From: Platycnemis pennipes
Lineage: Eukaryota > Arthropoda > Insecta > Odonata > Platycnemididae
Assembly: GCA_933228895.1 (NCBI GenBank)
Contig: OW121846.1
Span: forward strand, 51,044,107-51,108,106
DNA length: 64,000 bases
Direction: 5' to 3'
Made by a program: the position numbers and the translations under genes. The notes under the pieces are model-generated. The model saw only the letters and a list, made by a program, of their open reading frames with translations. It was not told the origin of the DNA and did no database searches. Position 1 is the first letter of the stretch, and each line of letters opens with the position of its first letter. Positions 1-64,000 of the stretch are shown here, piece by piece.

Positions 1-130
1 TTGTCGAAGATAAATTTCTTCAATGGTATTTTTTCCAATCTGGGATTCTCATTTTCGTAATAGAGTTCTTACTCATGATGATTCTGAACATAACTCACCG
101 TTTTGCCAAAAGAGTTACGCGAAACTGCAA

Positions 131-252
131 GGGTATCGGGTTGGAGCGGTGACTAGAGTACTGGCCTCACATCCTAAGTACCCAGTTCCCATGTGGCAGA
201 GGTTAACCAAGGTATACCGGTCCCTATATGAGTCCACCCTAGATATCCTCAA
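131..252 (+). repeat. SINE-A fragment (tRNA-like head and start of body)
   Basis: This is the 5' part of the tRNA-derived SINE-A family. It aligns with the head seen at 14684, 16711, 19613 and 47758: a GGTATCGGGTTGG start, an A-box-like stretch through GGTGACTAGAGTACTGGCCTC, and then the ACCGGTCCCTATATGAGT block that begins the body. The B-box region is badly eroded, and the copy stops before the conserved GTCGGATGGGACGTTAA block. It is therefore an old truncated copy and is not expected to be transcribed. Confidence 0.7.
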
Positions 253-2640
253 CATTGCAAATTACCTTATTTATCGGTCAATATCCCCGAATAACTTATG
301 AGCCAATACATTTACAATGTTTTTGCCACCCTGTGTAAATAGTCTTTTCATTGAAGAAGTTATTTTTGTTTTGATTCAAGGGTAAAATATGATAGATATC
401 ATCGTGCATCAATTGTATTTTCATTGGTTTAATAAACATCTACCATACTGTTAATCGTTATTGGCAGAGAACCCAAGAAATGTCTTTCAAGCAATAGACG
501 TTTCGGGGATGTACATTCAAATCCCTGACTAAATACCATTGATTTCCTCTCTATTTCATTTCCTCTGAAATCAGGTGACCCATATTAAATCTCAGTGGTT
601 AGTAAAATAATTATGTACTGCAATTTCAAATGCGAGGTAATACTTCAGTATAATGGAACATTTTCAACCATGGAATTCCCTATTCCTGAAATAGCTAACT
701 CTTGACGAATTAAGCTTTCATCACCAGTTGTCTCAAGTAGGTTTTTGACGCACCAAACCAACATTTACGCTTTGGTTTCCCTGTAATTAGTTTTCTCTCT
801 ATTCCCAGGAAGATGGTAGTTTTCCCGTAAAGGTGTCATATATGAAACAGTCATATTCTTCCCAAATAACCCTTAAAACACAAGTCGCATTTTTGTATTT
901 TTTAAATTCATTGCTCACAACATTTATATTAATATTGTACAAATTGTCGAAAACTGTCGAGAAGGAACATTTGTAACATTAGAGCTAAGCCTATAAATCA
1001 TCTTAAATTTTTGACCAAAGCAAAAATATGGTTACTTCAGTCAAATAATACCAATTATACAAGTTCTCGTTGAGCGCATCCTTTCACAGCTCAATTTGAA
1101 TTCCAGGCAGACTACAGATATTTTATACCTCTAATATTCACTACCAGGGCAGACGGAAGCGACAAATTATGAGACTAAACTGTTGGACCGAGAGATTAAA
1201 GAATCTTTTTTCCTACACACAATGCCCGATTACAAAGAAATCAAAGCATATTTCTATCAAACACGGTACACTTCTATTGATATTGATGCATAGGGTACTT
1301 CAATATCGTTCAATGTTCAGGCATTGATTCGCTGTACGTCCACCCCGTTGATTGAAGGTTAAATAGGGACTGCCTGCACATGTTCAGTTTAAGGAACATT
1401 ATTGCATTAACCCGCAGGCCACCGCCCGTGTGCTTTTAGCGATCTGTTTTGGCGACGAGGAGGAAAGAGAGAGAAACTGAATGGGGGTTTTGGAGAGGTG
1501 GGGGGACACAAAGCCAGGAAACCCCAGAACCATAACTTTTCGAACGGTGCGACGGTGCGTCACGAATGAAAAGGCAGCTTTGTTGCCGAATTTCGCAGCT
1601 CGCCACCTTCGACAAAAGGAAATTACAACCGAGTGGCGTATAAAGATGAAAAATTGGACTTCATTTCCATGGATTGCCTATTGACCCGAGAGTAATGGAA
1701 TGGACGCCGTGCGCATGGTGCTGAATTCGAGTCTGACGCCTGGGGAAAGTGGGACCATTTGTTATGAACGCCTCTACCAACGTGTCTCACCTTTTAAAAT
1801 TTTTGCAAGTTCGACGGATATTTTCACGTTTTTCTGTACACTGACTCTCTTGCAGAATTAGTGGTGACTGATTTTTATGATTGTGGAAAATAATCTTTTG
1901 CATTCCTTATATTTGGGTGGTATGAATTCATAAAATCATGCCTAATAAATTCTTCAAATATCCTGGTATTTAGAATATTGATTACCCCAGACCATCGAAA
2001 AGATATATTGAAAATGGTACCATTATTTTTGTTCTGTGTACTAGCTAAATTATATTTTACTTAACTGGGGCTGTTCATTTTCAAATTTGGCCTTTGTTGG
2101 CAAAACGCCAGCGGCCAAAGCATCGTGTGTTGGAATCCCTTCTCGGGTAAACGTGTTGAATTTTTCCTCAGTTTCATCTTAGGATTACATTAGGTTAGAT
2201 ATTTTGTTGAGAACTCGCCTTGGTAAAAGTGCTATAGAATACCGAACTCTTCTACTTGCCAAATTATAAAATTAAGAAAAACATAGGGCAATAATATCAA
2301 CCGAACGGAGAAATGCCACGCACTTTTGAGCCAGGGCTGGTCATTTATCTCGCTTCCCGGCAAAAATGTCCTCAGTAATCATCATATTAATATTTAATCC
2401 ATTTTTATTTGCCGGAATATAAAAGAAATATTTTAGTTACCATCGCGGTAGGCGCATCACTCAAATTTCATGACAAGAGCGCTCCTCCGGCTCACACTTA
2501 AATACGGAAATCGCTTTGGGGAGGAATGTGGGTCACGGCATGCCTTACCAATCAAGGCCAATATTTATTAAAATACGTCACTTGGGCTGAGGGGGCTTGA
2601 GGATTAGGTTTCGGGCGGTGGTCCCACTAGATATCATCGC
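253..2640. other. AT-rich stretch, no gene recognised
   Basis: No reading frame here resembles a known protein. Around 1400-1760 the base composition becomes more balanced and a 67-codon frame opens at 1481 on the plus strand. It has no recognisable domain and no supporting splice pattern, so I do not call it a gene. Nothing else structured was seen. Confidence 0.6.
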
Positions 2641-3430
2641 CCAAATTCTCCCACTCATTCCGGAACGGACTGGAATCTGTAGTTGACCACGGCGAGGCTC
2701 CAGACTTCTCTCTCCCCTCCCAACCACTCCAAATTATTCGCGGGTCCTCTCTGTCGGAGACAAAGAATGGTGGGGATGGGGAATTAACTCGCTCCCTTCT
2801 CGTGGGTGGAGAATGGCAAGCATTTCGCCTAATAGGCTGTGGAAGGTGGGGAGTGACCGTGAGGGGGAGGAGGGAGGGGGAGGATTGGTGGTGGTTTGAT
2901 CCTTGGCACGCAGAAGAGTGAGAAATAAGAGCAGGGCCCCATTCAATTCCCGAGGGGCAGGGTGCGTGGAGAGGGGAAAGTGGGTGTCGTAGAAGGGGTC
3001 GACGCCCTCCGGCTTGATCCTCTTTACCTCGGGCCTCCTCCCTCCCACGGCCCTCCCACGCAAACGCCTCCCACGCGCTAACCCTCGCTCGCGCAGCGAA
3101 TGAATCGACTAAGCCCTCCCCTCCCCTACACTCGATTCGTCTTCAGGCCAAAATCTTCGCTCGCGTCGCCAACCTCCACCTTTATCCTTCACCTCGCAAG
3201 ACCTGTTTCGTGAGCCCGTTCGAGAGTTCTGTTTCACTGGGAGTATCGTCGGGGGTCGTTGACAGAGAAGACGACTCGCAACCAAGCTCATTTGCGCAAT
3301 CGTAGCTCGGTGATGATTTGGCAGGAATGGAAGTTTAACAGCAGGATGTTTTGAAACGCGCGCCGGCCTGACAACCCAAAATTTGCGCGCTCGTAGCCCG
3401 CCTAGTGCGCGGATGTTGTGTTCGTTCTAA
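2640..3430. other. GC-rich, CpG-containing island
   Basis: Base composition changes sharply from AT-rich flanks to a GC-rich block with many CpG steps, for example around 3040-3110 and in the GCGCGCCGGCC and GCGCGCTCG stretches at 3357-3395. A 109-codon frame on the minus strand (2734-3063) is rich in Pro, Arg and Ser, as expected from composition alone. The block could be a promoter or first-exon region of a nearby gene, but no TATA box, initiator or splice-supported coding sequence is convincing. The function is inferred only from composition. Confidence 0.35.
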
Positions 3431-4074
3431 GATTATGCTTGGCAATAAATTAAGTAAAATCTAATATAATAGCAGTTGAAGCGCCTTAAAGAGTAACTCT
3501 ATTATTACTAGGGCGGGTGGAGAGAAAGTGCGGTTTTATATTTTCAGTGAAGATGTACACACACCTGTATAACACACAATATGACTTTTATGTTATCACC
3601 TCCTGTCGAGCAATTTAAACTAAGGAGGGCTTAAAAGGTATATGTATAACTTTGTTGTTACTTAATACTCAGTATAATAGCGTATTCCTCTTCTTTTGTT
3701 TCTGTATATATGTACACATGTATAAATTAAAAAAAATTAAATTCAATTAAATTGAAAAATTGAAATTGAAAAAAAAAACTGTCGCCGGCTTCAGTCTGGT
3801 GTTGATGTAAGGCGTCAGTGTTCCACGACTTAAAGTCTCATTAGGCGGGCGTAATACTGCGATTCAAATACTCTCCAAACTGTACCTACTCAAATATTGA
3901 GCCGTAAACCTCAGGAAAGTCTGCCGTATTAGGAATATGACCCTGGGTCATCAGAAATGGAAGCCATTACTTAAACCCCCACACCAGACTTGTCTGCGGG
4001 CTTGGTTTAACTTCCATCTTGTAGTTGATGATGAGGGAAGCGACAGAGTGCTGAATTAATTTTTACCATGAAAG
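3431..4074. other. AT-rich spacer with an A/T low-complexity tract
   Basis: No gene was seen. Positions 3727-3778 are an almost pure A/T low-complexity run (AAATTAAA/TTGAAATTG motifs ending in A9) that could be the degraded tail of a retroposed sequence, but no element body is recognisable next to it. Confidence 0.5.
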
Positions 4075-4262
4075 GGTATAGGAGATGGATTGTAGGTGGT
4101 CATTAAACCGTGAGAATATGGATAATGGAGGAAATTTTGGCGTCGGTATTGACCATTTCTTACCGATGGGCGCCAAAGCATCTGATTCATGACGTCCCAT
4201 CCAACTGACTGACTACTGCACTCGTAGTGCATTCCTCACTGCTTTCAAATAAGGAACCGTAT
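4075..4262 (-). repeat. SINE-A fragment (body and tail)
   Basis: Read on the minus strand, this segment carries the central and 3' SINE-A blocks in the correct order. On the plus strand they appear as a GGAGATGGATTGTAGGTGG tail region, GGAGGAAATTTTGGCGTCGG (compare GTGGAGAGAAACCCGGCGTCGG), GGGCGCCAAAG and GACGTCCCATCCAACTGAC. The tRNA-like head is missing or unrecognisable beyond about 4262. Divergence is high, so this is an old insertion. Confidence 0.7.
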
Positions 4263-4265
4263 TGC

Positions 4266-7200
4266 GCTTAAAATCCCACCCCTATTTTAGTGGGAACCCT
4301 TGTCCTTGTCGCTCTTGTCCGCGAAAGCAATCCCTAAATTTTTGCATTACACACGGAACGTATTTTGCGATCTCAGAAACTTCTAAAACAAACCGCGCTA
4401 AAACTATCCTTTCACACCATGTAGTTAGCTCATCTTCCGATGCTCATTGATAAAAAGGATTGCATTACAGAGCCTATCTATCCTTTTTGCTAAAATAATT
4501 GATTTTCAATACCTTAAAAATTTTAGTTTGAGGGGCGATTTTGTTGAGCATTGCATTTGACTGGAGTGATATCGCTGTTGTGACGCGCCTCCATCCATGA
4601 TAATATCCTTGATTTTCTCTCAAATACCGTATGTGGAGTAAAATAGCTCATATTCTAGTGAAATGATTTTCCCTTACCTAAGATCCGCCTCACTCTTTGG
4701 GCGCGAACGATAGTAGACAGATTTTAACGCCCCCTAGTGAGAATTGCGTCATCTAGCGAATCTCGGGTCGGGGCTACGCCTGCGGTGGACACGCCTTGGT
4801 CCGCTCGCCACCCCTATTGGCCGAGGAGATCAGTGACGTAGAAATAGAGCTCCTCCCCTTTCGACAAAAGTTTCCGAGTACTCACGTGTTTAGCGGCCCG
4901 TAATTCGGAAATCGGTTGGTACGTCTTGGAGGGGAATAGGACGTTATCTTTGCTTTCCAAAGCTATCATGCGGAGGTGGTTCTGGAAATAATCTACGCAG
5001 AGCATATTTTACCCTAGGACACTTGGAGAAAAGTTACGTGTATGGGATGCTAAACATCCTATATCGTCGTTCGAAAGAGAAAAGCTGTGCATAGCAGAAG
5101 TTCCCACTACCGTGTCACTAATGTCCGTTATGGTTGATCGCGTTTTCAAGAGTAATATATCTCTGGAGCGAGGAAATGTAGCTTTTTAAACCCGAGCAGA
5201 GCACTCACGCCAATGTAAGTTTACGAAGATTTTTGCCAGGAAACAATTTTTTTTATTTTCGCAATACAAGTATGTTGCGGTTATGCGTTGTCAGTTTTTT
5301 TTTCAAAGATGTATACTCTTCAATTGGTGATCTCATGGGAAAAAATACTGTAGATTCCGGAAGAAAATTGTAAAATAGTCCTCAATTCAAACCCCGCTGA
5401 TATTTTGTTGCTCAATTCTATCCTAAAAAATAATAATGAGCCAATATTCGTGGACGAACATTCGGAAGATCACCACTTTTTTATTCAGCAAAATGACTTC
5501 TTCACAGCTGGTTATCTATCATCCTCTGCCACACGCCCTTGCTATGGACCGGAAGTTAGCATGCAGGTGCGGGTTAGAATTTGAGACGATAAATTTGAAT
5601 ATGTATTAAAAATATCTTGGATGAACGAGTAATCAATATTTACCCTTATTATTACGTAATCAATTTACGTTTCCTACTTTCCGTTAAGCGTCCATTTCCG
5701 CCGTATCCGTGACAATTGAATCAGGTAAATTACATCGTCTTGCATATTCAATATTGATCTTATTTATTTAACCGCTCCAAAAAATCAACCGTTTCAGATA
5801 GAAAGGGAATGTGTTCAGCAGGCCACTGAACGTATGCGTATGCTGGAATATCGAATTGAATCCCTTATCCGAAAACATGAAGACCCCTTCAACGTATAAG
5901 GAGCGCATAGTAACAATATTATTTATTGCCCTGTGCACAACACAGGACATGGTCAGGATAGCTAATGTACAGTCTACAAAAATCTGTCATTTAAAAACTC
6001 GTCATTAATATGGTAACTTTTATCGATTAGATGTTTCTTTGATTTAAGCTTTAAAGATATTTTGGCTGGCTACATTTTTAATTAACATTGGAATCTTATT
6101 AAAAATGATTGAGGCTGAGTGATTTTTGGATATGCGTAAAGGTTGATTTGCCTAATGTACATTTTCTCTACCACGAGTCTCATGGCCATGTACAGCAGAG
6201 TTGGGCATAAACAAGTATCGATTGTTTCTCACAAACATTGAAAAATTCAGGATGTAAATACCTGGCATAGTGAGTATCTTTAATTTCCTAAATAATAGCC
6301 TTCCTGGCGTTCTTATTGAAACCCTCAACATCGATTTGACAGCCATTTTTGCATAGAAAAATGCCGCGGTAGCTGCACTAACATTTCCCCAGAAGACAAT
6401 TCCATAGAAATTCCATTATAAAATACACGTTATACATATAAGTGACACGGAGACTGGTGCATCCTGAAGTGGGTGGGTGAAGAGAGCGAGTGAAGTGAAA
6501 TATGTGACATCCACAATGAACGGGGAAAATACCTAGAGTGGGCAGAGGGAAAAAGTTCGTAGTCAAATTCCCACCGGCTATCCTTCTCGTCTACCTTATG
6601 CGAAACGCCCGTCATCACAGCGTAAATTAATGCCGCTTAACTCAATCAATTACTCGAATTACTCAATCGTTCCATCACTTTATTTTTAGCCGCAGTCTGT
6701 CATTGCGCCCTCTCCCTTTGCTCATTAGTAGAAATGTTGTTATACCTTTGCCTTTCACACCACACCCATCCCCGATTGACCTCTGACCTGACATTCCTAA
6801 GCTTCGTGCGTCATGCACGGGTCAGTCCACTAAGGGGTTTCTCCTCTCTCCTCGCATCCCTTGCCGCACCTCTCACCACGAGAGGCCAACGCACGCCCAC
6901 ACAGACCTTCCATCAGTTTCGCAACGACCCTCGTTCAATGGCATACCTATCTCCCTTGTCCAAAACTCTCGTTAACGGCTGCCCAACCCCTGGCCTTTCC
7001 ATCTCTTAGAACATCTTCATTTCACTCCTTAGACGCTTGTTTGATGACCACTCGCATTCGCCTTCCGCTCGCGAATCCTCAAATGTCAACATCCACAGTT
7101 CCACTTTGCATTGGTTCTTCGAAGATTCCAATATTTAAATCAATTTTTAGTATGTTTCTTATCGTTTTGCGTGTTGCTGATAGACAGAAATAATCAAATA

Positions 7201-8695
7201 TTAAAAAAGGATTAGTTAATGCAAGGCAAGACATTCTTACTGGGAATGTACTTAATACACGGTGGTATTTCTCCAAAGTGATAAAACTTTTTACGTATAA
7301 ATATCATCACAAGGTGAAGACTTTATCGTTGAGTGAATTATGTTTAGACTTATTCGTCGTATGAAAACTTATTTACTTATTTCCATTCATGTTAATCCAT
7401 TTCTTTTACTCAATCTGAAATAAATTTGCACGGTGTAGAACATATTACGATTCAAAAAATCAATTTAATAATTTTTCAGTTGTTATTTTATTACTATTTA
7501 CAATCCACGCTTTATATGGCGGAAAGTATCCATAAAGGAAAAACTTTTAGCACTTATTGCACTTAAGCACCTATGATTACTAAATCTGTGGAAAAGAGCT
7601 TCACTTTTTTATTCATGCCATTTCTAATGTCTCAATTACTTCATCCTAGTTGTCTTTTGATTGAATAACGATGTAAAATTTATGGGAATAAATAAAATGT
7701 AATGAAAAATGCTAACGTTTCACAGACGTTTTTTTAGAATTACATACATCTTCATTCCTATGCAAATATGACCTAAAAATAACTGAAAGTAACTTAGGCC
7801 TCCGTGAAAATAAATTTTATGTAACCTGAGTTGTTATTGGATTTAATTTTCACCGCATTTCTTGAGGCATAAAATTTCCTAGCTGAAAGATTTTCTTCTT
7901 ACATGCACATGTTGAAAGATGAAGCAAAAGCAGGTCGAAACTTAGCAATTGCATTAGGTACTAAAGTTTGTGAGCGAAAAACGGCCAAGAAATATGATTA
8001 ATTTTTTGCAAAGCTTAAATAGATGTTAATTGAAAACTTCAACTCATTATAACTTAAAATTGATGTAGTAAATAAAATTCGCGTATCCGGTTGGCGAAAG
8101 AAGTCACTGCGCAGGGTGGTACAATTTGATGCAAAAAGAGTGTGTAAAGAAACACGTATCAAAACAAATGAATTAGAATACAATCAGTAGCTGTGCTCAT
8201 TGAATAAGCTGTTAATAAATGCTTTTAAGTGTACGAATAAGTCCGGCAGTGGTTCTCTTACAGTATAAACCAGTTTCTCACATCTTATTTATGGCCAAAT
8301 TCCATTATCATCTAATGTTCCGGTTTTAGAGTGTTCGTACTTTTTCTCTCATTTAGCTTCATAGAGGAAAGTTCAGCAGTGCTGTCTACGAAATTTCCCG
8401 AATGTTACTTATAATTTCAGCCTCAACTATCAGAAAAAATAGAATTGTTGATGGAAAAGAAACAGTTATTGCAACTCTGCAAGTACATGCAGATATCAGG
8501 TCCCATAGTGAAATTTTCATAACTATGCATCAATAATAAGCTAATAATGGAGGAGAAAAAAATTATTTATGAGCTAATAATAAACCAAATGGAGAATATC
8601 TTTTATCCTCCTATATATACCTTTTAAAATAGTATAAGTATGTGTTTTAAAATGTTCCAACGGCACAACAGGTGATTCCGTACTATTTAGACTGT
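4266..8695. other. AT-rich stretch, no gene recognised
   Basis: Only short open frames with no recognisable domains. Local GC-richer patches occur at about 4690-4870 and at 6730-7080, the second pyrimidine-rich. At 6195 a TTGGGCATAAACAAG-like sequence recalls one end of some hAT elements, but no partner end was found. No tRNA, rRNA or clear repeat is visible. Confidence 0.55.
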
Positions 8696-8699
8696 GTTC

Positions 8700-8815
8700 T
8701 CAAGCCTACGACATACACAACGTATACTCGAGGTAGCACTCAAACCCGCAACAACTTGGTTGGCTATCAGGCACCTTCCTGACTTGGCTACCACTGCCCA
8801 GTGGCTTGAAATATT
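8700..8815 (-). repeat. tRNA-like remnant, possible old SINE
   Basis: On the minus strand the order is a GGTAGCCAAGTCAGG A-box-like stretch, then GCGGGTTTGAGTGC, which resembles a pol III B box, at tRNA-like spacing. A similar arrangement occurs at 24165-24300. No cloverleaf can be drawn confidently and no body is shared with SINE-A. This is a low-confidence call for a separate degenerate tRNA-derived repeat. Confidence 0.25.
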
Positions 8816-8929
8816 TACTCGAGCACTTGGTTCTACTACGTTATGCGGGAGGTTTCTTTCACTTTCTTTGTTGATGCATTACAAGCAAGGGTTTGATCAC
8901 AAAGTCAACAGTAAGATGAAATGATTCTT

Positions 8930-11900
8930 AGCAATCAAAGTAAAAACAATTTCGTCTATGTCTATATAAAAAGAAGAGTATTCTTGATAAGTAAAGGCAT
9001 CAAATTATCCTTTATTTAAGGGCTTGCTTATGCTTGGTGCCACTAAGGACTTGCTTTTTTTCATATACCAACAAATCCTGATTTTCATCCTCTTTTAATC
9101 ATGAGAGCTAAGTCTCAAAGTGTATTGAGGGACGTACTGATTTAACAATTTTTTCTTTCACAGCGTAGAGCTCATTTTAATAATTAGTAGACACATCGTC
9201 TGAGAAAGAGTCGTCTCATTCTACTAACTGTTCCTCGGGAAAAGTTACGATGGATAATTAGGCTCTGCCTTTGTAAATATTGAATAAAACGTAGGCAGCA
9301 TTATAGAAATGGAAGAAATATATTTTCAATATTTGTCGTTAATCGGGGAAGACAATGGGCAGCATGGGTCATTACTCCCCTTTTGGTTGGTGGGTTGTCA
9401 GGTAGAGATAAGAATTTTTCTGGAAGTGAAGGAAGGGAAGGTGAAACAAGATGTTGGCGTTTTCCTACTCTTCAGATACAACACCGAGGGATCCATGTTT
9501 TAACGCTTCACCCAACCGATTGAGTACTGAACTTGAAGTGATATCCACAGAAGATCCTAATAGGAAGGGGGATACCAATGAAAAATCACCATCACTTCCA
9601 AGAATCGAACCCAATATGAACTTGGAATATAACAAACCTGTAATTTTTGTCATCAAACTAAAGCTTTGTAGTATTACACATCACGTGCTATCCTTGGAAA
9701 TTATTGGAATAAATATAAAAATTACTAATTTACAACTGAGCTAGTGCACATTGAATTTCAGCTATCCTTTTACATTGACAGTGAGCCTCTGTTGCTTAAA
9801 TTATGTATTCCTTATCCCTTCCTCCTTGATTTTACCCCACCCTCGTCATTATTGGCCGTAACCTTCGGATTCGTTCCCCTACTTTCTTTTTCCATCTCCA
9901 TGCCTCTTCCGCCACCCTCCATTTCCTCTCGCCAATGTCAAAACAACCTTCACATCAATTCCATTACTCTTATTTCGCTATATTGCTCGCCATTGACTTA
10001 ATGCCTACCACGTATCGAGGCGGAGATGCGACATTATTGCGGTCTAACGTTCGCTTTCAGCTCGAAAGTCTCCCATTTCCTCGATTTCTGTCACCGTGTC
10101 AGTTTAAATGAATGTTTACCCGCTCAAGCGATGTGCGGTCGAGGAATTTTTCTGCCTCCTCGCCCGTCGAATCAGGCAACAAAAATGTGATGCTGTGCAA
10201 TAAAATCTATCACCAATCAAAGGCGTAGAGGGTGAGTATTGTTCCCTTTGGTAAGTAACGTGGGCGCTCGCCGGTAGTCAAGTGTCGAGAGGATAGACAT
10301 GAAAAATATCCTCGTCACGGAGTGACTACTTGTCCTTTGCACTGCGAGAGCTATTTGTGCGTCCCTTCAGGACATTTGGAAGAGATGAGTGGCAGACTGA
10401 GTGTAAAGAGTGGACTCGGAGGCAAGTGGGATAACAAAGCTAAAAGAAAAGGAGTGTTCGGAATCAACTCGCGCGGGGTCTTTCATTCTAAGGCTCGTCC
10501 GGTTGAGTTTATTCAAGGCTCCCGTCTTACCGATCCTTTTCCAAGAGAAATAGTACTCCTTCTCTTCTGCTCGCAGCTGAAGAAAAAAAACAAGTTGGAT
10601 AAATAGAAAAAAGTAGCGTCTGCTTTGAATTCTTCGAATGCTATCCTTTCAGGGGTATTCACAGCTGATTCGATAAAGTCGTAAAACAGTTCATAATCCT
10701 TATTCGAGTTACAATAGGGGCTAATTTCAATTGAGCTTAATTTCAAATGAGGATGGCAAAATGGGGTTAGAGAAAATATTTGATGAAACCAGGAAAAGGA
10801 ATCGACTGGTCACCAGAAGGGACCGCGGGAACAAAGACAAAAATACGCTGGGAAAACCGTGAAACATTTTACTAATTTAAAAAAAAATGTGACCGAGAAT
10901 ATATAAGAAATGTCATTCCTGATCTTAAATGTTGTTTGATGAATTTCTTCTCGATCCCTTGGAGATCTTTTGATATCTTTCACTACTCGCTCCATAAAAC
11001 TAAAGCCAATCTTTCCGCGGAACATCATCGTGAGAGGGAATTAAAATATGGATCCTTTAAGTCAATATGTATGCCTGTAAGAAATAAAAACGAAGAAAAT
11101 ATAGCAACAAAGTGGTGGGAAATTCTAACAAGGTTTACTAAAAATAACGCTATGAAAATGCCGCATATCATACGGAATATTTTCTTTCAAGACGATTCTC
11201 AAACTAAGTGAATCTCTATTTGTATGCAAATTATAATCATGTGCTAGAGTGTCTCAATTATTGCATTCAATCACCAAAAACATAGCATGTATGGGAAAAT
11301 TATCCCAGTAGGATTTCACATTTACTACTAACGTTTCAAACAACTTTTTTACGCTGAAAAATTATTTCTTGCTGTAATTTACCAATAAAAGATGAGCCAC
11401 CGAATGAAATTACGTCATGAAGTTTGCCAGAAACCATTGATTATAAAAAATTCCTGAATTTTTTTCACTATTTAAGTATCATGCATTGGACCAAATATTA
11501 GCCTGCACTGTGTGGAATTGATCACTGTTGAAATGAAAAACAAATATTTTTGTGCAAAATACTCAGCGATTTTTCGAGTGATAAGTTTCGGATACCTAGT
11601 TTTTGCTCTGAGTAAGTGTTTTAGAGAGGTTTGTTAAGTTCTTCAGGTTTATTACTTCCATAATAAAATTAAACCGACGAGTAGCACGATTTCTGAGTTC
11701 CCACATGGGAATAAATCACTTCTTAATTTGTTTGGATGTCAAATGGTAAATTTGCCCTCTCACCCTTCCTCCTCTTTTTGCTTCGTTATGGAGTACTTTG
11801 ATTTTCTTTTTATGCTGGAAAGTATCCCTTGCTAAGCAATATAACTGAGGTCTAAATGGGCGTCGCGCGCATGATAGCATGAGCCATTGTTGATTCGAAA

Positions 11901-14683
11901 GATAACATGCGTACGATACTTGAGTGCCGAGAAAAACAGACATGCCTCACTGAACCATTCACTTTTCCGTGCCTCTGGATAAACATATTCCTTTTTTTTC
12001 CCTTTTATGGCTCCGCTGAAATTTTGCAAGAAGCGTTTCCAGGTAATGCCTGTTTTAATTACAAATAAAGAAATGATCGAGCAACTGGTAAGATGAATTG
12101 TTTAACCACTTATAAAAGTTAATTGGTGATGGGAGGAAAGTGAGAAAGAAGAAAGTGGGGATGGATAATATCATCCAAAAGCCGATGGGGATATAATTGG
12201 TTTTCCGAAACCAATTTACCTCGCTAATCGTTTATTCGGGGTTTAACCTCATCTACGGAGAACACAAGTTTATTCGATTATACAGATCTCAAAAGCCATA
12301 TAACCGGAGAAATAATTGCAGATTTCTTTGCGGTCCCTTGAGTGACCAACTCTGGAATCAATCAGATTTTCTCCTTACGGTCAAGGACACGAAAGGTCCT
12401 TGCCAGAATTTGTGTTTCTACACAGTAAAACCGGAAGAAAAGGAAGAAGTATTAAATCTACACGAAGTCCACGAGGAAATTGGGTATTTATGAATGATTG
12501 TCGTGACTACGTCAAATACGCTACTGAATGTACAGGAGCATGGAAGTCGTGGTGACGGCATTTAAATCTTAAAGATAAGCCTGGTAATAATTTGTCTTGG
12601 AATCTGGATGAATGAAACCTGACCTGGGTCAAAGGTTTCCCCAGTAATACACGCCTCTGATATACACATGCGAATTTCATGTTTCTCTCACGAGGCATTA
12701 ATCTCATGAGATCCTAAATACATTTTTGGCTTATCTTTTCCCGATTACAAACAAATAAAGGCTAACTATTCTGCGGTGGTGCATGTTACAAATTATTTTT
12801 GAAGAACTTTGCTGTCAATTTTTTTTCAACAGTTTAATGCAGGAAGTGAAACTACGATACCCATGGAAGTAATAACTCCAATACATTTAGGATATATCTT
12901 ATAGTAGGCCCTTTCATAAAATTTGCTTTTGTCCACATAAGACGGTGTGAGCATTTTAAATTTTCATCATTGCATTTCCCGATGTATTTTTCAAGGTTAA
13001 TGTCTTCATTACGCTTGTGATAAAGCAAACAGTTTACTCAACATTGAATTTTCTTCCAATATAGGAATAGGCGATATACGAGACATCAAGCTATGTATAA
13101 CGTTGAACACAGGAATTCATATTTTGGAAATCAGTCTCGTAAAGGCAATTCTCGGAACAAACTAATCTGCTTGCTTAGGCAAACAAGCTCCGAAAAAATT
13201 CGCTTATTAATTGTTTAATAGATCAAAGGGTGTAAGAGCTCTCGCATCTTTCCCTTTTTTAAATCCTCTTTTCAAACACTCTTTCGTTCTTCTAGTGTGC
13301 AAATGTTCCGACGCTCATTCATCCAACTTAAAATACACATCTATCCTCTTCCCCATCGCTGATTATCCAATACTCCCTTGCTTGAAGCAATCATTGTCAC
13401 TCTAGGCAGTCGAGCTCTAAAAGTTGAAATGTGTGAGCCTTTTGAGGCATTAAGCAGGATGACATTAGAGGAAGATGCTTTATCTGCCTCAAAAACCAAC
13501 CATCCCCCCTACAAAGTGAGGGGAAGCGATAGAGGACAAGATGGTATATTGGCAAAATGTTATTGTGAAAATAGCTGGAAAAAATCAAATGGATTCACGT
13601 TAAATAAAGTAGGGGAAATACGACTGCTAGTTAAAACCTGGTGACTGAAGACAACTATCGGGGCTGGATGATATGTGGGGGAGGAAAGAAAATAAAAAAT
13701 GAAATTAATAATTGGTTTTGAAGCTAGGTATTTCATGTCATGATGGGTATCTGCCTCGATTTTCACAAAGTGAGATTTTTCAAATGTACATATATCGCTT
13801 AATACAAAGTAGTAAATTAGAAAATATGTTTGTAATATTTTTAGAACCGAATAAAACCCTAAGGAGGTAAATATCTTCACCTTTATGACACAGTGGAATA
13901 TTAATACCCGAGACATCTGATTTCAAGGCTATGTCTCGATTGCTAGAAGATATAATAGGATTTTAAGTTAAGGAACAATCACCTACATGCGACGGGTATG
14001 GAGACGTAACGAAGTATTTTTTCTGATTTGTAGCTTTTTAAAAATCTCAATTGACTTATATTTTTATACTTGGAATAATATCAGCTGTCGTAGTGTTGGT
14101 TTACCTTAAGTTGCGTGCGGAGATTTTGTCTGGAGTTAAAAGTAAAATACTCGGCAGTTAAAAGTTTAGTATTGTAAATGCATCGATTTATAAACTGTTA
14201 GTATGAACTTGAGTAATTTGCATCACGTTTTGGCTAACTTTCCTTGTGTTTGTTAATATTTATTCGGCGCAGTGAAATGCCATTTGTACTTACATCTGGC
14301 TAAAATGAAAAGTTATTGAAAATAAGTTTGATTACCATAGTTTTGTCATGCGTTTCTCGAGCTAATAAATATGGAATACATCATGCGAATTTGGTGACTT
14401 TTACTACTATGCCAAATAGTGAAAAAGATAGGCAAATATGTTATTTTAAGATTATATTTAATTATTTTAAGACTATATTTAATATTGTGGGCATCCAACA
14501 CTATTCCAAGGCTGTATTCATATTGGATAATAATTGTTGACGACATACATTCAATATACGATTTAAGTTGTCTCCAATAGGATCAATACTATTCAAATTC
14601 TGCATGAAGGATGAATTTAAAACAAAATGAGAGGAAATATTGGGAATCGTGTGACAAAATTTGTAGTTAGGATTAGCAAATGA
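8930..14683. other. AT-rich stretch, no gene recognised
   Basis: The stretch was searched for repeat families seen elsewhere in the window and for protein similarity; nothing convincing was found. Short frames (60-118 codons) at 9309, 9451, 10322, 12197 and 13560 have no recognised domains and overlap one another on both strands, which is typical of chance. Pyrimidine-rich DNA occurs at 9810-9970 and somewhat more GC-rich DNA at 10010-10330. Confidence 0.55.
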
Positions 14684-14950
14684 GGGGATCGAGTTGGTGT
14701 GGTGACTATAGTACTGGCCTCCCATCCCGAAAGCCCGGATTAAAATCCCGACTAATGCGGATTTTATTGGTGTATCAGTACTTATTTTGATGCTGCGTAG
14801 GGAGTACGTAGAGTACAGGGCTCCGTCCATTCGATTTGACGTTAAACGCTGGACCCCTTGGCGCCTTTCGCTAATGGCAGATGAATTCCAACACGGGTGT
14901 CGCTCTACTCTCCCTCCTCTCTCTGTGTCATCCTACCTTAATCCAATAAT
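14684..14950 (+). repeat. SINE-A, near full length but diverged
   Basis: It begins GGGGATCGAGTTGGTGTGG and runs through the tRNA-like head: an A-box region at GGTGACTATAGTACTGGCC and a damaged B box in GGATTAAAATCCCG. The body follows, with GTACAGGGCTCCGTCCATTCG, GACGTTAAACGCTGG and CCCCTTGGCGCCTTTCG, and a degraded pyrimidine-rich 3' part follows that. The head-to-body spacing matches the copies at 16711 and 19613. B-box damage makes pol III activity unlikely. Confidence 0.85.
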
Positions 14951-16710
14951 TCCCTTATTAAAATGTCGGAAATTTTTTTATAAGCCGGTTGCCTCCTCCG
15001 ACTACCTACTACTAAGGAAATTAGAACGGTTAATGAAATATCAGAAGATCCTAAAACATATATCTCTTTGATAAATCTTCAGGGATAACCAAGACAACAA
15101 AAGCAGCTCATCACTTAGATGTATCCCCAATCGTTGCGCCGTTTCGCTCAATAAGATCGCTTGTATAGACAATCTGTCACGTACGGCAAGAACATCAAGC
15201 GCATACTTATGCCTACACCGTCTTTCAACGGGAAAACGTATCGCTAATGGTAACTTCCAGTGCTTCGGTGCCCAAGGTGATCTCTCAAACGTTCCTTAGT
15301 GTGCCGGAGACAAAAAGTGATAACATTACGAGCGCTACGAGTGATTTGGCTCCCAGTCCCATTATTCCCGTCGATAGTTGAGAGAGCATTTCTCCTCAGC
15401 GCCTTCCTCAATCCATCTCAGTCGCGTGTGCCCTTGGAGAGAATTCCCCCTCTAGCGCCCTCAGCGGTACTTCCAAACCCCACCTTTATCTCTTTTAACT
15501 CAAGCTGCCACTGCTCCGAGACTAGAATGTCGTCTCCGGCACGGGATAGGTAGAACTTTTATTACTCGCGATGCCACTTCCCTCTTCCTGTTCATTCATT
15601 TCGTTTCCACTCACCTCAATAATTTCCACCGAAATACTTACGGCGTCAAGCAGAATGGGGCATGAAAAGTAGGAATAGCCAAAAAACTTGGCGAAATCAT
15701 AGCAAAAAACATGTGTTACATTCATCGTATTCAAAACACTACTGGAAAAATGAACTCTCTATTAGTGCATATTCATAAAAAGAGTTAGAGCTTATTCGGA
15801 GGAAATATGTGAGGTACTCTAATATTTTTAGCCAGGCCTCATTTGGAGAACAACGCTATTATATAGTACGACAGTATTATGGTATTACCTGTAATGGTGC
15901 TAGGGATTTAAATCTAATAGAAAAAATCGGATGGATATAGCTTGCAGACTATTGGTTAAACTCGACTATCACCCATTTTCAGTGAATGGAAAGTGGAGCT
16001 GTTTCTCGATGACATGATAATAATTTTTTAAATATCCGCGTATCACAGCCAATTACAAAATTCGGAAATTGTTAAAATCATAATAAGGAACGTTTAGTAA
16101 GTTTTAATATAAGGTAAACTAATCTGTATTCCAATGAAAAATGTTCCCAATTCGACGTACCCGTGCCAACTACACCTATGTATGTCTAATGTGAAGAAAG
16201 TTGGAGGAATTAAAAAAAGGTGCACTAATCAAAATAACGTCCGGTGATTTATTTGCGTGTCTCATCCATTCATATTTAACACACTTATTACGTAATAATA
16301 TGCCTTTTAATGCATGCTGAGGGATGACTCATGGCACGCCCTCGAAGTGACTTGCTAGGCACAGTGAGTATGTTGGTATGAATGAGCAGCATAACAGCCT
16401 ATCATGGTTTAGTATTATTATTCCTTAAAATGATCACCCTTTATTCACTACAAAGGAAAATGAGGAAAAGTGAAATATGTGATCATTTAATTAGGTTTAT
16501 TTTTAGGTTCATTTTTAATATACATATTTAAACTTGTTCAATTCGGCGATAATGTATTTCGATTCCTTTTTAATATGATCCATAAGCCATGTAACTGCAT
16601 AAAACCCATTGAGGTTATTGCATCCTGGGAAAAATCAACATTTTTGTCGATTCCCTATTAACTGCTAGTGAATTGTCTTAGCATTGAAATCGTGTGCTTG
16701 AGTGAAATTA
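14951..16710. other. Spacer without recognised genes
   Basis: GC content is moderate at 15100-15560, where an 84-codon frame without a recognisable domain lies on the plus strand, and the remainder is AT-rich. No repeat family from elsewhere in the window was recognised here. Confidence 0.5.
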
Positions 16711-17020
16711 GGGCTCGGGTTGGTGTGGCGGCTAGAGAACTGGTCTCCCACCACGAGGGTCCGGGTTTGATTCCCGGAAGCGGTGGATTATTCAGTGGCA
16801 AACCGATCCCTACTTGAGGGTCTAATTGAGGGCATTCCAGGTTCAGTACGCCGTCCATCAGATGGGACGTTATGCTGTAGTCCCCTTGCTGCCTGTCGTT
16901 AAAAAGAGGCTAATGCCGACACCGAATTTCTCTCCACCCTTCTTCAGTTCCCTGAAATGTTCCTACCATTACCCAACTAACTACCTATACTAAATGACGC
17001 AAATGACCGCACATGTCGAT
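16711..17020 (+). repeat. SINE-A, near full length
   Basis: This is one of the best copies. The head shows GGGCTCGGGTTGGTGTGGCG, an A-box-like GGCGGCTAGAGAACTGG and a good B box, GGGTTTGATTCCCGG. The body follows with ACCGATCCCTACTTGAGGG, TTCAGTACGCCGTCCATCAG and GATGGGACGTTATGC. The 3' region has GGCTAATGCCGACACCG, AATTTCTCTCCACCC and TTACCCAACTAACTACC. It ends near the CGCAAATGACC block and a GTCGATCG that matches the CTGTCGGT end of other copies. The intact B box makes it one of the few copies that could still recruit pol III. Confidence 0.92.
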
Positions 17021-17040
17021 CGCTTCCCCAGAATTACTAA

Positions 17041-17262
17041 CTAAATAGAGTGACATTTGTTCTTCAAATCGAAACAAAAGGGCGATGTACTAATGTTTAA
17101 GAATGTAAATACATCGGGCCACGCCTTAGCAGTTAGGTAATGAGTCACCGGGTCTTTCTTTTCATAAATATCCTTGCCAAACTGAAGGAGAGAGTCAAAG
17201 GCACTAAATGTTACTCTATCCTCCGCGAGCACCAATGCTCCCACCCTATGCAAGCCTGACAT
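17041..17262 (-). other. Unassigned open frame next to SINE-A
   Basis: A 73-codon minus-strand frame with unusually protein-like composition (hydrophobic residues alternate with acidic and basic ones, and no residue dominates) lies immediately 3' of the SINE. A CAG that could act as a splice acceptor sits just inside its start. No homologous family is recognised. It could be an exon, a fragment of a transposon protein or chance. Confidence 0.15.
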
Positions 17263-18094
17263 TCTAGCGCAGTGCGCTGACCCACATTACTACGCGGGAG
17301 TAGGTCAAATTTCAAGATCTGTTATTTGTGAACCGGATCCCTACCTGCGATTTCTCATCTCGCCTGAGCACCTCTGGTGTAACTGTGGGAGCATTGGTGT
17401 CTATTGATACACCAAGGCAAGTGAATCCAATTCTTCGTAAAGGAGCTAAAGCGTACCTTCCGTAAGAACACACCGGACTTGGAACTTTTTATCCTCGCGT
17501 CCCTCACGTAAGAACGGTCAGATAGCGCTTTGTGTACTGTCTAATCCGACAGACCATGCAAGCACTGAAAGGTCTTGTTGGTACAAGTATTGTTGCTGTC
17601 CCGAGGTGGTAGGATAGTAAAAAAATGCTATTTTTAGCTCTCCGCTAAGATGCTGTACAGCTGTATCTACCAGTAATGTTGTGTGGTTATTTGATCAATA
17701 ATGGGGTTATGAGAGTGGAAATAAGGTAAAGAGAAACATGATGAACATTAACCCAGGCGGAAACCGGATCTTCTATTATAAGTCTCTGTTTGGACTCAAA
17801 CTAGATACTTCTAAGTGAAAAGTATGTTGTAAATGTACCACAACGACCATAAATAGTACCTTATTCAAATTAAACCTTGTTTATGGAGAGATAGTTTAAA
17901 CGAAATGGTGTTAGGATTATGTTCTTCCAGAAAAGTGGTGTTTTTGTTGAATATGCAGGATACCCTTACCGAATTATATGTATCTCTGCAAATTAGAACT
18001 ACCGCAATCATGCCCACGGTGGTATATTGAACGGATTATTTTCTTGGGAAAGCTGGGAATTGGGGACTTAATAACTAGAATTACAAGGACGTAC
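17263..18094. other. Spacer without recognised genes
   Basis: No coding or RNA feature was recognised. At 17265-17300 a CTAGCGCAGTGCGCTGACCC string resembles part of a tRNA D-arm to anticodon region, but no B box follows, so it is not called. Confidence 0.45.
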
Positions 18095-18245
18095 CAATGG
18101 TAAGTCAGGTGTAGGTAGGATGAATGGAAAGGAGAATGGAGAGAAACCCGCGATTGAAATCTCTTCGCTATAACCTAAGGCACCGAGGGGTCTGCAATAT
18201 GACGTCATATTTAACGGACGATGTACTGCACACCTGTATGCAGAG
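18095..18245 (-). repeat. SINE-A fragment (body and tail)
   Basis: On the plus strand it shows the reversed SINE-A order: GGTAGGATGAATGG (tail), GGAGAATGGAGAGAAACCCG, ACCTAAGGCACCGAGGGGTC (counterpart of AAAGGCGCCAAGGGGACC), a degraded GACGTCATATTTAACGGACG block, and GATGTACTGCACACC. The tRNA-like head is absent. It lies about 100 bp from another minus-strand copy. Confidence 0.75.
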
Positions 18246-18341
18246 GTTTTAAATATCACTACTTTGCAGGCTACTTAATTGAGGATACGGCAGCTGCGTA
18301 CGGGTAGAATTCCTTCAATGAACGCATATGATTAGAGAGGC

Positions 18342-18503
18342 ACCCGAGTTCTGCATTAGCCTATCCTTAACTAGAGACAATGAGGGGTCCATCGTTTAAC
18401 TTCCCATTCAACGGACAGGACTTTGCACTCACCGACTAAGCGCATTTCTCTTCCTTCCTCATCAAGGAATCGAACTCGGTCCTCTATGGTGGGAAACCAA
18501 TCA
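18342..18503 (-). repeat. SINE-A fragment, internally deleted
   Basis: Visible on the plus strand are CGAGTTCTGCATTAGCCTAT, GAGGGGTCCATCGTTTAACT, CCCATTCAACGGACAGGAC and then GGAATCGAACTCGGTCCTC, which is the complement of the B box. The last two are closer together than in intact copies, so part of the central body has been lost or scrambled. Confidence 0.65.
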
Positions 18504-18649
18504 CTTTGAACGTGGCAATCAATACATTTCCCGCCCAGAATACAGGTCACACATCAATGCAACAGTATTAAACTTGACCGTATGGGACGGCATCCACGTG
18601 AAGTGGCAGACGCGGCTTTGACTGCGATCCTTGGCGAAATTTATTGACT

Positions 18650-19000
18650 TTTAGAGATCAAAGAGGGAGAGGGGGGAGGGGGCTGTAGTAAAACCTGAGG
18701 TCGTTCCTCGGCGAGAAAAAGTGGTCGCGTTTGGGGGCGGGGTTGGGAGGGAGGGGTTGGAGGGGAGGGTTAGAGGGGGGGAGGGTGGCATTTGGGTCAT
18801 GGGGGTGGCGGGGCCGGCCGCGGGGGATGGGGAAGAGCCGTAGTAGGGGAGAAAGTGGGGGAGAGAGAGAGAGTGTGTGCGTCTGTGTGTGATGTGAGCC
18901 GGAGAGAGTCGGCCAGGCTGGGTGGGAAATGGCCGCGGGAGTAGTGAGACGTAGTGGGGCTCATCCGGGGAGAGCAGTCGAATCCCCCCCCCCCCCGTGG
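18650..19000 (+). other. G-rich, potential G-quadruplex tract ending in C13
   Basis: The plus strand is strongly G-rich, with repeated runs of G3-G7 separated by short spacers at 18672-18860. A GAGAGAGAGA/GTGTGT simple-repeat patch follows at about 18860-18895, and a C13 run ends the tract at 18984-18996. Four or more G-runs in close succession meet the usual pattern for intramolecular G-quadruplexes. CpG-containing patches (GGGGCCGGCCGCGGGGG at about 18810) would also suit a promoter or first exon, but no coding start is supported. Confidence 0.5.
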
Positions 19001-19149
19001 GAACTGCGCCCGATCCCTATAATTTCATCGGATTTCGTGCGAATGTAAATTTCGTAGATGCCATTCATCTCATCTGTGTTCCCAAGCCTGAATCGGAACT
19101 AATCCTCTTCAGACCGGGAGGAAATGCGCAAGGATGGGAATGGGAGGGA

Positions 19150-19385
19150 AAGGGGGAAGGGTGGAGAGAAACCCGGCGTCGGAATCCGGCGTCAAAACGA
19201 AAATGCTCGAAGAGAACCACGCCTTGACGTCACCCCCCGACGGAAGGAATGTTGTATTGGAATGCCTCTCCACAAAACGCTCAAATAGGGGCCGGTTTAC
19301 TAATGAACATTATATTCCATAGCCGGGATTCGAACCCGGGCCTTACCGGTGAAATGTCATTACTCAAACTACTATACCAACCCTT
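19150..19385 (-). repeat. SINE-A, most of the length
   Basis: The plus strand reads GGTGGAGAGAAACCCGGCGT, then a degraded central block with GACGTCACCCCCCGACGG and GAATGTTGTATTGGAATGCC, then GGGGCCGGTTTACTAATG. The B-box complement GGGATTCGAACCCGGGCC is perfect, and the A-box side CTCAAACTACTATACCAACC follows. Although the body is diverged, the head is well preserved. Confidence 0.85.
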
Positions 19386-19407
19386 TCTGGGAGCAAAGGT
19401 AGGTTGT

Positions 19408-19541
19408 GAAAACCCCCGTGTAAGAATCAGCCTACTCTCAACGAAATGCGCCAAGGGGTTCCCAGTTTAGCGCCCTGCCCGAGGGACAGAGCATTGAACT
19501 GGAGGCGCTCTCTATGCTGCAACTAAATGGGGACTAGAATA
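19408..19541 (-). repeat. SINE-A fragment abutting another copy
   Basis: It contains AGAATCAGCCTACTCTCAAC, GAAATGCGCCAAGGGG, CCCTGCCCGAGGGACAGAGC and TTGAACTGG, and finally AATGGGGACTAG. These match the complement of the GGCTAATGCC to GTCCCCACTT segment of intact copies. It lies only about 20 bp from the head of the preceding minus-strand copy, so this is either a tandem insertion or a rearranged single event. Confidence 0.75.
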
Positions 19542-19612
19542 CTGATCTATGATATATCACAAGAATCCGATCATTAACATTACTAATTCTATCAGCGGGG
19601 AACGAGAATGTC

Positions 19613-19925
19613 GGGGATCGGGTTGGTGTGGTTGCTAGAGTACTAGACTCCCATCCCGAGGGCCCGGGTTTGATTCCCGGCAGTGGCGGATTTTTCATTG
19701 GAAAACCGGTCCCCACTTGAGTGCTTATTGGAGGGCATTTCAAGTTCAGTACTCCGTCCGTCGGATGGGACGTTAAGCCGTGGTCCCCTTGGCGCCTTTC
19801 GTTACGAGTAGGCTAATGCCGACGCCGAATTTCTCTCCACCCTTCCTCCGTTCCCTGAAAACTCCTACCATTACCCAATCATCCACCTATCCTATCTGGC
19901 GCAAATGACCTCAGCTGTCGGTTGG
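19613..19925 (+). repeat. SINE-A, full-length reference-quality copy
   Basis: It runs from GGGGATCGGGTTGGTGTGG to CTCAGCTGTCGGTTGG. The head has an A-box-like GGTTGCTAGAGTACTAG and a B box GGGTTTGATTCCCGG. The body has AAACCGGTCCCCACTTGAG, GGAGGGCATTTCAAGTTCAG, TACTCCGTCCGTCGGATGGG and CCGTGGTCCCCTTGGCGCC. The 3' part has GGCTAATGCCGACGCCG, TTTCTCTCCACCCTTCC and CGCAAATGACC. It agrees closely with the copy at 61596-61946, so these two best define the family. Confidence 0.93.
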
Positions 19926-19983
19926 GATTTTCTTGAGTTTGATTGCAGGTTTGAGAACAGGCTTTCGATTTAGATGCATGAAG

Positions 19984-20120
19984 TTTGAATCCGAGCAAGA
20001 TTGTCTATCAGAATTCCGTCTCCACTGGAGTCCCCAGTTGAGATCACATCATACTTAGTACTCCTTCCGTCGCATGGGACGCCAAAATGTGGACCCTCTG
20101 GTGCCTTTTGTTATAGCGGA
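19984..20120 (+). repeat. SINE-A partial copy, head degraded
   Basis: It includes a weak B-box remnant (GTTTGAATCCGAGC), then GGAGTCCCCAGTTGAG, TTAGTACTCCTTCCGTCGC, ATGGGACGCCAAAATGTGG and CTCTGGTGCCTTTTGTTA, in SINE-A order. The 3' third is missing. It is separated from the full-length copy at 19613 by only about 60 bp and has the same orientation. Confidence 0.65.
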
Positions 20121-20129
20121 GCACAAAAC

Positions 20130-20420
20130 GGGTGGGATCTTTCAAGAGCCGGGAGAGAGTGAGGTGGGGGGGAGGAGTAAAGTAGTAAAGTAGGAGGAGT
20201 GAAAGATAGCCCATATCTTTGTCCGAGCTCGATTGAAAATGTCGAATCCGTTTCGAAATCAGTGAAAAACGAGGAAAGAGTGGTAGGAGAGTGGTGTGGA
20301 AGAGCCGGATGTGAAGGGAAATGTAAGTGGCAGGCGGAGAAAGGAAAAACCAGGAGAAATAATGGCGTTGGGAAGGGTGGGTGGGGTGTTGTGCGCCGAA
20401 AATGGTCCGAGGATCAATCT
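20130..20420. other. Purine-rich tract
   Basis: The plus strand is dominated by G and A (GAGGAGTAAAG, GGAAAAACCAGGAG, GGGTGGGTGGGGTG). Overlapping short frames on both strands reflect the composition. No protein or RNA feature was recognised. Confidence 0.4.
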
Positions 20421-23400
20421 TTGGAGACCGTCTTTGATTGCACATCTTGCCTTCTCAATAGCTGAAGGCCACAGTGTCCTTTTCTTGGCGTGGAGACAGA
20501 ATCATTCCGGTCTCTGGTGGGAGAGTTTTATGAATCCTTGATGGTCGGCGATTGAGATGCTCCTGAATTCGATTAGGAAAGCTCCAGTGGCTACTGGATT
20601 CACTGTACACCGTCTAATCTACAATCTCTCCATCTACAATCTTTACGAGGGACCGCCGCTCAGATGGATATGAATGATTTAATTAAAGTATAATTCCAGC
20701 AGATTGTAAGACTACATAAATTAGAATTTTGGTTAACGAAGGTAATTCGTTCTGGAATCACTTTGATTCACCGGAACACGATACCCCGTAGATTTCTATT
20801 TCATAACGTTACGTTAGTTCTGGCTGCTTCTTACTATTCAAAGTAAAGTTTCTTGAAATGAAAAAATCACTAAAATGACAAGATCTCACCTAATGGCAAG
20901 ATGAATAGCTATTCAGTTGGATGAAAGGAAATCCTGCTTAGAATGAAAAATTGATGATGAGTGCACTTTTATACTTAAAATTATTTATGCAAATTCAAAT
21001 ATGAAAAGGAAAGTATCCACTCAAATAACATGCTAACGCAATTTTTGTGCATAGTGATGATTCATCCGCTGGCCCACAGACGAGTAGAGCCTTGCTGCAT
21101 AACTCTGCAGATCAAAATCTTTTTCCTAAAATTTACACTTCCTTTCAAGACCGGTATTGAGACATAGTATCATCGTCTACTTGGCCTGATGCATATCACG
21201 AAATAAAATATGAATTGAACCAGACGAATGGTCCATATGATGATATCCTGTGAGCGAAACCAATGAAAAATAATATTTATATTGTTTGAATCGTTAAATC
21301 TGATTTAAATTACAAATGCGTCTCCCAATATTTGTAATTACTTCCCGTCAATCATGCAATCCTTAAAAGGATTTTTTCAACGGATATTTCATTATGTCAC
21401 GATTTACGGTAAAAATATATCATCTCATAATTACTATCTTTATTCCAATAATTAAGTCGTTGCATGAAGCGATGAAGAAGAGATTAACTCATTGGAGAAT
21501 TGAGTAGAGAGCTGCGTCAAACCAATCTCAGGTTTGCTGACTGATGATGACAATCGTTGTATTCCCTCACTGACAAATTATATGAATTACGAGGGAAATA
21601 TTATTGGATAATCCTCTTCGCGACTTACTTCGTGCAGTAAAATCCAAGGTTCAAATTGCAGATCTCCGGTAGACAATGATGAAATACATAAAAAAATTAA
21701 TTAGGATGAAATTAATACAAAACGCCATTGCGCGTTTGTATGCTCTGCATTTCAAGTTACTTTTCATGTGATCCCTAATTAATATATAATTAATAATTCC
21801 ATATAAATCAAGTCACTTCCCATAACGAATTAGAAATGTTATAATAGGCCATAAGGCCTTGCACGAGTTTTGAAACTTATATCATTTATTTGAAAATGAG
21901 AGAAGTTTTGTGGAGTCATTCATTTTTTATTCATTTCATTGTTTATATGGATCTGATTCCTAGATCATAATTCATTGAAATTAGTTGTTTCATGCTTTGT
22001 GATGCATGAAAAATATAAAAAATATATAGATTTATTTATTAGAGTCCATTAAGCTACTTCAAAATCATGAAGAATGTGAATGGTTTTAGGAACCCTTCAT
22101 GATTTAGACGCGGAGCGTATCATACCCAAAAAAAACTCATGCAAAATGAATGTTGTAAAACATTTGAAAAGCTTGTCAAGATAGAGTTAATAAGATCGTA
22201 ATGGTCAGCATATATCACGGAAACATCCCGCTTTTTTGCTTCAGCGTGGGAGACAAAAAATCGGAGCTCGTAATGCGGTTGGTTCCTTGCGAGCAGCCAG
22301 AGGAAGACATAAAAATAGACGTTGAAATGAGAGAAAAAGGCCTTCTTTGCTGAGAGTGACGGTCCGTTTTATTGAACAGGGATGAATAACCGGTTTTTCC
22401 GGAAAAAAAACTTATCAATTCAATCGCTAACGTGCTCAGCAAATTAAATGAAACAGTGTGTAATAACTTAAGGAGGTTGAAGATGGAAGATATTTTTCAT
22501 TAATTTTGATTTTACTGACTAACCAAAAATATTCCTCAGTATTCAAAGTCATTCTCTTAATTAGAAGAGTTGATACATATAAGACCTAATGAGTAAGTTT
22601 CCCCTGTTATGAGAATAAATATGCCCAAGCTTTAATTTCACCATGGCTATTCATTCTTCATATTTTGAGTCCAATTGAAGCAGTACACAGTGACGTAAGA
22701 AAAACGGTTCAGAGAGATATTTCCGAAAACATTTTAAGCGACATGAACTCCAATTTTTTCCTTTTTCAATCAAACGCTACAGCAGATAATGATAAATTGA
22801 TTAACCCAGTCTGGGAAAAGTGGATTCCACAAATTTTGCGCCACAAATTTTGAGAGCAGCCACCTCTGGATACAGTTATCGAAAATTAATTTAAATGCTC
22901 AAAATTTTAACATTCAAATTTCCGGAACACCGAAGCCCAGAATTCGAAATCAACTTTAATGTCAATCAAATTCAGCTGAACGGGCTTCGAAATATATTTC
23001 AGACGGATAAGGCGTGGTTCGACCGTGGCAGAAAGGCAATATTCCAATGATGTGGGACTATTGGGAAGAATATGGACCGAAAGAAAAAGAGGTCATAATG
23101 AGCATGAGACGTGATGTGAAGGAGGCAGCGGTAGAAAAGCCCTTACTGGATAAGAGGATGAGGCTGAGGTGAACAGGGCGAGCGGTTTGATTGGCATGCG
23201 AAGGAATCGCTTCGTGGACTGTCGAAAGTTGAGCTCCCGAAAATGATTTGGGAGAAAGGCTTACGCCTGGATACGATGGGGGGAGGGAGACCTTTAAGCC
23301 GATCTTTGTTTCTTTTCTGTTCATACTGACAAGGAAGGACCTGCGATTGACGATAGCCAAAGTGGAATGATAGGCTTGCAAAATGTTCAGCCGTTAGGAC

Positions 23401-24164
23401 GTTGTTGATTGAGTACCGGATTCACGATCGTCGCGCGGAGTTGCACGTACGAATGGTGTGTGTGAAAACACTGAAGTATTCGTACTCAGAGGGTAAATAT
23501 ATCCATCCCACGGGAGATGAAACATGTGGAAGCTGGGGATATTTGTTGGATCGTTTAAGTGTGGATTGTATGAGAAAAATGAAGTTGGCGTGAAAAATGT
23601 AGGCCTGGATTTTACCATGACGAGTACATTAAAATAAGAAATTTAGCTTCCCACAGTCTTTTGGACTCGTTGCAGTTTTTTGTAAACCCTATTATTTCTA
23701 TGGCCTTTCATAACTAAAACACAACAAATCTGATTGATTTCAGTGTCAGTCAAATATGTAATTTTTAAGTTATAATGTTAACTCTTGGGAATGGAAATGG
23801 TATTGCAAAATTTGATTCTTCATGTTTGAAATGATATTCACGAATCATTTTCAGATAGGTACCCCTGTAGGTGAGTAGCAAGTTTTCCACAGACTATGTA
23901 ATTTTAAATAGATCAATAAAATAATAAAACAAAAGGTTTTCTGACGGTATGAATCTTGGAGGCAAGTCCACGTCTTTCATGCCAGTCATGTGGCATCATA
24001 TAGTGGGAAAAACTATAAAAAATATGAAAAATTGTAAGTGAAATTTATAATTGTATTATACCTTGGAAAAATTCTGGGCAGTTTCAAACCGAGGGCACAA
24101 ATATCCAGAGTAGCATTTTTATCATCAAAAATACTTTCACTATATTTACAAAAACGATGACTTC
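20421..24164. other. AT-rich stretch, no gene recognised
   Basis: No repeat family recognised elsewhere in the window is visible. A somewhat GC-richer segment at 22960-23600 has frames of 63-107 codons on both strands, without known domains. The rest is A/T-rich with no structured signals noticed. Confidence 0.5.
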
Positions 24165-24300
24165 ATCATCTTTGCCAGTAAACCCGATTCCAATAGCCTG
24201 CTCCGGTAGCCACTTCGCTAACAGGGCGGTCCGGAACGGATTCAAACCCGCGATTTGTATTTCGTCAGGTCAGCGCGTCAAAACGGCTTGGCTGTCCCGG
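24165..24300 (-). repeat. tRNA-like remnant, possible old SINE
   Basis: On the minus strand, GACAGCCAAGCCGTTTTGAC is followed at tRNA-like spacing by CGCGGGTTTGAATCCGTTCC, which contains an excellent B box (GGTTTGAATCC). The segment is far more GC-rich than its AT-rich flanks. It shares the AGCCAAG...GCGGGTTTGA arrangement with 8700-8815 but not the SINE-A body. It could be a decayed tRNA pseudogene or a third tRNA-derived repeat. Confidence 0.35.
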
Positions 24301-27300
24301 CGGTATTTTATCATTTACTCATCATCAAACTTAATAGCTACATCGTTCACCTCCTTCTCTTAGGCCTTATTTACTAATGTTTGATTAAACTGACCATCAA
24401 CCGATATGAACGCAAAATTATGCTTGGGATTGCTGAAAACTTTCAGTTACAAAGTGAGAATGTGAATGACCTCGAGAGGAAGTGGACGCTAACATCAAAG
24501 TATCATATTTATAAGTCATAGTTCCCATAGTCAGATCTCTAAATTTCAAAAAGTCGTATTGTGCAAGATTTTAGTGTAATAGAGCCTGCCCTGCGTGATT
24601 TTAATATTAACCTCAACGTAGATTTATATCCGTAAATGTATGTACTACGTGGATGACCTGTGAAAACTCACCACATACAGCTTCGAGGTAACTAGCAGGG
24701 TAGTCGGTGGATTTCGATGAATAAAACTAGATAATTACATATATACTCCTCTTTCTCCTTCTAGGTTGAATATATTTCTCCTGAGGGTTGAATATTTTCT
24801 CTTAGGTAATTCATCTCGTTCCTTAACACCCATCTGTTCACCCACTCATTCCCGACCAATTTCCGTATGCTACGTTAGTCCACTTGAATATGATTCCCTC
24901 TCAAATGTTAACTCTTTTGTCCAGAACATAAAGTTATCCAACTAAACAATATGATAATACAACCAAACTTCATACATGTACGTTGTTCCTTCAGTCCGCT
25001 GTGGCATGGTCAAATCGCGTTGGAACTGTTCTATTCGAAACTGGCGGCGTTGCATTCGTGTCAGCGTGAAATGTTAAAACCCTCAAAAAGAGGCTTTCAG
25101 CCAAAGTTTGATATTCTTTTTTATACGAACAGCATTCCAACTGAGCAGAGAATTAAAGTTTATGAAACATCATATAAAATAGAGCTTCATCACTTGCTCA
25201 GATGTTATCGTCGCAGAATATTGCGGAATAGATTGAAAGAGGATGGATACATGGATGATACTTGTGAGCATGAATGTCGGAACATCATAACTTGGAAGCC
25301 GTTTGAACGGGCAATATTGTTATCAGTGGCGATTGTATTAAAAAGATATGCTCATGGATGAAGCTTGATTAATACACTCAATATGAATATTTTATCTTTC
25401 ACCAAAACGACGCACTTTCTCTGAGCGAGTTTTTTTGGACTTCGTCTGTCTGTCTACGATGTTGCAAAGAATTCCACAAAAAATAAATACATGCCTGAGG
25501 CTTAAAAAGTCTCTTATATTCTACTTTTGCCACGTTTATAAAAGGCGCATTGCGGTAAGTGATTTTTTTTACTCGAAAAATGCTTAAATGTATATTTATG
25601 TGGGCTAATTTTTATCCGAAGTGTGTTTTGTCGTTCTCAACTTCTACGTACTAGCAATAATTTCATTCCTATAAGCCGAACTTAACTTGTCGGACATTGT
25701 TTGATAGAATGATAATATTGCCATGCGTCTCTAAATATTGAATGTGGGTAGTTAATGTTCTTCCCAAATTAATATATGGTCAGCATGCGTTTAATGCATG
25801 GAATAATATTAATTTGTAACGAAGTAGTGAATATCAAGCAATATTATGAAGAGTTTGAATACGATGAAGGCGCGTTTTCCACGATGAAATATAAATAAAC
25901 CAGGGCATTATTGGGATTCAAATTTGGCCCATCATTGTCAGGTGAAAAAGTAAGTACCAACCCGAGCTTAATGATGAAAAATCAGCATCGACACCCAGGT
26001 CGTGGATGAAATTTTACTTCTTTTTGGTGAACAGCTCACGTATCTTTCAATTAATTCCTTAAAATATCCGATGGAATCGCTGTTTGAAATAAATGACTAA
26101 ATGAAGTAGAATGGCAATGGAATCGTTGTTTTTCCTTCATATTTCAGCCCCAGATGCGAAGCTTCCTACTACCCCTTTTATATTGATGGCTTGGCATGTT
26201 ATACGCACGGCTGCCGTAACGGTAACATGACTTGGGAACCTTTGTGAAGTGATTTGTGGCCAATGATTCTTTATTTATGCTTGAGCTCTCGGAGTGGAAA
26301 AATTGCTACTCCTCGGACATCGAAGTCCCCATATCGCTGGGTAATTTTTTTGTTTTAAATCCGTACGCAATGTTCCTCACGCTTCCGGCACTCCAGCTCC
26401 TGATATACTGAAGCATTCATCCTAGCACTATATAGCACTCACAGACATTACAAATTAAATTGTCCCCACCACGATTGGAAATTTTTAGCTGAAGCCTATG
26501 TTTAGTACTTCTGGTACTCTATGGCAAGGAAGTGAAGTCACGATAAGCGAAAATATAAATTGATATAATACATTTGATTAGTAAACAATGAGACGATTTC
26601 TAACTGAGAAACCTGACGAGAAATCGTAAATGACATACCAAAGTTGCATGTTCATATTCACATTATATGACCCTATGAATTTAGTTTCCAGTAATTTAAT
26701 TTATTCCAGATATCAGCTACGCATACGATCTACATTGTTCATGCCAGGTGTTCAATTCATACTTGTGTTGAGTTTCGGTATCATACTTTGTTGGTTTATG
26801 TTTGGTTGTACATTTGTTCTCTATACCTGCGTTTGATGAATTGATGAATGATATTGTGGCAACTGGTTCTACTGCTGCTAGAAATGACATTTCAAATTCG
26901 ACTCTTGAAATAAGGAATCAAAATCCTTCCTTATTCCACCTTCCTACGGAATAATCAGTGTCTCATTAAATATTTGAAGGTTTCCCAATATATTATTAAT
27001 CACAATTTTATTTTAAAAGCTTTCATGTGTTCTAATTAGGCGTTTCTCATTACCTAACGTTGATACTGAAGTATCTTCGTAAATTGCAGAAAATTTATGA
27101 CAAGGGGAATTTAGCATGGTAAATGAGGAAAATATAAAAATGTGTAATATATATTGTTATATTATCCATGTATATTTAAATTATTTATGGATACTTAATA
27201 AATATTGTTATACAAATAATATGAAATTCATGATATTTTAAATGCTTATGAATTGATTGAAAATTGCCCGTGCACACATATCAAACACATTTTCAATACT

Positions 27301-27340
27301 AAGTTTGATTTTGTTCCCTAGTGCATATAAGTGGATTACA
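24301..27340. other. AT-rich stretch with one unassigned 136-codon frame
   Basis: A plus-strand frame at 24951-25361 is among the longest in the window. It is rich in Arg, Leu, His and Cys in its second half and contains no motif I recognise. Coding bias cannot be judged without relatives, so it is left unassigned. No repeats from other parts of the window were recognised in this stretch. Confidence 0.3.
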
Positions 27341-27344
27341 TTGA

Positions 27345-27440
27345 TATGATTCACCCCCAGCCACACACTGAGAGGTGACCCCCAGCCACCCCCACACCCC
27401 CTCAGCCACCCCCCCACATCCCCCCAGCCGCACATCATAG
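27345..27440. repeat. C-rich imperfect minisatellite
   Basis: Repeated CCCCCAGCCAC and CCCCCCACATC-like words form a short C-rich tandem array in otherwise AT-rich DNA. Units vary in length through the C runs, as expected from slippage. The minus strand is correspondingly G-rich and reads as a Gly/Trp-rich frame that is not a believable gene. Confidence 0.7.
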
Positions 27441-30400
27441 AGGTGCAGGGTAATGTATACATGTAGATATAATGTGTCTTAAATTTAAGATATTTAATAA
27501 TTTTTTTATGAATAATGTTACATCGAAATTAAGTTTGAAAAGAGCGAATTCTGACGTGTTAAATATATTCTGATTTTCATATGGAGGCGTCGTCGAATGA
27601 ATTCAAAAGATGTGGCTTCATGGTTGAAAGGTATTCAGCAATATAATTTTGAAAGGAAGCCTTATTTTCAACTAGCTCGAAAATAAAAGTTATCGACGCA
27701 TGAAAATATAGAAAGTTATTCAGTAAGAGAAACGGGAAAAGCCATTTGCTACCGGAGTGCGTGGGATGGTTCCTTGATGTGGTTAATAAAATTTGAATGC
27801 CGATGTTTATGGAAGGAGATAGGATATTACGGAGAGAAAGGAAAGATTCTTGGTGAGGTTGAGGTTTCGGAAGCATTTCAACTTATAGGGCAGTGTAAGC
27901 CTTTTATATTATACTTTTCTAAGAAATGAAAATTACCGAAAAATAAGTCAATATTGCTCCTACTTTCTTCGGGTCGGTTGGATATTGGCATTTAATCTCA
28001 TACCTTAAATGATTATTATGTATATTTAAAGCTTTCCGTGAATCCTTCCGAATGTTCAAGGGTGGCAGTCTCTCAAGAACAGTATCTTGGAAGCAAGGTA
28101 TAAATTGAAATATCAGAAAATTATATATTCATACATTTCATAAAAAAGGTACAAAAAGACGATGCAAAGGATAAGCCATATTTATGGTTACACCTTTATT
28201 AATTCAATATATTCCTATCACATGGTTTAAGACAACGTCAGTTGAGTGCCATCGAGCTTACAATATATAGTGGATGTAAAAAATATGTGAATGGTTATGA
28301 GAAAAATAAGAGCATCGGTAAGGTATGGAAAATTTCACGCATCCTCATTAACTTTTGTCATCCAAAATTTTATGTTATTTTGCCTAAAAATTTTCAAAAT
28401 TCTACGGTAAGAAACAGTATTTAGATAATTTTCTTCAAACCAATGCTGTCACCCAAAACTAATACCCAAACAACCTGCCGCTTTTCATGAAAAATATATG
28501 CAGGAAATAGACTGATAGTAGACCCAAAGGTAGAGCAGATGAACTTCTCTTTGAAATTGGAAATTCATTCATTAACATGAATATTTCCTTTTCTTATTTG
28601 CTTCTATTTATGGGAATATACATAACAGAGAATCAGTTACTTATAGAAATGTCTCAAAAATCGCGAAAAATGTTTTTTTTTGGCTAATAAATAAGTTCCT
28701 GAAAGAGAAAGATTTAAATCCATTGAGGTCCATCAAGTGCGATGTACGCAAATATGCTTAAAGTGGTCTTCAAGAAAGGCGCAGCGCTTGTGATTTATTT
28801 TTTTATGTTTTCGGAGCCATTCTTGTGTGATGTCCCACTGATGAATACAGTCTTCGTTAGCAGTATACCATCCGCAGAGGTTTTATCCCTCCTCTCCTAC
28901 ACGTGAAAATGAACTTATATTTTCATGAAGGAAAAATACCTGTCCATCACTGCCTTATTATCGAATTCTACAGAATTCGTGAATTGTCATTCATTTTGAG
29001 CTGTAAGCTACTTGCATTCACAGAGACTTTATTATCTACAGTAAAGAGAATTAACATTTTATGACCGGGAAATTTCTCCCACTCCGCTCCCCGTTTTGAA
29101 AAATATCATTAGTCGGCTAGTACCCATGAATATCAAAGAAGTGAACTTGGAATTTTGTTTTTAGCCTGTGCTCCCCAACAGTAAAGACAAACATTGAAAA
29201 TTACCACACTCCCATTAGAGGTTCAATAATTGCGACCGTGTCGGTTGATCTGAGCAAACAATATTTCATATTAGCTGCTATTATCATCGACGCCATTTGA
29301 GTTTCCCAATCATTTCCCTTCTCCATTTGTCTTACCATGCCACAATTTGGATGCTCACAGAGTTCTTGTTTTAATGAAAATAGCTGTAACTGAAAAAATA
29401 AAAAGAAAATGGCACACATTTTGAGCTACATTCAATCCAAAATTCAAGCGAGGATAGTATAAAAAATACTTCCAAATGAAGGTATATTTAATAATGTCAT
29501 TCTCTAGTCAGGGAAACTGATACGGGGATCAAGTAGGGCATTCATTGGAATTGAAATTTCTCCAGAAAGTAATTCTTTCATCCCCATTCACAGGTTGCAT
29601 AAGAGGCACGAAGCACAATTAGCTATTTGATACCTTGATGTGTGAACTTCTCGCAAGACGCTGAGTTTTTAGGTATCAAGGGAATAATCAGGGTGAAAGC
29701 ACTACCAAATCGTTGGTTGATGCAAAGGTCTCCTGGAGTAATGGAAGAAAGATTCTATCCAATAAATATCAACCTTATTTCCAACCTTATTACCAACTCA
29801 GCATATTTTAAATGTATGACTAATTGCCTAAGGCTTGACTTTGTGGAATTTTTCTATCACGGGAAGAATGAATGGGCGTTAATTCCACCACTAGTTTTTA
29901 ATTGTACGAGCCAGGTTTGGATGAATAGCATCGCCTGATATTGTATATCAAAAGACTTCTATTTATTTATAGAGTATTACGTCGTTTTTACCTAAGTAGT
30001 GGTAATACTTGGTTATTATTGTACAATTCTTCTCCTTATACCTTACGTAAAACACGCATTTCCTTACCCAAACCGAACTTGACGTTATTCAAACGATGTT
30101 TCTTGTGCATAAGACCTAAAGTGTATGATTTATTACTTGTTCCATGTCTTAATTCAAGAAACATGAATTCAACAATGAAAAATACACGATCTTGGTTAAA
30201 TAAAGAATACAATACCTATATGTATTTCCAATTAAATTTATTCGTTACAACAAGTTTCAGTGCATAGACGCCATCTTCATGTACCAGAAAGTAACGCCTA
30301 TGTGTTGAAACTAGTTGTACCAAATAAATGTAAAATGCTAAATATGTGATGTAGAATTTTTGAAGGTATTTACAGGAAACAGCGTTCAACACATTTGCAA

Positions 30401-30489
30401 AATCATGCGAATGGGACCAACATTCTCCTGGGTATTAGAATGGGTAATACAAGTAAGTGTGAGGGACAGTGCAGATGGAAATAATGTTA
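27441..30489. other. AT-rich stretch, no gene recognised
   Basis: The longest frames (98 and 108 codons at 29642-30267, plus strand) have no recognised domain. No repeat copies, tRNA or clear regulatory signals were found. Confidence 0.5.
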
Positions 30490-30685
30490 GTGTTGTGGGT
30501 GAGGTGCTGACTTCCCCTAGCGTGGGTTCCGGTGTATATCCCGGTAGTGCTACTAACTTTTCATAGGTATGTCGGTCCCTAAATGAGTGCCGTGTAGAGT
30601 ACACTTCTTGAGAGTAGGCCAATACTGACACTGGGTTCCTCTCAACCCTTCCACCATTTTTATAAATATTACTACTCCTACCCAA
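30490..30685 (+). repeat. SINE-A, diverged copy
   Basis: The head is partly visible as GGTGAGGTGCTGACTTCCCC with a poor B box (GGGTTCCGGTGTATATCCCGG). It is followed by GTCGGTCCCTAAATGAGTGC, a shortened body, and then GAGAGTAGGCCAATACTGAC, TTCCTCTCAACCCTTCCACC and ACTCCTACCCAACATTC. The GTCCGTCGGATGGGACGTT block is deleted. Confidence 0.75.
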
Positions 30686-31011
30686 CATTCAAAATGCGGT
30701 GTATGACATCAGATTTTCTTCACATTACCCAAAAATCTGCAACTACAACTTTCCATCCTAATTTAATTAATTTTTTATATAAATGACTAAGTAATTAAAA
30801 TATATTGAATTACCTCGTTTAAACTAAAATTTAGTGCCATTTATAGATAAAATTCCACGTGTCTCATAACTGCATACTTCTTTTGCATTTTCCTATGTGT
30901 GGTAGCATTATGACTCTTGGTTTAATGTAATTTGAGTATAAAAAGACTAGTATATTTTTGAATTCCTGCATGGCACTAAGTGTTTTCACTAATTTTAATA
31001 CATGCCTGGTT

Positions 31012-31060
31012 ATAGTTCACACTCTACCCAGCGGAGTGCAGGATATTACGTAGATGTAGA
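31012..31060 (+). mobile_element. LINE-C 3' terminus fragment
   Basis: This carries the diagnostic 3' end of the LINE-C family: GTGCAGGATATTACGTAGATG, to be compared with CTTGCAGGGTATTATGTAG at 51294-51312, preceded by a CACACTCTACCCAGCGGAG counterpart of the CACCCTCTGCCGCACACC block. Only about 50 bp remain. It runs directly into the body of a SINE-A copy. Confidence 0.6.
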
Positions 31061-31250
31061 TCCCGTGAGCCTGAATTCAAATATCGGTAGTTTCGGAGCT
31101 TTTTTCTTACATGAGTGCTCCGTGGAGAGCAATTTCAGAACTGCAGTCCATCCGTCGGATGGGATGTTAAACTGTGAAACCCTTGGCACCTTTTGTCGAG
31201 AGTAGTCTAATGCCGACTCCGAGTTTCTCTGTCAGTCACCTCCCCGAATG
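31061..31250 (+). repeat. SINE-A, 5'-truncated copy
   Basis: It starts in a degraded B-box region (CCGTGAGCCTGAATTC). It continues with GAGTGCTCCGTGGAGAGC, GCAGTCCATCCGTCGGATG, GGATGTTAAACTGTGAAACC, CTTGGCACCTTTTGTCGAG and CTAATGCCGACTCCGAG. The head is replaced by the LINE-C tail at 31012-31060, so one of these two elements inserted into or recombined with the other. Confidence 0.8.
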
Positions 31251-31279
31251 TCAACAACAATGGTGTTGATTCAAGAAGG

Positions 31280-31700
31280 GATAAAAGGTCTGAAGATTTT
31301 GGCCCTTTTCTCGTCGGCGTGATGGGACTCCACCCCGACTATCCCACGCACCCTCTCGCCGTGTCCTCTACCTCACGGTCGGGAGAACGGAAGCTCGCGT
31401 GCTTCCACCTCGTGGACGAGGCGATTGAATTGGCGGGAACACAATAGGGAGCGTCGCATGTGTGTCCATGGGCGGGATGCGTGGACAGAAGGGGAAAAAG
31501 AATCGGCCCTGGGTGGGGGGGAGGAGGGTGGGGTGGATCGGTACGGCGATAGGAAGCAGAGAATAGCTCGGGCCGAGTCAGCTGCTGGGGGGCCTATGTA
31601 CCTCCCAACGGGTAATGGGGGTGAAAAACGGCTCTCCCGACTCTGGAAATCCTTTCAAGCTTCCCTTCCCTCCCTTGGCGTCGCCTACGAGCTTTGAAGC
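31280..31700. other. GC-rich, CpG-containing segment
   Basis: GC-rich DNA containing CACCCTCTCGCCGTG and CGGTACGGCGATAGG, with a 90-codon plus-strand frame at 31425 whose Arg, Gly and Glu richness follows composition. It might mark a gene's 5' end, but no splice or start signal is convincing. Confidence 0.3.
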
Positions 31701-32700
31701 AAACGTAGAAGCACTGGAGTAGATGAAGGACCTAGACTAGTGCGTTAGTGAACTCATTAGCATATTAATTAGAGCCTAGAGCTGGACAAGTGCTCGTCAC
31801 GTTTGAAAGAGTGCCCGATGTCTCCTTTGCAAACATTTAATACATTCTAGTTGAATCAACCTCTTGGAGCGAATGCACACTATTTTATTTGGAACCGACC
31901 GTGGTTATACATCCAGTGGAATGGTAGACTAAGGGAGTTTTAACTGCTACAAATGCACAGATTATCGTTGGGAGTTTAACTTATTCTTGAAGCTAAGACA
32001 GACACAGCATTTTAAGTTATTGGTGGCATTCGATCCCGCTTACACTTGGATTGCGAGACCGGAGAATTACGACCGTTCTCTCTTGTTAACATCATGGTTT
32101 TCACATGCTGACTTAATATTGACATAGCTTGTAGAAAACACTGTCAGTGCCAAATAAATCAGTGTGAAAATATACAAAAAAGGGTATACTTGGCGTTACA
32201 CTACCGTCAACTTGGAACGCCCTCTTAGTTCCATTACATACCTTCATATATGCGAATCATCTACTTACTGCACACACGCATGAAATGTTTGGTAACGCCT
32301 AATACCTTGCATCCTTGAGACAACTTTCAGGGTGCTCAATAATTGCAAATGTTTCTTTAGAATCCCTAAACTATAAACATATGGCAGCTTTGCACGAAAT
32401 CGTTAATGGATTATCCACACCATGTTCTTTCAGGTTAACATATAATGCAGCTTACAAAGATTGGTCCTCATAAATATCATGAGAAAATTTTCGTGGTTCT
32501 TAATGGTTACGAAGATTGCCTGAATGAAAGGCAAATACGGTACCGCTGTCTATGTATTCTTCCAAACATTCATTTCTAAGCTCCGTCAATATCTATTCCG
32601 GTAATCTAGACGCATTTTGGAACAGGAAAAGGAGCAAGCTAATCCGATAAGAACATGGCTATTTATTTACCTTGTTTTACAAAGGTTATGTGAATGATCT
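31701..32700. other. Spacer without recognised genes
   Basis: AT-leaning DNA with no repeat, tRNA or coding signal that could be supported. An ATTCGATCCCGC string at about 32027 resembles a B box in isolation but lacks a partner A box. Confidence 0.45.
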
Positions 32701-32705
32701 TGCGG

Positions 32706-32850
32706 TCTTACCCCAGGGTACAAACTAGTGCGCGCTAAACAGCAAGTTGAAAACAAATTGCTTGTAATATTCCCTACCTTTTTCTCTTGTAAGTACAAAA
32801 TGGTTAATCTCATTCTTCAATTGCCATTAACCCGTGGGCTGTCTTTGGTT
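32706..32850 (+). repeat. SINE-B copy (body conserved, head eroded)
   Basis: The segment shares an ordered series of blocks with 34501-34640: CTTTTTCTCTTGTA, AC(G)AAAA, GGTTAATCTCATTCTTCA, TTGC(N)AT and TTAACCCG followed by a purine-rich GGGC/GAGC. The tRNA-like head is hardly recognisable here. The shared body defines a repeat family distinct from SINE-A. Confidence 0.6.
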
Positions 32851-34500
32851 TTGTTTCATAAATCACCTCGAAATATTTCATGGAAGTATTTAATTATTTA
32901 GTTGCTCAGATGAAATTGGTGTCTTCCATGGAGTTTGGCCATCAAAACCTCCCTGCAATTAAGGTAGCCATCGTGTTGCGTCAGGTAGCTGTTCATCACA
33001 TAACTTTCAGGATATTATTCCCGGGAGATAATGGAGGGTTAGTTGGAGATGCTGGGAGGGTAGGAAAGAATATTGCTTTTATATGCCCTCTAAATATTCT
33101 TTTTTCTTAATAACACACGGCTAATGGAAAAATGCACCAGATAAAGTTAGAAAAACGGGATAAATAGCGACAGTATTCAGTTATTTCCGCTAACTGGTTA
33201 GTAATACGGTTTTGCTGTAAATTACTGCTCCAGACGCTTCTTTACAGACTGAAAAACTCACATCAAAACAAAAAAACTGTCGCATATATCAGTGATCAGC
33301 TACCACACTTCTGCATTGAGGGCGAATATAAGAATCGGCAAACTACGATAGTCCCATCTAGTAGGTTTGCAGTGAAGCAGTCGTTCTAAGAGCACCCTTT
33401 TTTCTTCGTCCATAGGGCATATTTGGCTGTAGACCAATTTGCAGCATGGAAAAGGTGCATTCACCTTTTTGTCGAAATGAGCATGGTGCATCGTAATGAT
33501 ATATGTCAAACGGTGATCAATTATTTCATGGCTATAACATCAAATCTAGTTCAATGTGCGGTCCGTACGTGATAATAAATGGCCATAGACACTCCGATCT
33601 CCCTTTTCTGTATTAAATTGTGCCAGTATAAATGAATAATATTATACTGTTTGAAGCCTTCATAAAAAATCTTATTTAGCCATTTGTAGCAGGATATGGC
33701 ATCCATATAAATTTTCCCTCATCCAAGATGCAAGCCCATGTTTCCCATGCTTCCATTTTCAGATAAATAGTCTTACGGTATTCAAATGTTTCATTTGCAC
33801 TCCATTTTCATGGGCAATTCTTTGCATACCTTGATTTAAACTTTTACAATGACTCAAATTCCGTGGGAGAAGTCCCATGTAAAAACATTGATGTAGATTT
33901 TATGATATAGTATGAATACTGATTTAGAAATAATATGCATCCCAGTATTAGGCCCAAACATGGAAAATCTGAGATCGTGAAAAAAATATATCCCATCATG
34001 AGACAACTTTGAGTCATCCGTTTCTTGTCATTCATTTCCAAAAATTTGGCCTTGCCATTTTTTTGGACTCAAAGAATACGGATCACTGTGATCACCGCAT
34101 GGGCTGTGCATACATTGGCTTGTCTTCGTGGCGATAGCATCAAGGGTGCTAAAGTGACGAAACCCGCGATCAGTTGTGAAAGGTAGCGGCAGGAGTGTGT
34201 AGAGCTGCTTTGCCGAGCCAATTTAAAATTTCGACAAAGCACTCTGGGAAAGGTCATTAGGTACAAGAAGGATAAGAGAGTCAAAGAATCATGGGACTAA
34301 TTTTAATGGATGTTCTGCAATGTGGAGTGTCTCTTTAGGTCATTCAATGCGTCGCCTTTGCATCTGAAAAATGTTCTTAATTCTACGATTTCGTGAGCTG
34401 TACTCTCTCATTCCTAATAGAGACTATGCATAAAAAACTTTTTATAAAAGTGTAGCCCATCGATAAACATTATAGCTATACATAGGTACTAATGATTTAG
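32851..34500. other. AT-rich spacer, no gene recognised
   Basis: Only short frames without recognised domains (for example 32880-33110 plus and 33300-33509 minus). No repeats from elsewhere in the window were found. Confidence 0.45.
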
Positions 34501-34640
34501 GACGGCTGTCATGTTCGGCAACGCGCTCTCCTGTCATTTAAAAGGTCGTGGGTTGGAATATTGTCCTAAACTTTTTCTCTTGTACGAAAAAAGTGATTAA
34601 TCTCATTCTTCATTGCGATGAACCCGAGAGCCTGGCATGG
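34501..34640 (+). repeat. SINE-B copy with tRNA-like head
   Basis: The head reads as a decayed tRNA: GTTCGGCAACGCGCTC at the A-box and D-arm position, CTCCTGTCATTTAAAAGG over the anticodon arm, and GTCGTGGGTTGGAATATTG at the B-box and T-arm position. The body then matches 32706-32850 (CTTTTTCTCTTGTA..., TTAATCTCATTCTTCA, GAACCCGAGAGCC). Two copies in 2 kb with a tRNA-like 5' end support a second tRNA-derived SINE family. Confidence 0.6.
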
Positions 34641-34819
34641 ATGTTGTGATTGTCCTAGGATTAAGAACTTAGATTAGACGGAGTGATAAGACATGGTCAT
34701 TAGAGCACCTAAATTTCAAGGCAATTTCACTACTAATAAAATGCACATGCTTGGAGGGAACATGTTTCTCTAATGAAGTGGTTACTTACCGGTACATATG
34801 CGTAGATTATTATTCATGT

Positions 34820-34884
34820 GTATACTGATCATTCACCTCCTGACAAACACCCTCGAGGTGGCTTGATAATTTGTAGATGTAGTA
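34820..34884 (+). mobile_element. LINE-C 3' terminus fragment
   Basis: It reads GATCATTCACCTCCTGACA, ACACCCTCGAGGTGGCTTG and then ATAATTTGTAGATGTAG. These correspond block by block to the GAGAATTCACCCTCTGCC, GCACACCTTTATGGTGTC and TTGCAGGGTATTATGTAGATG end of the copy at 50655-51320. Only the extreme 3' UTR is left. Confidence 0.65.
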
Positions 34885-36147
34885 TTCCAAAATAGCCATT
34901 GTGTAAAATTCAAGTCCAAGCGATGTCGACGCCGCAGTGTTATCAACAAAATCCCGTGAAATTAATATTCCCATGTATGAAATTCATTATGCGTGTGCAT
35001 TTTTTAAAAGTTGGGTTCATACCATGCAATGATTGAATATTTTGCTGCAGATATATCATTTGGACCGTGCAGGGTTATTCATTAACGAGAGCAAACCAAT
35101 GTTCAGCCAGCAAATTCAGTATTTGTGTAAAAGTTAAAAACTCATTCCGTAGCAGAGGATAATATCTGCCATAGAAGTCTTGACAAAATATTTCGAAAAT
35201 TTGATCCAAATTGTAGTTATTAAATTGCAATCGATTCTACCAATATCTCCGATAGTTTAGATCAGTGCACGATTGCAACAAGTACGATAAAAGGGTGAAT
35301 ATTTTAAAAGGAGTAAATACAAGAACTACTCACATCTTTTACTTCCTGACTGCTAACTTAATATTCCCCATTCCACCATATTTCGTTGCCTTAAGAATTT
35401 GCTTATCTTTTATTATCCTTCACTATAATTCATACCCACATTTAAGAATTTCTTTCTCTTCTTTGTAAAAATCCATTTCATTTGAAATCTTTTCAATCCC
35501 TCCTCTGACTAAAGTTCCCATCCAAGTCCAAAATGTTTATGGTAACGAAATAAATTTTCATTCCTTAAACTTGACATTGCAATTGATTTCTTTCATTAAC
35601 TAGAATTCCCTGCAGGAGGGCTGATTTTGTGCTCAAGTAAAAGAACATGTTGACTTGCTGATTGTATGAAGGTTCGAAGTTTGGTCTAATTATGTCCTTC
35701 CTTGAAAGTTATGAGAATCCGTACTCAATAACCCGTTGAGAAGGCTGCGTTTTTATTTCACAATTCCTCTACCTAAAAATCTTTTGATATCGTTTGAAGA
35801 ACTAAGAATTCCGTATTCCGTTACATTACATTGGCAGAAAAGACATTTTACCTTTCAATATCTCCCCTAGGGAAACCTTAGCAGTTTTACAAAGTATTTT
35901 CCACCGCCCCAGAAAATATATTCAGCTTTACCTGAGCACGTTAATTTTAGTGATAGATAATGATATATTTCATATAAAGCAACAACATTTTAGGCAAGTA
36001 GAATCATTGGTTTTTAGCTAATGGATAGTGGAGTAGGTACATATATTCTCCAGTGATATGCAAAGAGTTATTAAAGTGAAGATTGAATTTACTGTCATTT
36101 AATTATAAACTGTTAGAAAAAACATAAATACTAAATAAAAAACCAAT
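34885..36147. other. AT-rich spacer, no gene recognised
   Basis: No feature could be supported. One 67-codon frame at 35265 is compositionally ordinary. Confidence 0.45.
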
Positions 36148-36232
36148 AATATCCAAATGCCAAATTGAATTATGGAAAACAAATTTAATTTGTTTGATTG
36201 TTTTCAATTATATAATTTGACATTTGGATATT
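36148..36232. repeat. Short imperfect inverted repeat (hairpin)
   Basis: The outer arms AATATCCAAATG...CAAATT and AATTTG...CATTTGGATATT are complementary with a single mismatch in the outer 19 positions. The complementarity continues imperfectly through GAAAACAAATT and its partner, so nearly the whole 85 bp can fold back. It may be a tiny MITE, or simply a cruciform-prone AT-rich palindrome. No coding content. Confidence 0.6.
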
Positions 36233-37912
36233 CTCATCCCCGGACATTTTCAATTAAGCCAAAATAGAGGCTCACTTTATTTCATCGAAAAAACCTACGA
36301 GTAGTTTCAAATAGACTGACTCTACGCTTCAAAAATACAGATGCATAATCAGAAACCTGTGATCAACCGTGTTGAATATCTTGTAAAATGACGAGATCCT
36401 GAAACAAATGCCATTAATTTCAATTTCACACATAAATAAACAAAGATCTAAGTATACACAGATTGAAATCCTTCAGTACACCGTAGCCGTGCGTTATGGC
36501 ACAAACGTTAGAGATGATTTTCAATATTTTATGGGGAGAAAAGTCTGAAGTTCAAAGCTTCCAGATTTAGAAAGCGCACGCATTTTATCACATGAAGTCA
36601 GTAACCGTAAGTACTCTGATAATATGCGTCACAGTCAGTAAGTACTCCGATATCGTCTCGGTAGCTTCCCGCACATAATCCATTTGGTTAAAGTTAAAAA
36701 AAAAATTATGAGGGGATAACTTTTTTTATTTTACCTATATGAATGCAATGCGATTGATGGATAGATTTCAATATTATTCAAGAATTCGGCTGACCATCAA
36801 AACTCCATCCTTTCGCCTAAAATTTTTTTGCTGCTCCGCTGAAATTTTAAAATGAATGAGAGAAGGAACAAGTTTTCCTACTTTTATGCGGCCGCTATAT
36901 ATTATCAGCAGTCATTCAATGAACCGATGAATCTGAGTGCGTCAATTAGTATTTCCCGGGTCTGGCGTATCTAGAGGTAGAATTTAGCCGGTTTAAAAGG
37001 GTTTGATTGTAATGAGATTTCGGAAATGTGCATCAAGTTTTTTTCCTGTTTCCGTACGCGGCCTTTGGCCCGCATTGGATCAAGAATATTCAGTGGCATG
37101 ATGGTCTGATCGTCGATACGTAAGAGCTAATGATTTTCAATGACCATCCGAATTATCTCACCGGACTTGAAGAGATATATAAAATGATACGAAAACTTTC
37201 TTTTAGAAAATGTTACTAAAATTATAATAATTTCTCAATCGATATTCAGACTACGTACAAAAAAAATGAAAAGTTGCCTGAATTCCGCACTCCTCATGCT
37301 CTACTGAGATAAAGCATGCCTGTTACATGCTCTGAGCTTCTGAGGAAATCTTTTGCTGATATTCATGGCGGAATAAAGTTGAAAACAATTTTACCCTTTC
37401 CCTTGTGTATATGGAAAGGGATTTACGTTACAGAGGAAATGTGATGCCAGGAAAATGTTGAATGGGACCCACAATTAAGGGTCATAGGAGATAAAAACCC
37501 ACGAAAATGATTACATGTGCCCGAGGTCTATTTTCAGTACCGATGCTTTGCCGCGGCTTCAAAATAAACCGCCGTGTTTGTCAAAACGCTGTTTGGAAGT
37601 TTACCCAAGCCACAGCCATCGGCGGGGACGTAAGTTGTTATTGATTTAGCCTTTTAATATTCAACGAAAATAGCTTTTTAAATGGAATTTTCCGTTATTT
37701 TCAGAAACATGCTCGTGCAGTCACATACACCACAATTACATGGTGAGCACTAGAATAAACAATTATGGCGATGAATTCGCTCATTCAATCTCCTCACTCA
37801 CTAAGTTGAAAGCCAGTGGCGGCATTTATAAAATAAGTCAAAGTACACTGAATAGAAAGGAGGAAAAAAGCGTTTTTCGGCGATGAATCGTGTTGTGAGG
37901 GAATGACGTGTC
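36233..37912. other. AT-rich spacer, no gene recognised
   Basis: No gene was seen. Around 36595-36650 a GTAAGTACTCTGATA / GTAAGTACTCCGATA pair forms a small direct duplication. Otherwise nothing noteworthy. Confidence 0.45.
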
Positions 37913-38000
37913 AAGAGATAGCTAAGGCCAACGCCGGGTTTCTCTCTTTCCTCCTAAGCCATCCATTTCTCTTCTTGTAACCCTCATCCTTCTCTAAGAT
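37913..38000 (+). repeat. SINE-A 3' fragment
   Basis: AGAGATAGCTAAGGCCAACG, CCGGGTTTCTCTCTTTCCTC and CCATCCATTTCTCTTCTTG correspond to the GAGTAGGCTAATGCCGACG, CCGAATTTCTCTCCACCC and subsequent 3' part of SINE-A. Head and body are missing. Confidence 0.55.
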
Positions 38001-38433
38001 GCCTTTTATTTGAGGCACAGATTTGAGAGCCACAGTTAGATGGGGGTGTAACCACAGTTGGAAGGGAATACGACAAAAGAAATGATTTCGTTACGCGTAC
38101 GTTTCTGGGCTAATTATACATTACTATGTCATATGACCTTGAAGATTTGTCAAAAATGAGATGAGATATATAAAATCCTTTCCACCTGATACATTACAAC
38201 TGTATGTATCCCCGCCAGACGCCTTTTTTATGGTTTGGAGGCTCTAGTGTAAGTGTTGATTATTGTGTCTACTGTTTTCAGTTTGCATGCGCCACTTAAG
38301 GATATTTTCAATCTAACCATCACCTTTTTTATTGTTATAGGTGCTGGTGCTATCAAACACCACCAGTAAAGAATTTAACCTAAGGAGCCAGAGAAAAATA
38401 CTAGCCAATCAGCGGTAAGTTTTAAGGCACAAG

Positions 38434-38538
38434 TTTTTCAGTGAATTACGGCTCCTCGTTGAATGCCGTGTTGAGGGCACTTTGAGTTCGGTGATCAGTC
38501 CGTAGGGTAGGACGTTAATTGAAAGCCCTTTGGAGTCG
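38434..38538 (+). repeat. SINE-A central fragment
   Basis: It starts at TTTTTCAGTGAATTACGGC and includes CCGTGTTGAGGGCACTTTG, AGTTCGGTGATCAGTCCG, TAGGGTAGGACGTTAATTG and AAAGCCCTTTGGAG. The head is absent and the 3' part is cut off exactly where the next SINE-A head begins, which suggests a second copy inserted into or recombined with this one. Confidence 0.65.
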
Positions 38539-38540
38539 AG

Positions 38541-38618
38541 GAACTATGGAGGCTAGAGTATTGGATTCCAATCCGGAAGGCCTGGGTTTGACTCCTATTG
38601 ATGGCATAGACGTTTTTA
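38541..38618 (+). repeat. SINE-A head, 5' half of a split copy
   Basis: TATGGAGGCTAGAGTATTGG (A-box side), CCAATCCGGAAGGCCTGG and GGGTTTGACTCCTATTGATG (B box) form a tRNA-like head. It then breaks off just after the position where intact copies read GTGGCGGATTTTTCATTGG. The continuation of the same SINE is at 38890-39000, beyond an inserted segment. Confidence 0.75.
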
Positions 38619-38889
38619 TTTATATTGGCGTAATGCCCGGCGAGCCACCACTAGAGTATGTGTCAGGGGTGAAAGATCACCAAACATGCACTACTTACGT
38701 GCAACTAAGCTGCAATGCTACAATACTACGTGCTACAATTCTACATGCTACAATGCTACATGCTACAACACTACATAAAACAATGGTACATGCTTCAATG
38801 CTACATGTTTCAATGCTACATGCTACAATGCTTCTATATAATGAGGATATGTTAGATAAAAGTCATGTGCAACTAGATGCTTAGTCCAG
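38619..38889 (-). mobile_element. LINE-C 3' fragment carrying a minisatellite, inserted in SINE-A
   Basis: At its left end the plus strand reads GGCGTAATGCCCGGCGAGCC, ACCACTAGAGTATGTGTCAG, GGGTGAAAGATCACC and AAACATGCACTAC. This matches the minus-strand form of the LINE-C end (CATAATACCCTGCAAG, ACACCATAAAGGTGTGCGGC, AGGGTGAATTCTCACC, AAACATGCACTAC at 51244-51308). Beyond it lies an expanded 15-bp tandem array, and the split SINE resumes at 38890. It is therefore a truncated LINE-C insertion whose interior has turned into a minisatellite. Confidence 0.65.
38711..38830 (+). repeat. 15-bp minisatellite, 8 units
   Basis: Eight consecutive units of exactly 15 bp with consensus CTACATGCTACAATG and no length variation. 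The differences between units are substitutions only. Because 15 is divisible by three, the array is an open frame and reads as a five-residue periodic peptide (Met-Leu-His-Ala-Thr type). This is a by-product of the period and not evidence for a gene. Confidence 0.9.
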
Positions 38890-39000
38890 TTATTTTTCAT
38901 CGGTGTATCGGTCTCCCCTCGGGTGCTATGTGGAGACCACTTTAAGTACAGTACTCAGTCCGTCAGATGGGATGTTTAAGTGCGAATCCCTTGTTGGTTT
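38890..39000 (+). repeat. SINE-A body, 3' half of the split copy
   Basis: It resumes with TTATTTTTCATCGGTGTATC, GGTCTCCCCTCGGGTGC, GTGGAGACCACTTTAAG, TACAGTACTCAGTCCGTC, AGATGGGATGTTTAAGTGCG and AATCCCTTG. This continues the head at 38541-38618 with neither loss nor repetition of SINE sequence that I can detect. The copy stops before the GGCTAATGCC block. Confidence 0.75.
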
Positions 39001-39205
39001 ATTGCCAATATTTCATATTTATTTACGTCATATTCAAATGCCTATGCCAAATACAATTCAGGGATGTATGTTTACGAGAGCTGGGCCAAGCAACAAGAGT
39101 TGGATCCCAATTATTCCACTCTTTATCAACCTTTTTGTTTTCATCCAAACGGTGAAGTATTTTTTAGCTGTATTGCCTTATTACTACCAATTCATCCGGA
39201 TGAGC

Positions 39206-39500
39206 TTGTCGTGGAGGCTAGTGTACTGGATACCTATCCCGAAGGCCCGGGTTCTAGTCAATGTCAAGGCAGATTTTCAGTGGAATCTTGCTCTCTGCTT
39301 TAGTATCGGTTGAAGAGCACTTCAAGATCAGCAGTCGGTCACTCTGATTGGTCATAGTAGATTTTATGCGATCTTTCGTTTAAATCAGGTTTATACTGTG
39401 CCGGATTTCTTTCCACCCTTCCTCCACTGATCCCATAATTCCTTCCTCTTCCCAAATTCCTTTCTATTCTGCACTGTGTGAATAACCTCAGCAATCAAGG
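39206..39500 (+). repeat. SINE-A, diverged but nearly full length
   Basis: Head: CGTGGAGGCTAGTGTACTGG and GAAGGCCCGGGTTCTAGTC. Body: AGATTTTCAGTGGAATC, GAGCACTTCAAGATCAGC and AGTCGGTCACTCTGATTGG. Its 3' part has GCCGGATTTCTTTCCACCC, TTCCTCCACTGATCCC and AATAACCTCAGCAATCAAGG. All blocks are in order. The B box is damaged. Confidence 0.8.
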
Positions 39501-39559
39501 GCCTAGACTGATAAACAACAATCAGCTTTTAAAATAACCAGCATATAACCATACCAACT

Positions 39560-40015
39560 CTTGGGAATGTCATTATTTATTTTTCCTTGTTACACTCCTT
39601 AGTTTATTGTCTTTGATTCCACACGCCAATGAGTACGTTGCATCGAGAGAGTGGCCATCATTGCAAGATGTTCTTGTCTCTTCCCCCACCCAGCTCTTTG
39701 AATGCCACCGGGGCGATATCTCAGAGGGTTGGCCACCCGCCCCCCGCAGACCTTTACCCCAGGCCCGGGGAAACAGTGACTGCACCCCTCGAGTCGACCC
39801 CGGCTGACCACTGCCCTTTCCGGAGAATCCTCTTCCCCCCCACTCTCATATATTCCCCCAACCGCGAAGGAACGTAGCCTTTCCTCCCCCAAACAAATAC
39901 GATTCAATCCAGATTTCCTTCTCCGAGAAACGGCCGGAGACTACTCCGTTGATTCTCCGACGACTTCGTTGATATATGGGAAAGGCGACCCGAAACTGAA
40001 GTTGTCCGCTCCATA
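39560..40015. other. GC-rich segment without recognised gene
   Basis: GC-rich DNA at 39690-39850, including CCGCCCCCCGCAGACC and CAGGCCCGGGG, with overlapping frames of 66-102 codons on both strands. None carries a recognisable domain. It is comparable to the other GC-rich islands at 2.6 and 31.4 kb. Confidence 0.3.
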
Positions 40016-40083
40016 GGAGGATAAGAGGCAGGGTGGATTGAAACCCACAGTCGGAATCGACATGTTCTCAACGGAAGATGCTT
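40016..40083 (-). repeat. SINE-A 3' part of a split copy
   Basis: The plus strand has GGAGGATAAGAGGCAGGGTG, GATTGAAACCCACAGTCGG and AATCGACATGTTCTCAACGG, corresponding to the complement of the GGCTAATGCCGACGCCGAATTT region. The middle of the same SINE appears about 200 bp farther on, at 40280-40337, so the two probably belong to one interrupted copy. Confidence 0.5.
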
Positions 40084-40109
40084 TAACACTAATGTTTTAC
40101 TTCCCATGT

Positions 40110-40205
40110 GACTGCTCGGGTGCGGTAACGTAATAGCCCAACATCCCAAAGGTCATCGTTTAGACTCCCGCCTCAGGAATGGTTGTTCCATTTGTCTTAT
40201 ATTAA
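40110..40205 (+). repeat. tRNA-like insertion between two SINE-A parts
   Basis: CTGCTCGGGTGCGGTAACG resembles an A-box and D-arm region. AAGGTCATCGTTTAGACTCC follows at the right spacing for a B box (GTTTAGACTCC against GTTCGANTCC), and the segment ends in CGCCTCAGG. It resembles the SINE-B head more than SINE-A. Its position inside a broken SINE-A copy suggests a nested insertion. Confidence 0.4.
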
Positions 40206-40279
40206 GGCATTCAGGTAATGTAAGACGGTGTGATATACCCTTTGAATTTTGAGCTCCTTCAAGCCTAAATTTACTTATA

Positions 40280-40337
40280 CCCATCCGGCGGACGAAGTAG
40301 TCCTTTGAAATGCTCTCTAGCATAAGTGGAACCCTTG
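40280..40337 (-). repeat. SINE-A central part of a split copy
   Basis: CCCATCCGGCGGACGAAGTA, TCCTTTGAAATGCTCTC and GCATAAGTGGAACC correspond to the complement of the ACTTGAG...GGGCATTTCAAG...CCGTCGGATGGG segment. It lies just upstream of the hAT element's target duplication. Confidence 0.6.
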
Positions 40338-40372
40338 CTGACGATGCGAAGACAGGGTTATTGAGGACCTCG

Positions 40373-40806
40373 ATTAAGAGCAGGGGTTCTCAAACGTTTT
40401 TGTACTACGCCCCCTCCTGTTAAAATGGAAACCTTCCACGCCCCCTTCACAGTGAATTTTGTGGGCATGTGAAAAAAATAAGTATTACATTGAAAGCAAA
40501 ACATGTATTTGTGCTGTCACAAAATGAAACATTATAAGTTTCAATTTAAATAAATACTGTTAAGAGAAAAACATCGACAAAAAGCTTCGTATTTTTGCTA
40601 TAAAAGAGTTTTATACAAGTGGATTGTTAAGTTTTATAATCATCAAGGTTGATTTTTAAAAATCTACAATATAGAATTAGTCAAAGAAATGTATGTATTT
40701 TATTTACTTAGAGATTTTTATTTTTAATTGGACTCACCCCCCCCTGACATGTCTTCACGCCCCCCTGGGGGGCGCGCCCCACAGTTTGGGAACCCCTGAT
40801 TTAGAG
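40373..40806. mobile_element. hAT-type MITE, 418 bp, with 8-bp target duplication
   Basis: The element proper spans 40381-40798. Its ends are CAGGGGTTCTCAAACG and, reading inward from the right, CAGGGGTTCCCAAACTGTGG: inverted repeats of about 15 bp with one mismatch. It is bounded by ATTAAGAG (40373-40380) and ATTTAGAG (40799-40806), an 8-bp direct duplication with one difference. TIRs of CAG-GGTTCTCAAAC type together with 8-bp duplications are the hallmark of the hAT superfamily. Subterminal GC-rich stretches (CGCCCCCTCC near the left, CGCCCCCCTGGGGGGCGCG near the right) are also inverted. The interior is AT-rich without a transposase, so it is non-autonomous. Confidence 0.93.
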
Positions 40807-40984
40807 CATGTCTCATTATTGTAAAACCTAACCGTGAGGAAATATGATGAAAATAGACGGATGGTATTGGGAGATGTGAATATTGAGAAGAATGGAGAAT
40901 ATACTGCTGGCGGAAAAGTATAAATTGAAGAGACGTAGAACGCATATGGTAAGAAAAAAGACACTAAAGAAAATTTGGGGGTAG

Positions 40985-41125
40985 TGTTGGTGATGGATGG
41001 ATAAAATAAATAGGATTCTTTATTGAAGGTCATTATGGAGGGTGGAGTTTTGGCGAGACATAGGGTCGAAATAATATACTTGTTGGATGTTGTAATCAGA
41101 GGCAGGACAAATGCTGAACCAAAAG
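40985..41125 (+). pseudogene. Degraded LINE reverse-transcriptase 3' region
   Basis: The frame containing VIMEGGVLARHRVEI followed by LLDVV resembles the conserved C-terminal stretch that many LINE polymerases carry after the reverse-transcriptase domain (an I-x-EG-x-x-x-G/R-x-R-x-x-x-R-x-E core with a D-D-V-like end). The preceding DKINRILY segment fits in an adjacent frame, so at least one frameshift is present. It lies about 180 bp from the hAT element. The call rests on motif resemblance alone. Confidence 0.45.
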
Positions 41126-41237
41126 AGGTATTTATCGCAGGCGAAGAAACGTTCGGAAGTGTCGAAAGGCAGTGGAATTGGTACATTAAATCCAACACTG
41201 ACAAGAAAAACACTAATCGAATGTAACGATGCTTCAA

Positions 41238-42152
41238 TTAACCACCGACCCTAACATACGAGAGGAAACTACGCCATTTTCACACGAATAGGGCGTAAAT
41301 AACTTTTATGGCCATTACGAGATCTCCTTCCCAGCTGTCTTCAAACAAAAAGTTTGTAAAGTCTTCTCAGAACTTTCGCACGGCCTCTGAGTAACGTTAA
41401 GCATCTTTTCCGGTTAAGCAGGATTTGAGAATGATTTTCCCTAAAATAATATTCGGATAGGCCGAAAAAAATAATATTTTGTTTAGTGAGAACATTTAAA
41501 GTTAGAGCTATAAATAGAGAGAAAGAAGCAAAAATTGAGGCCATCAAGATGATTTACAAGAAAATATATATTTCGGCATATGGCGTATTAATTCAAACTT
41601 TTTATCTGTTTTCAATGAGAGGAAAAGAGGCTTGTGAAGTAGATAAGCAATTCAAAATCCAGTTTACATATCTTTATTCTCAGTATAATCATTTTCGCTG
41701 CTTTAAGATAAGCTCCTTTCCGAGGAGAAATTGGTTTGATGCAATTGCTTGAGAAATAATTTTCAAAACGGACGCTCTGATTTAAAAAGAGACTTTTTCA
41801 GGGAAATAACTACTTCAGTGCTGATGAGAGATAAAGCCGTGGAAAGTGCATGGGCGAAACAATAATCTTTTATGTATCTCTAACGGGTATTAGTGCATTC
41901 TCGCGTAGTAAATTACTCTATATGACTTACTCATGCCTTGAAAATCCTTATATATATCTCACAACGAACCTATCTTTCATTGTTCAAATGTCTGTAACAT
42001 ACGGTCACCTAAACGTATAACTGCACCTCCACAGAATCAGGTGACGAGGGCGGAGAAGTGAATGATAAATAAGAGATTTGAAAAGACGGGAGAAGGTGGT
42101 GTATACCTTGTCAATGCCGGGATACGACCCCTCGATACAGAAACTAATGCAA
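41238..42152. other. AT-rich spacer, no gene recognised
   Basis: An 88-codon frame at 41486 (plus strand) has no recognised domain. Nothing else was found. Confidence 0.45.
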
Positions 42153-42690
42153 CTTCATCTACATATACATAATACCCTGCAAGTCATGAGGAAGGTGTGT
42201 CAGGGGATGAATTCACACCAAACATGTATTATGTATAATGTTAAAAATAGATTAGTAATCATATTCTAGTCTAAACTTCACAATTTAAAATATATATACA
42301 CATAAAAATATCAAAGGAAGCATGCAAAAATATGCAAGCATGCATGTTAATTGGGTTAGCTTAATGTCCTTATACCAGCATGCAACTACACATGCTATCT
42401 ATTGATACAATTGCATTTATACTATTGGATATATTTAAAGATATTCATGTCCCTAAATTTACGAGGAAAGAAGGACATTTTGAACCTGTGAGTTCGGCAA
42501 TTAATTTACTTAATTTTATGATTATGGTACAGTCTACCACAGTAAGTTGGAGTTCGCACAATATGTTTAACGTCATCAGCGAAAATATTACCTTGGGATT
42601 TATTTAAGAGAATGATACTAAATTTAAACTTACGGCTTGGCATTGAATCCAATTTAAGATCATCTAATAGACTGGTTACGCTGATATAAA
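42153..42690 (-). mobile_element. LINE-C, 5'-truncated copy (RT C-terminus and 3' UTR)
   Basis: On the minus strand the order is a degraded coding region, the motif RTHRFKMSFFPRKFRDMN (encoded by complement 42444-42497), a 3' UTR, and a terminal CTTGCAGGGTATTATG-type sequence with a TGTAGATG tail at 42153-42170. An R-x-x-x-K-x-S-F-F-P-R-x-x-R-x-W/M-N string is typical of the C-terminus of Jockey/CR1-like reverse transcriptases, which supports the orientation. A second copy at 50655-51320 aligns along the whole length, including DDVK and LNK-Q motifs upstream. In-frame stops and frame changes show it is dead. Confidence 0.75.
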
Positions 42691-44996
42691 CCCGCTCCCC
42701 AAGCCAGTGAGTTCCATTTCCGAGGTGGATTGGTAAAGAAATGAGAAGGGCCATATCTGAACACTACGTGTCAACGGGATGGTGAATGGCAATGACCTTA
42801 ATTTCAAGATAGTGAAGAAACAGTGGGGAAGTTTCATTGTAATAGTGTAAAGACGTTAAGTAGGTGAAAGAAATAAAGAGGTAAAAGGGGAATAGGGCGT
42901 GATAAGGTGGTAGTATTACGAAGAGAGAAAATAGAATGCATTGGAAGAGAAAAAGAGAGAGGTAGGAGAGACTTAAGAGGAGTTACAATCGTGAACAGAG
43001 CAAGAAAACCTCATTTACTAAGATGGAGTTTAGCAATCAATCTGAGAGAATGAACGCGAGATGTAACTTTCTTCGGTGCTTTGATAAAGGCCGTTTCAAT
43101 CGTTCTGTTTTGCTAATAGTCTCGGGCTTAAATATATGAAAATCATGTCTCGTAGGAATGAAAGGTGACAAAGAAACACAGCCATTTCCACATTCAGTTC
43201 ATTTTGTCAAGACGATAGTTTCACCATAGATGCCTCATTCAAGTTCGACAAGCACCAAATACACCTCCTAACTACACTACTACTACACTAACTCATCTTC
43301 CCTAACCCCTCCTCCCCCAACCCCTCCTCCTTTCCCTTTCCCCACCTGAATATAAATATTGCCAAACCTCTTGATTAACTCTTCCAAAGATACTGCTTAG
43401 CAATGAAACCACTGTCGTCATAAATAAAGCTAAGTGTGAATATAGCAGTGTTTCTCTTTCACCCCGCATTTCTATAATGTTTGTCTTCAATTGGACGTTA
43501 TTTTGCACATTATTATGCATGGAGAAACTTTGAGAAACTTACATCATCATTACAACTGCTGTTAGTCTTACATTGTTTATGCTGATATTCACATTGATCT
43601 ATTTTTTAATAACTCTATCCATAATTACTGAAATACTAACAACGTCAGTGATATAGTGTAGCGGTGAAACGAGGTTTCGAGCATTTATTTTCTAGCCAAC
43701 AATTTCCCAAGAAACGTCCACGACACCGGTGTAGAGAGGTGTACCTTGCACCATGACGTATCATTTTTTAACCATATTCTTCACCTTTGATCCATCTTTC
43801 CCTCTAGTGGACCACCACCTGTCGTATGCCTCCGCGGTGGCTTGTTGGTAAATAAATTGTGTGTTAAATTCGCACGTAATGCTGACTGATTTTCCATTGA
43901 TAACTACCAGGCAATGTCTTTTTCTCTCAGTGTTATCACAAACGCCTAATAAAAGAGCTCAGGCGAAAGCCACCACTAGTTTAAATCGTTATTTGATGTG
44001 AAATTTTTCTTTATTGCGAAATTTTATGCTAATCCTTTGAAGACTGGCACTCTTCGCCAGAATTTGTATTGGTCCCTCAAATTTTAAGATACGATCTTTT
44101 TTCGTGTCCAGCTTCTCTTTTCATTTCTTAAAATGCCATCATAATGATGTCTCGCAACCATTTTTACATGATGACTGTAGATTGTGCTATGCTTCACCTG
44201 AAACAGCAAGGGATAGGACAGTTATTTGGACAAGTTACAGCTAAACGGATTGCCATAAGAAAATCAGGGATTCAGTTCCAAAGTTCCAAGGAAACTTGAA
44301 CTTTTAATTTCTATCCAAATATGAGCTCCACTTTCAGGAATTTAGTGGAGACTATAGTGGCCAGATCACATCATTCCATCATGAAGTTGGAACTGGTATG
44401 AAAGTGAAAAATCAATGGTTGAACTCTATGAGGACGGTCACTCGTCATTTGACGGTTTTAGATTTTTAGTGACCGATAACCATGAAACTTCACCGAGTAT
44501 GATCGTCATTTTTTTCACTTTTACTTGATTCCTCTTAAGATCGTATATTGTATTTTTCTTCCCCTTTGGCCCAGTTTTTTTCTTCCTCTCACGCAGTTCT
44601 CCTTCCACGACGGTGACGTGGATTACCGGGTATTTGCTTCAACTCCTTGATCTCATAAGTGCAGTATTTTATTGCAGACAACAAACTAAACTGGGTAATA
44701 CCCACTCACAGATGACCTTTTACTGCTTCAATGCTTTATATGGTACCATCATTAAATGGTTTAGTTTTGTCTTGCTTCGGAAATGTGGAATAATATCATC
44801 GACGTGTGTATCGCGTGTTGCATATCCTAGCAGACCATCACTGTGTATGAACTATCAATGCCCTTAAAATGCAGATGTTCTTCCACTTAATTCACTGGTA
44901 GTATCACGAATCAAATTATGCTAAGGTATTAAAAAGGATTCAATTGGGTTAAAAAATGTGAAATGTCTGAAAATATGGGCTGATGGGAAATATGGG
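42691..44996. other. Spacer without recognised genes
   Basis: A purine-rich stretch occurs at 42860-43010 and a pyrimidine-rich one at 43295-43345. At 43827-43880 a GGTGGCTTGTTGG plus GTTAAATTCGCAC pair vaguely recalls pol III boxes. No feature is convincing. Confidence 0.4.
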
Positions 44997-45033
44997 CTGT
45001 TGAGAAATAAAGCACACCTTTATTTCTCAACAG
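44997..45033. repeat. Perfect 16-bp hairpin
   Basis: CTGTTGAGAAATAAAG is followed by the loop CACAC and then the exact complement CTTTATTTCTCAACAG. There is no T-run terminator or coding context. It sits beside an 18-bp direct duplication (GACGGTTTTCACGGGATC at 45043-45060 and 45092-45109), so the locus looks locally rearranged or may be the end of an unrecognised element. Confidence 0.8.
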
Positions 45034-45592
45034 TTGGCGGTTGACGGTTTTCACGGGATCTGTGGATATAGTTCATCTCCGTCTTTCACGGGACGGTTTT
45101 CACGGGATCAATCAATTGACGGTTGGCCACCGTAGTGGTGAGCACCCTTCATTGGCCTATCCAGAGTAAATCGATGTCTTTTTTTTATTTTCTATGGATA
45201 ATATGCTATGTTTGGGTAAATATTGCTTGCTTATGATTGGTGTGAGACAGAACTTCCTATACAAAGTGCGCTTTCCATTATTTACACAGACTTTTTTGAA
45301 AGTATAGTTAAAGCCACTCATTGTATAAGTTTGGAATTCAGAGTATATGTAAATTTTGTAATAACAATTTAAAAACGAATAATTACCAGGAGTAAAGCGA
45401 TATCTGACAAGGGGAGTGTCCGAGTTCCGGGTCTAGGATTTTGACGAAATTTGCCAGGCAGGTAGTCCTTGATGAGTTATTTACGAATCACCCCCCATAT
45501 AGGGTTATATATCCAGAAACTTCGTCAAAAAACGAGTTTGAAATATTTGATTGCTAATATAAAGCCAATAATTAGCCGTATATAATCAGTGC

Positions 45593-45660
45593 AGTTTGGG
45601 TTAGGGGTAGAGTATTCGCTTCACAATGTCGACGTTCCTAGTTCGAGACTCTTCGAGTCC
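45593..45660 (+). repeat. tRNA-like module in left foldback arm
   Basis: AGTTTGGGTTAGGGGTAGAG resembles a tRNA acceptor, D-arm and A-box region. TTCGCTTCACAATGTCGA occupies the anticodon-arm position, and CTAGTTCGAGACTC the B-box and T-arm position, ending at GAGTCC. The length is right for a tRNA but the acceptor and anticodon stems are poor. An inverted copy lies in the right arm. Probably a captured tRNA-like sequence rather than a functional gene. Confidence 0.45.
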
Positions 45661-45755
45661 AATTTTTTTTTCATCGCAATTTCGTCGTACGACTTTCCCT
45701 GGTTTTACATATTTTTAATCTGTTTACCCGGGATGCATTTTAACTATTTTACATA

Positions 45756-45835
45756 ATAATTACGTAATTTGCTAAAATTACGTAATTAGTACCTAAAATA
45801 GTTAATTACGTTATTTACCTAAATCACGTAATTAG
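45756..45835. promoter_or_regulatory. Cluster of ACGTAA-type palindromic sites (left arm; mirrored in right arm)
   Basis: ATTACGTAAT occurs at 45759-45768 and 45777-45786, TTACGTTA at 45806-45813 and TCACGTAAT at 45824-45832. The same set is mirrored at about 46482-46561. TTACGTAA is the established consensus for PAR-type and C/EBP-type bZIP proteins. The spacing is irregular and the function is untested; the cluster may equally be a transposase-binding region. Confidence 0.35.
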
Positions 45836-46656
45836 TACGCGGCGGAATTACTTCCGCACGCCCTGTCGTTTTTTTTGCATGAAATTAACGGAATAGCATA
45901 AAGTGTGATCGTGATTTTGAATTTCCGTATCTTTGGCCACGCAGTCCCGACGCACGTACAACGCTTGTTCTAATTCGCCTGGTGCCGTGATTTTCCAGCG
46001 CTGTGCTTTTTTGGAAAAACTAATCGCAAGAGAAAAAAAGAACTTAAGCTCTGTAATCATATAATTGTAAGTGTCTACCGAAATTTTCGGGTGATCGGGC
46101 GAAATATTCGGGTGAGAGAGAGTTTCGAATCAAGGACGTCGCTTGGAAATTGATAAAAAACCAACGGTAACAATTAATTTTGAAGAATTAATGCATTGCA
46201 CCTTTTCAGGAGCATGTTAGAATCACCCGAACATTTCGGTAGACATTTACAATTATATGATTACAAAACCTAAATTCTTTTTTTCTCTTGCGATTAGTTT
46301 TTACAAAAAAGCACAGCGCTGGACAATAACGGCACCAGGCAAATTAGAACAAATGTTGTACGTGCGTCGGGACTGCGTGGCCAAAGATACGGAAATTCAA
46401 AATCGCGATCACACTTTATGCTCTTCCGTTAATTTCATGCAAAAAAAACGACAGGGCGTGCGGAAGTAATTCCGCCGCGTACTAATTACGTGATTTAGGT
46501 AAATAACGTAATTAACTATTTTAGGTACTAATTACGTAATTTTAGCAAATTACGTAATTATTATGTAAAATAGTTAAAATGCATCCCGGGTAAACAGATT
46601 AAAAATATGTAAAACCAGGGAAAGTCGTACGACGAAATTGCGATGAAAAAAAAATT

Positions 46657-46724
46657 GGACTCGAAGAGTCTCGAACTTGGAACGTCGACATTGTGAAGCG
46701 AGTACTCTACCCCTAACCCAAACT
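46657..46724 (-). repeat. tRNA-like module in right foldback arm
   Basis: This is the mirror copy of 45593-45660, differing at only two positions: ACTCGCTTC in place of ATTCGCTTC, and TTCCAAGTTCGAG in place of TTCCTAGTTCGAG. The change places AAGTTCGAGACTC at the B box. Both arms would direct any pol III transcription inward, toward the loop. Confidence 0.45.
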
Positions 46725-46915
46725 GCACTGATTATATACGGCTAATTATTGGCTTTATATTAGCAATCAAATATTTCAAACTCGTTTTTTGACGAAGTTT
46801 CTGGATATATAACCCTATATGGGGGGTGATTCGTAAATAACTCATCAAGGACTACCTGCCTGGCAAATTTCGTCAAAATCCTAGACCCGGAACTCGGACA
46901 CTCCCCTTGTGAGAT

Positions 46916-47757
46916 GTTTTGTCATTTGGTAGTTACCATATAATTTTGAAGAATAAAAATCGGAATTCTATTATTATGCGTTACGATTTCTGGTACCAAG
47001 GGAAATTAATTGGTAATATTTGCTGGTCCCAAGTACTATTTCCCACGTTTTAATTATTTGAACTAAACTATTCATTGCATCTGTAATTACTCTTTGATTT
47101 CCATAACAAAGCGAAATCAATGTGGAATGAAATTTATTTCCGCGGTTCTCAAATAATCAATACGAAAACTAATTACATCTGTTGAAAAACTTAGGCAATC
47201 GACCAATACGACCATTTAATAGCCATTGATGAGAGCATAAGGCAGATCTTCAGTGGTTACGAATTTTTGATCTTTCGTTTTCGCTGTCCCAAAATTTATC
47301 TCTGCATAAAAGAGATGACAATATGAATGAATCGCGTGCCAACGCTCACCTGAGTTTTGGAACCCGTTCACATCTATAGATTTAACCAGGTCTTACGCAA
47401 ATGAGATGAAACATGAATACTAAGTGTATAGAAAGTGGCTTGAATATTGTTCATTCCAGCGACAAAGCCAAATTTGACATGTCCCAGAACCCGTGAATAA
47501 CTGGGGCCCAAACTTTAACGCGCAGAAAACCCAAGTGCTCTTACAGAATGCAGGGTGTCGTGAGAATGCAATGAAATACGCGGTTGGGTCAAAGTAGCCT
47601 GTGTCTGGATACAAAAGGTTAGACTCGTGGACAGTGTCTGAAGACAATCTCTTTCATGACAGATCCATTGTTTCATTGCGTATGTACGCGTTACTAGCAT
47701 CGATCATACCGATTACCAACAGAACCAGAGTGTTTAATCAGAAGCTGGTCTAATTCT
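46916..47757. other. Spacer without recognised genes
   Basis: No repeat or coding signal could be supported. Two overlapping minus-strand frames (61 and 75 codons at 47420-47700) have no recognisable domain. Confidence 0.45.
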
Positions 47758-48058
47758 TGGGAGATCAGTTAGCGGTGGCGGCAAGAATACAATATTTCCA
47801 TCCTGAGAGTCCGGGTTTAGTCCCTTTTAAGGCAGATTTTCTTTGATATACCCGATAAGTACGGTGTGGAGAAAACTTCAAGTACTTCTCCGTCCTCCGG
47901 GGACGTTAATCCGTGGTCCCCTCGTCGCCTTCTTTCAGAGGAGGCTGATGTGGATGCATAGTTTTGCTCCTCCTTCCCTCCGTCCAATGAGAAATTCGCA
48001 ACCATATCCGATTGCCCACATATCCTAAATGGTACAATTGACGTTATCAGTCGGTTGC
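47758..48058 (+). repeat. SINE-A, full length but diverged
   Basis: Head: TTGGGAGATCAGTTAGCGG, GGTGGCGGCAAGAATACAAT and a fair B box in CCGGGTTTAGTCCC. Body: GTACGGTGTGGAGAAAACTT, CAAGTACTTCTCCGTCCTCC and GGGGACGTTAATCCGTGG, then TCCCCTCGTCGCCTTCTTTC. The tail has CTCCTCCTTCCCTCCGTCC, CACATATCCTAAATGG and finally TATCAGTCGGTTGCC. The whole family order is present. Confidence 0.85.
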
Positions 48059-48712
48059 CTTCTTCGAACAACTAACCGTCGGTCTGCTTTCTAAGTTTTG
48101 AGCTCACGTACAACGGCACGAAAGTAGAAATATTACAACTCAGTGTTTATATTGTACAGCATCGTTTAGCATAACTTTAATCCTAAAACAACATCCAGAC
48201 TCTGAGTCCGATTCGATCCAGCGACCATTTGGTTGCCAGGCGGCATATTCCCGTGGCCGGCAAAGTGTGTGAAAGTCACATCATCTGGGTAGGAGTTTCA
48301 GTTCCTTTCCCATTATCTCCCTGGTTACCAAGGAATTTTAGGGGTAGAATAATCTGGTGCATAGAAAATCTCTCAACTTTGTAGGTTAGAAACGACGAAA
48401 GAGGTATCTTGCAAATTTTGAACCGGGTATTTCAGGGAAAAGCTCTCCCCTTGCGTGATGAAATAAAGGCTAATAATAAATAAATACGTCACTTATGACA
48501 ATGAAAAGCCAATGAATACGGTCTTTCGTATAATATTCTCATGAGTCGCTTATTTGCATGAGCTCAAAGGGAATGCAAGGAATCATTTGACGGAGATGAA
48601 CTATATCCACAGACGCTCTACCAGTTAACAATAACTCCTTGTCTCGTAGGAATGATCTAGAGGTATTGATTGCCTAGGATTCAAGTATCCAGATGGATAC
48701 CATGGGCAGACA
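48059..48712. other. Spacer without recognised genes
   Basis: A GATTCGATCC string at 48210-48219 resembles a B box on either strand without a convincing A box. Positions 48589-48613 are an exact inverted match to 45059-45083 (25 nt). No gene was seen. Confidence 0.4.
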
Positions 48713-49155
48713 CGTAGCCAGGGGGGGGGCTTCAGTCTCTCCCCCCCCCCCCCCCCCCCCCCCCCCCGAAATTTTTTCCGAGTGAGTTTGTTGTTCTGAT
48801 TTTGACTGGGCATGATAATCCGGATTAAACGGCATATAATTGTAGTACTAAGTGTCTTGAAACGTGATCACTAGTTGGATGCATGTATGTGGATTGCTCT
48901 TTTGAATTTGATATGTAGGTACGTATGCGTTGAACTTCTCTTCTGAGACCGGTCAAATTAAGTGCTTCATGACAAGGTAAGCAGTGAACTTTACCAGTGA
49001 GAAGAGATAGTAATGGGAACTGTGAAAGTAAATACCAATCATTGAAAATTAAGAAGAGATATGTAACATGTTGGCAACGAACGGGCAAGGCTGATTTGAA
49101 GTTAGGCTACACTAGACTTAGCCCCCCCGCCCCCCGAAGCAAATTTCTGGCTACG
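48713..49155. mobile_element. TIR element with CGTAGCCAG ends and C27 tract
   Basis: The left end is CGTAGCCAGGGGGGGGGCTT and the right end, read inward, is CGTAGCCAGAAATTTGCTTC followed by GGGGGGCGGGGGGGC. Both ends therefore carry CGTAGCCAG plus a G-rich subterminal block. Uninterrupted runs of G9 (48721-48729) and C27 (48741-48767) face each other and would form a G/C hairpin. The 443-bp interior contains no transposase. Target duplications are not obvious. This is a non-autonomous DNA-transposon-like element of unassigned superfamily. Confidence 0.65.
48741..48767. repeat. C27 homopolymer
   Basis: Twenty-seven consecutive C on the plus strand. Such a run mutates rapidly and is hard to sequence, so the stated length may not be exact. 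It belongs to the left subterminal region of the CGTAGCCAG element. Confidence 0.95.
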
Positions 49156-50604
49156 GACCTACCTATGAGAATATATTAATGCAATGAATGAATTCATGAA
49201 TATTTTGGCGAATACATGAATAGGTACCTGAACGAATATCGCGGTTGACTGCCGCGGCGTCTCAATGACTACTAGAATAACAGGACGAATGCAAGAGTAA
49301 CCAAACGAATGCCTGATTACTCCGATGAATACACAAGTACCTGGGCAAAAGCTTCTGTTCTCATTTGAACGCGCGAGAACCCAAGAGTTCTTTCATGTTC
49401 ACTGCATTACGTCGGTACCCAAAGAACCTGCAAATGTGAAGAAACCCATCAAGTTCCGTGTTCCTAGGATGGTCGCATAAACTCGAAAAACCGTATACCT
49501 ATCCCTGTGTATGCCCAAATTGCACGCAAAAAAATGGCACGAGGACGAAGATTCCCTTTTCGCGCGCCCTTGGTGAGACTCGCGTAGAATAATGAGGGCG
49601 CAGATGTATGTGCACTTTCATCCATGCCAGAGAAATTGGAAGAATATTCGAGAACCCATGATTTGAGACGATGTGGAATTTTGAATGGGAATCACGGTGG
49701 AGAATCTAGATGGATACTTCTTTTTTCACATTCCCGTGGCGTTCCTTTGAACATACCTTTCTCTTATTCCCCGTCATTTATTCATCCCACTCTCGTACTT
49801 AATTATCCTTATTTTAAAAATAGACGATATTCCTCCGTCGGAAATTTTGTACAGTTGTCAACGGTGATGGAGAATTCATTTTCTGGAGCTTTGCACAAAT
49901 AAGAGGGGCTGGAATATTTTAAGGGGCGCTCACATAAGTATTATGGCACCACAGTGAATGGTTTGAGTAAAAACGAAGAAATGTCCTGAATGGGCAGGAA
50001 ATATCCGTCATTCCCCCCTTCATGTAAATTTCATGGCTCATAACTTCGATTTGATGTCGCTAAAAAAACAACTCTTTCACGATCGCATCCGAAATATCAA
50101 TTCAAATCAAGTTCAAGTACAAATGATAAAGAAAAACTCGTCCAAGAGTGCCAGTGTCGTAAAAACACTCATCACAACAGAAAGGTAACGCATCATCACC
50201 ATTGTAATTTAATCTTAAGGTAAGATTGCTAAAAGCAGCCCCATTCCATTTTTTTGTCCATTGATTGCTATGTCAGCCGCACTCGGGCACCTTTTCATCT
50301 CAAATCCAATATCAAGTAATGCAAAAGAATTAAAATTCTATCGTCTTTCAAGCTCCGTTTTGAATTTTCCTTTTTACATTCTACCAATACCTTGTGCTTA
50401 CGTCATTGTTCGTTTTTTTAAACAACGCGATATTTATGGGCATATATAACGTAATAATGAAACATCCAAATGGACGTAGCATTCGTAAAAAATCACAGGG
50501 CAGTCTGATATGGCGACACAAAAAGAAAATACACCAAAACAAAGATTCTTCTTAAATTGTCGGGTGCATGCAGTCTCCTGCCTCAGAGTAGTACGCAGCG
50601 CCAT
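49156..50604. other. Spacer without recognised genes
   Basis: A plus-strand frame of 92 codons at 49624 and shorter ones elsewhere have no recognised domains. Direct words like GAATGAATTCATGAATA and ACGAATGC recur around 49180-49330 as loosely periodic GAATAC/GAATGC motifs, possibly an eroded tandem array. Confidence 0.4.
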
Positions 50605-50628
50605 GGCGACCGGGCGAAAGAATACGTG
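50605..50628 (+). repeat. 24-bp inverted repeat, left copy
   Basis: GGCGACCGGGCGAAAGAATACGTG here is exactly complementary to 51362-51385. The pair brackets the LINE-C copy and its insertion (50655-51320), about 25-40 bp outside each end. The other LINE-C copy at 42 kb does not have it. Confidence 0.85.
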
Positions 50629-50713
50629 AGTGCGTGTGTATCTGTGTGTGTTTGCATATGTACTCAATCAGTCTATTAAATGAATTAAATTGAGAATCAT
50701 TGTCAGATAGCAG

Positions 50714-50856
50714 TAAAGGTAGTTGTTTCAGGCTTGATTTGGTGGAATATCATAGCGAAAGAAAATGGTGTCACCTGAAGATGGTGTTGTACACCGAAAC
50801 CGGTCAAATTAAATATCTTTATTTTTGTGGAAAATTGCCATTTTTTCTTTCGTTTC
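50714..50856 (+). mobile_element. 143-bp insertion with 12-bp target duplication and hammerhead-like core
   Basis: The segment is bounded by an exact direct repeat, GTCAGATAGCAG, at 50702-50713 and 50857-50868. The paralogous LINE-C copy reads straight through this point (junction near 42638-42643), so it represents the empty site. Within the insertion, CGAAAGAAAATGG (50756-50768) and CCATTTTTTCTTTCG (50838-50852) are complementary apart from two bulged bases and enclose the hammerhead-like motif. No protein is encoded. Variable-length target duplications and hammerhead motifs are known in Penelope-like elements, which makes a Penelope-derived or retrozyme-like fragment the leading inference. 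Confidence 0.7.
50775..50805 (+). ncRNA. Hammerhead-ribozyme-like core motif
   Basis: The order of conserved hammerhead elements is present: CTGAAGA (50775-50781, matching CUGANGA), a four-pair stem II GGTG/CACC (50783-50786 with 50792-50795) with a five-base loop, GAA plus the paired A (50796-50799), a self-complementary ACCGGT at 50799-50804 in place of stem III, and C at the cleavage position 50805. Stem III would have no loop, so it could form only between two molecules or in a dimer. The bases flanking the core do not form a normal stem I. Catalysis is therefore uncertain. Confidence 0.45.
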
Positions 50857-51305
50857 GTCAGATAGCAGGTTGAAAATTAGACCTAATCCCTTAAACAAAT
50901 TCCAAGACCATATTTTCAGTGATGATGTTAAATATATTTTCAAACCCCAGCTTACTATGGTAGAATGGACCATAATAACAAACTTAGAGAAATTGATTGC
51001 CGAACTGACAGATTCAAAATGTCTCTTTTTCCTCGTACAATTAGGGATATGAACACCGGTAAATATATCCAATACGAGTGTAGCAATGGATAACATTGGT
51101 AGCTGCATGCTGGTATAAGGACTTGAAGCTAACCCAGCTAACAGCATGTTTTTGCATTTTTGCTTTGCTATTTTTATCTTTTTTAAATGGTGAAGTTTAG
51201 AACAGTATATAAATAGTTAACTTTTTTTTAATTATGATGTGTAGTGCATGTTTGGTGAGAATTCACCCTCTGCCGCACACCTTTATGGTGTCTTGCAGGG
51301 TATTA

Positions 51306-51365
51306 TGTAGATGTAGATGTATATCTACATATAAATGTACATATTTATGTATGTACATATACACG
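51306..51365. repeat. Simple-repeat tail (ATGTAG/ATGTAC-rich)
   Basis: Directly after the LINE-C 3' end, GTAGATGTAGATGTA passes into ATCTACAT and then into ATGTACATATTTATGTATGT. The first part is the family's normal 3' tail. The remainder looks like slippage and palindromic expansion of it. Confidence 0.6.
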
Positions 51366-51385
51366 TATTCTTTCGCCCGGTCGCC
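51362..51385 (-). repeat. 24-bp inverted repeat, right copy
   Basis: Exact complement of 50605-50628. Outside it the flanks diverge at once (AATTTTTC here against CCATGGCG there, after orientation), so there is no shared flanking sequence to explain the pair as a large inverted duplication. Confidence 0.85.
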
Positions 51386-51389
51386 AATT

Positions 51390-51960
51390 TTTCTCTCGCG
51401 AGCCAAATAAGGAATGTATTTGGCAATCTCCCCTGCTACCGGCGCAATCCCTTGAAATTCTTCTTCCCCTGGCACGCGACGATCCAAACTCCACACCGGT
51501 CCCGAGATTTTGTGTCAGCGCCATCAGATTGTGGGAGAGAGTGAAGGCACGAGTCACGTTCGATCCTCTTTGTCTGCACGGACTGGACAGGGGATGGAGG
51601 AGGAAAGATAAAAATAAAATAAAAAGCGGGGCTCGCAGGAGAGAATTGCGCGGGAAGAGGAAGGAAAAAGGGGAGAGTGAGGCACAGTTCGCAATGGCAA
51701 TGTTGAGTATTATAGAGGGTGGGAGACGAGCGGGGACGCAAAGGCTTTGAAATGTGTGCCTCACTCACCTAATCATTGTCGTTTGGAGGAACTCGGGGAC
51801 ACGGTGGGTGCACTTAACAATGGCCGGGTGAGGACGCGGACCTTGCTTCTTCCGGCACATAATGCAACGCGATGCGAGCGAGGAAGAGCGGCTTAAAATG
51901 TACCGGGCGTTTTTTTTCCGTATGGAAGCACATCCAAATATGGGCCTCACTGGGTTCTGT
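51390..51960. other. GC-rich segment, possible promoter or exon region
   Basis: Composition becomes GC-rich with scattered CpG. A TCGCGAGCC occurs at about 51395, GGCACGCGACGATCC at about 51471 and GCAACGCGATGCGAGCG at about 51862. Overlapping frames of 61-139 codons occur on both strands, and the 139-codon minus frame (51345-51764) has no recognised domain. No supported gene model. Confidence 0.3.
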
Positions 51961-52098
51961 ACAAGTTTTTATCTGATTTATTTCGGGACAAAATTGAAAT
52001 TTGTATCAAATTTTTGTCTTGATTTTCCAAAGAATTTCAACCATTTTGCATTCACACACATCGTTGAGAGTTATGTAAAGGTTAAATTCAAAGTCGAC

Positions 52099-52190
52099 GT
52101 ATATTACATCTATATCTGCATAATACCCTGAAAGCCACCCTTAGGGCGTGTGGCAGGGTGTGAGTTATCACCAGGCAGGTACAGAGAGCA
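52099..52190 (-). mobile_element. LINE-C 3' terminus
   Basis: The plus strand reads ACATCTATATCTGCATAATA, CCCTGAAAGCCACCC, AGGGCGTGTGGCAGGGTG and TGAGTTATCACCAGGCAGG. These are the same blocks in the same order as the LINE-C end at 42153 and, inverted, at 51320. The following 350 bp do not match the other copies by eye, so only the 3' end is claimed. Confidence 0.7.
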
Positions 52191-54089
52191 CTTACTGACA
52201 TGCAGATGTGCAGAAACAATACTACCCGGGAAAAACACTACTTATATAAAACCAAAATTGACAATACTACCCTGAGTAAAATATTAAACATGCAATCTCA
52301 AAATACGTGAAATTTAAGCTGTCAAGGGCACTAAATAGGTATTAAATACAAAGTAATATTATAGTTTATAATCGGGTGTTTATTTCTATAATTATTCGCA
52401 TTATAAAGGTCACTCAGTAATTTCTCGGTTTCTGTAAATAAGTTAAATTGTGAAGTTATATCTCCTAGAGTATGCATATTAATAATTATTTTCCACAGTA
52501 TAGCAACTTTGAGGAATGGAGACCAACCCATACATACTTTTATATACGTAACTAGAGTGAGGGAGGAACTTGTCATTCTAACTGTGCCCTCAATAAGAGT
52601 TGATCAGGGGTTGGTTAATCAATTTAATGTTGACGTACATTAGCGTTTAAAAACACTACACTATCCAAAAATACATAGTTTTAAAGAAAAAAACTCAGAT
52701 AAAATAAAAAATAATATTTTGGCTGTACTAAGGATTTTATACGATAAGCTAGGATTTTTGCGTCAGCACGTATGTTGCTGCTGCTAAATAAGCTTTCAAT
52801 AAAAAAAATTTACTCACTAAAAAACTGGTCCCCATATCAGAACACATGAGCTTCTTTATACAAAGACCGAGTTGGAACGTCATGAATGCAAAAAACTCAA
52901 CATGGGGACCCATGGGACTCGGAAAATCCCGGTTGCTTGGCAGTTGGGTGGGACGAGTGAGAGGGGCAATGGTAGGACGGGCAGGAAGGCAGTGGGAAGG
53001 AAAGTCGGAGTAAGGAACGACAGAGCGGCGGAAACAGTGTTTTTTTCCCTTCTCTTTCAGGGAAAAACCTAAAAACGAAATGGGGGAGGGGGAGCGAAGG
53101 AACTCGGGTGGTGGGAGTCTTGGGAGTTAGTCGGGAGAGTTAGTCTCAGCGATCGGTATCTTTATTCTGTCATCATCGAGAACGGGAGAGAGAAACGTCC
53201 ATTACCATCACATTAAACACACGGAATGTTGAGGGAACGCGTTCAGAAAGAAAATTTCGAGTGATTTACTTGCTTCGCCGAGACCGGTTACCATGGGAGC
53301 CCCGTTGTCGATGCCGGCAAAACCCGCCAGTCTTTCGGCTGCCATAAAAGTCCCAATGCGCCTAATAGTGGGTTATTTCTGGAGTTTGTGAGCATTTAGA
53401 TTGATCGAAGAAGGTTCTCAAAGGTCCCTGTGCACCGAGCATTTTCAATTTTCCCGAATCTGCATTGAATATTTTTCGCCCTCCACGAAATTTTCTGTTG
53501 AAACGATTACGAGCTAATGAAAAAAGTCATGTATTGCTCGATTTAGAGCTATTGCCTCCGAGTTATTCATCCTTTAAAATGTTCAATGGTTAGCTTTTAT
53601 GATTTCCTTATGCAGGTCACTGAATATTATTTCTTCAGTTTGATTAATAAGGAGAGAGTAAATTGGTATTGGAGCGTTACTCCGGTATTTAAATGGCAAA
53701 ACAAAATTATATCCTCATCGTTACAATTTCTAGGAAGTGCCATCTAATTTCTTTATTGCCTTACATGTATTCCTGTTCCGATTTAGTTTCAACGCCGCAA
53801 CAAATGTGAGACTTATTGGACCATATCCCTAGCGAAGCAACCCATGAATTTAATCACAAGACGATTGATAAGTCTTAAGTATTCATTGAATTCTTTCACA
53901 TTGGAAGCCGTTATATTCAGTCATAAACCGCATCTAATAAAGTTATGGAATGTTATTGCTTTAACTTGTACTATTTATCGCTTAATGAAGTCGTTTTCAC
54001 TTTACTAAAACTACCTTATTTATTTGCAGAAACCTAAGCTTTTAGGGTAAGCTTCGCGAGATACAACAAGGGAAGAAGCAAAGCATTAT
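52191..54089. other. Spacer with a GC-rich patch, no gene recognised
   Basis: AT-rich except 52900-53350, where purine-rich sequence with a G-rich cluster near 53080 and a GCGATCGG at about 53148 appears. A 66-codon frame at 52872 (plus strand) is Arg/Gly-rich without a known domain. No feature is supported. Confidence 0.4.
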
Positions 54090-54375
54090 ATGCATATGGG
54101 TCATTCCATGTCGATTCGACCATATAATTGCCCTTAGGATAATCGATTTTGACCATACTTGGTTAAACGTCAATCTTTGATAAGAAAATAAAAACCCCCT
54201 TACCGTTTTACAAAATATGCGACCGTTTAGGACAATTTGCAACGTTGCGGAATTCGGATTTTGCAAAAGTGACTAAGCATTTTACGGTGTATCTTCCGGA
54301 CTATTAAGGCTACAGATGTAAAAAACGGATTTTTTAAAGGTCTTGAATTGAGCAAATACAACTGCTTTTCAAAAA
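54090..54375 (-). repeat. Dispersed repeat D, left inverted copy
   Basis: On the minus strand it reads GACCTTTAAAAAATCC, TTACATCTGTAGCC, CACCGTAAAATGC, AGTCACTTTTGCAAAATCCG and AACGGTCGCATATTTTG, then GGTCAAAATCGATTATCC and finally CATATGCATATA. The same ordered blocks occur on the plus strand at 55175-55462. There are no clear element ends or protein domains, and similarity fades beyond the stated limits. Confidence 0.7.
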
Positions 54376-55174
54376 TGGTCTGCTACAAGGAGTCAATCAA
54401 CCTCGAAAAACCAACTTGCCAGCACGGCAGTACGTTGTAAGGAAAAATGGAGACGAAATTGATTATTTTCATTTCGATTCGATTTTCATTGTACTAATTG
54501 TTATTGTAATTACTTAACTATTATGCTGTGAATGAATATGTTAGCGGTATATTGAGCATGAATAGGGTACAAACATGAAACCAAGGGAAGAAAACTGGGA
54601 GTCAGTACACCCAGGAAAAAAAGCAGTAGTAACGAGATTTTGAAATCGTTGGATTGCTATTGCTGAATGAATTCCATATATCAAGTAAATATCAGTTTAA
54701 AAAACGTAAGTAGTTTTGGAAGCCGATGACGAGATGAAGTTTATCTATTGTTCTCCGAGGCCGACCGCAGTGAGGCCTGGTGCTGCTCCTCGTGTGTTCT
54801 AGGGCGGCGGGAACATCTGCGGGAAGCAAATGGTGAATGGCAGGGGCTAAGGGGATTTTAGAGTTTCTATACGGCAGACATTGTTGAGAAGAAGATGAAA
54901 GAGACAGTGTAATGAGATCTGAAGACACCAGAGTACCTTAGGGTCGACCGCGATCCGAACGCCACGGTCGTTGGTGGGCGTTATGTCCACATTCAAAAAT
55001 ATTTTTTCTTTCTGAAATTAAATATATACTCTACCAAACTATTTAATTTGCAGAGAAGTGTTGTATATCTACAACACAAAAAATAAGCAAAACTGAAGAA
55101 AAATTTGCATCGTCAAAAATCGATTTAAAATTTTAAATTGGTTATAAACTATAATTTTTTCAATATTCTATAAT
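54376..55174. other. Spacer between the two inverted D repeats
   Basis: About 800 bp. A GC-richer patch at 54730-54990 has GGCCGACCGCAGTGAGGCC and GGTCGACCGCGATCCGAACG. No transposase-like frame was found, which leaves open whether the whole 54.09-55.46 kb block is one non-autonomous element. Confidence 0.4.
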
Positions 55175-55462
55175 AAAATCTCTTTTTGTATTTTCCAATT
55201 CGTGACCTTTAAAATATGTCCTTCTGTACATCTGTAGCTTGAATAACCTCGAAGATATGCCGTAAAATGTGCAGTCACTTTTGCAAAAATTCGAATTTAG
55301 CAGCGTTGTAATTACTCGTAAACGGTTGCATGCATTGCAAAACGGCTTTGAGTTTTTATTTTCTTATCAGATGATGATGCGTTGCCTAGTTTGGTTAAAA
55401 TCGGTTACCCTAGAGGTCATTTTTGCCAATTTCCTGGTCGCATCTCGTGCAAAGAGCCATAT
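55175..55462 (+). repeat. Dispersed repeat D, right inverted copy
   Basis: The blocks are GACCTTTAAAATATGTCC, GTACATCTGTAGCTTG, GCCGTAAAATGTGC, AGTCACTTTTGCAAAAATTC, AACGGTTGCATGCATTG, GGTTAAAATCGGTTACCC and GCCATATGTATATATG. A 117-codon frame (55269-55622) covers most of it. The partner copy reads a similar but interrupted peptide, so a real ancient coding origin is possible, though the two also agree in non-coding frames. Confidence 0.7.
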
Positions 55463-56350
55463 GTATATATGCCTACATCCATACTTATTATACTTAATGG
55501 TTACATGCATGAGAAGTCATCCCCTTGAAATAGTTCCGCAACTTGGGAGTGTACCTTATATGTGTTTTATATATTCTCATCACACCTGTGACCATATTTT
55601 ATTAATTTATTTATCAATGTAACATGATAATGCTTGATAAGCAGTGTGAACTAACAACTGAGGCCTAGACTACTAGCCGTTTATAGTATGGATGCTATCC
55701 CGCCGACAAAAGCACAGGAAAAGCATTGAGCTTCCAGATTTCTTCTGCGCGAGGTTATGTGCTAGTGTTTGAAGGAGTGGGGGAAAGGTTGGAGGGTAAA
55801 GGTGAGTAAAAGGTGTGGAGGGGAGGATAAAGACGAAAGGGAGATTATCAAAAAGGGCAACTTTGAGGCCGGGAGGTTGAAGCGCTCTGAAGGCTATGGT
55901 ATGCGGTATGCGAGGGAAAGGTAGCTAACAGGGGGAGCGGATTTGGTTTAAAGGCGGTGTTTGTTGATGCGAAGGGAAAGGTGAGTTAGGCAAGATAGGT
56001 TGAGGTTGCCAGTGAGCGTGTGTATTAAATATATCGGGGGGGAAGGGGGCAATTGCGTTAAAGAGAAGTGGACGAGAGGTCTGAGAGGGTGAAGCCAGCG
56101 CGCCCAGGAAAGTGGTTCGGCAGTTTTGCTCAGGGAGTCTGTCTCAAGGCGACCGCGGAAAGTCTCGCATATTCTGAAGCCATTTTACTGCGCCCATGGT
56201 GTCTTACCTCCAGGGGAGGAATTCATCTTCCATCAAAGAAAAGGTGTTTGCCGCGAGGACGAATTTGGACGGATTAAGAACGAAAATCGCTGAGATAGGG
56301 AGGGAGGTAGGAGGCATCGCAGAAAATCCAGTGACTTCGACGTCACCCTA
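55463..56350. other. Purine-rich and GC-richer segment
   Basis: From 55760 to 56340 the plus strand is G/A-rich (GGGGGAAAGG, GTGTGGAGGGGAGG, GGGGGGGAAGGGGG near 56036). The segment includes CpG-containing patches such as GGCGACCGCGGAAAG at about 56137 and a 69-codon frame at 56068 with no recognised domain. Confidence 0.35.
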
Positions 56351-58759
56351 CTCTACATTCCCACCTTAAGGGTTTGGATCCCCAAGTCTTTAGGGTTCAA
56401 CAAAGCCATTTATGTCTTTCATGTGAGAAATAGTGCCACTTTTGTCCATCTAAAATCGTTGCTAGGGATCCCAGTTTCGCGATGGTACCAGAAGGATATT
56501 CTTGCCTAGATAGTAATAGCTGTGTCCTATTCCTTCCCCTATAAACAAGTAGGGAGTGATAAGAGTTTTAAACTATTTACTTTGAAAATATTTATGTTAT
56601 TGTCCTCTGATCTTTTTTAAGTCATAGTAAAGGTGTTGTCCGCATTTTATAAAAGGTGAAAGAATAAACCTCATTTCTCGATTTTAAATACACTAGTCGG
56701 AAGTAGGTTTCCATGATCACCGCACCGCATGCATAAATACCCTTAAAACATGGGCCAACGAAGTCTTCCTTTAGTGATGCATGGCAATGAATAAAATTTT
56801 TTTCGGTTTGCTTACACCAACCTCTTGCAAACGAAGTGGATATTCACCAACTAGAGAAATAATTTGTTGCCTGACGTCAGAGACTGAATATGTTGGCCCT
56901 AGGGGCCGTGTCACAACCAGTGAAGGGTTGTTGGTTTAAGAGTTGGGGAAGAAGGACGGGTGTGTGAGGAATTAGGCCATGACATATAGATCTTTTAGGA
57001 GGAAGGCACGATAGAAGTGCCCAGAGGTCTGTGTTCAAGAAGAGAGAGGCTAAATGAGTTTTTTTCTGGACGAAATCGTGGTAGTCAGGCAAAATCCCAG
57101 GGGTAAACGCGGGAAAAAACAAGAGTGCTACAAGCGAGCGCAAAAAAGATACATTAATTACCTGAAGAGGAAATGTATATTTTAAATGAGATTACTTTTA
57201 TCCTCACGTGCGTGTACCACATTTTATTTCGTTAGAAGGTTTCTAAAAACAGAAGTAATGTAGCAAAAAATAATTACAAAAAATGCGCATCATGCAATAC
57301 AGTGCAGAGGGAAAATAATCAAAGGAGTGCTCATTAACATTTACGACATTTTCCCAAAGAATCTAGTTGACCAGAGGGTAATATTGTTTAGAAACAGGTA
57401 GAAGTAGTGGATATACATAGAGCCGTGTGACACACCCATTTGACTATTAATCAGAACATTATTAGAATTAACAGAAATCCTAATCAAGGTTACATGAAAG
57501 AAATCGAACATTTGAATGCTTAAAAACCAATTATGCTCAGAGAATCACTCACCATGGTTGTAATGGCTGACCATTCACCATCAGCCTGATGCTCAGATGA
57601 AAATAGTGACTTGTATTGCATACGGAATTGTACAATATTTGGGGGTGGGGATACAGTGATTCGGGATTTTTGACTCAGCGTTCTGCATTTGGAAAAGTAT
57701 ATCCGATGCAGAACTTATTATTCAGACTGAAATTTCAGAGAGCTCAGCAGAAAGACTGAAAACGCAACCGTATAGCGGCGAGGAAAATAAATGGGTAGCC
57801 TGTCATCTCCAAGCTTTGACCACATTTCCGGACACATCGGAAATCATGGATGTGATTCCATGAAAGGAAAAATATTGATTCTAGGAATGAAAGTTAAATA
57901 AGGATGAGAGCGTAAGGCACGAGGACAGAATTTGGAAAACAAATATGCGGAGGCCGAGGATCGAAGCTGGGGCACGGGGACGCACCATTACGGAGGCGCT
58001 CGATAAAGAGCTTGGGCGAAGGGGGAGATTTTTCTCCCGTGATAATGGTGCGATCACAACTTCGTTGAGGGCTGGAAAGTGACCGGACGTGTGCGATAAT
58101 TGCATTAGATACCAGCACGCAGAAGTTCCTTAGCGGTCCTTTCGTTCACGGAGAAATTGCCAAAGTTCCATTTCTGAAAAAAAGGAAATAAGTAATTGTG
58201 GTCTTTACCCGAAAGAACACTTCATGGAACACTCTTTCGCTTCACTGGGATTAGCTGATTATCATTTTTGTCTCCCAACACGTAGCTTAAGCGGAATTCC
58301 AGAGCCATGGTGTGAGACATAATGGCATATTCCCAGTGCAAGTTTACTTGTTGCGTTGTTGTTTGTGCATTGCCGTTACTATGCTATCACTGCGATGTAT
58401 TATGCAATAGGGCATTTATTTATAGCGCTTCCAACGGAATGATAACCTTCTGCCAATGAATATATTTCTTGTTGATGTCTGATGTATTCCTACTATTTCT
58501 CTCTAAGTTTAGCATATTCATAAACTCTCTTCATGGCATATAAAATTCCATTTTTACCCCTTTCTTTCTGATCTGTCATTATATCTGCAATAACGGCCTT
58601 TAGTATACCATTATCTCATCCCGATTACCGATTACATCTACTTTCTTTGCCTTTTTAAGTTATGTTAACATCCTTTCCTTTCCACCATTCTTAACCCTCT
58701 ACTAACTTTCCACTGACCGCCACGCCCACATCTTTAAATCTCCCCATTGTTTTCCAAGG
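56351..58759. other. Spacer without recognised genes
   Basis: Ordinary AT-leaning DNA. Frames of 74-88 codons on the minus strand (56877, 57881, 57894) have no known domains and overlap in two frames. No repeats from other parts of the window were recognised. Confidence 0.45.
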
Positions 58760-58890
58760 ATTACATCATTGAGTTTGAATCTCGGATTCATACAGCGCTA
58801 TACTTAACATCAAGATCTTTATTACCTCCTGCTCAAGGGCCTCGTCAGAGCTTCTATCAGTCAATAAATGTCTATCATGACTAAACAACA
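58760..58890 (-). pseudogene. Degraded LINE reverse-transcriptase fragment
   Basis: The minus-strand frame contains HDRHLLTD, then EVIKILMLSIALYESE and a T two residues on. LINE polymerases of RTE/L2-like type commonly show a basic K-R-x-L-L segment, then I/V-K-x-x-x-W-S-V/I-A-L-Y-G-x-E-T-W-T. Here the W and G positions are replaced by L and E. A stop codon follows immediately and no longer frame extends on either side, so it is an old remnant. Confidence 0.5.
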
Positions 58891-60547
58891 ATTTTCCTGA
58901 CGTCGATACTGCTACATTTATGTGCACAAGCTTCCACCAAAGAAACCAAACTGTTCCACCGTTTCTGGCCAACATCCACGAATTTTATATTCACCTTTAC
59001 CTCTTTTGCCTTCTTATTTCTCCGAATTTAAGTTTTCGTATGACATCTTTACCCTCAAATCTTAAGGATAGATTCTAAAATATCATCATTGATATTTCCT
59101 TCTTTTACCAAAATATATAAAGAAGCTCGGGTCTTTATAGATCCTTCTCCCTCTTTCTCTCTCTCTCGTAATAGCTCTGAACTCTTGGCAAAATGTAGAC
59201 CTTGCAGATGCATATATCATTCTTGGTAGCTCGATAAGAACCAGTCAATAAGGCTTGCGAGCAGTCACCAGTTTTGTTAGGAGCACCATGTTTTGTTGCG
59301 TCGGATGACAGAGTTTTTGTTCAGCTCAGAATATTTATGGCTTGAATAAAATTTTATACGTCCCCTCCTTATCAAATATCTACCTTAAGTTAAATGTTTT
59401 ATCCATTTTTTCTGTCTTTTTTTCGTCTCCTATTCCTGAATTTATGGTCTAAGTAATTCTCTTCAAGTGAAAAACAAGTTTTAAAATCGTACTCTCTCCT
59501 ATATACTCGTATTCCAAAATAAATTACTTAGTATGCGTAGCTAAAGAATATCCACTGCTCTAATGCAACATTCCTGCTTCAGACGTCAGGCTAAACATTA
59601 TACGTTGCGCGTGAGAAGTAGCCTGAAAAAGTACTGGAACAACAGACGACTTTATGGAGATATCATGTTCAATCCTTCAAAGACTTTTAATAGGTCGCCG
59701 TCAATTATGAAGTAAATTCATGTTCAAACATGTCATGAATATTCTTATGAGAAGTAATTTTTCACTATGCTTGAACAGGAAAGATTTCCAGGACTCTTGT
59801 TCACGCATTGTTTGTTGTAGAATCGTGATATTTGAGGTCTCATCCTGTGAGTTTTTCATTTGACACTCTTCCGTAATAACGTTTTATTGAATGTCAATGA
59901 TGCTAAATTAAAAATGAAATACACAGGTTAAAACAGTCAGAGATCGATTAGATAAGGTGGCTGGAGTACAGACCTATTTCATAGGCCTTTTCTACCTTGG
60001 AAACTTTGCTCATGCATCTGCATCAGTAACAGCAATCAGTGCTGTGTTGTTCTTTTGCTCTTAGGTGCAAGTTGAACAATGTTGTATAATCTGCTGCAAA
60101 AGTTAACCTGCTGCCTTTACTATTTTGGAAGTATACCGTAATTGTCCTCATAAGCACCCTGGACCAAAATCTCCTGGTCCACGAAGTGCGGTGATCCACC
60201 TGAAGATCTCTGACTCGGATTAATATAAGGATGACAATTATTGCTTTTAGAAGTGATCAATTCGAGAAGTGGTTATTTTATCAGTTCAGTCACTGTAGCG
60301 ACTAATGTAATTAAACGTGCATCAAATAAAGGAGGTAATTGATGAGCTTTCGAGCGTTTCACTGTGTACCGATTTTGACTGGCACAGGTAGCAAAGAGTT
60401 TAAAATTTCAGCTCAGTCCAAATTTTATTATTGCGAGTGAATTGATATTTTCTGTTGAATGTACAGAATACAGTATATACGAGTGAGTTTGGAGATTATT
60501 TTTTAGGCGATTGCCTTCAGTAAATGCTCTTAAATGTCATTACATGC
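58891..60547. other. AT-rich spacer, no gene recognised
   Basis: A short CTCTCTCTCTCT simple repeat lies near 59157. At 59947-60005 a GATCGATTAGATAAGGTGGC...GGAGTACAG string is faintly SINE-A-like but lacks a B box. No other feature. Confidence 0.4.
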
Positions 60548-60677
60548 GAACATAATGACTTGTCAAGGTATCAAGGTGCATGACTTGTACCTTAAAAATG
60601 ACGCTAAAAGCGTCATTTTTAGATTGGTCATTGAAATACCAGTGTGGAATTGTATCAAGTGTGTATTCATTATGTTC
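60548..60677. repeat. Imperfect palindrome with perfect central hairpin
   Basis: The outer arms GAACATAATGA (60548-60558) and TCATTATGTTC (60667-60677) are exact complements. The centre is a perfect 12-bp hairpin, TAAAAATGACGC-TAAAA-GCGTCATTTTTA (60593-60621). Intervening parts pair loosely (CTTGATAC/GTATCAAG-type words). The 130-bp unit has the shape of a small palindromic MITE, but target duplications are not clear. Confidence 0.6.
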
Positions 60678-61583
60678 AACTGTCGCAACTTCCACCAATG
60701 GACGCCTTACTCCATCTCTATCATAGTCTTTACATGTGATTAATGCAGTGGCGTCGAAGATGAGGAACGCCGACACAAGAAAAGATGATCGCTGCTTGCA
60801 GAATATTTCAATTTAGAGACAAGCACAATACTGTGCTTTTCTAAAACCTCTTCATTGTCATATATAGTGATTTACATTATGTAAACTTACATGCTCAAAA
60901 TAGTTATTCTTCAGTTAACGAGAAGGTATTTGGAGCCGTTAAAATTCCCAGATGAGAATCCTTATCGTACGACACCTAATTCATGAAAACTAAGATGAGT
61001 AGACTTTAAAGGTTCTCCAAATTTGAGATTAAACTTTCGCTAAGCACATTGGTTACCCTTATTTAGTGCTAAGACAAATATAGCATCCGATCCTGAGCTC
61101 ATAATCGAGACCACTGGTTTGTCAAATTGGTGCATTGCCAGCGTGACTATCGTGACCAGAAATAGTCATTTTGGCTTCATTTATAGCTATAGCGGTGACA
61201 AATTAAAAGATGTTACACGTTGTCCTGAAAATTGCTGCTGATTAACAAGGAAGCTTTGCAAAAGAAAGTTAGTTGGTTACATTTAAAATTTACGAAGGTT
61301 TTGCAGTGCCATTCCAATGAAGTGTACAAACGTGGATAAAGAATCTATAGCAACTTTGATAAATGAAACGGTGTGAAGGTTTCATATAGATTCTTAAAGT
61401 TGCCAGGAACGAAAGACAGCTTATGAACATTCATTAGCGGTTTACCACTTTTACCAGCAATGGTATCTCAAAATCTCAACATAGGTGATGTCAATTGATT
61501 TAAATGAAACTCTCCACTGGGGGTGGATTGCAAAAAGGAATTACAAAAGTGCTGTTGAGCCGAGTCATCGAAGGCAACAACTG
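60678..61583. other. Spacer without recognised genes
   Basis: AT-leaning DNA with no repeat or coding signal that could be supported. Confidence 0.4.
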
Positions 61584-61958
61584 AACGCGTTCGGTTGGTT
61601 GGTTATTTAGGGGAGGCGACCGACAGCTGGGGTAATTTGCGCCATATAGGATAGATGGATAATTGTGGTAATGGTAGGAGCTTTCAGGGAACGGAGGAAG
61701 GGTGGAGCATAGATATACAAAAGGGTGGACCCGGCGTCGGCATTAGCCTACTCCTAACGAAAGGCGCCAAGGGGACCACGGCTTAACGTCCCATCCGACG
61801 GACGGAGTACTGAACTTGAAATGCCCACCACTAGGCACTCAAGTGGGGACCGGTTTTCCACTGAAAAATCCGCCACTGCCGGGAATCAAGCCAGGGCCTT
61901 CAGGATGGGAGGCCAGTACTCTAGCCACCACACCAACCCGATCCCCAACACGTTCGGT
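61584..61958 (-). mobile_element. SINE-A, full length with 12-bp target duplication
   Basis: The SINE spans 61596-61946 and is bounded by AACGCGTTCGGT (61584-61595) and AACACGTTCGGT (61947-61958), which differ at one position. On the minus strand it starts GGGATCGGGTTGGTGTGGTG, has an A-box region at GGCTAGAGTACTGGCC and a B box GGCTTGATTCCCGG with one change from the GGTTTGATTCC form. All body blocks follow, through GGCTAATGCCGACGCCGG and GCGCAAATTACCCCAGCTG, and the copy closes with a CTAAATAACCAACCA tail. The tail type and direct repeats indicate LINE-mediated retroposition. Confidence 0.94.
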
Positions 61959-62149
61959 CATTCCCTACAAAGAGTAAGCTTTCAATGCTGTTTTAAAAAA
62001 CTTTGGCATTTCAATACTGAATATGTTGAAACTCTGTTTGTTGAATCGTTTAACATCAAAAAGTAACCGCATGGTGATAAATAAAACCTGGGACATTTCA
62101 GCGTGTAGAACTTTATCAAAATACAACCAATTTCGTATCACGGAAAGAG
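61959..62149. other. Spacer between SINE and LINE remnant
   Basis: Short AT-rich spacer. Nothing recognised. Confidence 0.4.
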
Positions 62150-62520
62150 AAAAATTTGGGTGGGACTATGGCACCATAAGGAGAGAGCTGGTGGAATCAT
62201 TTACCTTGGTAGGAGCGGAGAAGTACGACATGTAGTGAGAATTACTCAAGCTAAGAAACTATTTATGATGAGGAGACATCTACTATGCTAAATGAGCTCT
62301 AAGATCCATGTAGAAGACACTATGATCGTACTAGCTTGATATGGATTGTGGTGCTGGAGACATGGACCGCCAGAAAAGCTGCTCAGAAAAAATCGAGGCC
62401 TTTAGGATCTGATGTTGGCTTGGGATACCGAATTTTAAAGTTCTTGTGAATTACAGTGCGACGGAGGAAAACCGGGTTGGGACACCCGGGTTGGGACAAA
62501 ATTGGGTTTAGGGTAGAGGA
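62150..62520 (+). pseudogene. Degraded LINE reverse-transcriptase C-terminal region
   Basis: Starting near 62239, RITQAKKLFM...RRHLL is followed by an eroded stretch, then IWIVVLETWTARKAA (about 62343-62384). In the next frame come KIEAFRI, a stop, CW and then, farther on, NYSATEENRVG. This order (a K-x-x-F-x-x-R-x-L-L segment, W-S-V-x-L-Y-G-x-E-T-W-T, L-E-A-F-x-M-W-C-W-R, T-N-E-E-V-L) is characteristic of the region after the polymerase domain in RTE/L2-like LINEs. At least one frameshift and several stops are present. It ends near a CCGGGTTGGGACA tandem doublet at 62473-62499. Confidence 0.7.
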
Positions 62521-64000
62521 AATACCAGATTATTACTGGGCAATATACGGATAGAGCAGAATGAAGGGCTGCAGTAATATGCTTTGAATTGAAGAAAATG
62601 AAAAAAATAAAGATTGCTGAAAAACCAAAATTGTTTAAGGGGCTTTTGTCAACGCAAATCCTCCATTATTGCAGACCTATAAACACGTTTTCTAACGTCT
62701 TTTCTGGAACTTCCCTTTACAAAGTGGTTACAAATTCCCTCTCGTAACAACCCCACTTTTTTCTCATTTGTACTTGAAGGGATGATGCACGGATTTTATT
62801 CATAAATTTTGCGGGAATCACTAGCAATTGATTCATTGATTTATGCATGCGGAGTTGATTAATGCGTACCGTGCGTCATGGGATCGTGGGAAGTGTAAAC
62901 TTTGCGAGGAATCCTGTAAAAAATATCGTCTTAATTAAGAGGCCGGATCGTTAAATGAAATTCATTGCGTTACTTTTTCTATTCCCCATTGTAATAGGTG
63001 GCCTCCTTCTAACCATCAAAATAGTACCCTACTCAGTCTCAGCAGCTATTTCAACGTTCGCATTTGCAATTAAATTATCTCCATGGGTAATACTGCGTAG
63101 TATATCGATTGAAGTTGCGGTTTAATGAGCCGTCGTCATTCCGTTAGGAAAAATTGACAGACAATAATTGTTTTTTCTAGAAATTTAATCAGAATGAAAT
63201 AAAACCACTTACACGTTATTTTTAGCGACTAGCTTAGCAAATTAGTCTTTCATTTGGTGTTTTGTGTGCCCACACTTCCGTGGGATCTTGACCATAGGTC
63301 CAGAAGAAACCTTTTGGACGCGTCTGTGTACACACAGAGTAATTTTGACGGTAGCAAATCCTTCTGCGATACGGGAGTTGCCCTACGGTTCGGTTACTCC
63401 GCCCCACCTATTAGTATGTATCAATTGTTGCGGACATAATAGATGTACAAAAAATCCATGACACCAATTTCTGGATCGAACATTTTCATTGTTGTCATCA
63501 AAAACCGTGAACATTGCGCGCAAAATGCATTGTGCCGAAGAAAATGGAGCAACAGTCCTTCCGTTGGCCAGAAAAGAATTTTCACTCGAATAGCTGATGA
63601 CCAATAATATGCATCTTCACCTTTTTCATTTCACTCGCCATAGGACAAGCCATGTTTTCAATCAGTGTGGTATTTTTTACAGCACGCGAGTAAAAAATCA
63701 GAATCTTTCAATTAATTTGATCCATGCATCCAACCCCCTTCATGCTCCTCACCGGGAGAAGTAATTTAACGCAAGGAATGGTTGCTACCTTGACCTTGTC
63801 TGACCCCATTCAGAGTAAGCGCTCGGTTCACGTCTTCCAAGCGAGAAAAGTCTCATTCGTTGAATCCAGAAGGTTCATCTCAGCTCGGCCCAATTCAACG
63901 GTAATTCTAATCATACAATAGAGAAAGCGTCACTGCGGTCCTATTCGACCTGCACTGGGAAATATTTGAGAGAGCGGGAACAAATGGTAGATTAAAAATG
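62521..64000. other. Spacer without recognised genes
   Basis: No coding, RNA or repeat feature was recognised. Frames at 63254-63461 and 63383-63604 lie over each other on opposite strands without known domains. Confidence 0.45.

Follow-up and report, generated by a model that had tools for sequence, protein, structure and literature searches.

A 143-bp insertion in the damselfly Platycnemis pennipes is best read as a leader-only product of a Penelope-like element, probably made by two-sided priming

The systems closest to the insertion described here are Penelope-like elements (PLEs), whose reverse transcriptases (RTs) share ancestry with telomerase RTs (PMC3846280). Pen2a_Av of Adineta vaga has duplications of 8-10 bp and a 31-bp tail that is optionally present on one inverted pLTR, and antisense self-priming has been favoured as the source of inverted PLE repeats (Arkhipova 2013; PMC3846280). 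With PAc (Poseidon_Ac) of Anolis, ATT (5'-ATT-3') was the commonest cut on each strand in vitro, and both strands were extended (PMC11167929). The PAc hammerhead needs its protein, and its cleavage is dispensable for insertion in vitro; the PLE steps from cut target to finished insertion were described in that study as "yet to be validated" (PMC11167929). Minimal PLE hammerheads without helix III are also known (PMC6155905).

The damselfly family shares with Pen2a_Av the order pLTR-ORF-pLTR with an adjacent inverted pLTR, and short duplications (PMC3846280). Unlike Pen2a_Av as described there, it has mostly 12-bp duplications, an AAY-N12-RTT-like target and leader-only copies that dominate our sample; the tail, optional in Pen2a_Av (PMC3846280), was counted here as one per insertion in 28/28 pairs. 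It resembles PAc in having two adjacent candidate RT start sites near the ORF start, the interval between them being the tail, and in a preference for ATT on each strand with apparent extension of both strands (PMC11167929). The positions differ: PAc initiates most often 111-118 nt into the ORF (PMC11167929), whereas the proposed damselfly sites lie just before the ATG and at about +42.

The insertion lies in a 64,000-nt stretch of contig OW121846.1 (forward strand, 51,044,107-51,108,106), hereafter the window. By direct reading, an exact 12-bp repeat, GTCAGATAGCAG, directly bounds 143 bases at 50714-50856 (Table 1). The host sequence is a LINE fragment. A minus-strand copy of this LINE about 42 kb into the window can be aligned on both sides of the insertion point, lacks the insert, and reads GGATTCAATGCCAAGCCG across it, the reverse complement of the letters quoted in the preliminary description. 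Both the exact target duplication and the claim of a real insertion with an empty site in the same window were thus borne out.

The two halves of the insert correspond to the two ends of a PLE that can be seen in longer copies. In reverse complement, the outer 42 nt match the opening codons of the ORF of a full-length relative, L079; this ORF-start segment is the "tail" of the PLE literature. Next to it stands a short inverted arm where sister copies have longer ones. The complementary arms of 13 and 15 nt noted previously, CGAAAGAAAATGG and CCATTTTTTCTTTCG, are present, but they are remains of the inverted PLE 3' end rather than a hammerhead stem, the 13-nt one being this inverted arm. The direct arm begins just upstream of the predicted RNA start. 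Judged by its sequence, the insert is best understood as a PLE insertion made up of leader only.

Table 1. Features of the 143-bp insertion and of its empty-site relative in the window
Feature	Position	Strand	Basis or remark
Left target-site duplication, GTCAGATAGCAG	50702..50713	.	Direct reading
Tail: initial ~42 nt of the PLE ORF in reverse complement	50714..50755	-	Match to L079 ORF start
Start site 2 of reverse transcription, at the outer end of the tail	50714..50755	-	Proposed
Short inverted arm: final 13 nt of the PLE leader (pLTR 3' end) in reverse complement	50756..50768	-	
Junction of the two cDNA arms, 2 nt outside either arm	50769..50770	.	Direct arm begins at pLTR position 55
Direct arm: PLE leader, beginning at pLTR position 55 and ending at start site 1 (...TTTCTTTCG)	50771..50852	+	
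Core letters resembling those of a hammerhead, CTGAAGA...GAAACCGGTC, with stems off register	50775..50805	+	Rfam negative
Extra TTTC after start site 1, also in L019, L023, L024, L027 and L079	50853..50856	+	
Right 12-bp target-site duplication	50857..50868	.	Direct reading
LINE fragment without insertion (empty-site relative)	42153..42690	-	Alignment

The full-length copy L079 measures about 3.35 kb, has a 13-bp duplication and ends as the short copies do. Its order is tail and inverted pLTR, direct pLTR, ORF and 3' pLTR, with pLTRs in both direct and inverted orientation and the tail on one end. The passage from leader to ORF reads ...TTTCTTTCG CT ATG ATA TTC CAC CAA.... The L079 frame is uninterrupted over 839 aa from stop to stop and matches RVT_1 at 1.5e-13. 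A search with the L079 protein gave 734 relatives at E <= 0.001 among 7992 scored. Among the relatives listed, most carried PF00078, PF28514 and PF26215 were mostly present, and some carried PF01541 (GIY-YIG); those listed relatives that covered 93-99% of the query carried PF01541. Pfam made no GIY-YIG call on the L079 protein, and the assignment of this region rests on motif and relatives. The open frame of a further copy, L019, carries GVYEIKCDCGAKYIGQTG, which we take to be the GIY...YIG motif, and similar sequence was found within a long inverted repeat in L024. The earlier suggestion that the insert might be "very short Penelope-derived" DNA was correct in that its sequence is that of the ends of a PLE with an RT and a GIY-YIG-type region. 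Viral contigs were also searched for relatives of the PLE protein, with no match.

The family is large. The genome searched was a 1.79-Gb assembly of 88 contigs. One of its nuclear COX1 copies, translated with the invertebrate mitochondrial code, showed 98% identity to Platycnemis phyllopoda over 444 residues, which points to a platycnemidid damselfly as the probable host. A first search with the insert gave 1775 candidate places, of which 40 were scored, with 47 matching stretches among those listed. A 41-nt pattern spanning the boundary of tail and leader had 1375 matches with <=3 mismatches, a number that includes internal copies inside long elements, against 0 for a reversed control. The 26-nt leader end alone had 829 matches (<=2 mismatches), and a 33-nt pattern joining the leader end to the start of the tail had 355 (<=1 mismatch). 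Many copies with the same ends and different 12-bp duplications were found, as the preliminary description had proposed for a mobile family.

Examination of 92 loci yielded 71 unique insertions in which both ends and a repeat could be identified, these being the insertions at which our script detected any repeat. Nine loci (L041, L052, L061, L074, L078, L083, L086, L087 and L099) are outside this set since one or both ends were absent from the fetched stretch, or the script found no duplication. Three of them, L041, L052 and L099, have two arms and gave no repeat by script; at L041 a second direct arm led the script to the wrong place, and at L099 the right flank lay outside the fetched stretch. 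Eleven of twelve loci with near-identical flanks and L036, which is the same place as L024, were removed before counting. The head-based sample comprises 70 of 100 places listed out of the 1375, two already-fetched places being passed over; taken in list order from the first contigs and by exact match, it favours young copies.

The twelve loci with near-identical flanks (L031, L045, L049, L058, L064, L066, L067, L069, L076, L081, L090 and L096) contain the same PLE foldback and represent one insertion inside another, later multiplied repeat. Elsewhere, same-orientation leader ends at G000:C2:58592864, 58595823 and 58598784, spaced 2959-2961 bases apart, probably mark a tandem PLE array.

The usual copy consists of the reverse-complement tail, an inverted leader of variable length, a junction and a direct leader of variable length. 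Among the head-based insertions with both ends and a repeat, 45/49 measured <=270 bp. The target duplication score was >=9.5 in 70/71 unique insertions but in only 1/710 mispaired controls, in which the left and right flanks came from different insertions. The commonest duplication length was 12 bp (36/71). In events with a 12-bp duplication, AA occupied -3,-2 in 22/35 (background 0.12) and TT occupied +2,+3 in 14/35 (background 0.106). This pattern in the sequences fits a target site of roughly AAY-N12-RTT that would be cut in the same way, N↓RTT, on each strand, leaving 12-nt 3' overhangs. The motif was less clear among longer duplication calls, partly as such calls extend into chance matches. 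The right half-site was weaker than the left (14 versus 22 of 35, Fisher p 0.09), and the difference in strength between the half-sites (p 0.09 and 0.14) is suggestive only. Each arm reads as an antisense cDNA attached to the strand whose 3' end bears the duplicated 12 nt, which is the outcome predicted by priming from both 3' ends.

We think it probable that the 143-bp insert was made by two-sided target-primed reverse transcription of PLE leader RNA. The PLE RNA would start ~31 nt downstream of the TATA box of the pLTR and run through the hammerhead-like leader into the ORF. A GIY-YIG-type endonuclease would cut both strands of the target at N↓RTT with a 12-nt stagger that leaves 3' overhangs, and both free 3' ends would prime reverse transcription inside the RNA. 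One would do so at start site 1, just before the ATG, and yield no tail; the other would do so at start site 2, ~42 nt into the ORF, and yield the tail. Each cDNA would reach the RNA 5' end or stop before it. The two antisense cDNAs would then be joined 3' end to 3' end, and fill-in would give a head-to-head foldback with a 12-bp duplication. With a read-through RNA of tandem units as template, one arm could include the ORF, giving a classical full-length PLE with an inverted pLTR. The layout of the copies, their duplications, the target motif, the single tail in the tested pairs, the clusters of arm ends and the variants common to both arms are read from sequence; where the RNA starts, how each strand is primed and how the cDNAs are joined are what we infer.

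The distribution of tails was determined by scoring 100 listed places with an exact leader 3' end (26-nt pattern) for continuation into the tail, and by pairing opposite-strand neighbours within 5 kb (n=28). By exact pattern, 25/28 pairs had exactly one tail (probability 1.4e-5 if the ends were independent with equal odds); three of these 25 pairs were fetched, and a mutated tail at other untailed ends is possible. The remaining three pairs proved one-tailed on reading, bringing the count to 28/28, for which chance would be 2^-28. At L020 the tail is present as a 1-base variant; at L079 the second pair member is an internal leader, and the true right end is without a tail; at L100/L101 the tail on one side is mutated. 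For the other 44/100 listed leader ends, no exact match stood on the opposite strand within 5 kb, and these lay outside the test; 32/44 carry tail letters. Tail letters after the untailed arm were found in 0/73 events read, these events having been chosen by their tailed end.

The one-tail rule seen in the tested pairs bears on the possibility of copy-back, in which one cDNA or antisense RNA folds back, primes itself and copies itself into an inverted arm. Self-priming of this kind has been argued from palindromic junctions (PMC3846280). With the untailed arm as template, it cannot give a 42-nt tail; with the tailed arm as template, it should give two tails, against one tail in 28/28 pairs. 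The presence of the 42-nt tail on one arm only thus excludes simple snap-back copying of the other arm. Nor does copy-back need a target marked at both cuts.

The points at which arms stop were examined with a 140-nt leader query, the expectation being that of uniform ends. Of 108 head-based arms measured, 10 spanned the whole query and were left out. An excess of ends was seen at pLTR 50-58 (38/98, 7.2 expected), at 59-67 (17/98, 7.2 expected) and at 102-107 (20/98, 4.8 expected). No excess was seen at the hammerhead cleavage site, 88-92 (1/98 against 4.0 expected). The sequence TATATATA begins at pLTR 26, and A57 is 31 nt downstream of its start. RNA synthesis usually begins about 31 nt downstream of a TATA box. 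Given this spacing, the main stop is best read as the RNA 5' end, a position predicted from that of the TATA box. The excesses at 59-67 and 102-107 count against two-sided priming.

The 102-107 cluster lies away from both the predicted RNA start and the hammerhead cleavage site, and it usually affects both arms at once (L033, L037, L044, L050, L057, L073, L075, L094 and others). A pause of the RT at the base of the offset stem I was considered for this cluster and rejected, in that RNAs starting at ~57 would lack most of the 5' strand of the stem.

Classified by insertion (n=51), both arms stopped at 50-67 in 22, both at 102-110 in 9 and both upstream of 50 in 6, the other 14 being mixed or elsewhere. 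The two arm ends of an insertion are correlated (Spearman 0.70). Where one arm was longer by >=5 nt, it was the left in 8/51 and the right in 19/51. Over 62 events, 72 arm variants were shared between arms and 65 were discordant, against means of 25.7 and 131.6 for shuffled pairs (200 shuffles). Part of this sharing may arise from subfamily membership alone. Variants rare in the set (<=3 events) were common to both arms in 9/62 events, and it is therefore probable, judging by these variants, that both arms had a single RNA, or RNAs of common origin, as their template.

Correlated arm ends and shared variants would be equally expected from copy-back, and in this they count against two-sided priming. 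That either arm can be the longer counts against copy-back, which we regard as unlikely. Three observations together favour two-sided priming: a single tail per insertion, a target motif with two sides, and arms that differ in length in both directions.

The insert had also been suggested to be a retrozyme-like mobile RNA. On such an account, a short RNA that self-cleaves or circularises is mobilised in trans as a self-propagating miniature element, which would be in keeping with the many short copies that have the same ends. Metazoan retrozymes are likewise short, AT-rich, non-coding inserts with hammerhead letters and duplications (PMC7229834). Unlike the retrozymes described there, the damselfly copies read are not tandem apart from extra arms in L041 and L046, have no canonical hammerhead and differ in their junctions (PMC7229834). 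Among 47 short head-based events, left-arm end, right-arm end and overlap were combined in 41 different ways, and among 63 short events there were 61 distinct interior strings, point changes counted. Such differing junctions suggest that the short copies arose separately from the parent PLE and were not copied from a single small master.

Some junctions nevertheless recur at different sites, as would be expected of a miniature element. L002 and L003 share a junction, and four junction classes recur (10/47 events): L029/L092, L037/L073/L094, L048/L084/L097 and L062/L089. Three of the four have overlaps of 2-16 nt, and microhomology may therefore have drawn independent events to one joint. From their junctions, most short copies look independent; a few may have been re-mobilised. 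Tandem copies had been proposed as support for a ribozyme-processed element, and the only extra arms in the sample are the additional direct or inverted leader arm of L041 and of L046, which suggest template jumping.

The hammerhead itself was examined in the same connection. The conserved core letters of hammerhead ribozymes are CUGANGA, GAAA and UH. These letters are present in the insert, a point in favour of the miniature element; the pattern CTGAAGA...GAAACCGGTC had a single match in the window (0.03 expected from shuffled sequence), and the letters are intact in 38/47 right arms reaching that region. The hammerhead order of the core reported previously is therefore present and its GGTG/CACC stem is real, but that stem is one base off the hammerhead register. 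Stem II is shifted by one base, with 2/7 pairs in line. In stem I, 0 of the first 4 pairs were in line in all 5 stretches checked; it pairs only with a 4-nt bulge in L019 or past a 4-base mismatch in L079, and the 143-bp copy is without the upstream strand that could have made the offset stem I. Rfam found no hammerhead in the window at gathering scores, nor in the insert region or a full-length relative with permissive filters. The leader fold was no more stable than shuffles (z -0.10). A canonical hammerhead was rejected, the stems not being joined to the core in register and Rfam giving no match.

The arrangement is reminiscent of the minimal type I PLE hammerheads, with core letters in the pLTR and no real stem III (PMC6155905). 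It differs from those described there in that stem I pairs only beyond unpaired bases, stem II is off by one and there is no Rfam match. Self-cleavage by the 143-bp insert is not likely, to judge by its sequence; by analogy with related elements, the parent PLE may have protein-assisted hammerhead activity. With 41 different junctions among 47 short events, arm ends at the cleavage site in 1/98, stems out of register and no Rfam hammerhead, we find a retrozyme-like or other self-propagating miniature element quite improbable. Hammerhead-like letters in a repeat need not imply a ribozyme-driven element.

Two further explanations concern the inverted arrangement of the arms. In LINE-1 twin priming, both cut strands can prime on the RNA. 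An ordinary event of this type, with the second cut strand priming wherever chance places it within the same RNA, yields a single duplication-flanked insertion whose left part is inverted and whose right part is direct. It is a near neighbour of the two-sided model. In the damselfly copies read, by contrast, the arms begin at two fixed adjacent sites and overlap, two-strand priming appears to be the rule, and most duplications measure 12 nt, both cuts being marked. Chance twin priming therefore seems to us very improbable. A DNA transposon with inverted terminal repeats (MITE) would likewise have inverted arms and a near-constant duplication length; against this, the ends are not mirror images, given the single tail, arm lengths vary between copies, and the tail is the ORF start of a family member that has an RT and a GIY-YIG-type region. 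We give this last explanation almost no credence.

More generally, we lean towards the view that PLEs integrate by obligate two-sided target-primed reverse transcription at a symmetric cut staggered by 12 nt, with one strand always primed at site 1 and the other always at site 2, that leader-only foldbacks are the main product, and that the RT may reiterate CTTTCG. If this is true, every PLE insertion is a fusion of two cDNAs, and the inverted pLTR and single tail, long called optional oddities, are a direct outcome of insertion; the two-sided model would thus offer an explanation for the inverted pLTR. A search of the available text of PMC11167929 found no mention of target duplications or inverted pLTRs, and in that respect a joined, two-ended product extends that work. 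A literature search for the two-sided PLE model found no other paper, an earlier version being possible in Craig 2021 and in Cervera & de la Pena 2014. The genome is a large natural record, holding many short and fairly fresh insertions in which cDNA ends, cut sites and junction can be read. The mechanism can thereby be put as predictions open to counting: one tail per insertion, a symmetric 12-nt cut, arm ends at the RNA start and no hammerhead-cleaved ends.

The possible reiteration is drawn from additions at the untailed end. Extra TTTC after TTTCG was found in L001 (the 143-bp insert in the copy list) and in the five copies named in Table 1. Extra CTTTC or CTTTCG was found in L029, L044 and L047, and CTTTCG TTTCGG in L089. 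The additions in L028 and L098 are ambiguous, as the duplication overlaps them. Most of the 71 insertions show no such addition, 21 having none and 30 having a repeat that overlaps the end. From these few cases, the RT may copy a 6-nt template (CTTTCG) repeatedly as it initiates, much as telomerase does, and the shared ancestry of PLE and telomerase RTs makes this worth considering.

Several other repeats were observed. A large young palindrome occupies 45402-46915 of the window; its 694-nt inverted repeat shows 98% complementarity across a spacer of 126 nt, and its inner repeats are rich in TTACGTAATT. A dispersed repeat occurs at 130-175, 14683-14905, 16708-16957, 19600-19860, 31109-31230, 39195-39277 and 61729-61959 (-), its copies being 60-93% alike over matched stretches; its start, GGGTTTGATTCCCGG, is box-B-like and resembles a tRNA-derived SINE. 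A 15-bp tandem repeat (CTACATGCTACAATG-like) at 38705-38843 has 7 overlapping copies in register. Elsewhere in the genome, many copies or fragments of mitochondrial COX1 lie on chromosome-size contigs, two of them nearly full length.
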